IMG/VR virus record: IMGVR_UViG_3300020193_000071 | Location: 1 to 34,473 of that record | Source of the DNA: a virus | Length of the DNA stretch: 34,473 bases | Strand: one strand, 5' to 3' | Shown: piece by piece, positions 1 through 34,473 of the stretch | How positions within the stretch are numbered: the first letter of the stretch is position 1 | Layout: every line of letters starts with the position of its first letter | Program-made: the position numbers and the translations under genes | The notes under the pieces: generated by a model | Databases searched by the model: none | Seen by the model: only the letters and a program-made list of their open reading frames with translations | Told to the model about the DNA's origin: nothing

Positions 1-2873
1 GAGAATCGAGCTAGTGTGGCTTCTCGATTGGGCTCGAAGATGATCGTGTTGGCGATCTCGCGCACCTGACGTCGGATCTCGATGAGGAGTCTTCTCACAT
101 TGACTCTGTCGAGAGCTGATGCAGCAAGTTGCAGAGTCTTCTGGCCCCAGACTACGAGACCAGAGGCGGGATTGGTTCCGCTTCTGGGAGCACCTGGGAA
201 GGCGAGCAGAGGATTGATGCTGTTGTCGTACAGCTTATCCAGCTCCACTTGACTGAGTTTAACGCGAGCTTCGAGGGCATCTTGAGGTAGAGCGCCTCGT
301 GTGAAGCCTGCTGGTGCAAACCACGGATGACCCACTGCATCGTTCAGCGCGAGAGCACCGAGGACAACAACTGAAGGTGGCACTTGCAAGTTGACACCGA
401 CTGGGTCGCGGTACAACACGTCTGGGAAGTAAGCGGCAGTGAATGAGCTGTCAAGTGATCTATCCTTGAACGTGTTGAGGGTGTTAGTTACCGACGGTAG
501 ACCTGAATCTGTTCTGATGTTGTCTCCATTTTCATCTTGCTGTTCTATGTCCATGATGTAGAGAGCATCAAATCTCTCTTCGGTAGCATTGATCGCTGTA
601 TTTGAGACCAACGGTTCGCGGATTCCAGGAATTGCCAGAAGTTGAATATCGACATTGACCGTGTTCTTCATAATGTCGATTGCCTTGAGGTACGAAGAGA
701 CACTGGGCCCTTCGTTTAGGCCGCGACCGTAACCAGATGTCATGTCAGCAACGACTGCGAGATTTGTGATATTAGCTTCATTATCATCAAAGATGTTGAC
801 ACCATCAAAACCACCCTGCATGATTGCACTGAACTTAGCAAAGCGCTTATTGTCCGCGAGATCGTCAACCCTAAAAGGTCTTGTTTTGGCTGAGTCAGTG
901 TCACCGATGCTGCTAGCGAGGTAACCACCGGCATCGGGTGCGCCGCCTCTAACATAGACTGCCTTGATCCATTTGTCAGGGTCTGCATTACCGCTTGATC
1001 CTGTGACGACCTGAATGTTCTCCAGCGTGAAGATATTATTACAGAAGAGATCTGCATCAACTATTCCGAGCGCAGCAGTCGATGCCTGCCCTTCATTGCT
1101 GCCGGTCACGAAATTTGCTTCACCCACAACGAATTTGGGGAAGAACTTAGCAAACGACTTAATACCTTTGTTTTGAACGATTGAACTATTCTTCTTAAGC
1201 AATGTTTCAGGATGTTCAAACTGAACACCCCAGTAGAATCCCTTTTCAACTTGCTCCTTGACTGTCCACTCTGCGCCAGTTGTGATCTTTGATCTAAACG
1301 GCAGTGGAGGTGTGACTGCGTTCTTTAAGAAAGATGCCGACGTATTTGTTATCTGTGAAAGTATGCTCGCAACGCTATGTGAGCTCAAAACGGAAAGTGG
1401 GCTAGATCCCGAGGTCACAAGATGGTCAATACCTCTGAAACCCATCGGCAGAGCAACTGGGTCTACGAAACCGTTCTCGATATCAGAATTAACTTCAACT
1501 CTAACGTAATTCGATCTATTTGGATAGTTTCCTTCTACAACAAGCTTTTGAGAAGAAAGCTCTCTATCGAAATCATAGTATGCCTTTACATCGCCAATTA
1601 CTTTCGCAATGTATCTATCTGACGATGGATCAAGAGATACACCTGCAAATCTCTCATTAGGAAGAATCTTCTTGTCTAGATCTCTGTCTGAAAATTCTCT
1701 AATCAAGACATCAAAAGTGCCGTATTTGTTAAGCGGGTCATTAGACTTGTTGATATTTTCAATGGAAATCTTATAATTCGTAGAAACTCCTTCACCGTCG
1801 TCGAGGGCATGCAATCTAAAGAGGTTGATTGCTTTGCCACCTAATTTCTGTGAAATAAACATAGGTGAAACAGCATGACCAAATCTATCTCTGAAGTTTT
1901 CATAGTTCGGAACGTTAGCACCGCCAACATTTCTTCCAAGTGAAGATGTGATTAAGAATGAAGAGGGCTCACGGCCACCTTGAGGTGTCGAACCAGAGTT
2001 TACATGAATAACGCCCGATCCAGTGACAACAGCGAGCGCTGGATGCACATCCCAGTTTGCATACAGATAATGTCCTTTTGTCTGTATTTTAAATGGATCT
2101 GTATTTAAAACGTCTACAATGTAGTTGTTAGATGTCACATCAAAAGACGCCGTCAGCACATTAGGATCATTTGCTGTCCCAATGTGACCGTTTAACAGAA
2201 GAACAAATTCCTCTTTTGCTGCACCATTCTCAGAGAGAACCACGCTACCAATGTGCGTACCATTTGCATTTGTTTCTGTTACAACAAGAGAAGATCCTGG
2301 TGCGTCCGAAGAAAGCCCAGAACCCGGCATTGAAGAAGACATTCTAATAATAACACCGCTTGGTGCCATGAGAACGCCTCTAATGATCGGAATAGATTTT
2401 GTAGATGTTTGTATACCTGCCTCGCTAAAGACTTCTGATCCCGCTGATTCCGACATGAAACAACCAAGAAAGTATGTTCTTCCAAGAGGACCACCAAGAT
2501 TGGCAAAGTCACTGTCGTCTATAGCATCTGGATTTGGTTGTTTTTCTCCGACTGTAAAACCTGCATTTGTAACTTCACCAGTATCGGTTCGCTTCTTTCC
2601 GTCACCAGCGCCGAGAACTCTAAGGTACGTGACTGCTTGCGCATTTCGAAGCCATTCTCGAACGGCGAGAGGACCAAACTTTTTGCCATCAGACGCACCA
2701 AATTTAGCTGTCCAATCAGAAAGATTTCCAACTGTGACAGGAACGAATGCTGGTCCGCTTAATGATGTTCCAATTATACCGGCTGGTATGCCTATGGGTT
2801 CTTGTGTTATGGGCCCAGTAAGATCAATTTCTCTAGCTGTTACACCTGCACTGCCAAACTTTAGTTTTGCCAT
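1..2873 (-). CDS. 18: Tail sheath protein, second paralogue (partial, C-terminus outside window)
   Basis: Contractile tail sheath subunit, which would polymerise around the tail tube and contract at infection. The frame is open from ATG at 2873 (GGAG about 9 bases upstream) to the window edge; I checked it at several points and found no frameshift. It shares landmarks with the next gene: REIDL near the N-terminus, a GPAF(V)PVTV segment, MQGGFDGVN, HPWFAPAGF and, near the visible end, ALDRVNVRRLL. The last two are the conserved C-terminal sheath region. About 957 residues are visible against 659 in T4 gp18, so a large variable insertion domain is likely. The start lies 40 bases after the first sheath gene. 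The two sequences are clearly diverged, so this is an old duplication rather than an assembly artefact. Confidence 0.9.
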   Translation of the reverse strand, partial: MAKLKFGSAGVTAREIDLTGPITQEPIGIPAGIIGTSLSGPAFVPVTVGNLSDWTAKFGASDGKKFGPLAVREWLRNAQAVTYLRVLGAGDGKKRTDTGEVTNAGFTVGEKQPNPDAIDDSDFANLGGPLGRTYFLGCFMSESAGSEVFSEAGIQTSTKSIPIIRGVLMAPSGVIIRMSSSMPGSGLSSDAPGSSLVVTETNANGTHIGSVVLSENGAAKEEFVLLLNGHIGTANDPNVLTASFDVTSNNYIVDVLNTDPFKIQTKGHYLYANWDVHPALAVVTGSGVIHVNSGSTPQGGREPSSFLITSSLGRNVGGANVPNYENFRDRFGHAVSPMFISQKLGGKAINLFRLHALDDGEGVSTNYKISIENINKSNDPLNKYGTFDVLIREFSDRDLDKKILPNERFAGVSLDPSSDRYIAKVIGDVKAYYDFDRELSSQKLVVEGNYPNRSNYVRVEVNSDIENGFVDPVALPMGFRGIDHLVTSGSSPLSVLSSHSVASILSQITNTSASFLKNAVTPPLPFRSKITTGAEWTVKEQVEKGFYWGVQFEHPETLLKKNSSIVQNKGIKSFAKFFPKFVVGEANFVTGSNEGQASTAALGIVDADLFCNNIFTLENIQVVTGSSGNADPDKWIKAVYVRGGAPDAGGYLASSIGDTDSAKTRPFRVDDLADNKRFAKFSAIMQGGFDGVNIFDDNEANITNLAVVADMTSGYGRGLNEGPSVSSYLKAIDIMKNTVNVDIQLLAIPGIREPLVSNTAINATEERFDALYIMDIEQQDENGDNIRTDSGLPSVTNTLNTFKDRSLDSSFTAAYFPDVLYRDPVGVNLQVPPSVVVLGALALNDAVGHPWFAPAGFTRGALPQDALEARVKLSQVELDKLYDNSINPLLAFPGAPRSGTNPASGLVVWGQKTLQLAASALDRVNVRRLLIEIRRQVREIANTIIFEPNREATLARF

Positions 2874-2889
2874 TTAAGATCTCCGATTA

Positions 2890-2897
2890 CTAACTAT
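2890..2897 (-). promoter_or_regulatory. ATAGTTAT-like motif before second sheath gene
   Basis: On the minus strand this reads ATAGTTAG, one mismatch from the octamer seen before other genes here. It lies 17 bases before the ATG, upstream of the GGAG ribosome-binding site. It could let the second sheath gene be transcribed independently of the first. The assignment rests only on recurrence of the motif. Confidence 0.3.
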
Positions 2898-2913
2898 CAT
2901 GTAATTATTATTT

Positions 2914-5900
2914 TCACACAAACTGCACTCCGCTATTTGTGATAATGAAGTCAATTGCTATGAATTCAACAACTCGTGTCGGAACGACCACAATTCTACC
3001 GTTAAGTTTATTAAGATCAGCATCTTCTTGCGTATTGTTTGTCTCGTTCATAACTACCTGGAAGCCCTCAATACCCGCTTGCACTTGAATTAAACCAAGC
3101 TGGAATGATGCATCTGCAACAAATTTATTTCTAACTGCGGGTGTATTCTGCTCAAAGACAATTCTATTCGCAATTCCAATAATAATTCTCTTGATCTCAA
3201 GCATCAAGCGTCGCACATTGACTCTATCAAGCGCTGACTTATTGATCTTTAATGTTTTTTGTCCAAAGATCACAAAGCCAAGGCGCGGAAAAGTTGCGAT
3301 CGGATTGATACGTGAATCGTAGAGACGATCACGATCGCTAACATTGAGTCTCACTGCAACGTTGGTCACGAAATCTAGCGCTGCACGGTTGAAGCCGGCA
3401 GGTGCAAACCAAGGATAAGAAACTTTATCGTTAAATCCAAGTGCTCCAAGCGCTGCAACCGAGGCTGGGACTTTTACTCTTCTCTTATTTGTTAAATCAT
3501 CGACGAAGACATCTGGGAAATAAGTAGAAACATAATCGTTGTCAATGTTTCTAGCATCAAGCTCATTACAGACATAGCCAATGTTTGGCTTGGCAGTAGA
3601 ATCATCATAGAGTCTATTTCCGCTGTCATCATAAGAAGGTATATCCATAACATGCAGAGCAAGACCATAATCTCTCACCTTCAACATAGTATTGTCGTTG
3701 ATGAATGGCTCTCTGATACCTGGGATTGTCAAGATGTTGTTGTTTGCCAGTAACGGATCCGTTGCAATTGTTACTGCAGTCAAGTAAGATGCTACACCAT
3801 TGTTATTCACATCTTGACCTGCAGGATTCGAGGAGAAACCTTGAATACTGTTGTTTGTAGAGGCTCCACCGCCACTGTCAAAAGATACAGATTTATCATT
3901 GAGTCTGCGTGAATTTCTATCTAAGAAATTGACGCCATCAAATCCGCCCTGCATAAAGTTTGTAAACTTTGTGAAATTACTGAATCGATTAAAGTCAGAA
4001 GCCGATCCTGAAGACAAGATAGTTGCGAAAGTCATTCTTTGTCTTCCACTCTCAGCAAATGTGTATTTTGTGTTGTCAAGCTGCGCATTTCTAATGTAAG
4101 CAGCTTCCTTCATGTGAGTAGCAACAGAACTTGTTAGATGACCAATAGCTGTGTTATTAAGAACGACCTTTGATAATGTAAATTTATTGTTATTAATAAG
4201 ATCTGCGTTTGATCCTGTCACTAATGTGCCAAGCTTCTCTATTCCGACAAAATTTGTTAAAGATCCAAGAAGCTCATTCTTCTCTTGCGAAAGATTTGGA
4301 CTTAGAAGAGTTAGCCCTGCAGGATTTGATGAAACGCTGTCTCTTTCAAATTTAACACCCCAGTAAAGCGATGGATTTGTGAGCTCAGCATTTCCTGCTT
4401 GACCAACATAAGATGGATTCGATGCCATCTCGCCTCTTGTTACCTTAAATCTAAAGGGCACGGGCGGCACATAAGAAGCTGTTAAACTCAAGAATGATGA
4501 ATCAACAACACCGCCGAGCCTCGCAGCAGAATGAGTTAGTCCAGTCGATGAAACAAGATTTGGATTAAGCTCCAGCGAAACAGGTCCCTTAAATCCAAAC
4601 GGAAGAGAATTTTCTGGGATTTGCTTTTCATCAACAAGCGCGTTGAGAATAACTCTAACATATTTTGAATTGTTTGGGTATTTACCTGATGCAACAATTC
4701 TCTTTTCGCCTGGTATCGCTGAATCAAAATTATAGAAAACCTTACGATCACCTATTAATTTTGCAACGTAGTTCGGTGCATCCGGATTAAGTGAGCACTC
4801 AGTAAATTGCTCAATAACTTGTGGGCTTTGGTCCGTGTCATCCCAGTTTCTAATTTGAACTGTGAATGTGCCGTATTTGTCTGCATCATTTAATGAAGCC
4901 TTTAGATTCACGATTGAGATCTTGTAAAGCTTATTTGCATATTCCCCATCGTCTCTTGACTCAAAATGAAACAGATCGTATTCTGTCTTGCCAAAAGGTT
5001 GCGATATGAATGTTGATGTCTTTGGTGTAGTAAATCGCGTGTTATAAGATCCTAATGCTTGTCTGTAGTTTATGCCAGTTTTTGCAATATTAGCTGACCC
5101 TGAAAGGACTGCAACTCTGCTTTGAGCGCTTCCTGATGCAAAAGCAACAGCCTTATCAACAGCGAAATCCGCATGTAGATAATGTTGTTCTTGATAAAAC
5201 TTATCAGGATCTTTGTTCAGAATCTTGCCGACATAATCATTTGATGTAGGATCAAATGAAGCTGTTAAAACTTTAATGCCTGCGACACCGTCAGCTGTCG
5301 AGAATGCACTTCCTAAAGAGGAAGAGATGATTAGTTTAAATTTTCCTGATGCTATGTCAGCATCATCATTTATGATTGTAGCAGCAGTGAAAGATGAGTC
5401 TGTAATGGCTCCATGTGAAGCTGTCAACATGATTCTTGAAGTATTAGGTGTCATGATGAGGCTTCTGACAAGATTCACATATGTTGAACCTGCAAAAGTG
5501 TCGTTGTCAGAGAAGACAGGCGCCGAAATAGTTTCATAAGTTCCTAATTCATGTCTTGCAACAAGAAATTGAATTGCGCCAGCATGTCTACTATCATAGG
5601 TAGCTGTACCCTGTAGTGTAAAACCTGCATTCTGTACAGTGCCAGAAACACTTGTCGCTGTAATGTGAGAATCAGTAGAATTTGCGCCAGCACCTAAAAT
5701 TTTAATGTATGACAGAGCTGATCTATTTTTTAAAAACTCATTAGCAGCATACGGCCCGAATTTTTCTGGATTTAAGTTGCCAAAAACCTCAATAAATTCA
5801 TTAAAATTAGCAACAGTAACTGGTATGAAGGCGGGCCCCTTGTCTGCTGTTCCAATAATTAATGCAGGAACGCCACTAGGCCCTGTAACTGCAGGGGCTG

Positions 5901-5955
5901 AAAGATCAATCTCTCGTTCATAAAAATTAGGCGACCTAAAAGTCTGCTCTGACAT
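2914..5955 (-). CDS. 18: Tail sheath protein, first paralogue
   Basis: Contractile tail sheath subunit of 1013 residues, well above the 659 of T4 gp18. The N-terminal part has YEREIDLSAPAV and GPAFIPVTVANFNEF. The C-terminal third has MQGGFDGVNFLDRNSRRLND, IPGIREPFINDNTMLKVRDY, YPWFAPAGF and SALDRVNVRRLMLEIKR, the typical gp18 conserved block, followed by the short C-terminal domain ending in FIITNSGVQFV. The long middle region (about residues 80-560) is beta-rich and poorly conserved, consistent with surface-exposed sheath domains. The start ATG has a strong GAAGGAG ribosome-binding site. It follows the gp15-like gene, as in the T4 order gp13-14-15-18, and is followed 40 bases later by a paralogue. 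Confidence 0.93.
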   Translation of the reverse strand: MSEQTFRSPNFYEREIDLSAPAVTGPSGVPALIIGTADKGPAFIPVTVANFNEFIEVFGNLNPEKFGPYAANEFLKNRSALSYIKILGAGANSTDSHITATSVSGTVQNAGFTLQGTATYDSRHAGAIQFLVARHELGTYETISAPVFSDNDTFAGSTYVNLVRSLIMTPNTSRIMLTASHGAITDSSFTAATIINDDADIASGKFKLIISSSLGSAFSTADGVAGIKVLTASFDPTSNDYVGKILNKDPDKFYQEQHYLHADFAVDKAVAFASGSAQSRVAVLSGSANIAKTGINYRQALGSYNTRFTTPKTSTFISQPFGKTEYDLFHFESRDDGEYANKLYKISIVNLKASLNDADKYGTFTVQIRNWDDTDQSPQVIEQFTECSLNPDAPNYVAKLIGDRKVFYNFDSAIPGEKRIVASGKYPNNSKYVRVILNALVDEKQIPENSLPFGFKGPVSLELNPNLVSSTGLTHSAARLGGVVDSSFLSLTASYVPPVPFRFKVTRGEMASNPSYVGQAGNAELTNPSLYWGVKFERDSVSSNPAGLTLLSPNLSQEKNELLGSLTNFVGIEKLGTLVTGSNADLINNNKFTLSKVVLNNTAIGHLTSSVATHMKEAAYIRNAQLDNTKYTFAESGRQRMTFATILSSGSASDFNRFSNFTKFTNFMQGGFDGVNFLDRNSRRLNDKSVSFDSGGGASTNNSIQGFSSNPAGQDVNNNGVASYLTAVTIATDPLLANNNILTIPGIREPFINDNTMLKVRDYGLALHVMDIPSYDDSGNRLYDDSTAKPNIGYVCNELDARNIDNDYVSTYFPDVFVDDLTNKRRVKVPASVAALGALGFNDKVSYPWFAPAGFNRAALDFVTNVAVRLNVSDRDRLYDSRINPIATFPRLGFVIFGQKTLKINKSALDRVNVRRLMLEIKRIIIGIANRIVFEQNTPAVRNKFVADASFQLGLIQVQAGIEGFQVVMNETNNTQEDADLNKLNGRIVVVPTRVVEFIAIDFIITNSGVQFV

Positions 5956-5981
5956 GGATAATCTCCTTCACAAATACCGAC

Positions 5982-5989
5982 ATAACTAT
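5982..5989 (-). promoter_or_regulatory. ATAGTTAT motif before first sheath gene
   Basis: Exact ATAGTTAT on the minus strand in the 63-base gap between the gp15-like gene and the first sheath gene, 27 bases before the ATG and upstream of the GAAGGAG ribosome-binding site. The spacing suits a -10-type late promoter element with a short leader. This is inferred from the repeated occurrence of the octamer in intergenic positions. Confidence 0.4.
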
Positions 5990-6018
5990 CGTCTAAAAAG
6001 TCACTATTAATAATAATT

Positions 6019-7263
6019 TTACAGCAGCTCATCCAAATCATATCCAGTATATGTCGTCTCTCCTTTGGCATTAATTGTTTTTATTTTTAAGAGCCTGTGG
6101 CCTCTAGGGAGCTTAACATACGCAGGATCAGAAGGTGTACTAGCACCTGGATTTTGAGGGTCTGACGTTTTGTATGGACTTAAATTTGTTTGATACCAAT
6201 CGACATCTCTTTGATCTTCCAGCCCATTATTCTTTTTATTTAGAGGAAGCGTAGGATCGTCTGATCCTAATAAGTATTTGTTCTCTGCAATTACGTTAGT
6301 TAATGTCAAAGATCCACTTGAAACATTTTTAAATTCAATAGTCGGCGAAGACACATATCTCTTTAAAGGGACAGGTGCACCCGGGGTTTGTGTCACAAAG
6401 AAATAAGCAGGTACATTAATAACAAAGTTGTGTTTAATAAATCTCTCACTAGCTGACATGTCCTCAAAGCTAGTCTCGGTCGAGTAAGAACCACCCTCGA
6501 CAGATGCAATAAACCAATAACCCTTGTCTGTGTCTAGACGCCATGATTGACTTTGTGGTAAAAATGAAGAGATAAATTTTTCTATGACTTGATTGGAGTG
6601 CTGCATGTATTGCGTCCACACAGTCACCTGATATTTGACAGAGTAAAATTGTGGTGTTGGCACAATTATCGTCTCAAATATATTATTTAGCAGATTCGGT
6701 TTAAGATACGCGCCATCATTGATATCTTTATCTTGCGCTAAAGCACCTAGACTTCTCTCAACGACAGGTTGATTATCTATGCGAGTGTCGCTAGGATTAA
6801 CTGCAAGATTGGTCTGATTCTTTAAAAATAATCTGTTAATTAGTAATTGGTAATCTCTATCTGATTTATCTAATCTTCTTCTTATTACAATCTCGCCCTG
6901 CTGTTGATTAATACCTCTACCCGCAATATCTGCAGCCATATCTTGTGTCAAATCTGTTCTCATTATAGTGATAAGGGGCAGTATCAACGTTCCCGTTAAG
7001 TCTCTAATGGGTTGACCCTTTTTCAACATTGACCATTTTTCACCCGCAGCAAATATTACGGGTACCTTAATTGAGCTTGATTCATCTTTGCTGACTTGAG
7101 GCGAAATTTCTTTATCAAATAAATTAAAGACGGCGGTATCGACATCTTCTAAACCGCAAGAGTTAATGTGAAAGTCGGGAGTACCTCCTACCTTTTCATA
7201 GCCAGACTTTAAAGGAGATATACCAAAATTTTTTTTACTCTGCGTTTTAAATCTAGTAGCCAT
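6019..7263 (-). CDS. 15: Tail sheath stabilizer / tail completion protein (gp15-like)
   Basis: A 414-residue protein probably equivalent to T4 gp15, which caps the tail and joins it to the neck. The most telling stretch is around residues 200-260: VPTPQFYSVKYQVTVWTQY, then NQVIEKFISSFLPQSQSW. This resembles the gp15 pattern of a beta strand in which the chain asks for a dimer-like tail terminator and a following 'ILPYF'-type helix. The order gp13-like, gp14-like, this gene, sheath matches T4 exactly. It is longer than T4 gp15 (272 residues), with extra N- and C-terminal parts. The start is 7 bases after the gp14-like stop, with only a weak ribosome-binding site, suggesting translational coupling. 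Assignment is by weak sequence resemblance plus position. Confidence 0.6.
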   Translation of the reverse strand: MATRFKTQSKKNFGISPLKSGYEKVGGTPDFHINSCGLEDVDTAVFNLFDKEISPQVSKDESSSIKVPVIFAAGEKWSMLKKGQPIRDLTGTLILPLITIMRTDLTQDMAADIAGRGINQQQGEIVIRRRLDKSDRDYQLLINRLFLKNQTNLAVNPSDTRIDNQPVVERSLGALAQDKDINDGAYLKPNLLNNIFETIIVPTPQFYSVKYQVTVWTQYMQHSNQVIEKFISSFLPQSQSWRLDTDKGYWFIASVEGGSYSTETSFEDMSASERFIKHNFVINVPAYFFVTQTPGAPVPLKRYVSSPTIEFKNVSSGSLTLTNVIAENKYLLGSDDPTLPLNKKNNGLEDQRDVDWYQTNLSPYKTSDPQNPGASTPSDPAYVKLPRGHRLLKIKTINAKGETTYTGYDLDELL

Positions 7264-7270
7264 AATTTAC

Positions 7271-7912
7271 TCATTCATCGTAAAAAGTCTTTTTAATCTT
7301 TCTCACGCCGTCGATAGGTGTTTCTAAGACACCATTATCTATAAGGTCTCTCTTGTCACCTGTTTGGTTGCCAACAGAATCAAGTGCATTTCCGCGCTGC
7401 TGCTCAAAATTAACTTGAACTGCATCATCATCTGTGTAAATGATATCTGTCGGTCCCTTGAAATCTGCCTTAAAGAGACCCACGCGGGACTTAAGGCCGA
7501 GGATCTTTACACCATCTTTGTGCTCAGGCATTCCATAGATGTTGCGAGTTACAGCGACCTCAGTTATTTCAAAGAAAATATCGCCAAAAGAAAAAAAGTC
7601 TCCTATGTTGACTTGAATTCCCTTATCCACAATGTCCCTGTACTGTAGAAAAACCTCTAATTGAAATTGTTTATCAACTCCAAATTTATCTATCTTGGTC
7701 GTCTGTTGAAAATTAGCATCAACTAAACACTCAATCTCTATGGGATTATCATAAATTTTCTTGACAGCTTCGTTATAAATGACATGTGATTTTGTTTTTA
7801 GTTCAGAAATAGGATAATAGTAGATCTTTTGACCCACAACGTCTTTGATTATCTCTTTTGTTATATCTGAGATAAAACTAAGTTCTCTTTGAGTGACGAA
7901 AAGTCGGGCCAT
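7271..7912 (-). CDS. 14: Neck protein (gp14-like)
   Basis: A 213-residue head-tail connector protein probably equivalent to T4 gp14, which forms the neck ring where the tail joins the filled head. Resemblance to marine T4-like gp14 proteins is seen in the KIYYYPIS segment near residue 30, the FGVDKQFQLEVFLQYRD segment near residue 85 and the IGDFFSFGDIFFEITEV segment after it, which alternate as expected for the family's beta core. The length is close to T4 gp14 (256). It sits between the gp13-like and gp15-like genes. A modest GTAGGTAA ribosome-binding site lies just before the ATG, and an ATAGTGAT sequence (7932-7939) lies 20 bases upstream inside the end of the gp13-like gene. Confidence 0.65.
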   Translation of the reverse strand: MARLFVTQRELSFISDITKEIIKDVVGQKIYYYPISELKTKSHVIYNEAVKKIYDNPIEIECLVDANFQQTTKIDKFGVDKQFQLEVFLQYRDIVDKGIQVNIGDFFSFGDIFFEITEVAVTRNIYGMPEHKDGVKILGLKSRVGLFKADFKGPTDIIYTDDDAVQVNFEQQRGNALDSVGNQTGDKRDLIDNGVLETPIDGVRKIKKTFYDE

Positions 7913-7924
7913 GATTTACCTACA

Positions 7925-9103
7925 TTAACCTATCACTATAGACTTACCCAAGGGCATGGGTATATAACGCAAATTCTTGTTCATGTTTTCGGCGGCTACT
8001 GCATCACTTTCAAGAAGTTTTGATCTAGTTAGATTAACTAAAAACTCTTTTAGCTGTGTTACGAGTTTATCTTTGTCTTCTCGACCTTGAGTTACAAGAG
8101 ACTCACCATTAAGCTGAAGATCAGCATTTGGAATTGGAATGCTCTGAAACTTAGAACGAATTAATCCAAGCAACTCTCTACAGAGTGCCAATGTATATTG
8201 ACGTATCCATTGACGACCTGGCTGTGTTATATTTGTGAAAGGAATATTGGTGTACGGTGCATTTTCCGGACCTGCGACGCCGTATATCGCGTCGTCAGTG
8301 TAAGCTGTTGGCTCAATAGGATTTTGTCCCTCCATTACTTTACAATAGACTTTACCCGTCTGTGACTCTAGCACGGGTATTGGAAAGAGTCTAAGCTTGC
8401 TACCAAGAATTTGATAGCTGTACTGCGATCTTCTAACTCTAAACGCTGTTTCCAACATTCCTCTTCTAAGCACATCTTCAAAGACTGGCAGCACATAGAA
8501 TACTGTCGAGTTGATGTATGACTCGTAGTTAAAATTGGACGCAAGATAGTTGGTAATATTTGAAGCATTTAGCAAGAAATGCTGTGCTGCTAGTGGTTCA
8601 AAATGAAAGAGCTCTACAATTTTTAGCTTACCTTTTGAACCACTAGCTATTGTTTGATAAATCACATCGTCAGTTGTCGCATCTTTTAAATCAGTATAGA
8701 TGTCATAGTCTTGCTTATCTTTTTCGATATCAAAATATCCTAACTGAGCATTATAAGCACCTCCCACGTTGGCTTCAACAGCGTAAGGATCTGCCATTCT
8801 TATTAAGTGTTCCAGTGTATTTCTAGTATACTTATTTGTTAGATCTGTGGATCCCGTAGGCATGCCTAAAATGTTTGATAATTCAGACATTATTTTCATC
8901 TCATGAATATGCTTGCTATATTCGCAGACCGACTCTTCAAAGCACGTCCAGATTTCTTTTTTAGTTAATTCAACAGATAAAACATCGTCGCCTAATTTTC
9001 TCTTCACAAAATTGACCATGTTATCAGCTTCTGTCTGAAATGCTGCGTCTGAATCAAAAAAACCAAACGGTGTTGGACTCACTGTGTTGCTAAAAGTTGG
9101 CAT
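7925..9103 (-). CDS. 13: Neck protein (gp13-like)
   Basis: A 392-residue protein likely corresponding to T4 gp13 (309 residues), the partner of gp14 in the neck. The N-terminal region, with FFDSDAAFQTEADNMVNFVK and LTKKEIWTCFEESVCEYSKH, has the helical pattern seen in gp13 homologues of marine T4-like phages, and the C-terminal third has an Arg/Leu-rich helix around RQWIRQYTLALCRELLGLIR. It is the first gene of the neck/sheath block, divergent from the endolysin with an 88-base gap that probably carries promoters in both directions. The ribosome-binding site is weak. Function is inferred from synteny and partial sequence resemblance. Confidence 0.6.
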   Translation of the reverse strand: MPTFSNTVSPTPFGFFDSDAAFQTEADNMVNFVKRKLGDDVLSVELTKKEIWTCFEESVCEYSKHIHEMKIMSELSNILGMPTGSTDLTNKYTRNTLEHLIRMADPYAVEANVGGAYNAQLGYFDIEKDKQDYDIYTDLKDATTDDVIYQTIASGSKGKLKIVELFHFEPLAAQHFLLNASNITNYLASNFNYESYINSTVFYVLPVFEDVLRRGMLETAFRVRRSQYSYQILGSKLRLFPIPVLESQTGKVYCKVMEGQNPIEPTAYTDDAIYGVAGPENAPYTNIPFTNITQPGRQWIRQYTLALCRELLGLIRSKFQSIPIPNADLQLNGESLVTQGREDKDKLVTQLKEFLVNLTRSKLLESDAVAAENMNKNLRYIPMPLGKSIVIG

Positions 9104-9104
9104 T

Positions 9105-9133
9105 TAGGTTCTCAAGTTGCTTTAATTTATAAT
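9105..9133 (+). promoter_or_regulatory. Candidate sigma70-type promoter for the endolysin gene
   Basis: The 88-base divergent gap contains a perfect TATAAT at 9128-9133 on the plus strand, about 58 bases before the endolysin ATG. The hexamer 17 bases upstream (TAGGTT) is a poor -35, so this may need an activator or be an extended AT-rich promoter. It is the only place from which the isolated plus-strand gene could be transcribed. Confidence 0.35.
9124..9131 (-). promoter_or_regulatory. T4 late-promoter-like TATAAATT before gp13-like gene
   Basis: On the minus strand this reads TATAAATT, seven of eight matches to the T4 late promoter consensus TATAAATA, about 20 bases before the gp13-like start. 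It overlaps the candidate plus-strand -10 box, so the two directions might compete. AT-richness of the gap makes a chance match possible. Confidence 0.25.
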
Positions 9134-9191
9134 TATCATTAGGAATAGAATCGTTATGATTCATTAACAAACTGATGACAAAGGAAGAAAC

Positions 9192-9977
9192 ATGAAAACT
9201 TTGCGCCTTGGTTCAGCGGGTATTGATGTAGAGAAATGGCAAATTTTTCTTAGAGGAAGAAAGAAAAATAGCTGCGTGGTCGTATTAGGCAACTTTGATC
9301 AGATTACTCATGATGAAACAAGAGAATTTCAATTAAAATATAAGCTAAAAGATGACGGTGTCGTAGGTCCGACGACAATGTCAACAGCTCTTAAGCTTGG
9401 CTATAATACAATGTCAGACAGCAGCGTAGACGAATACGGACCAAATTGGCCTGCGAGGCCCTCAGTTAAATCTCTAACTTTTCAAGATAGAGTGAAGGTT
9501 TTTGGAAATTTTAGCTACATTCCGTCGCCCACGCCGAGCAATCCAGAAGCGATTACTATCACAGACAATTGGGCAAAAAACAATATAGCTGCTGTTGAGG
9601 TAAAACAGCTAAGAAGCGTAAAAGGATCACCAACAAGTTGCAGAATACAGATTCATGAAAGCATTGAAAAACAAATTGTGCAGCTTTTTAACACATGGGA
9701 AGAAGCGTGCTTATCTGAGCAACTAAAGAGCTGGGGAGGATCTTGGGTGCCGAGATTCATTAGAGGATCTCGAACGTCCCTTTCTAATCATGCATGGGGA
9801 ACGGCATTCGACATTAATGTTAAGTGGAATATGCTTGGTACTGTACCGGCGCTAAAGGGCAAAGAAGGCAGTGTCAGAGAACTAGTCGAGATAGCCTTTG
9901 ACCATGGATTTTATTGGGGCGGCTGGTATCCTCATCGCCCTGATGGAATGCATTTTGAAGCTTACAAAATTTTATAA
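9192..9977 (+). CDS. Endolysin: peptidoglycan-binding domain plus M15 peptidase
   Basis: Peptidoglycan hydrolase of 261 residues. Residues 1-70 match a PG_binding_1 domain (LRLGSAGIDVEKWQ, then FDQITHDETREFQ and DGVVGPTTMSTALKLG). Residues 120-261 match an M15 (VanY/Ply500-like) zinc D-Ala/L-Ala carboxy- or endopeptidase: SLSNHAWGTAFDIN supplies the zinc ligands His200 and Asp207, and GMHFEAY supplies His254. It would cut peptide cross-links in the cell wall during lysis. No signal peptide is seen, so a holin or equivalent elsewhere is expected. It is the only plus-strand gene in the window, has an AAAGGAAG ribosome-binding site, and its stop codon abuts the stop of the convergent gene at 9978. 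Confidence 0.92.
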   Translation: MKTLRLGSAGIDVEKWQIFLRGRKKNSCVVVLGNFDQITHDETREFQLKYKLKDDGVVGPTTMSTALKLGYNTMSDSSVDEYGPNWPARPSVKSLTFQDRVKVFGNFSYIPSPTPSNPEAITITDNWAKNNIAAVEVKQLRSVKGSPTSCRIQIHESIEKQIVQLFNTWEEACLSEQLKSWGGSWVPRFIRGSRTSLSNHAWGTAFDINVKWNMLGTVPALKGKEGSVRELVEIAFDHGFYWGGWYPHRPDGMHFEAYKIL

Positions 9978-10196
9978 TTACATTCCAGAAATTAGAGATT
10001 GTACAGCAGTCTTTACTCTCTCTTGAAGCTCTTTTGGTAGTGCGGAGAGCAGAACATAAACTTCGCCTTTTTGACTAGACTGCGGTACACCTCCAACAAA
10101 ATGATCTTGGTACACTGTAACAACTGTTCTAAGAGACAACGGCGCGGGTCCTGCTCTTTCAGCAATAATTGGTTGGTAAAGATCGGCTTTGTTCAT
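9978..10196 (-). CDS. Hypothetical small protein, 72 residues
   Basis: Not recognised. The protein has an extended N-terminal part and a C-terminal amphipathic helix (ALPKELQERVKTAVQSL). Its start is 1 base after the stop of the 59-residue gene upstream, so the two are probably translated together. It ends back-to-back with the endolysin. Position among structural genes suggests a minor virion or assembly role, but nothing in the sequence proves it. Confidence 0.6.
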   Translation of the reverse strand: MNKADLYQPIIAERAGPAPLSLRTVVTVYQDHFVGGVPQSSQKGEVYVLLSALPKELQERVKTAVQSLISGM

Positions 10197-10197
10197 A

Positions 10198-10377
10198 TTA
10201 GCCTTTCAACACAAAATTTGGACTAGTTAAAACTTCAGTTAGACTACTTAATTCTTTTCTGAGAGTAGAAACTTGTTCTTCTAAAAGAACCGTGTCTTTT
10301 CCTAAAGATTTTTCTTCTTGAATCTTGAATTCGAGCTCGATGATTTGCAAAAGAATTCTCTCAGATGATGCTGACAT
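10198..10377 (-). CDS. Small coiled-coil protein, 59 residues
   Basis: A short gene read directly from the sequence: it begins MSASSERILLQIIELEFKI and ends in SPNFVLKG followed by TAA. Residues 7-48 show regularly spaced Leu/Ile/Val among Glu and Lys, a heptad-like pattern indicating a coiled coil. An AGGAAC ribosome-binding site stands 7 bases before the ATG. It is 9 bases downstream of the 109-residue gene and 1 base before the 72-residue gene, so it fills what would otherwise be an unexplained gap in the operon. No function can be assigned. Confidence 0.7.
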   Translation of the reverse strand: MSASSERILLQIIELEFKIQEEKSLGKDTVLLEEQVSTLRKELSSLTEVLTSPNFVLKG

Positions 10378-10386
10378 AATTTGTTC

Positions 10387-10716
10387 CTAACGTGTTTTTT
10401 TCTTTGTGTTTGTTTTTGCTGTGTATTTCTTCTTAGTAAGCTTTGAAGAACTTATTTCTTCGACAGAAGGAGCAGTCATTTTTAGATCATTATTCTTTTT
10501 AGATAGATCCTTGAGGCGTTGTTCTTCTTGATTAATCCACGCGTCGTAAAGCACCTTGTTGGATTCTGCTTTAAAAGAAATTAATCTATCTAATAATTCT
10601 TGTCTAACCTTGGCAAGAACAAATTGTTTATTTTCTTGTTGCTCAGATCCTACAACTACAGTGTTTGTTAGTGTCTCATAGACAAAGAATAATTCTGTTG
10701 GCGTTAAATTTAACAT
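10387..10716 (-). CDS. Hypothetical Lys-rich helical protein, 109 residues
   Basis: Not recognised. It starts MLNLTPTELFFVYETL; the body is helical and charged and the last 25 residues are very Lys/Thr-rich (ending in NTKKKTR), suggesting nucleic acid contact or flexibility. A longer reading from 10767 is possible but would run through the terminator hairpin at 10763-10792, so I chose the internal ATG at 10716. There is no Shine-Dalgarno sequence; a TACAAT box followed by ATAGAATT lies immediately upstream, so transcription may start very near the ATG. It probably begins the transcript that includes the 59- and 72-residue genes. Confidence 0.65.
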   Translation of the reverse strand: MLNLTPTELFFVYETLTNTVVVGSEQQENKQFVLAKVRQELLDRLISFKAESNKVLYDAWINQEEQRLKDLSKKNNDLKMTAPSVEEISSSKLTKKKYTAKTNTKKKTR

Positions 10717-10756
10717 AATTCTATTGTACAACAAACAATTATTTAGTTTACAGTGC

Positions 10757-10792
10757 AAAAACAACAAAGCCCACTTTACAGTGGGCTTTGTT
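10757..10792 (-). terminator. Rho-independent terminator after the 89-residue gene
   Basis: A perfect 13-bp inverted repeat (10763-10775 with 10780-10792, arms around GCCCACT/AGTGGGC) with a 4-base loop. On the minus strand it is followed by G then five T. It ends the transcript of the gene at 10811-11080. The arms also carry A/T runs on both sides, so some activity against plus-strand transcription is possible. Confidence 0.85.
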
Positions 10793-10810
10793 ATTTAACT
10801 AGCTAACTTA

Positions 10811-11080
10811 TCACCAAGACTTATCAGTGAATTTATAATGCTTCTGCAACGCACGGTAGATCGTACGAGCTTCACGTCCGTCAAAACGGAAAGTGTCACC
10901 GTTGGGAGAGTCAACATACAACATAGTTGAATCGCTCTGCGGATTTGTGCTTACTGCAACAGTGATTCCACTGTCTCTACGAGACGTCTCAGTACGAAAC
11001 TTTCCAGTTCGATCTTGTCGTGTAATGATAGTAGAATTGTGGTTAGTTGATTGAGTGTTCTTGTTCTTTCGTCGTGTCAT
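10811..11080 (-). CDS. Hypothetical small basic protein, 89 residues
   Basis: Not recognised. The N-terminal third is Arg/Lys/Asn/Thr-rich and probably disordered (MTRRKNKNTQ start); the C-terminal part looks folded, with strands around TMLYVDSPNGDTFRFDG and a helix REARTIYRALQKHYKF. It is insulated: a terminator follows it directly and a candidate promoter and a hairpin precede it, so it may be expressed as a single-gene transcript. An AGAGGTAA ribosome-binding site precedes the ATG. The basic tail is compatible with nucleic acid binding, an inference only. Confidence 0.7.
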   Translation of the reverse strand: MTRRKNKNTQSTNHNSTIITRQDRTGKFRTETSRRDSGITVAVSTNPQSDSTMLYVDSPNGDTFRFDGREARTIYRALQKHYKFTDKSW

Positions 11081-11098
11081 AAATTACCTCTATACATT

Positions 11099-11113
11099 AG
11101 AACCAACGGTTCT
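11099..11113 (-). promoter_or_regulatory. Leader hairpin upstream of the 89-residue gene
   Basis: A perfect inverted repeat AGAACC-GTT-GGTTCT on the minus strand, 6-bp arms with a 3-base loop, sits 18 bases before the ATG and just before the AGAGG ribosome-binding site. It could be an RNA hairpin affecting translation or a DNA operator. It lacks a T run, so it is not a typical terminator. Confidence 0.35.
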
Positions 11114-11123
11114 TATGAGTATG

Positions 11124-11153
11124 ATATTAACAAGAAGCAAGAAACATGTTCAA
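11124..11153 (-). promoter_or_regulatory. Candidate promoter for the 89-residue gene
   Basis: On the minus strand, TTGAAC (11148-11153) and TAATAT (11124-11129) are separated by 18 bases, a moderate match to a sigma70 promoter (4 of 6 in each box). The terminator right after the downstream gene makes an own promoter plausible. Confidence 0.3.
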
Positions 11154-11167
11154 AAACTTAGATAGTT

Positions 11168-11473
11168 TTATTTTTCTTCAATCTTTGATATTAGCATGCC
11201 GACTTTTTTGGTAGCATCGGGACTTGCTGATAACAAAGATTTTACGAAAGCTAGCAGAGCGGCACCTTTACTTGCATCACCCTTTTTTGCAGCAGTAATA
11301 GCTGTTTTTAGTGTGGGCTCGTCTATGCCTAGTTGATTAGCAATTTCTTTGGTGTTAAGCTGTCCTTTCGTATCAGTCTTAGCACCCTTTGCATCAGCTG
11401 CAGAATCTTCTGCTTCTCTAAGAATCTCTTGACGAATAATTTTTCTAAGTTGTGTTTCTGTGATCTTGATCAT
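11168..11473 (-). CDS. Small head-type protein with shared N-terminal helix, 101 residues
   Basis: Function unknown. The N-terminus MIKITETQLRKIIRQEIL is an amphipathic helix closely similar to those of three other small proteins in this window (starts at 23825, 24316 and 29300). It is followed by an LREAED sequence that fits the T4 gp21 cleavage pattern (L/I-x-E). The rest contains a small helical segment, LNTKEIANQLGIDEPTLKTAI, of helix-turn-helix character, and an Ala/Lys-rich end. It begins 12 bases after the DUF1501-like gene and so is probably co-transcribed with the exported-protein cluster. I infer a capsid-internal protein; the helix-turn-helix-like part could bind DNA. Confidence 0.7.
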   Translation of the reverse strand: MIKITETQLRKIIRQEILREAEDSAADAKGAKTDTKGQLNTKEIANQLGIDEPTLKTAITAAKKGDASKGAALLAFVKSLLSASPDATKKVGMLISKIEEK

Positions 11474-11485
11474 AATTCTTAAATA

Positions 11486-13087
11486 TCACTTGCTATTGAT
11501 TAAACCAGAAACAATGCTTGGTGAAACACCATATTCTGCGGTCTTATTGACATCACCCTTCGCAGTTGCATAAACAATAGCAGCAGAAGCAAATGCAGAA
11601 CATTGCTCAGACGTTTTACTAACGTCGTCGGCACCTGTAGCGGGATTAAATCCAACAGCATTTTTACCGCCCATCTTGTTCGCGTAGCAGTGTCCGAACC
11701 ATCCATTCTTGATGTTTGCTTTTGGATCCATCACGTATGTCCAATTACACGCATCTGGAGTCGCATCAGGCCAAGTTGAACCCACTAACGGTGTGTGGGG
11801 TGTGTCACCGTACGCAACAAATGTAGTCGTCTGATCGAGTTTCTCTGTAGGACTTTCAGGATCTACTTGCTGCGACAGATAGTTGTAGAAGCCGTTCAGA
11901 ACCTTCCCTAGATGTTTCGTGGTATTTCGACCTTGGTTCATTAAGGTCATATTATCGAATGTAACGTGGGGATCTGTGAAGGTCGTGTCGCTGGTGGGAC
12001 CAGGAGACAGAGCCACGATTGCTGTCTTGGATAGACCAAGCGTGAATGCCTTCGCAACGACGATGAGCGTGCGTCCAAATTCTTCAATGCCTTTGCGTTG
12101 AGCTGAGGTCATATAGGACGAATTGGCACTTAGCCCATCGATCATTTCTTGAATTCCAAAGTCGATCAGATCTTGACTAGTTGGTGTTAATTGCGATGCA
12201 AAATTAAGCCCGATGATTCTAGCAGCGTTCTTGGTGATCTGCATCTGTGGTGCCCAAGAAGATCGAGCCGAAGACTTGCGCAAACCTGCGAGAGCTTTGT
12301 AATAGACTTCAAAGAGCTCTTGGTCAGCTTTTGAGGTTAGCGAAAACTGACTAGCTGCAGAGTTAAACAGATCGATCATACCTGCAGAGCTTGGAACCGT
12401 AGCCACTTCAGGCGCTCCGGGGGCTCTTCCGTATTTGACAGGATCGATGCCTAGAACTGGGACGATAGCTGAAGAACCTACTGCACCGAGAGATGCAAGT
12501 GCAGCTTGCATGGAAGAGTTACCTGATAGCGCAACTTGCGAGATCGGAAACTCAGTGTGGGTCTCGTCCTTACCGGACATGAACGCTGTCACTGGGTATT
12601 TGGGTATGCCGGTGATGTGATCAAACCACGGTGCATCAGGACCGTAGAAGAAAGATCTGTCTCCGCCCGACCAGCCCTTCACGCCGTTGGGTAGTAGGGG
12701 CATAGTGTTACCTTTGCCCCATGTATATGTTCCTCGGTATCCGTTGATTGGATTGTAACCGTATTGAGATGTATAGAGGTAAGAAGAGAATCCTCCAAAG
12801 TTAGACGACAGTCCGGACACATTAGCATTCTGGCATGCTTTGAATCCGACGTCAGCTACCGGCCACAACTCTTGGAACCAGGCTTGTGAACCGTTCGGCG
12901 CCGGTACTAGCAAAGATCTACCGTAAGTAGATCCTGCAGCTTCAGCTAATCCGTAACCTCCCTCGTCTGCTAAGAAATTAAGCAGTTTGCTTCTCTCGAT
13001 GCCGATAGCAGCGGCTGCAACAGTGCACATCTTTAAAAATGTGCGGCGGCGGTCGTCACGTAAACCCTTTAGCTTCCAGTTTGACAT
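11486..13087 (-). CDS. Tat-exported DUF1501-like protein
   Basis: A 533-residue predicted exported protein. The N-terminus has a twin-arginine motif, RRRTFLKM (residues 13-20), followed by an Ala-rich stretch, so folded export through the Tat system is likely. The C-terminal part (TTTFVAYGDTPHTPL and then FGHCYANKMGGKNAVG) resembles the end of DUF1501 proteins, where an EFGRT-type segment is followed by a Gly/His-rich loop; the fold there is sulfatase-like. In bacteria DUF1501 or DUF1552 genes are paired with cytochrome-like DUF1549/DUF1592 genes, and here the same pairing is seen within one operon. An AAAGGAA ribosome-binding site precedes the ATG, 15 bases after the preceding lipoprotein gene. 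The family assignment is moderate and the reaction is unknown. Confidence 0.6.
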   Translation of the reverse strand: MSNWKLKGLRDDRRRTFLKMCTVAAAAIGIERSKLLNFLADEGGYGLAEAAGSTYGRSLLVPAPNGSQAWFQELWPVADVGFKACQNANVSGLSSNFGGFSSYLYTSQYGYNPINGYRGTYTWGKGNTMPLLPNGVKGWSGGDRSFFYGPDAPWFDHITGIPKYPVTAFMSGKDETHTEFPISQVALSGNSSMQAALASLGAVGSSAIVPVLGIDPVKYGRAPGAPEVATVPSSAGMIDLFNSAASQFSLTSKADQELFEVYYKALAGLRKSSARSSWAPQMQITKNAARIIGLNFASQLTPTSQDLIDFGIQEMIDGLSANSSYMTSAQRKGIEEFGRTLIVVAKAFTLGLSKTAIVALSPGPTSDTTFTDPHVTFDNMTLMNQGRNTTKHLGKVLNGFYNYLSQQVDPESPTEKLDQTTTFVAYGDTPHTPLVGSTWPDATPDACNWTYVMDPKANIKNGWFGHCYANKMGGKNAVGFNPATGADDVSKTSEQCSAFASAAIVYATAKGDVNKTAEYGVSPSIVSGLINSK

Positions 13088-13102
13088 CTATTTTCCTTTG
13101 TG

Positions 13103-14107
13103 TTATTGGCAAGAGTGGGCTGCGCTGAGCAGTGCAGCGACTGCGATGTTCTTCTTCTTCATCAAATCAGACTGATCACCCGGTTTTGCTTTCTGCAGGA
13201 TGAGGTTGCACAACAGCATGTGGTCATCTGTGGCAGGCGTTCCGATCAAGCAAGACACGCTCTCTTCAACACAAGATCCGTCAGATGCGAACATGGGTAG
13301 ATTCTTGCCGTTCAAGGTGCACGCAGGTGCTTTTGTCGAGTCACCGATGTTTGCTATGATCTGTGCCGCAGCTTGCACGAAGATGTCCATGAGCTTCATA
13401 GCTGAGGCTGTAGAATGTTCCTCTTTTTCACTGAGGCGAGAGTCTAGCTTCGGAACACCCAGAGCATCTTTACCTGTGAAGTAGAGAAAGCCGGGCGTAG
13501 AAGGCTTCGCGACGCAGTAGCCATCTGCAGCATCGGGTGAATTATTGCCCACATCGAGACATCCTCTATTATTCTGAGTGAGCTTATCGTCTTGGTTGCA
13601 GAAGCAAGACTCATTTGTAGGACAAAGCGGATCGTTTGTGCCGTTAGCGTCAGTCACAGCCATCTCGCAAGCTGCACCGCTTCCACCAAAGATAGTGCCT
13701 AATGTCTGACTCATGCCGAAAGCTGGTGATTGCGTCGTCTTTAGATCAGTCAGATTTCCCGGAGGAATTAGAGCACCTCGGGCGCGCAAAAAGTTGCCCA
13801 GCTGTGCGTAAGTCAGTTTGTGGCAGCTGTGTAATCTTGACACGATCTCATCGGTGGCAGGGCTGTCGTATTGAGGCACTTCTTCAGGGTCACCACCCGT
13901 AGAAGACGTCGAGTCTGCAGAAGTTCCGCCTCCTACACCTGCTGCAGTTGAAGCGTCTGACGCGACTGTCACAGAGACCGAGGATGGATCTTCCCATTTA
14001 GGACAGTAACCCTCATCAATATCAGGTGGTGTAGCACCGCAAGAAGCTACAAAAATGTAGAATGTTACGAAGGTGAGACCCGGTAAAAACCTATTCGTTG
14101 TCTTCAT
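13103..14107 (-). CDS. Cys-rich exported lipoprotein
   Basis: A 334-residue protein with a lipoprotein signal: MKTTNRFLPG, a hydrophobic stretch and lipobox VASC with Cys23 as the modified residue. A Ser/Thr/Gly-rich linker (residues about 35-65) is followed by a domain with many cysteines (CPTNESCFCNQDD region) that probably form disulfides outside the cytoplasm. It ends AAHSCQ. I chose the ATG at 14107, not the one at 14128, because GAGG precedes it with good spacing and the start lies 1 base after the stop of the previous gene. No family is recognised with certainty. The context between the cytochrome-like and DUF1501-like genes suggests a complex at the membrane surface. Confidence 0.65.
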   Translation of the reverse strand: MKTTNRFLPGLTFVTFYIFVASCGATPPDIDEGYCPKWEDPSSVSVTVASDASTAAGVGGGTSADSTSSTGGDPEEVPQYDSPATDEIVSRLHSCHKLTYAQLGNFLRARGALIPPGNLTDLKTTQSPAFGMSQTLGTIFGGSGAACEMAVTDANGTNDPLCPTNESCFCNQDDKLTQNNRGCLDVGNNSPDAADGYCVAKPSTPGFLYFTGKDALGVPKLDSRLSEKEEHSTASAMKLMDIFVQAAAQIIANIGDSTKAPACTLNGKNLPMFASDGSCVEESVSCLIGTPATDDHMLLCNLILQKAKPGDQSDLMKKKNIAVAALLSAAHSCQ

Positions 14108-14108
14108 G

Positions 14109-15578
14109 TTAAAACCTCGTGAAATCATCAGACAGTAGAATTGATCTGAGCACTTTCTTTAAATTGTAACCGTTACTCTTAAACTGGGAGACCAGTTTGG
14201 TCATCGTTAAGAGCTCTACATTCTTATCTTTGCGGTCGGGCAGAGACACCCAAGCTCTTCCACCGATCTCAGTGATGTCAGGTCGACCCATAGCATAGTT
14301 CCAAATTCTCTTCACGGCGCATTCAATGACCTCATCGTCCTTTGACATTTGTTGGCCCAGCTCAGACAGATTTGCGGCAGGTGCAGGCACTTCAATACCG
14401 TCAACTTTCATGGTCTTCTTCCAGGCTGTAGTGTTATTACCGCTGTTAGGGCAGGAGGGAGAGGTGCACAGCCAGTCGCTCATCTTGGCTCGAGGCGAAC
14501 CTGTGACAGGCACAAAGACTGAATACTCACCCTGCGGAGTGAGCATCTGATAGATGCCCATTGAATCAAATTGACTGAACAGAGGAGACCGATGGTTCCA
14601 TGTGGCGTGACAGTTGGCACAAACATTGCTTGTGTTGTAGGCGTGAAAGTCCACACGCCCACCGTTACAAGTTCCAGCGATCTCACTCACGGGCCATTTG
14701 TTCTGGTAGCCCGGGATTGGTTTCTCACCGTTACAAGGTGCGTCGTCTGGAGGCTGATCTGTGGGTTCTCCGCCAGACTGCTCATTGCCACTGCGACACA
14801 AGAAGGTCTCGTGGTAGAAGCGGTTCCGTCTAAACGACAAGTTGCCATAGTATAAGCTCTGAGCACCGGGATCGGTGAGAATGCCCGAGTGGGTCATACC
14901 GCCAGGTAGATTGTTGCAAGAACCATCAACAAAGGTATTGTTTGCAGGATTAAAAGTAGGGCATGTATTAACTTGTTGAATGAGGATATTTCGCCAGTCT
15001 TTTTCTTCATAAACAACCTTTGCTGCAAAAATAGGTGCTGTATCTCGCGTAGGTTCTCCTGCTGTTGTTGATGCCCCACCCATTTTAAACGTGTACTTGA
15101 AGAACTCAACAAGAGACGCAGCGAAACGCGGATCAGACAACTTCTTGTCGATCAGCTCCTCGTACTTCGCCTTCTGCTGGTCTGGCGGCAGGTCGGCGAT
15201 CTCGTAGATCTCAGCTAGCGTAGGAGCATCACCAATCAGGAGAATACTCGCTGTGCGGAGGGCTTCAGAATAATCCAGTTCTCGCTCATCGAGCTCTGTC
15301 AGATCGATTTTAGGTTCATTGTTACCGGAGCCCGCAGCAGCCACAGAGGGGCCTGTAGTCTCACCCGCAGTTGTCTCTTGATCACTCGGCGAGGTGGAAG
15401 ACACCGACACCCCCGAAGATGTGGTCTTCACAGCGGGTGTGGAACAGTCCTCGTGCGCGGCGGAAGTATCCCCTGCGAGCTTATGAGGGTTGTGACGCTC
15501 GCAGCCGTAAGATGTGAGTAACGCTGAGGCAGCGAGGATCGCACCCGTCTTGGTGTATGTGTTTCTTGTCATTGCCAT
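14109..15578 (-). CDS. Exported c-type cytochrome-like lipoprotein (DUF1549/DUF1592/DUF1585-like)
   Basis: A 489-residue exported protein. An N-terminal signal with a loose lipobox ends at Cys26; a Ser/Thr-rich linker follows. Residues about 95-165 (SEALRTASILLIGDAPTLAE, then LIDKKLSDPRFAASLVEFF) match the N-terminal helical domain of DUF1549/DUF1592 proteins. Residues 320-324 are CANCH, a single CxxCH haem c attachment site. Residues about 400-489 (IECAVKRIWNYAMGRPDITE to ILLSDDFTRF) match the DUF1585-type end. These families occur in Planctomycetota and Myxococcota next to DUF1501/DUF1552 genes, as here. No Shine-Dalgarno sequence is seen; an ATAGTAAT motif stands 9 bases before the ATG. 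An electron-transfer or surface role is inferred. Confidence 0.7.
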   Translation of the reverse strand: MAMTRNTYTKTGAILAASALLTSYGCERHNPHKLAGDTSAAHEDCSTPAVKTTSSGVSVSSTSPSDQETTAGETTGPSVAAAGSGNNEPKIDLTELDERELDYSEALRTASILLIGDAPTLAEIYEIADLPPDQQKAKYEELIDKKLSDPRFAASLVEFFKYTFKMGGASTTAGEPTRDTAPIFAAKVVYEEKDWRNILIQQVNTCPTFNPANNTFVDGSCNNLPGGMTHSGILTDPGAQSLYYGNLSFRRNRFYHETFLCRSGNEQSGGEPTDQPPDDAPCNGEKPIPGYQNKWPVSEIAGTCNGGRVDFHAYNTSNVCANCHATWNHRSPLFSQFDSMGIYQMLTPQGEYSVFVPVTGSPRAKMSDWLCTSPSCPNSGNNTTAWKKTMKVDGIEVPAPAANLSELGQQMSKDDEVIECAVKRIWNYAMGRPDITEIGGRAWVSLPDRKDKNVELLTMTKLVSQFKSNGYNLKKVLRSILLSDDFTRF

Positions 15579-15586
15579 ATAACTTT

Positions 15587-15594
15587 ATTACTAT
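15587..15594 (-). promoter_or_regulatory. ATAGTTAT-like motif before cytochrome-like gene
   Basis: Reads ATAGTAAT on the minus strand (preceded by GT, giving a TATAGT box), one mismatch from the recurring octamer, 9 bases before the ATG. With no Shine-Dalgarno sequence in between, transcription from here would be nearly leaderless. Confidence 0.35.
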
Positions 15595-15644
15595 ACAACT
15601 TATAGTGGATTAAAGTTCAAAAATACAGTGGCAATTGACTGAAA

Positions 15645-16688
15645 TTATTCTCGCAGGAAAGAGATGTGCTCTCTCACTAAAATTCTTAGATCATTTATGA
15701 TTCTTGATTCTTGAAAACCCGTGCGCGACCAATCAGCCTTGGAATTGACCCGTCTGAAGAAGGTCCTCGCAAGCTCAGTGCCAGCCTTCAGGTCGCCACC
15801 CCGATAGGCAGCTGCCAAGGAGGCCAATCCGGTCATCTCGGCGGGGGAGAAAAATGTCTTAAAACCCCGGGGTAGTTTTGCCGAGCTCATTTTTTCCACA
15901 TATTCTATGACGTCTGAGACGAAGCGATCTCGAGCGGGATCTTCAGCAGCGTTCTGGAACCGCTGTTCGATGTCTTTCATGGGCACGCGTCGTGCGATGC
16001 CCACGAACTTGGACTGGTCTTTCTGGAGTTGATCGTACTGCTTAGCAGGGATCTTAAAAGTGGCGCCGTCCACTTGTCCAAAGAGCCCCTCGATCCGCTC
16101 GCTGCCCAAAGCAGCGGGCACCCCACCGCTGTCCACCACTGCCATGAGGATCCCCTCGATCTGTTCTACCCTGTCTCGACTGGGTCTGCCGCCCGCGGCC
16201 AGCTCTTCTCTAAATGCTTGTAGTTCACCCTTGTCCTTCGGATCTTTGACGTAGGAAGAAGCTGACTTACGGAGAGCTTCTTTGGGGAGAAATAACACAC
16301 TGCCCTGCTCACCGCTGAGCTGATCAGCTGTGGTCTGATCCAACTGCCCTGACAGGTCCACCACTGTGAAGTCTCTGACCACGGGGTAGTCGATGAAGTC
16401 TGATCGACCCGTCTTCTTGAGCACCTCAAAGCGGTAAGACACCGGTGCCCCCACGGGTGGATGGTTGTTCTTCAGCGCTCGAGTGACCGCCGGAAAGAGT
16501 CCGCCGCCCACAGCTGTCTTACCGCCCTTGCCCACGTATTCCACATCCCCGCCGGGGAGGACCGTGAGGGCCATGTGCTGACCCGCTAGTTTCTCTGTGA
16601 ACTGGGATCGGGAGGGTGCACCCAAGAAAGCGTCGAGCACGTCGATCATCTCGTTGGACTTCAAGCTGCTGAATCTTCGTGTGGGCAT
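15645..16688 (-). CDS. Unknown protein, 347 residues
   Basis: Not recognised with confidence. The N-terminal part has helix SNEMIDVLDAFLG and a Gly-rich segment LPGGDVEYVGKGGKTAVGGG that could be a nucleotide- or substrate-binding loop. The middle contains strands (RFEVLKKTGRSDFIDYPVV) and an acidic/basic helical section. The end is helical and Arg-rich. It shows a general resemblance to large phage proteins of ligase or nucleotidyltransferase type, but I cannot identify catalytic residues, so I assign no function. I chose ATG at 16688; a TTG three codons upstream is possible. There is no Shine-Dalgarno sequence, while ATAGTTAT lies 9 bases before the ATG and a terminator lies before that. 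The gene is distinctly GC-rich. Confidence 0.7.
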   Translation of the reverse strand: MPTRRFSSLKSNEMIDVLDAFLGAPSRSQFTEKLAGQHMALTVLPGGDVEYVGKGGKTAVGGGLFPAVTRALKNNHPPVGAPVSYRFEVLKKTGRSDFIDYPVVRDFTVVDLSGQLDQTTADQLSGEQGSVLFLPKEALRKSASSYVKDPKDKGELQAFREELAAGGRPSRDRVEQIEGILMAVVDSGGVPAALGSERIEGLFGQVDGATFKIPAKQYDQLQKDQSKFVGIARRVPMKDIEQRFQNAAEDPARDRFVSDVIEYVEKMSSAKLPRGFKTFFSPAEMTGLASLAAAYRGGDLKAGTELARTFFRRVNSKADWSRTGFQESRIINDLRILVREHISFLRE

Positions 16689-16696
16689 GCGCGGCA

Positions 16697-16704
16697 ATAA
16701 CTAT
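16697..16704 (-). promoter_or_regulatory. ATAGTTAT motif before the 347-residue gene
   Basis: Exact ATAGTTAT on the minus strand in a GC-rich neighbourhood, where an AT-rich octamer is less likely by chance. It lies between the terminator at 16710-16742 and the ATG at 16688, so this gene needs a promoter here. Confidence 0.45.
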
Positions 16705-16709
16705 GCGGG

Positions 16710-16742
16710 GAAAAAGAAAAAGGTTCCCATCTCTGAGAACCT
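16710..16742 (-). terminator. Rho-independent terminator after the 145-residue gene
   Basis: Arms AGGTTCTC and GGGAACCT on the minus strand (8 bp including one G-T pair) with a 6-base loop, followed by TTTTTCTTTTT. It ends transcription coming from the beta-rich protein gene and separates it from the exported-protein cluster. Confidence 0.8.
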
Positions 16743-16775
16743 CTTTGCTGTTTTCGCTGTACTGCGCCGAGAAGA

Positions 16776-17213
16776 TCAGCCGCCGGAGATGGCGAACGAA
16801 CCGCTCGCGGCAGCCACGAGGAAATTCACGCCGTCGCTGACAAGTGCCACCGAACTACCCACCACAGCGGGCAGAGCGAGGCTGCTGCCTTGAGCTGAGA
16901 GAGCGCCTGTGCCGGGCTGACCCGCGAACACCTTGGTGCCCCCCGTCTCGGCCGAGCCGGTGAGGACGTGAGCGTGTGCTGACAGCGAACGCACGATAAA
17001 CTGTGCACCTGCGACCGAAGAAGCAAGGGGCATGGTCAGCGTTCTGGCGGCGCCGCCGGACACTGTGTAGACACCACCCACGGTGAGAGTCGCGTTAGCA
17101 GTGTGTGCTGTCACGTCGTACTTGGGGGATTGCGTGAGGGCTGCTGTGATCTCGAGACCGCTGCCCTCTTTTGTTTGGTTTAAACCTGTGCTTGTGATTG
17201 TTACCTTTGGCAT
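16776..17213 (-). CDS. Candidate capsid decoration or head-fibre protein, 145 residues
   Basis: A small beta-rich protein, almost without charged residues after position 30 and rich in Ala, Gly, Ser, Thr and Val. The central part (GGVYTVSGGAARTLTMPLAS, then FIVRSLSAHAHVLTG) resembles repeats in phage head-fibre, decoration or trimeric adhesion proteins, which give stable beta-structures. It lies two genes after the major capsid gene and is bounded by its own terminator, as expected for a highly produced virion protein. An AGGAG ribosome-binding site precedes the ATG. The identity is by composition and context, not by a firm family match; a tail-fibre tip is the main alternative. Confidence 0.65.
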   Translation of the reverse strand: MPKVTITSTGLNQTKEGSGLEITAALTQSPKYDVTAHTANATLTVGGVYTVSGGAARTLTMPLASSVAGAQFIVRSLSAHAHVLTGSAETGGTKVFAGQPGTGALSAQGSSLALPAVVGSSVALVSDGVNFLVAAASGSFAISGG

Positions 17214-17333
17214 TTTATTGAGCTCCTAAAATTGTCGATTAGTGTCTGTGTTGCTCCGGTGAATTTTTTGCTGATCAGCTGGCCGGTGCTGCTGCTTAAA
17301 TATAGAGTTCTTTGACAAAAAATTGAGACAATT

Positions 17334-18179
17334 TTAAGGTTGTTCAGGCTCGGACATCACCACGAAGCACCAACCGTGGCGCTGACAGAAGAGCTGAGCA
17401 GCCTCCCACTTGGCGTCGTCCACGGAGTCGGAGCGGCCCTTCACCTCGTACAGGGTGCGGTCGACGGGAGAGAAAAAATCAGGCACGTAAGTCTTGATCG
17501 AACCATCTGGATGTGTATAAGGAATTGTGATGCCGTGTTTCTTAGTGACGTAGTAACCCTTCGAGATGCATGATCGAAGAAATGAAGTCTCCCAAGAGGA
17601 GTGCATGAATTCTTCCTCTCCCGTGAAGGGATTGAGGATCCACTCAGCTTTGAAGGGTGCATGGGGACCGATCAGACCGGCTTCTAGCATCTCAAGATTA
17701 CGGCGTGTGAGGTCAGCTTTGCGTTTAGTGTCTTCTTTCCAGCCTTTACTTTGTCCTTCACACAAATGACGATTTTTAATCGGATCTTTAAAAGCTTTAG
17801 AGACGGCATTGCCGATCTTGGCAGATAAAATCTGCTTATTGTTCTTATAAGTTTGTCTAATCGAATTATTTCGTTTTTCTATCTGTTCAGGAGAAGTCTT
17901 AAATCCTTTTGCAAAGCAGCCCGTAACTTCCACACGTGCATTATGACCTGTCATATAGTCATTGAAACGATACTGAAGTTTATGCCACAAAACTTGCTCA
18001 CCACAACCACACATGCACAACGGAATCTTTTCATTGAGAAAGTACTTTAAAACGTAATTTTTCTGATCTTTGATGTTTTTGTGTGATCTGGTGATGTGAT
18101 TTCCTAAAGATCGTCTATTCTTGCACAATTGTCCACACGCTAAGCAAAACTGTTCTATGTCTTCGATCCCAATGCCCAT
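17334..18179 (-). CDS. Free-standing PD-(D/E)XK homing-type endonuclease with zinc fingers
   Basis: A 281-residue DNA endonuclease, probably a selfish homing gene. Residues 12-33 form a C2H2 finger (CLAC...HITRSH), and residues 55-79 form a second Cys/His cluster (CMCGCG...H). Residues about 95-130 (SPEQIEKRNNSIRQ onward) resemble NUMOD-type DNA-binding segments. The C-terminal domain has SSWETSF (Glu197), PDFF (Asp234) and YEVKG (Glu245, Lys247), the PD-(D/E)XK catalytic signature. It stands directly after the capsid gene, separated by the capsid terminator, a common site for such insertions. No Shine-Dalgarno sequence; an exact ATAGTTAT lies 4 bases before the ATG. Confidence 0.85.
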   Translation of the reverse strand: MGIGIEDIEQFCLACGQLCKNRRSLGNHITRSHKNIKDQKNYVLKYFLNEKIPLCMCGCGEQVLWHKLQYRFNDYMTGHNARVEVTGCFAKGFKTSPEQIEKRNNSIRQTYKNNKQILSAKIGNAVSKAFKDPIKNRHLCEGQSKGWKEDTKRKADLTRRNLEMLEAGLIGPHAPFKAEWILNPFTGEEEFMHSSWETSFLRSCISKGYYVTKKHGITIPYTHPDGSIKTYVPDFFSPVDRTLYEVKGRSDSVDDAKWEAAQLFCQRHGWCFVVMSEPEQP

Positions 18180-18182
18180 GTG

Positions 18183-18190
18183 ATAACTAT
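18183..18190 (-). promoter_or_regulatory. ATAGTTAT motif before the homing-type endonuclease
   Basis: Exact ATAGTTAT (extended TATATAGTTAT) on the minus strand, 4 bases before the ATG and downstream of the capsid terminator. If this is a -10-type element the mRNA would start at about the start codon, which fits the missing Shine-Dalgarno sequence. Confidence 0.4.
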
Positions 18191-18225
18191 ATACCCGGGA
18201 ATGGTTTACGTTTAAACAAATACAA

Positions 18226-18251
18226 GAAAGGCCACCTTTCGGCGGCCTTTC
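18226..18251 (-). terminator. Rho-independent terminator after the major capsid gene
   Basis: Arms GAAAGGCC and GGCCTTTC extend to 11 bp with one mismatch around a 4-base loop; on the minus strand a T-rich stretch (TTTCTTGTATTTG) follows. It lies 26 bases after the capsid stop codon. Confidence 0.8.
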
Positions 18252-18277
18252 CCATCAGACATGGTCTATTGTGATTA

Positions 18278-20155
18278 TCATATCACGTTCATGTCCAAAC
18301 ATGTGACCGTGCCGAAGAAGTCAGACCGCACCATTTTCTTGCCGTATCGAGTCATCACTCCCTTTCTCGGAGTGAAATCTTCTGGCGCGAAGATGGTTGG
18401 TGTCACGATGAGTGGCACGTACGGAGCGTAGACGTAGCCGGTCTCGAGGTAGCTGCCGCCCTTGTAGCCGACGAGGATCTTGTTTCTCACGAAGTAAGGA
18501 TCCTTGTAGACTGTGAAGCGGTTGCTCACGGTGCCGATCGCCTCAGCGCCGATGGAGAACGGTGAGCCGACCTGACCCTCGGCATCGATCGAAAGCTTGG
18601 GCTTGTAGAGGACCGAGCTCTCGAGGATGGTGGCGACGTCCGGTCCGCAGACGAGGAAGTTTGCGCTTCCGCGGAGTGTCTTGCGGTGGATGGTGTTGGC
18701 CACGTCGATGATGGTCTCAACGAGGGTCTCGTACCACTCGCGAACTGTGCCTGTGAAGGCCGGTCCGATTTGGTTGAGGTCGCTGAGGCTCTGACGAACT
18801 CCTGTCGACTTGTTGACGAAGCGTCCGGGCGAGCGGCTCCAGTAGTAGTTGGCGCCGTTGGCTGCAGACACGAGGTCGTTGAGGATCTCGCGGTCGATCT
18901 CGAGAGCAATCTGCTCAGAGAGAATCGAGGTGAGCTCAACCTCTGCGTCCATCGAGTGATAGGCGTTGAGGTCTTGCGCGAGCTCCGGCGACCAGCGAGC
19001 ACGTAGCTTGCGGGTCTCTGCTGTGACTGCGATCGACTCGATGCGGATGTCGATCTCTGGGATTGCCGGAGTAGGAGTCGTTCCGAAGTCAGACTCGAAG
19101 GAGGGCACTGTGACAGTTGAACCCACAGAGGAGTCAACTGAGAGGCTAGTAGACACTGCAAAAGTGAACTTGCCCGTGGCTGTACCATCGGCTTGCGCTG
19201 CATTATCAGCTGCGACGAGCATGAGGACGTGTGAGCCGTTGAGCGCGTCGCCTGTGAACACCTTGGTAGAATTGTTCCAGTTGCCACGCTTGTTCAGTCT
19301 GCGGAGGTTCTTGAGGCCGCTGCCCGCCTGGTATGCCTCGCCCCAAGCCTTGCTGTTAGTCACACCGCTGTGGAGTGCAACTTGCTCGACTGCGAGTCTA
19401 TCGACTGATGAGCCAAGGTCAGAGAAGGGCACGACGAAGTAGATTGCGTCGAGCGAGCCGTCAGCGAGAGAATTCTCAACTTGCGGGTCGAAGTCAGCAA
19501 ATCGTGCGTTTGAGCCGCTGAACATGGAGTCAGAGGTGATCATCACGCCTTCAGCCCACGCTCCGGAAGCGTTGAATGAACCCGAAGCGTTGCCTGAAGC
19601 ACCGGAATCATAGGTGAGATCAACGGACTGTGCAGAACCTGTCACTCGAGAGTAACCTGCACCCACAAGATCGTACATGCCGCCGGCGGCGAGGGATCCG
19701 GATTGGACGCCCTTGCCACGTGGATTGTTGTAGATCGATTGACCCCTCTCATAGACCGAAGTAGAATCTGATCCTGGTACGCCCACGTTTGTGCCGTAGG
19801 TGTAATCCAGATAGAAGATGAGTCCTGAGGGAAGGCTCATCGGTTGAATCGACACGAGCTCATTGGCAACGAGGCCACCGAACACGCGGCGGACGATCGG
19901 GAAGGCGATGTTTGAGAAGCCTTGGATCTGACCGCTGCTTGAAAGATTGCCGCCCCCTGAAGACAGAGCTGAGCTCTCCTTAAGGACTTGCGCTGCTTGA
20001 TTCTCGAGAAGCTGTGCCATCGTCTCACGTCGTGCGCCGTCGAGGCCACGGAGGAGACCTGTGCGGCTCCACTTCTCTGTTAAGCGGGCCCGCTCTGCAC
20101 CGATGTGCTTGTCGCGGATACCCTGTGCTAATTGATCTAAGCTAAAATACTTCAT
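18278..20155 (-). CDS. 23: Major capsid protein (gp23-like)
   Basis: The main head subunit, HK97 fold, 625 residues against 521 in T4 gp23. Family landmarks are VRRVFGGLVANELVSIQPMS with YLDYTYGTN after it (residues about 88-120), IRIESIAVTAETRKLRARWS followed by ELAQDLNAYHSMDAEVEL, then LEIDREILNDL. The C-terminus has GYKGGSYLETGYVYAPYVPL and FTPRKGVMTRYGKKM. A T4-type protease site (L-x-E) occurs at LKE60 followed by SSALSSGG, close to the T4 position (Glu65), so the mature protein probably starts at Ser61. The extra length is between residues 200 and 350, likely an insertion domain on the outer face. An AGGAG ribosome-binding site is present. The gene is notably GC-rich compared with the flanking structural genes. 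Confidence 0.96.
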   Translation of the reverse strand: MKYFSLDQLAQGIRDKHIGAERARLTEKWSRTGLLRGLDGARRETMAQLLENQAAQVLKESSALSSGGGNLSSSGQIQGFSNIAFPIVRRVFGGLVANELVSIQPMSLPSGLIFYLDYTYGTNVGVPGSDSTSVYERGQSIYNNPRGKGVQSGSLAAGGMYDLVGAGYSRVTGSAQSVDLTYDSGASGNASGSFNASGAWAEGVMITSDSMFSGSNARFADFDPQVENSLADGSLDAIYFVVPFSDLGSSVDRLAVEQVALHSGVTNSKAWGEAYQAGSGLKNLRRLNKRGNWNNSTKVFTGDALNGSHVLMLVAADNAAQADGTATGKFTFAVSTSLSVDSSVGSTVTVPSFESDFGTTPTPAIPEIDIRIESIAVTAETRKLRARWSPELAQDLNAYHSMDAEVELTSILSEQIALEIDREILNDLVSAANGANYYWSRSPGRFVNKSTGVRQSLSDLNQIGPAFTGTVREWYETLVETIIDVANTIHRKTLRGSANFLVCGPDVATILESSVLYKPKLSIDAEGQVGSPFSIGAEAIGTVSNRFTVYKDPYFVRNKILVGYKGGSYLETGYVYAPYVPLIVTPTIFAPEDFTPRKGVMTRYGKKMVRSDFFGTVTCLDMNVI

Positions 20156-20202
20156 TTTGAATAAACTCCTAAAAAAATCTAAAGTTGGTTAAAAAGTTCA
20201 CA

Positions 20203-22299
20203 TCACTTAATGATGCCCGCGAGCTTCGCCCAACGATCGGCTTCAAAGCCTTCGTTAAGCGCTGATGCTGTCGCTGCGGGACGCACGGGGCGCGATGAAG
20301 AGCCAATGACACCACGTGCAGTAGATTCGGTCACAGTGCGACCGGACGAACCGCCCTGGAGGGCTTTCACCAAGCTCTCGTAGACAAGCTTTGCCTCGCG
20401 AACATTCTGTGCCTCATCGAGACGCTCAATCACCTCTGCCTTTTGGCGCTTGGTGAGCGACTCATTCTGGAGCAGTTTATTCGTGAAGAGTAGCTTTGCG
20501 TTGAACAGATTTACTTCTGCCAACTTCTCGCGGAGTTCGGTCTCCGCCAACCTTGTGGATCCACCATTATTTGATGATCCATTGCGGGAAATTGCTTCTG
20601 CAAGCATTCCCTGTAACTTTTCTGTGCGACGCACGGACTCATTGAACTGCTTGGCATAGTAGACATAAGCCTCTTGCATCTTCTTGGCTTGCTGCTTCTT
20701 CTGCTGAGCTTCTTTCTGCTTCTGCTGAGCCTGCTTCTGCTTCTGCTGGGCTTCTTTCTGCTTCTGCTGGGCTTCTTTCTGCTTGCCTTGCTTCTGATTC
20801 TGTTGGGCTTCCTGTTGCTTTTTCTGAGCCTCTTGCTTCTGCTTCTGCGCTTCTTTCTGCTTCTGCTGGGCTTCCTGCTGCTTTTTCTGATTGTGCTTCT
20901 TGGCTTGATGTGCCTTCTGCTTGGCTTCGAACTGTAGACGAGCCTCTGCAGCTAAGCGGCGCTTAAGAGATTCTTGCTGCTTCTGAGCTTGCTTTTTATC
21001 TTCAGCTTCATCTTGCTGATCAACCTCATCTTGCTGATCAACCTCATCTTGCTGATCAACCTCATCTTGCTGATCAGCCTCATCTTGCTGATCAGCCTCA
21101 TCTTGCTGCTTACCTTGCTTCTTTTGTTGAGCCTGCTTCTGCTTCTGCTGGGCTTCTTTCTGCTTATCAGCTTCATAAGCTTGCATCATCTCATCCATCT
21201 CATCTGTCTCATCTGTCTCGTCCATCTCATCTGTCTCGTCCTTATGATCAGCCTCAGAGAGGTCAAGCTCAAGGGGGTCACCGAGATCTTCATCTTCAAA
21301 ATCATCAGTAACATCGCCAGGGCCGTCGCCCCATGCAGCAGGCTCTGTTTCTTCACGAAGTGATCTCATGCGAGAAATCTCTCTACGAAGCATGTTTTCA
21401 TCAATCTCAACGACAACATCACCCTTTAACCATCGTGTTTCCATTTTTTCTTCCTCTTCTTCAGATTCTTCCTCTTCTTCAGATTCTTCAGATTCTTCTT
21501 CATCACCACCGATGTCGAGATCATCTTCAACCGCTTCTGATCCTTCATCCTCGTCACCCTCAAGTCCGGCAACAAGTTCAATTTCAACGTCGTCGGGTTC
21601 AACCTCGTCTGGCAAGCCCTTAAGAGTTAAAGTAATGTCTTCTTCGTTAAGTGAAAATTTCTTTTTCATATTCGTTTCCTGCTCCATGAGATTTTTCAAG
21701 GTTTTGTGGCTTTCAACCAGACTTTTTATTAAAAGTTGTTTAGTAGAAGAATTCTTTGTATTCTTCAATGCTGAATACATATCTTCTACTTCAGAAATTG
21801 TTGAAACAAGACCTATTAGATAGCTCTTTGTTTCTCTTAAAACTGAGCTTGCCTTAGCATAATTCTTGACTTTTGTCTCAATTCGTCTAACGGCAGATTC
21901 AGCTTTTACAGCTTGCATTTTAGACAAAGGAACAAAAGTATCAACTGCATCTTCGTCGTCCATGCTAAGTTCCATCTCATCATCAGGACCAGTTAGAACG
22001 CTGAGATCGAGTGTAAGTTTTCCTTCTTCGTCGGGCATAGAAATTGCTGCAGCAGCTTCAGGATCCACGCGGGGCATCGACATCATCGCTCCAGCAGGAT
22101 CACTCTCGGGCATGTCGTCAAGAAGAAGATCATCGACTTCATCTTCATTGTCTTTTGCTTCACCTAAAAGTTGATTCTCTATGAGATCTTTTATTCTGGG
22201 CGTCACGGCTTCTAGAATAGCTCTCTTGGCATTGTCTTCAGCTATTTCTTTTAGCTTCTTGACATCTGCTAGGGCTTCTTCATACAGTTGCTTACTCAT
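20203..22299 (-). CDS. 22: Prohead scaffold core protein (gp22-like), repeat-rich
   Basis: Internal scaffold on which the capsid assembles and which gp21 would then degrade. The N-terminus (MSKQLYEEALADVKKLKEIA, then AILEAVTPRIKDLIENQL) and the C-terminus (GFEADRWAKLAGIIK) match gp22-type proteins of T4-like phages, and the gene directly precedes the capsid gene as in T4. At 698 residues it is far larger than T4 gp22 (269). The excess is acidic runs around residues 245-290, tandem DQQDE(V/A) hexapeptides, and a Gln/Lys/Ala/Glu-rich region of more than 150 residues that should form long charged helices. A GAAAGGA ribosome-binding site is present. Confidence 0.88.
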   Translation of the reverse strand: MSKQLYEEALADVKKLKEIAEDNAKRAILEAVTPRIKDLIENQLLGEAKDNEDEVDDLLLDDMPESDPAGAMMSMPRVDPEAAAAISMPDEEGKLTLDLSVLTGPDDEMELSMDDEDAVDTFVPLSKMQAVKAESAVRRIETKVKNYAKASSVLRETKSYLIGLVSTISEVEDMYSALKNTKNSSTKQLLIKSLVESHKTLKNLMEQETNMKKKFSLNEEDITLTLKGLPDEVEPDDVEIELVAGLEGDEDEGSEAVEDDLDIGGDEEESEESEEEEESEEEEEKMETRWLKGDVVVEIDENMLRREISRMRSLREETEPAAWGDGPGDVTDDFEDEDLGDPLELDLSEADHKDETDEMDETDETDEMDEMMQAYEADKQKEAQQKQKQAQQKKQGKQQDEADQQDEADQQDEVDQQDEVDQQDEVDQQDEAEDKKQAQKQQESLKRRLAAEARLQFEAKQKAHQAKKHNQKKQQEAQQKQKEAQKQKQEAQKKQQEAQQNQKQGKQKEAQQKQKEAQQKQKQAQQKQKEAQQKKQQAKKMQEAYVYYAKQFNESVRRTEKLQGMLAEAISRNGSSNNGGSTRLAETELREKLAEVNLFNAKLLFTNKLLQNESLTKRQKAEVIERLDEAQNVREAKLVYESLVKALQGGSSGRTVTESTARGVIGSSSRPVRPAATASALNEGFEADRWAKLAGIIK
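21008..21108 (-). repeat. 18-base tandem repeat in the scaffold gene
   Basis: About 5.6 copies of an 18-base unit encoding Asp-Gln-Gln-Asp-Glu-Val/Ala, four of them almost identical at the DNA level (only a/g at one site). Shorter Asp-Glu-Thr/Met triplet repeats (about 21186-21240) and Gln-Lys-Glu-Ala repeats (about 20690-20900) flank it. The near-identity of copies suggests recent expansion and probable copy-number variation. Confidence 0.9.
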
Positions 22300-22333
22300 T
22301 TGAATCCTTTCAAATTACCGATATCATGTGTCA

Positions 22334-22341
22334 ATAACTAA
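22334..22341 (-). promoter_or_regulatory. Weak ATAGTTAT-like motif before scaffold gene
   Basis: Reads TTAGTTAT on the minus strand, one mismatch from the octamer, 35 bases before the scaffold ATG in a 92-base gap. The gap is one of the longer ones in this block, suiting a promoter for the scaffold-capsid pair, but the match is weak. Confidence 0.2.
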
Positions 22342-22391
22342 TTATTCATCAAACTAGCAAATTACAATAAATACAAAAATCTGACGTCAAT

Positions 22392-23006
22392 TTACGTCTT
22401 TGTACTTGATCCTTTAGTTAAATTACTGCCCAAAGAAACAACACCGACAATTCGACTAGACACATGCGGCGATACAGTGCCTAATGAAAATTTATCTGAA
22501 AGCGTCTCAGGAGAAATATTTAAATTGGGCTTATATTCTTTCGGTACTATTTCATTTACATCATCATTGTCTTTATCAAAATTAACGTTGACTTGAGCGA
22601 GGGAGCCACTCAAAGCCCCAGGAGAAGTAAGATCTGGCATGTAGGGATTTGCGGGTGCACCCTTAATTCCTACATTAACATCTATGGTTTTTGTATTGGG
22701 TAATAGATCAAGGGTATTACCATTGAAATAAATTAAAGAATTTCCGTTTTCGGTTGCAACTGTATCGGGAACATCTCCCAACATTGTATTAACATATTTC
22801 TTAACTATTGCATTGGCTGCAACAGTATTGCTATTTTGATTAATCAAATCTGTTGCGCCGTAAAACAATCCTCTTGACTCACCCTTGTCTGTGGTCATGG
22901 GATTGTTATTAAATGATCTATGCAGACGTCTATATTTGCTTAACTGTCCCGGCAAAGGTGATGAGCCGACATAGTCAGTGTATCTACCTTTACCGGGAGA
23001 CGTCAT
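22392..23006 (-). CDS. Probable virion protein, PGxGRYTxY paralogue B, 204 residues
   Basis: Function unknown. It starts MTSPGKGRYTDYVGSSPLPG and is paralogous to the next protein upstream (23025-23549). Shared features are the PG-x-GRYT-x-Y N-terminus, an Arg-Arg motif near residue 27, and a NPY(M/I)PDL(T/S)SPGA segment near residue 125. The rest is Asn/Ser/Thr-rich and probably extended, as in minor capsid proteins. It lies between the protease and the scaffold genes, so a head role (internal or vertex protein) is a fair inference. A run AGG precedes the ATG at somewhat long spacing. Confidence 0.7.
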   Translation of the reverse strand: MTSPGKGRYTDYVGSSPLPGQLSKYRRLHRSFNNNPMTTDKGESRGLFYGATDLINQNSNTVAANAIVKKYVNTMLGDVPDTVATENGNSLIYFNGNTLDLLPNTKTIDVNVGIKGAPANPYMPDLTSPGALSGSLAQVNVNFDKDNDDVNEIVPKEYKPNLNISPETLSDKFSLGTVSPHVSSRIVGVVSLGSNLTKGSSTKT

Positions 23007-23024
23007 GATGCTACAAGCCTGCTA

Positions 23025-23549
23025 TCAACCGCCTTGAGAACCTTTTGACTTGCCCAGGACAAGGTTGACATTAATAGGTGAAGCTCCGATAAGAGGTGAT
23101 GTTAAGCTTGGAGACTGAGTTCCTAAGCTATCAGAAGATTGATCAACAGGAGACGTGGGCAAAACATAGGTAGATTTAAGATCTGTAACTGCAATCGTAC
23201 CTTGTCCGTCTTTCTCTAGCGGGTTAACGTTGACCTTTCCGTCGACAGCGCCCGGGGAGCTGAGATCTGGTATGTATGGATTACCAGGATCGCCCGGTCT
23301 ATTTACCTGCGCGTCGGCGAGCGTAGGAGCCCCGCTATATGCCATGCTGACGCCCGTAGGAAACATCTGAGAATCTCCTACGCCTCCTTCTAAAATGGCT
23401 ACTGCATTTGCAACTAGATCAGTCTGAAAGTTGCCTTTACCTGATGCAGCTTTGCCATTAAACAATCCTAATCTTCTGCTGTATGCAGTTGCGCTATTTA
23501 CGCTGAGTGGGGTATAATTTGTGTATCTTCCTGATCCTGGGCCTGGCAT
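23025..23549 (-). CDS. Probable virion protein, PGxGRYTxY paralogue A, 174 residues
   Basis: Function unknown. It begins MPGPGSGRYTNYTPLSVNSA and shares its N-terminus and an NPYIPDLSSPGAVDG segment (residues about 93-107) with the 204-residue protein 18 bases downstream. The pair probably arose by tandem duplication and then diverged. Gly/Ser/Asn-rich, no membrane segment. A clear AAGGAAC ribosome-binding site precedes the ATG. Its place inside the head gene block makes a structural role likely. Confidence 0.7.
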   Translation of the reverse strand: MPGPGSGRYTNYTPLSVNSATAYSRRLGLFNGKAASGKGNFQTDLVANAVAILEGGVGDSQMFPTGVSMAYSGAPTLADAQVNRPGDPGNPYIPDLSSPGAVDGKVNVNPLEKDGQGTIAVTDLKSTYVLPTSPVDQSSDSLGTQSPSLTSPLIGASPINVNLVLGKSKGSQGG

Positions 23550-23582
23550 TGTCTTGTTCCTTTTTCTTAAACTATGTGTAAA

Positions 23583-23825
23583 TCAACCGCGTAACCAAGT
23601 CTTCTTAATCTCATTTATCTTTTGAAGGCGCCTGCGAAGACGTGACTCTTCTATCTTAAGAGCCTTCATGAAATCAATTGAAAGCTCATGTGACTTGTCA
23701 GAACCGAGCTCATCTGCATCAAGCTCTTCTGTATCTTTAGCTCTATCTTCAGTCGACTCCATGTCACCGAACTTAGCAACTTCTTCTTCAATAATCTGCT
23801 TGAGTAATCTGCTTGTTAGTTTCAT
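23583..23825 (-). CDS. Small head-type protein with shared N-terminal helix, 80 residues
   Basis: Function unknown. The N-terminus MKLTSRLLKQIIEEEVAKFG is the helix shared with three other small proteins in the window, with an IEE sequence that fits a gp21 cleavage pattern. An acidic middle (DRAKDTEELDADELGSDKS) is followed by a basic C-terminal helix (RLRRRLQKINEIKKTWLRG). Acid-base charge separation is common in prohead core proteins. An AGAGG ribosome-binding site is present. I infer a core or internal head protein. Confidence 0.7.
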   Translation of the reverse strand: MKLTSRLLKQIIEEEVAKFGDMESTEDRAKDTEELDADELGSDKSHELSIDFMKALKIEESRLRRRLQKINEIKKTWLRG

Positions 23826-23878
23826 TTTTAACCTCTTGTACGGCGTCTCTTTTTAAATATTCATCAAAAAAAAATTAA

Positions 23879-24316
23879 TCATTTTTTTGGCACATCAGCA
23901 AAAGCTAGATTAGCCCACTTGGAAGCAGCCTCTTCACCAAACAGATCTTCAGGTGCAGCAGAGGCAACAATTTTTTCTGCAGCGCCCATTGGTGCAGGTG
24001 TAAATTTACCTGGTGTGTCCGATTCTAGCATTGACGGCAGGCTCTTAGCAGCTGTATCAGCTAGTATAGAAGCCATCATCTGATTGCCCCCGGACTCTAA
24101 TTTAATTGCTTCTCTTAGGGCAGTAGAAGGCATTCTCATTCTATCAGCAGATTTTCTTGAAACTTCAGAAGAATGAATGGATTTTTTAAGCGAGACAGAC
24201 TGTGACTCTCGTCTAGACTCATTGACTGCAGGTAGCGCAGAACCCACGCCCTCCGTTAGAATTTCTACAAGACATTCTTTAACAATTTGCTTCAGTTCAT
24301 TTTTTGTTAATTTCAT
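23879..24316 (-). CDS. Small head-type protein with shared N-terminal helix, 145 residues
   Basis: Function unknown. From the ATG at 24316 it reads MKLTKNELKQIVKECLVEIL followed by TEGVGSAL; LTE fits the L-x-E cleavage pattern of the T4 prohead protease. A longer version from a TTG at 24334 is possible but less likely, because the ATG version aligns with the shared N-terminal helix of its sister proteins. The remainder is Ser/Ala-rich with helices (ALREAIKLESGGNQMMASIL). It lies 25 bases after the protease gene, with no evident Shine-Dalgarno sequence. A capsid-internal role is inferred. Confidence 0.7.
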   Translation of the reverse strand: MKLTKNELKQIVKECLVEILTEGVGSALPAVNESRRESQSVSLKKSIHSSEVSRKSADRMRMPSTALREAIKLESGGNQMMASILADTAAKSLPSMLESDTPGKFTPAPMGAAEKIVASAAPEDLFGEEAASKWANLAFADVPKK

Positions 24317-24341
24317 AAGATTTAAAATTATCAATATTTAA

Positions 24342-24953
24342 TCACGACTTTAGACTAAGAATATCATTCAAGACTCTATCGATTCTGTCAGATTTGTTAA
24401 AAGCATTCTTAAGTTCATTTGGATTGATTGACTTACCCTCAGGAAGCATAAAAGCTCCAGGCGTAGAAGGCTCAGATACAAAGTCCCAACAGATGAGTTG
24501 AAAATCATCCTGAACTACGTGATAATCACCTTGCTTCTTTGTAGAACCCACGCCTCTTGACGATATGCCTAATTTAACACCTGACTCAATGAGTGACTGG
24601 AGAATTTTGCCTGACGGCGTATCCAAAATTTCGACTGTGCCAAAAACTACCTGCTTATCAATGTAAGCTTCTTTGACCAAATGCGAAGCATTTTTAAGAT
24701 TAACAACAGAAGAATCTGGGTGGTCTAATTCTCCTAAAGCTCTGTTCTCAACAATAAATTTTTGATAGTTTCTAATCTCTCTCTCAAGAATATCCATGGG
24801 ATAAATTCTACCATTCTGATTAAGCGTGTCTGCCTTCTGTAAGATGCCTTTCATCATCACCTTGCCGTTGTTCTTCTCGCGAGATTCTTTTATCATCTCG
24901 GGTGTGTAGTTGAATACTTCGTAAGTATTTAATAATTTTAGATCGGTAGACAT
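24342..24953 (-). CDS. 21: Prohead core protease (gp21-like)
   Basis: Serine protease that cleaves scaffold, capsid and internal proteins during head maturation, T4 gp21 type (peptidase family S80). Residues 45-60 have LNQNGRIYPMDILEREI, typical of the family; GELDHPD supplies the catalytic His78; KLGISSRGVGS supplies the catalytic Ser (131 or 132). FQLICWDFVSEPSTPGAF is the conserved C-terminal segment. At 203 residues it matches T4 gp21 (212). I chose ATG at 24953 because AAAGGAG stands 6 bases before it; a GTG at 24959 is possible. The start is placed just after the stop of the upstream gene (24956-24958), so the two are translationally coupled. Confidence 0.93.
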   Translation of the reverse strand: MSTDLKLLNTYEVFNYTPEMIKESREKNNGKVMMKGILQKADTLNQNGRIYPMDILEREIRNYQKFIVENRALGELDHPDSSVVNLKNASHLVKEAYIDKQVVFGTVEILDTPSGKILQSLIESGVKLGISSRGVGSTKKQGDYHVVQDDFQLICWDFVSEPSTPGAFMLPEGKSINPNELKNAFNKSDRIDRVLNDILSLKS

Positions 24954-24955
24954 GG

Positions 24956-25819
24956 TCACTCCTTTGAGTCAAGCTCTATTCTGAGCTTAGAATAAATCAT
25001 AAACTTTGTGATTAATGAGTCATTGATAACTTCAAAATTTTCATTCATTAATTCTTGCTTTGTTTCTAAAAGTTTTGTCTTTAGATGTGGCAAATCTTTA
25101 ATTTCTTCTAGATAAGAATTAATTCTCTCTGAAAGATCTTCTCTTACTTCTTCTAGCTTAATCTTTAAATATGAATAATCGTTGGAAGCAGAAGAAAGTG
25201 CGTATGCCTTAATGATGTCTTTTTGTTGTTCATTGAGACTACCTGCATATTTTTCATTTAACTTTTTTGTCATAACAGACATCAAAAGACGAGAAGTACC
25301 AGGTGTTTCTTCAGGCAGCGTGTGCTCAGAGAGATCCTGCTTAGAAGAAAGCAGCCATTGCATTAGCTGATCTTCGTATTCTGCAACTTTGGTGATATCT
25401 GCATCATCAGATCGCCATTCATTAATGAGTTGTTGAATCGTAGCACACATTCTGTATTCATTAATTTGCTGATCATAAAAAGATCCGTCATTATTAATCG
25501 TGTGGTTGATGTTTCGAATAAGCAAAGATTTTTCTCTATCCAAGGAATTTAAATCTATGCTTATTGCAGCATCTTTTGCTTCTTTAAGAATTCTAGATGC
25601 CACCTGAGGAGAAGACACTGTGGTTTTCATTAATGAGTTGAGCAATCTAAACTCTTTGTATAGCGTTGTGCCCTTCTTAAAATGTCTTCTCAAAATCTTT
25701 AAGGCAGACGATGATTTCTTCTTATCGTCATCGACCAACGACTTTGAGATACAAGAAACTAGAAATTCATACAACAAAATTGAATTTCTTTTTTTATTAT
25801 GATTTTTGCTACTTCTCAT
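24956..25819 (-). CDS. Hypothetical helical protein between portal and protease, 287 residues
   Basis: Not recognised by sequence. Almost entirely helical and charged (Lys/Glu/Asp/Leu/Ser), with several coiled-coil-like stretches, notably LKIKLEEVREDLSERINSYL and the segment after it. In T4 the small prohead core proteins gp67 and gp68 lie between portal and protease; this gene occupies that place but is longer. A role in the prohead core or in initiating assembly at the portal is inferred from position only. The ATG at 25819 overlaps the portal stop codon (TGATG), and GAGGAGA precedes it; a GTG one codon upstream is an alternative start. Confidence 0.7.
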   Translation of the reverse strand: MRSSKNHNKKRNSILLYEFLVSCISKSLVDDDKKKSSSALKILRRHFKKGTTLYKEFRLLNSLMKTTVSSPQVASRILKEAKDAAISIDLNSLDREKSLLIRNINHTINNDGSFYDQQINEYRMCATIQQLINEWRSDDADITKVAEYEDQLMQWLLSSKQDLSEHTLPEETPGTSRLLMSVMTKKLNEKYAGSLNEQQKDIIKAYALSSASNDYSYLKIKLEEVREDLSERINSYLEEIKDLPHLKTKLLETKQELMNENFEVINDSLITKFMIYSKLRIELDSKE

Positions 25820-28800
25820 CACAGTATCTCCTCTTCGTCTTTGTCAAACTCCTGCTCCTCTACTTCCATCGATAGTTCCTCAGATAAAATATTGTTTTCT
25901 CTAGGCATTTTATTTTGGAAAGCGGATGTTGATGCCATCTTTTTTAAGGCAGACATGACATCAGCGCCTATTCGAGTTCTCATTTCTTTTAGCGGATTTG
26001 AAGCAAGTGATTTAATAAACTTTCTGTCAAATGGATCTGTCATCGCCAAATCTTTAGCATCAAGAGATGATGCCCAGTCAGGCATGTGTAATTTTGCCGG
26101 CCCTGTGTGTCTAATTCTAGCTCTATTATGACGAATTTTATCTATTTGCCGCTGCGCTTTAACAGGCATTTCAATGTCTTTTAATTTAAATTTGATGCTA
26201 ATGTCTTCATCGTTATCGTCTGGATTGTCTGCTGAAAGAAGAAGATCACCTGTTTCGTTTTCTGCAGCATCGTCGCCGGTGAAGAGATCTCCTCCTTCTT
26301 CGCCAGATTCCTCGCTGTCGCCCTCAGATTCGCCTTCAGATTCTTCTCCCCCAGATTCCTCCTCAGGTTCTTCCTCAGGCTTTGCGTTTTCAATCTCTGC
26401 ATCAATCAATTTCTCTTTCAAGCGTTGCTCATCAATGTCTCTGCATTCTTCTTCGCTTAGCGCCCAAATGTGTTTTCTGATAAATTCTTTGCTCATTTGA
26501 CCTTCAGGTGCAGACCCTGCAATTTCAAACTTAGACCTCCACAGCTCAAGTTTTTGCTGTTGTGCTATCGTCGACGGGTTGGGTAGTCTTAAAACAAAAT
26601 TCTGCAAATCTTCATCATCAAAACCATGAGAATAGAGGTGAATGATGGCTAACTTGTTGAGCTCAGCGATAATAGTTTTTTGGATAACAGCAATCGTGCG
26701 TGAAAATCTAATGTCTTCTTGCGCAAGTGTAGCCTTAGAGCTAAGTGCTTCGTCATAGCCCAAATAAGCTTTTGGTATCTTAAGCGCTGAAAATAGCTTC
26801 TTTTGAATGTAGGCGACATCTTCGACTGCAGCTGCATTAGTTCCGCCTGCGAGTGTGTCTATCTTGGTTCCTGACTCACCGCCGCGCACGGGGATAAAAT
26901 AATCCTCGTCGACAGACAAGGGATTGTAACGAAGATCAACTCTGCCAGTTGAACGATCAACAACTTGACTCGACCTTAAATTTTTTCGCTGTTCCTCAAC
27001 ATACATCGGTACGTTTTCAGGGGGAATGTTTGCTACGTCAATATAAAACACGCGGCGTTCAGGCGCGCGGACGACTCTGTAAACCAACATTGCATCTTCG
27101 ATTAGAATCAACTGCCGCCAAATTCGACGAGCTGCTTCAATGATAGAAGAACCGTAGGGTAAAAATGAATCATTGCCTAGAAGTCTGAAGTGTATTATTT
27201 CCCAATTCTCTAAAGATTTATTTCCCATCGTGACCCATCTGTATCTGACAGCCATTGGATCGTCGGGATCATAATTTTCTTCTCTTATGATCTCATTGAC
27301 AGGTATTGGAAAAACATTAATCACGCCGTGGTCTGGAGATACGTCACAGTAAAGGAAGAAATCGCCATACTTGACTAAGTTTCTGGCCCATGAGCGAAGA
27401 TTAAATTCGACGTTCAAGATGTCGTAGAAGAGCTCTTCTAAAATTTCCTTTATCTTCTCATTCTCTGAATAGACATGTAACACTCTGCCCTTTTCATCTT
27501 GGGCACAAGTTTCATCTGCATATATGTCTAGCGCGCTCGCGATCTCAGGCGTGTTGTGTGAGATGACTGTGTCTGTAGCGAAGTTTTTGTATCCGTCAAC
27601 GGTCAAATCAAACAGAGGAATAACGCCGTGATATTCGACAGAGACAACTTTAAGATTCTCGTAATTCTGAGAGAACTCTGCGTAGTCCTTAAAGCCATTT
27701 TCAGAAAGTCGCTTAGACAGAGCTGTGTCAGTCGTGTTCAAAGAGTCGACTAGCTGCTTCTTTGACATGCCCTTAAAAAATAACGAACAAATTCTGTCAA
27801 ATGTAACAGCCTTATTATATCTTGGATTATTCTTGCCGCTATTGTCCCATCCTGCATCGTGCCAGTCAGGGTTGTAGGCACGAGCAAAAGTTTCAAAGTT
27901 CTGGTATCCGTGCTTACGAAGCATACGCTTGATCACATTGGAGTCAGTGTCAAGAACTTCACAAATTTTTCTAGCGTTGAAGTTAACTCTTTCAGCAATC
28001 TCAAGTAACCTGCCAAAAGTTATGTCTTTTCTTTCAGTTGGATTATTCTCGGACATAAACTTGGTCTGATTGATTTTGAATTGCTCAATCCAAGTCGAAT
28101 TTTTCTCTGACCACTTGACACCGTTGAGAATCTCTGCATGTAGACGTTGGTGGTCTTCATTTAACATTACTTGAAGATTGTCGGGCCTGTTGTCGTGTTT
28201 GATGAAGTTTCTATGATGAACAACTTCATTCTCTAGTAGTGGTGATCCTTTAATCATCTCACCGATAACTCGGTGTTCGGGTACCCAACCGTTCATCCTC
28301 GATCTGCGATCCATTGTATAGATCCAGCGATATCCTTCGCCTTCTTCTTTACAACCGTTAAAAAGGTCGCGGCGATAGAACGGCATCATTGCGTCACCGG
28401 CCTTGAGGTCTTCTATCTTGCAGAAGGTTCCGTCGCGCTTCATTAAGCGATGGTTTGGTGTTCCGATGATCTGTTGTCCGTTGTCAAACGTCACTGTGTA
28501 AGCACGATCTACACGAGTTTGACGAGCTTGCTTACCCCAAGTCGGAACGATTCTTCCTAAGTTATGATCGTAAGCATACACCAAGAAGGTCTTGTCTGGT
28601 TCTGATTCACATTCTTCAGCAAGATCTTTAATCTTTTTATAGCCGCCCGGTACAGCGATCTGTGTGTCACCGTGTAGACAATATTCCATCTCCACGAAGT
28701 CCTGATATCTCATCATTCTTTCAGAGAGGTTATATGCGTTAGCAGTAATAGTGGTATATGTCGGTACTACGCTCTTCTGAAAGAGCAGAGTACCGCTACT

Positions 28801-28920
28801 TTTAGAAGCATCTGGGAGAGCAACAGTTGTATCTAGACTTCTGATTTTTCGCTTTACTATGGGCCCGCTCTTGAAAAGTCTAGTTAATTTTTGAAAAAGT
28901 GTCTGTTGATTCTTTGCCAT
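25819..28920 (-). CDS. 20: Portal protein (gp20-like) interrupted by an intein
   Basis: Head vertex portal through which DNA is packaged and to which the neck binds. The 1033-residue precursor holds a 376-residue intein (residues 81-456); the spliced portal would be 657 residues, against 524 in T4. Extein landmarks are MMRYQDFVEMEY followed after splicing by TPEIASALDIYADET, then FNLRSWARNLVKYGDFFLYC, MAVRYRWVTMGNKSLENWEI and LSSKATLAQEDIRFSRTI. The C-terminus (after residue 830) has a long Glu/Ser/Gly acidic tail not seen in T4. A GGGGAGG ribosome-binding site precedes the ATG. The stop overlaps the next gene. Confidence 0.95.
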   Translation of the reverse strand: MAKNQQTLFQKLTRLFKSGPIVKRKIRSLDTTVALPDASKSSGTLLFQKSVVPTYTTITANAYNLSERMMRYQDFVEMEYCLHGDTQIAVPGGYKKIKDLAEECESEPDKTFLVYAYDHNLGRIVPTWGKQARQTRVDRAYTVTFDNGQQIIGTPNHRLMKRDGTFCKIEDLKAGDAMMPFYRRDLFNGCKEEGEGYRWIYTMDRRSRMNGWVPEHRVIGEMIKGSPLLENEVVHHRNFIKHDNRPDNLQVMLNEDHQRLHAEILNGVKWSEKNSTWIEQFKINQTKFMSENNPTERKDITFGRLLEIAERVNFNARKICEVLDTDSNVIKRMLRKHGYQNFETFARAYNPDWHDAGWDNSGKNNPRYNKAVTFDRICSLFFKGMSKKQLVDSLNTTDTALSKRLSENGFKDYAEFSQNYENLKVVSVEYHGVIPLFDLTVDGYKNFATDTVISHNTPEIASALDIYADETCAQDEKGRVLHVYSENEKIKEILEELFYDILNVEFNLRSWARNLVKYGDFFLYCDVSPDHGVINVFPIPVNEIIREENYDPDDPMAVRYRWVTMGNKSLENWEIIHFRLLGNDSFLPYGSSIIEAARRIWRQLILIEDAMLVYRVVRAPERRVFYIDVANIPPENVPMYVEEQRKNLRSSQVVDRSTGRVDLRYNPLSVDEDYFIPVRGGESGTKIDTLAGGTNAAAVEDVAYIQKKLFSALKIPKAYLGYDEALSSKATLAQEDIRFSRTIAVIQKTIIAELNKLAIIHLYSHGFDDEDLQNFVLRLPNPSTIAQQQKLELWRSKFEIAGSAPEGQMSKEFIRKHIWALSEEECRDIDEQRLKEKLIDAEIENAKPEEEPEEESGGEESEGESEGDSEESGEEGGDLFTGDDAAENETGDLLLSADNPDDNDEDISIKFKLKDIEMPVKAQRQIDKIRHNRARIRHTGPAKLHMPDWASSLDAKDLAMTDPFDRKFIKSLASNPLKEMRTRIGADVMSALKKMASTSAFQNKMPRENNILSEELSMEVEEQEFDKDEEEIL
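27553..28680 (-). mobile_element. Intein with HNH homing endonuclease in the portal gene
   Basis: A self-splicing protein element of 376 residues. The first residue is Cys81 in CLHGDTQIAVPG (block A); block B is IIGTPNHRLM with Thr154 and His157; block F is IPLFDLTVDGYKNFATD; block G is VISHN with His455-Asn456, followed by extein Thr457. Removing it joins MEY to TPEIAS, the conserved portal sequence, which fixes the borders. Between the splicing blocks is an HNH nuclease region (NEVVHHRNFIKHDNRPDNLQ, with His235/236, Asn248 and His257), followed by two helix-turn-helix-like repeats (RKICEVLDTDSNVIKRML and KKQLVDSLNTTDTALSKRL) that probably bind the target site. All key splicing residues are present, so it is probably active. 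Confidence 0.95.
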
Positions 28921-28994
28921 GCTGTGCCTCCCCAGTAAGAAGTCGGCGTGTCACCTTGCGGGTATATTAATCTATTTCTATCAATAATTTAAAA

Positions 28995-29300
28995 TCATAC
29001 TCTTGTTGGTTTAAAAACAGCCTTCTTGACAGCAGGGTTCGGCTTGTCAGAGACGTCAATGTAATTCATAGAGTTTCTTGCAATAGTATCAAGTTTTGAC
29101 TTTAAATCATCAAGAACTTCTTCGCCTACAAAAGTCTTAGAAGAAGCTGAGGCATTCTGCTTAAACGTCTCAATTGCAGAAATTAAATCTGCAGCGGACT
29201 TCATAACTTTTGATCCGTCTTTGTATTCATCAACCTCGTGAAGTTTTTCAATTTCTTCTCTAATGATCTGCTTAAGTTGTTTGATGTCTATACTTGTCAT
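28995..29300 (-). CDS. Small head-type protein with shared N-terminal helix, 101 residues
   Basis: Function unknown. The N-terminus MTSIDIKQLKQIIREEIEKL is the shared helix, followed by HEVDEYKDG; LHE fits the prohead protease pattern L-x-E. The rest is a helical domain with Lys and Ser, ending in a basic tail KKAVFKPTRV. It lies between terminase and portal, 29 bases after the terminase stop, with an AAGGAA ribosome-binding site. I infer a capsid-internal protein or core component. Confidence 0.7.
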   Translation of the reverse strand: MTSIDIKQLKQIIREEIEKLHEVDEYKDGSKVMKSAADLISAIETFKQNASASSKTFVGEEVLDDLKSKLDTIARNSMNYIDVSDKPNPAVKKAVFKPTRV

Positions 29301-29329
29301 TGCACGTATTCCTTCGTATATGTATCACT

Positions 29330-30955
29330 TCACTTGAATAACCAAGAAAAATCTGAGTTATCCTGCCCCTGCTGACTTGTGTTATTTTGTTGATTTGAGT
29401 TGCCAAATGGCGATAAGCTTCTGAGTTGCGGATGAAGAGGCATCATAGTGTTTCTGTTTCCTGGTATTCCTATAGTCTCTGTGACAGTCCTACTGCCTCT
29501 GCTAGTAGCTTTTAGCATTGCATAAGCTAAATTAGCTGCTTGATCATTTGCACCACCGTCTCCGGCAGCAAGCCACATACCAATCGCAATGCTGATGATT
29601 AAATCGTCATGTGAGTCTTTAGATGCCATAGCTTTTGAGCCATTCCAGACAAAAGCTTGCATCTGATCATATAAGCGCTGCGAATACGACTTAACCATGC
29701 CATTTCTAATAAGTTCTTCTAACTTAGCGAGAATCTGGTGCCTGGATTTAGTCTGTGTAGAGAAACCGGGTAATTCATCTGGATTGACTGATTTAAACTC
29801 AAATGGGTCGCCTCTAAAACTAGGATAGTACATTCTTGGGTAGCCTGCATCTCTTAGCTTCACGCACGTGAAATAACCAAAAGAGTTCTGCTCTGGGCAC
29901 AAAAGTGCCTCATTATATCGTTTGCCATACTCAAAGAGAAGATCAGCTAACTTGTCGGGCGGAGTCTTGCCCATGAATTCAGCTGCAACCTCGCAAGTTT
30001 CATAGTCAATAATGTGAAAAGTAGAATAATCTGCAGCATCGCCTCGAGCAACATCTGCAGAGATGACATACTTCTTATTGAGTTCAGGCTGCCTCCATAT
30101 CCACACGCCGTTCTGTGGACCTTCTTTGAGTATCGGCTGCCTAATCATGTCTCTCATTCGATCGAGCTCACCAGACTGCAAGAAAGTATCGCCGGACGTT
30201 ATGAAGTCGCACAAGAACTCTTGTGAAACCTTTCGACGCGGTAAATTCTTGGTCTCTTTATCGAACCACTCTTGATCGTGATCAGGGTGCACATCCCATG
30301 GCAGTCTAATGGGATTAAATGCATTGACACCTGACTCCGCTTCGGTCCACAGCTTATAGTACTGACCACCGACACCATTCGGAGTTGAAAGAATGACAGC
30401 ACTTCCACCCGTAGATAGTGTAGGATAAAGACCGGTCCAGATGTCATCAAAATCTCTAATAAAAGCTGCCTCATCGACGATGAGTAGTGCTAGTGCTTCA
30501 GAACGACCTGCGTCAGGTGACGTAGGAACGGCTGTTATAGTCGATCCATTGGTAAATCTAATAGCCTGCTTTGTTGGCTCATGCTTAGTCAGCAAGAGCC
30601 AGGGAGGTAAAGAATCCAGCATGGTCTTCACCTTCTTGATGAAGTTCATCGCTGTAGGAAGCTTAGTTGCAATTACTAAGATATTCTTATCTTTCTTGAA
30701 AAGAGCCATCCAAAGAGAATATGCAGCAGTGACAGTAGACAAACCAAGCTGTCGGGATTTTAAGACTATGTTAAACCTATGATCTTGAAATTGCTTGATA
30801 CAGTCATCCTGAAAATCATAAGTTTCAAATGGAATGAGTCCTCTGACAGGATGCTGTATCTTCGTGTATTCCTTCATGAAATACACAGGGTCCTTACCGC
30901 ACTTTAAAATTTCAGCTACTTGCTGCTGCCTACTAGGACTTACTGGCTTGGTCAT
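29330..30955 (-). CDS. 17: Terminase large subunit (gp17-like)
   Basis: The DNA-packaging ATPase and nuclease, 541 residues (T4 gp17 is 610). ATPase domain: KSRQLGLS (residues 66-73) is the Walker A region, of the type with Lys before the Arg-Gln rather than the usual GKT; LLIVDEAA (147-154) is Walker B with Glu152; LSTPNG (179-184) is motif III. Nuclease domain of RNase H fold: ISADVARGD with Asp291, LLCPEQN with Glu345, and DSHDDLI with Asp440/441. The start ATG overlaps the stop of the preceding gene (ATGA). Followed by a small protein gene and then the portal. The C-terminal 25 residues are Asn/Gln-rich, perhaps a flexible tail. Confidence 0.96.
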   Translation of the reverse strand: MTKPVSPSRQQQVAEILKCGKDPVYFMKEYTKIQHPVRGLIPFETYDFQDDCIKQFQDHRFNIVLKSRQLGLSTVTAAYSLWMALFKKDKNILVIATKLPTAMNFIKKVKTMLDSLPPWLLLTKHEPTKQAIRFTNGSTITAVPTSPDAGRSEALALLIVDEAAFIRDFDDIWTGLYPTLSTGGSAVILSTPNGVGGQYYKLWTEAESGVNAFNPIRLPWDVHPDHDQEWFDKETKNLPRRKVSQEFLCDFITSGDTFLQSGELDRMRDMIRQPILKEGPQNGVWIWRQPELNKKYVISADVARGDAADYSTFHIIDYETCEVAAEFMGKTPPDKLADLLFEYGKRYNEALLCPEQNSFGYFTCVKLRDAGYPRMYYPSFRGDPFEFKSVNPDELPGFSTQTKSRHQILAKLEELIRNGMVKSYSQRLYDQMQAFVWNGSKAMASKDSHDDLIISIAIGMWLAAGDGGANDQAANLAYAMLKATSRGSRTVTETIGIPGNRNTMMPLHPQLRSLSPFGNSNQQNNTSQQGQDNSDFSWLFK

Positions 30956-31335
30956 GACATGTCAAATTTAAAAGTTTTTCTGTAGTAAGCTGTCCTTTTT
31001 GCAGTGTGGTGGTAACCGCCACCAATCATCTCTACAGAATCAGCAGAATCAATCTCTTTGAGAGTCAGCGCTTGACCGGTGAGCTCTTTGTATCGCTCTT
31101 TTAGGGATTTTATGTATCTCTTGACCAGCTCATCAGCATCATTAGCTGTGATCTTTTTTACCATGATGGCATCACCGTGCGTTGAAAAATTCATTATGCA
31201 GTTAAACGTAGCTGACAACATGTTGCCTGCATAAGAAAAATTTACAGCATAGGATGCAGTTTTTGGTGTGGAGGTTTTTCCCCATGTATTATCTAAAATT
31301 TGACCTAAAGCATTGTAGTCTATCGTATTGGCCAT
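30952..31335 (-). CDS. Hypothetical protein upstream of terminase, 127 residues
   Basis: Not recognised. A mixed alpha/beta protein: strands near ASYAVNFSYAGNMLSATFNC, a helix DADELVKRYIKSLKERYKEL and a C-terminal segment with GGGYHHTAKRTAYYRK. It overlaps the terminase start by an ATGA junction and is therefore produced together with it. The small terminase gp16 lies at this place in T4, but the N-terminal helix-turn-helix and central coiled coil of gp16 are not evident, so I do not claim that identity. Confidence 0.65.
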   Translation of the reverse strand: MANTIDYNALGQILDNTWGKTSTPKTASYAVNFSYAGNMLSATFNCIMNFSTHGDAIMVKKITANDADELVKRYIKSLKERYKELTGQALTLKEIDSADSVEMIGGGYHHTAKRTAYYRKTFKFDMS

Positions 31336-31370
31336 ATATTGATCTCACTAATCTGAATTAAATAGGTATG

Positions 31371-31646
31371 TCAAGAATTTAATTTAGACATGACATATTC
31401 TTTGGTGGGACGCCAGCCCTCTTTCCATTCACTCATTCTAGGGTAAATAAATTTGCTTGCACATGTGTCGCAGCACTCAAATTTATTAAATGCTTCTTCG
31501 TCATAAAATGAAATCATTATCTTTTCGCACAGCAAGCAGAAGATAGAAGTATTATCGTCGCTTAGATCATTTTCTTTAATGATATAAAAACCCTCAGGGT
31601 GCTCTAATATCTGTCTGTTGTTTGGATATGGTTTCCAGTTGTTCAT
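31371..31646 (-). CDS. Small zinc-ribbon protein, 91 residues
   Basis: A short protein with two cysteine pairs, CLLC (near residue 37) and CCDTC (near residue 58), separated by about 20 residues, the arrangement of a zinc ribbon or treble-clef knuckle. Such domains bind nucleic acid or proteins. The C-terminal part has aromatic and Arg/Lys residues (RMSEWKEGWRPTKEYV). Its ATG overlaps the stop of the recombination nuclease gene (ATGA), so the two are translationally coupled. Beyond a probable zinc site, no function can be assigned. Confidence 0.65.
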   Translation of the reverse strand: MNNWKPYPNNRQILEHPEGFYIIKENDLSDDNTSIFCLLCEKIMISFYDEEAFNKFECCDTCASKFIYPRMSEWKEGWRPTKEYVMSKLNS

Positions 31647-34473
31647 ACAAATACTATCTTTGAATCCTTTTCATTCTTCGTTATTTCTAGAATGTGATCG
31701 GCAACATCCTTTATACCATCGACGTGTGTAATGACCAAAATTAATCTAAAGAATTTTTTTAAACTAGTCAATAGACGATTGCAGGCTTCAACTCCTGCGT
31801 CGTCTAACGTTCCGAATCCTTCGTCAATAATGAACATATCACACTTTGGCATAGAAGACACATTGACAAGAGCCACTCTCAGCGCGATGGATGCAATGGT
31901 CTTCTCCATTCCGCTGCAGAGCTCAATGATCCGTCTAGAATCACCATAGTTAATGTAAATCTCAGAATCATCTGAGTCATCATCATTCTCTAGTTCAACT
32001 TGAAAATCTACAATACCATGCAGAATCTTAGCGATCTCTGCGTTGATAGCAGGAATTTGAGATCGTGTGATGATTAGGGGAATTCCTTTTTTAGAAAAGG
32101 CACCTGAGATAATCTCGTACGCCTTCATGTCTCTCAGGATCGTGTCTCTTACGGATTTTTCGTTATCAAGCTTCTCAACGTCAGATAGTAGTTTTCCTTT
32201 TTGGGTAGCAAGACTAATTCTAGTATCGTCTGACGCTTTAATAAGTCTAGATAATTCTTCTATTTTTGCCCTGATGGAAACAACTTCTGTATTTTCGTGA
32301 TTTTTTAAAGCTTCTTGCAGATCATCAAGCTTGGTCTGCGATTCTTTTAGGCTCTCGGACATGTCATCACAAGAAGATTGTGATTGTGCTATTTCAGTTT
32401 CTTTCTTGGAGATCTCTAGTTTTATCTTTGCAGACAGAGTGACAGCTTTTTCTAATTTGTCTATCCTTGTTACAATGTTGTCTTTGTTAAGAAACGCGAG
32501 CTTTTTATTAAGATCTTCAAGTTGTCTTAAAGCATCTTTTGTCTTCCTGTCTTGAGACACAAGCTTTTCCTTGTTTTGATAGGCATCCTTTATGAATTTG
32601 CAAGAGGCATATTCGTCGCCACAAGGAACTTCGTCCAAGATCTTAAGAGATTTTTGGTAGAACTTTAGCTGCGTGTCTTCTTTGTCGTGACTGTGCTTTA
32701 GATCAGTCAATTTGCGCTCAAGCTCACAGATGTTTGAAAGTTGTTTCTTTAGATCCAAAATATCATCTGATTCTTCAATCTGCTGTACTATGATCAATTT
32801 ATCTTTAAGAATTTTGATGTCATTTGTCAGAACTTCTATCTTTGATGTGCAGTCGTCGCAAGACTTAGTTAAAGATGCAACTCTCTTTTCTTGAGTCTGT
32901 ACGTCGAATGTCGTTACAATCTTAAAATCTTTGTGTGATCCAAGTTCAGTTTTTAAGTCAGATATGTCAGACTGACGCTGAGCATTTATCAGAGCTATTT
33001 CTTCAACTTGCTCCCTTAGCGTAGTTACAAGCTCTGCGTGTTTCTTCTTTAGTTCATTCCAGTTCTTGTCTGGGTAGTTCTTCAGCTGTGCCTTTAAACC
33101 ATTGAGATCTTTGTTAGCTAAATCTGCCATCTTGTCGAAGACATCGAGCCCTAAGAATTTAGATAAAAATGCCCTGCGTTTAGTCGATCCTTGTGAAATA
33201 AATGCATTAATATCCCCCTGCGCTGATAGAGAAGTAATAGAAAAATCTTCATGTGCACCAATTAGAGATCGAATAACTTTCTCTGTATCTGTTCTGAGAT
33301 CACCGCATAGATCCTCTAGCTCTCCATCTTCTTGCATCTTAAAAAAGTTCAGAGAAGTTGTAGCACTTACCACGCCTCGCTTATTAGTTGATTTTGTGGT
33401 TTGACGCTCTGCTACGTAAACATTTCCGTTGTGGTCAAAAATTGAACGTGCGTAACAATGATGTTTTCTGATATTACAAACGTGAAGATTCTTTATTGAG
33501 CCTCTGTCGGTTGTATTGAAAAGGTTGTACATTAAAGTTCCAACGATGGAAGACTTACCGATTCTATTAGAACCGAATATTCCTACTATGCCATTAAGCT
33601 TAGAAAAATCTATTTCGTTATCTTCACCGTAGGCGAAAGTATTATCCCACTTGAGATGCCTTAGGGACCACTTTGATCCCCTCGATTGATCGTCTGAAGA
33701 TGAAGCTGTCGAAAGATATTTCTTGGTTTGAGTTGTCAAGCTATCCCAGTTAACATCAGACACACCGTTCTCTTTGCAGTATGTTTGAATGAGTGATAAG
33801 ATTACATCAGGGGATGTTAAATCCGATTTAGCGATAATTGTGCTGCCGGCCTTGATCGTCTCGCTCTCTGCTTTGTACTCGGATTTGAAAGTTACTTCTG
33901 TAGCATCATACAGACTCTTTAGCGTCTGATTGAAAAAATTGACATCGTCTTGACTGAGAGCATTAGAAGATTTAATTCTAAAGCGTGATTGTTTGGGATA
34001 TTGCGAAGCTTCCTTCAAAAAATCTTTTTGAGAACCATTCCAACTAACAGTCACAAAAGGTCGTGGATTAGGAAGCTTTTTAAAAGCAACATCCCAATCG
34101 TCCTGAGACTTAATGTTCCACAGAAGATAACCATGTTTCAATTCTTCAGCATAGTTCTGCTGTACCGGAGTACCTGGAAAGGCTATCCATGGTTTCTTTT
34201 TACCATCAGAAGTTTCTCTATACCCGAGATACTGCATCTGATGAATGTCGCCTAAAAATGCATACGGATAGTCATTAAAAAAATCAACCTTGATGTGAGA
34301 CTCATCAATCTCCCACCCTGACTCTGTCACACATCCTAAAACCGCGCCGTGATAACAAGCTATGTTAATCTTGCCCGGCTCTGGTTTGACGTCTTTCCAT
34401 CCTTCTTCGTCGAACAAAGAATAAACGCACCAATTGTATCCTGGGTGGAACTCATAAACACCGCTCTTTTTAT
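31643..34473 (-). CDS. Fused Mre11-Rad50 (gp47-gp46/SbcD-SbcC) recombination nuclease, partial
   Basis: One continuous frame joins the C-terminal part of an Mre11/gp47 phosphoesterase to a complete Rad50/gp46 ATPase. It is open to the window edge, so the N-terminus is missing; the TTG at 34417 is not the real start. Mre11 part: NIACYHGAVLGC and FLGDIHQMQYLG are the late metal-binding motifs, then FPGTPVQQNYAEE. Rad50 part: GIFGSNRIGKSS is Walker A (about 33560-33590), a coiled coil follows, ELCSGMEKT is the ABC signature and MFIIDEGFGTLDD is Walker B. A hook-like apex PCGDEYASCKF has C-x6-C instead of CxxC; a CDDC sequence lies earlier in the coil. It resects DNA ends for recombination-dependent replication. 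The stop overlaps the next gene. Confidence 0.9.
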   Translation of the reverse strand, partial: KKSGVYEFHPGYNWCVYSLFDEEGWKDVKPEPGKINIACYHGAVLGCVTESGWEIDESHIKVDFFNDYPYAFLGDIHQMQYLGYRETSDGKKKPWIAFPGTPVQQNYAEELKHGYLLWNIKSQDDWDVAFKKLPNPRPFVTVSWNGSQKDFLKEASQYPKQSRFRIKSSNALSQDDVNFFNQTLKSLYDATEVTFKSEYKAESETIKAGSTIIAKSDLTSPDVILSLIQTYCKENGVSDVNWDSLTTQTKKYLSTASSSDDQSRGSKWSLRHLKWDNTFAYGEDNEIDFSKLNGIVGIFGSNRIGKSSIVGTLMYNLFNTTDRGSIKNLHVCNIRKHHCYARSIFDHNGNVYVAERQTTKSTNKRGVVSATTSLNFFKMQEDGELEDLCGDLRTDTEKVIRSLIGAHEDFSITSLSAQGDINAFISQGSTKRRAFLSKFLGLDVFDKMADLANKDLNGLKAQLKNYPDKNWNELKKKHAELVTTLREQVEEIALINAQRQSDISDLKTELGSHKDFKIVTTFDVQTQEKRVASLTKSCDDCTSKIEVLTNDIKILKDKLIIVQQIEESDDILDLKKQLSNICELERKLTDLKHSHDKEDTQLKFYQKSLKILDEVPCGDEYASCKFIKDAYQNKEKLVSQDRKTKDALRQLEDLNKKLAFLNKDNIVTRIDKLEKAVTLSAKIKLEISKKETEIAQSQSSCDDMSESLKESQTKLDDLQEALKNHENTEVVSIRAKIEELSRLIKASDDTRISLATQKGKLLSDVEKLDNEKSVRDTILRDMKAYEIISGAFSKKGIPLIITRSQIPAINAEIAKILHGIVDFQVELENDDDSDDSEIYINYGDSRRIIELCSGMEKTIASIALRVALVNVSSMPKCDMFIIDEGFGTLDDAGVEACNRLLTSLKKFFRLILVITHVDGIKDVADHILEITKNEKDSKIVFV

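Follow-up and report, generated by a model that had tools for sequence, protein, structure and literature searches.

The viral record analysed here, 34,473 bases long and referred to below as the window, carries a T4-like virion cluster that includes Gp23 capsid, portal, head protease, tail sheath, and neck or head–tail adaptor genes. Amid this block lie three adjacent, co-directional and operon-spaced open reading frames on the minus strand (genes A, B, and C), which a preliminary description made from the letters had placed correctly. The features on which the analysis turns are as follows.

7925 to 9103, minus strand: neck / head–tail adaptor gene, bounding the cargo slot downstream (PHROG 211, 1.3e-11)
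11168 to 11473, minus strand: small protein adjoining C, with the N-terminal tag MIKITETQLRKIIRQEI; outside the bacterial operon, and in most relatives not adjoining C
11486 to 13087, minus strand: gene C, twin-arginine-signal protein with a predicted divergent DUF1501-like (alkaline-phosphatase-superfamily-like) fold (profile–profile comparison and motif)
13103 to 14128, minus strand: gene B, Cys-rich lipoprotein with an RLHSC.K motif (lipobox and conserved Cys)
14109 to 15578, minus strand: gene A, lipoprotein having the lipobox LTSYGC and a single haem-c site of CXXCH type, CANCH (Pfam and motifs)
15579 to 15625, minus strand: promoter-like element immediately before A, in which a T-tract and a TATWAT-like -10 lie near the ATG; Shine-Dalgarno sequence lacking
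18278 to 20155, minus strand: T4-like major capsid protein, bounding the cargo slot upstream (Pfam Gp23, 4.4e-77; PHROG 138)

Anatomy of the three genes and their surroundings

The lipobox and the single CANCH site of A are both present, as the preliminary description had reported, and the protein is laid out as a DUF1549-like N-terminal part, a DUF1588-like haem region, and a DUF1585 (PSD2) C-terminal part. Its match to Pfam PSD2/DUF1585 (E 5.4e-7, 29.7 bits) exceeds the cut-off of 25.8, and those to PSCyt2/DUF1549 (2e-4) and PSCyt3/DUF1588 (0.015) fall under theirs; the bacterial A of locus L189 reaches 33.8 bits against PSCyt2, above the cut-off of 29.8. The families first proposed for A are thus borne out for DUF1585, found below threshold for DUF1549, and not recovered for DUF1592, to which A had no match in the Pfam search. 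The lipobox and CXXCH are retained in the phage relatives, with exactly one CXXCH per A in all 33 phage and bacterial rows. We therefore regard A as a predicted haem protein, presumably loaded with haem.

Gene B has no family match in Pfam searches, and none of the three proteins has a match in PHROGs or PADLOC. Its proposed identity as a Cys-rich lipoprotein agrees with the conservation of the lipobox cysteine and of other cysteines, four of which are invariant in 62 phage and bacterial rows. Because many relatives begin B at or after an internal methionine, its translation most likely starts at the internal ATG near 14104, not at 14128.

Gene C had been put forward as a Tat-exported, DUF1501-like protein. 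Its twin-arginine motif reads RRRTFLKM, the RR being invariant across the phage and bacterial rows compared, and TIGR01409 falls just under its cut-off (E 0.01). The DUF1501 part of the proposal survives at the level of profiles and fails at the level of family membership: C has no match to Pfam DUF1501 or DUF1552 even at E 1, and C loci are absent from both the DUF1501 (PF07394) and the HXXSHH/DUF1552 (PF07586) matches of the same genomes. When a profile of 65 bacterial C reads (some of them duplicates) and 10 phage C was set against 24 DUF1501 proteins, hhalign gave 97.6%, mainly over the C-terminal half; HXXSHH/DUF1552 gave 65.6%. Among the controls, reversed profiles gave 0.1–0.2%, the A and B profiles less than 1%, and DUF1501 against HXXSHH 99.3%. 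We accordingly treat C as a separate, unnamed family that, judged by profiles and motifs, is related to DUF1501 without being a member of Pfam DUF1501 or DUF1552. Eight residues (H177, D372, P373, H374, D428, W439, D441, and N448) are retained across 64 phage and bacterial rows and fit the metal-site motifs of the DUF1501 superfamily, with candidate metal ligands among them. Of those motifs (GG-x-D, TH, D-x-H, G-x-TP ... DH), TH, DPH, GDTP, and WPD are kept in C; in the profile alignment the GG-x-D aspartate and the last histidine are replaced, so that catalysis by C is uncertain. AlphaFold models of A and C were unusable (mean pLDDT 37 and 33), the alignments being too shallow, and a sequence search of the PDB returned nothing relevant. 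Since A and B bear lipoprotein signals and C a Tat signal, all three products are predicted to act outside the cytoplasm, as first suggested.

The combination of T-tract and TATWAT-like element stands before 13 of 16 phage A genes, as against 12 of 177 genes of G245, a 205-kb phage relative. A Shine-Dalgarno sequence precedes A in just one of 16 phage genomes; the ribosome site of the capsid gene is normal. We read the element as a dedicated promoter that would give a leaderless or near-leaderless transcript. Given this promoter-like element, it would be unsafe to take the trio as transcribed late along with the virion genes. The T4 late promoter TATAAATA has no match within the window.

Other features of the window and of G245 are recorded for completeness. 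An N-terminal tag like MKITxxxLRxIIxEE is common to the small phage proteins at 11168-11473, 23583-23825, 23879-24334, and 28995-29300 (minus strand) and to six further proteins in G245 (L252-L262); it is perhaps a capsid-targeting sequence cut off by the head protease. Within the portal gene (25819-28920) lies an intein-like insert, in frame and matching HNH endonucleases, and the G245 portal, of 589 aa, is uninterrupted. G245 also has three tail-sheath-like genes in tandem (102281-111697, or L257:2281-11697). Between the capsid gene and the trio lies a TnsA-like or endonuclease-like gene (17334-18179) that varies among relatives; such TnsA-like nucleases may help cargo to enter the capsid–neck slot.

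Recurrence in phages and capture from Polyangia

A scan of viral contigs found C at 31 loci, and a profile scan added more; several of the contigs are 187–211 kb long. The order capsid, A, B, C, neck holds wherever a contig is long enough, and A-B-C recurs in more than 30 independent viral contigs as well as in Polyangia, confirming the earlier suggestion that partners of the A and C types are kept together. The preliminary description had also raised possible misassembly near 11.2 or 15.6 kb. That concern is removed by the same joints in many independent contigs, including L002, from a different metagenome record, which spans both positions at 94–100% identity. An annotated phage collection, covering only part of the published phages, held no match for C or A.

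The GC content of the trio exceeds that of most of the window; the GC3 of the capsid gene is higher still, the highest in the window. In G245, the trio's GC3 (0.20–0.24) matches the genome median of 0.24. On these two grounds we rejected the idea that an unusual GC content marks the trio as recently transferred.

Across relatives, C is 81–92% identical, compared with approximately 75% for the capsid, 71% for the neck, and 59% for the sheath, and it tops the region in most relatives. Comparison with L008 gives C a dN/dS of 0.023 and A one of 0.056, rough values because synonymous sites approach saturation; strong purifying selection acts on C. At L003:3-12504, the trio region is near-identical to the window (C 96%, low pS) and the downstream genes are far more diverged, a pattern indicating that the trio recombines or moves between phages.

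A scan of bacterial genomes returned six C loci, 62–76% identical, all from MAGs named Polyangiaceae, Myxococcales, or Deltaproteobacteria. Complete chromosomal A-B-C operons are spread across class Polyangia (Myxococcota), beside EngB-like, glmS-like, clpA-like, and nuo-like genes (identified by reading the sequences) and no phage genes. C occurs in 61 of 241 genomes drawn from class Polyangia, some of them with three or four copies, and in a phylum-wide draw it was found only in genomes already known from Polyangia. Two freshwater MAGs (L173 and L174) have a type I trio beside beta-galactosidase-like and nuo-like genes in the same arrangement. Several type II bacterial operons have an additional upstream gene for a cytochrome c-like lipoprotein, mostly with two CXXCH and cytochrome c matches, which we consider a predicted dihaem cytochrome, as yet unnamed; it is missing from the phage trios and from the freshwater type I operons. 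Upstream lipoproteins of this kind lie at L188:3749-4882, L185:10620-11777, L189:9665-10936, and L179:10563-11762, most of them also with a long middle domain.

In line with the bacterial donor that the preliminary description had expected, phylogeny nests the phage rows inside Polyangia clades. The C tree places the 18 rows of the window group together, as one clade, within the freshwater type I bacteria, and L106, L118, and L119 as another within the type II bacteria. A single origin of the phage trios was rejected: forcing phage monophyly costs a delta lnL of 400.6 (p 6.5e-80). The A and B trees, made by a quick method, show the same two-type split, with one bacterial B (L123) among the phage rows of the B tree, where a frame problem in the L123 MAG is possible. 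From these trees we infer that the donor is Polyangia and that phages captured the trio at least twice, from two bacterial paralogue clades.

The distribution of trio I over the capsid tree picks out one crown clade. Three close relatives within it (L066, L039, and L044) lack the trio, which is therefore not essential. L106 falls inside the trio I capsid clade yet carries type II in the same slot, so that the two trio types appear interchangeable; L118 combines a type II trio with a different capsid lineage. In trio-less relatives, the capsid–neck slot carries unrelated cargo. Within a phage clade the trio has been resident for a long time. We hold the origin and anatomy described here with high confidence. 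Judged from the origin of the genes, the phage hosts are very probably freshwater Polyangia, where "freshwater" is taken from bacterial MAG titles (lake isolate names) and general knowledge. A literature search on myxobacterial jumbo phages gave nothing useful.

What the exported products may do

The preliminary description had listed several possible roles without choosing among them, and we rank such roles here. Our main reading, to which we give a probability of about 0.47, is that the trio is an auxiliary exported redox module supporting a process of the outer host cell during infection, its substrate and activity being putative. On infection, the trio's own promoter would drive its transcription; A and B would pass through the Sec and lipoprotein pathway, presumably to the outer membrane, and the maturation system of the host would furnish A with c-type haem. 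C would be exported folded by Tat and would sit with A and B as a phosphatase-fold partner in a putative complex. This complex would supplement or replace the host's own A-B-C, so that an extracytoplasmic reaction yielding energy or nutrients could continue during the shut-down of host expression, much as cyanophage psbA serves photosystem II. The CXXCH kept in 33 of 33 rows, the invariant or nearly invariant B cysteines and C candidate ligands, and the strong selection favour a working exported complex over a simple decoy, and for that reason we rank the redox module above superinfection exclusion, a polymer or lysis function, and a virion role. Against it stand the absence of the upstream cytochrome partner from the captured genes, the dispensability of the trio, and the uncertain catalysis by C.

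The cytochrome c-like gene upstream in the bacterial operon points to electron transfer. We consider it rather doubtful that the trio is specifically a surface-acting, outer-membrane electron-transfer module, drawn independently from two host paralogue families and swapped in one slot, that would redirect or sustain extracytoplasmic respiration of the infected cell. Our literature search found no function for any of the PSCyt/DUF1501-class families concerned. PSCyt genes, which have been called intriguing, are conserved beside uncharacterised partner families, and their context ties them to periplasmic carbohydrate use (PMC5615132).

A second explanation is superinfection exclusion or receptor masking, in which the host A-B-C complex at the cell surface would act as a receptor for phages or help them adsorb, and a version made by the phage would block or swap it. 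As lipoproteins, two of the three products should lie on the outer membrane; a promoter-like element of its own precedes the trio; and the hosts have several diverged copies, as expected for a target under phage pressure. There is also precedent in a phage lipoprotein, since Llp of T5 blocks FhuA. Blocking, however, calls for no haem site and for fewer than three proteins, and here the CXXCH and the candidate metal ligands are kept; moreover, an arms-race protein should vary, whereas C, with its dN/dS of 0.023, is the most conserved protein in most relatives. The lack of a PADLOC-DB match also counts against this explanation without being decisive, and we judge it unlikely.

The relatives of DUF1501 are alkaline-phosphatase-like (Pfam clan), which would suit a trio that alters or breaks an extracytoplasmic polymer, such as exopolysaccharide, and so aids progeny release or spread. 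Genomic context lends itself to the same idea: DUF1501/DUF1800 operons adjoin chitin synthase genes in bacteria (PMC5122149), PSCyt genes lie near sulfatases and carbohydrate-binding domains (PMC5615132), and an endolysin gene lies 1.5 kb from the trio. The endolysin gene, however, is on the opposite strand and varies in position and presence among relatives, and the Pfam search revealed no carbohydrate-binding or hydrolase domain in the trio, making a surface-polymer or lysis helper improbable. Packaging of the products in the virion, or their attachment to it, is very improbable: the genes do lie within the virion block by the capsid gene, but they bear three export signals and their own promoter-like element, bacterial chromosomes carry the same genes with no phage genes, and the cargo of the slot is unrelated in relatives. 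As for bacterial DNA misassembled onto a phage, or decaying passenger genes, the trio's GC above most of the window is outweighed by the capsid and G245 values, by the same joints in more than 30 contigs, and by the purifying selection, leaving a negligible likelihood.

Comparison with known systems

Exported proteins of the PSCyt/DUF1501 class abound in Planctomycetes, Verrucomicrobia, and Myxococcota. In these phyla, PSCyt2/PSCyt3/PSD proteins have DUF1501 or HXXSHH partners; A resembles them in its DUF1585, DUF1549, and DUF1588 matches and in the adjoining Tat-exported, alkaline-phosphatase-like partner. The phage system differs in the shortness of A, a lipoprotein that combines parts of three domains, in a C that lies below Pfam detection, and in a B of no named family. 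Captured twice and under strong selection, the phage trio cuts the PSCyt/DUF1501 system to its likely working core; the process would then matter within one infection cycle, making its function testable. The DUF1800–DUF1501 pairs found beside bacterial chitin synthases also join an exported protein to a Tat-exported DUF1501 protein, but have neither a haem lipoprotein nor B, and were described in bacteria rather than phages (PMC5122149).

The closest counterparts are the Polyangia type I operons of freshwater MAGs (L121-L126, L174, L175, and L177), which have the same order, signals, and motifs, a C 62–76% identical, and the phage rows nested inside them. Unlike the phage trio, the Polyangia operons are chromosomal, GC-rich (63–71%), and often multi-copy, and those of type II often include an upstream gene for a cytochrome c-like protein, which is missing from the phage trio. 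Polyangia are accordingly the probable host for a clade of large uncultured phages.

T5 Llp-type proteins are likewise phage-coded lipoproteins, but Llp is one small protein without a cofactor, whereas the trio is large, haem-site-bearing, and host-derived. Being host-derived and lying beside phage hallmark genes, the trio is a candidate set of auxiliary metabolic genes. Such genes of T4-like and large phages include psbA and psbD of cyanophages and pmoC of freshwater phages, with which the trio shares repeated host capture, strong conservation, phage–phage exchange, and a T4-like carrier; it differs from them in being a predicted three-gene module of exported haem lipoprotein and Tat type.
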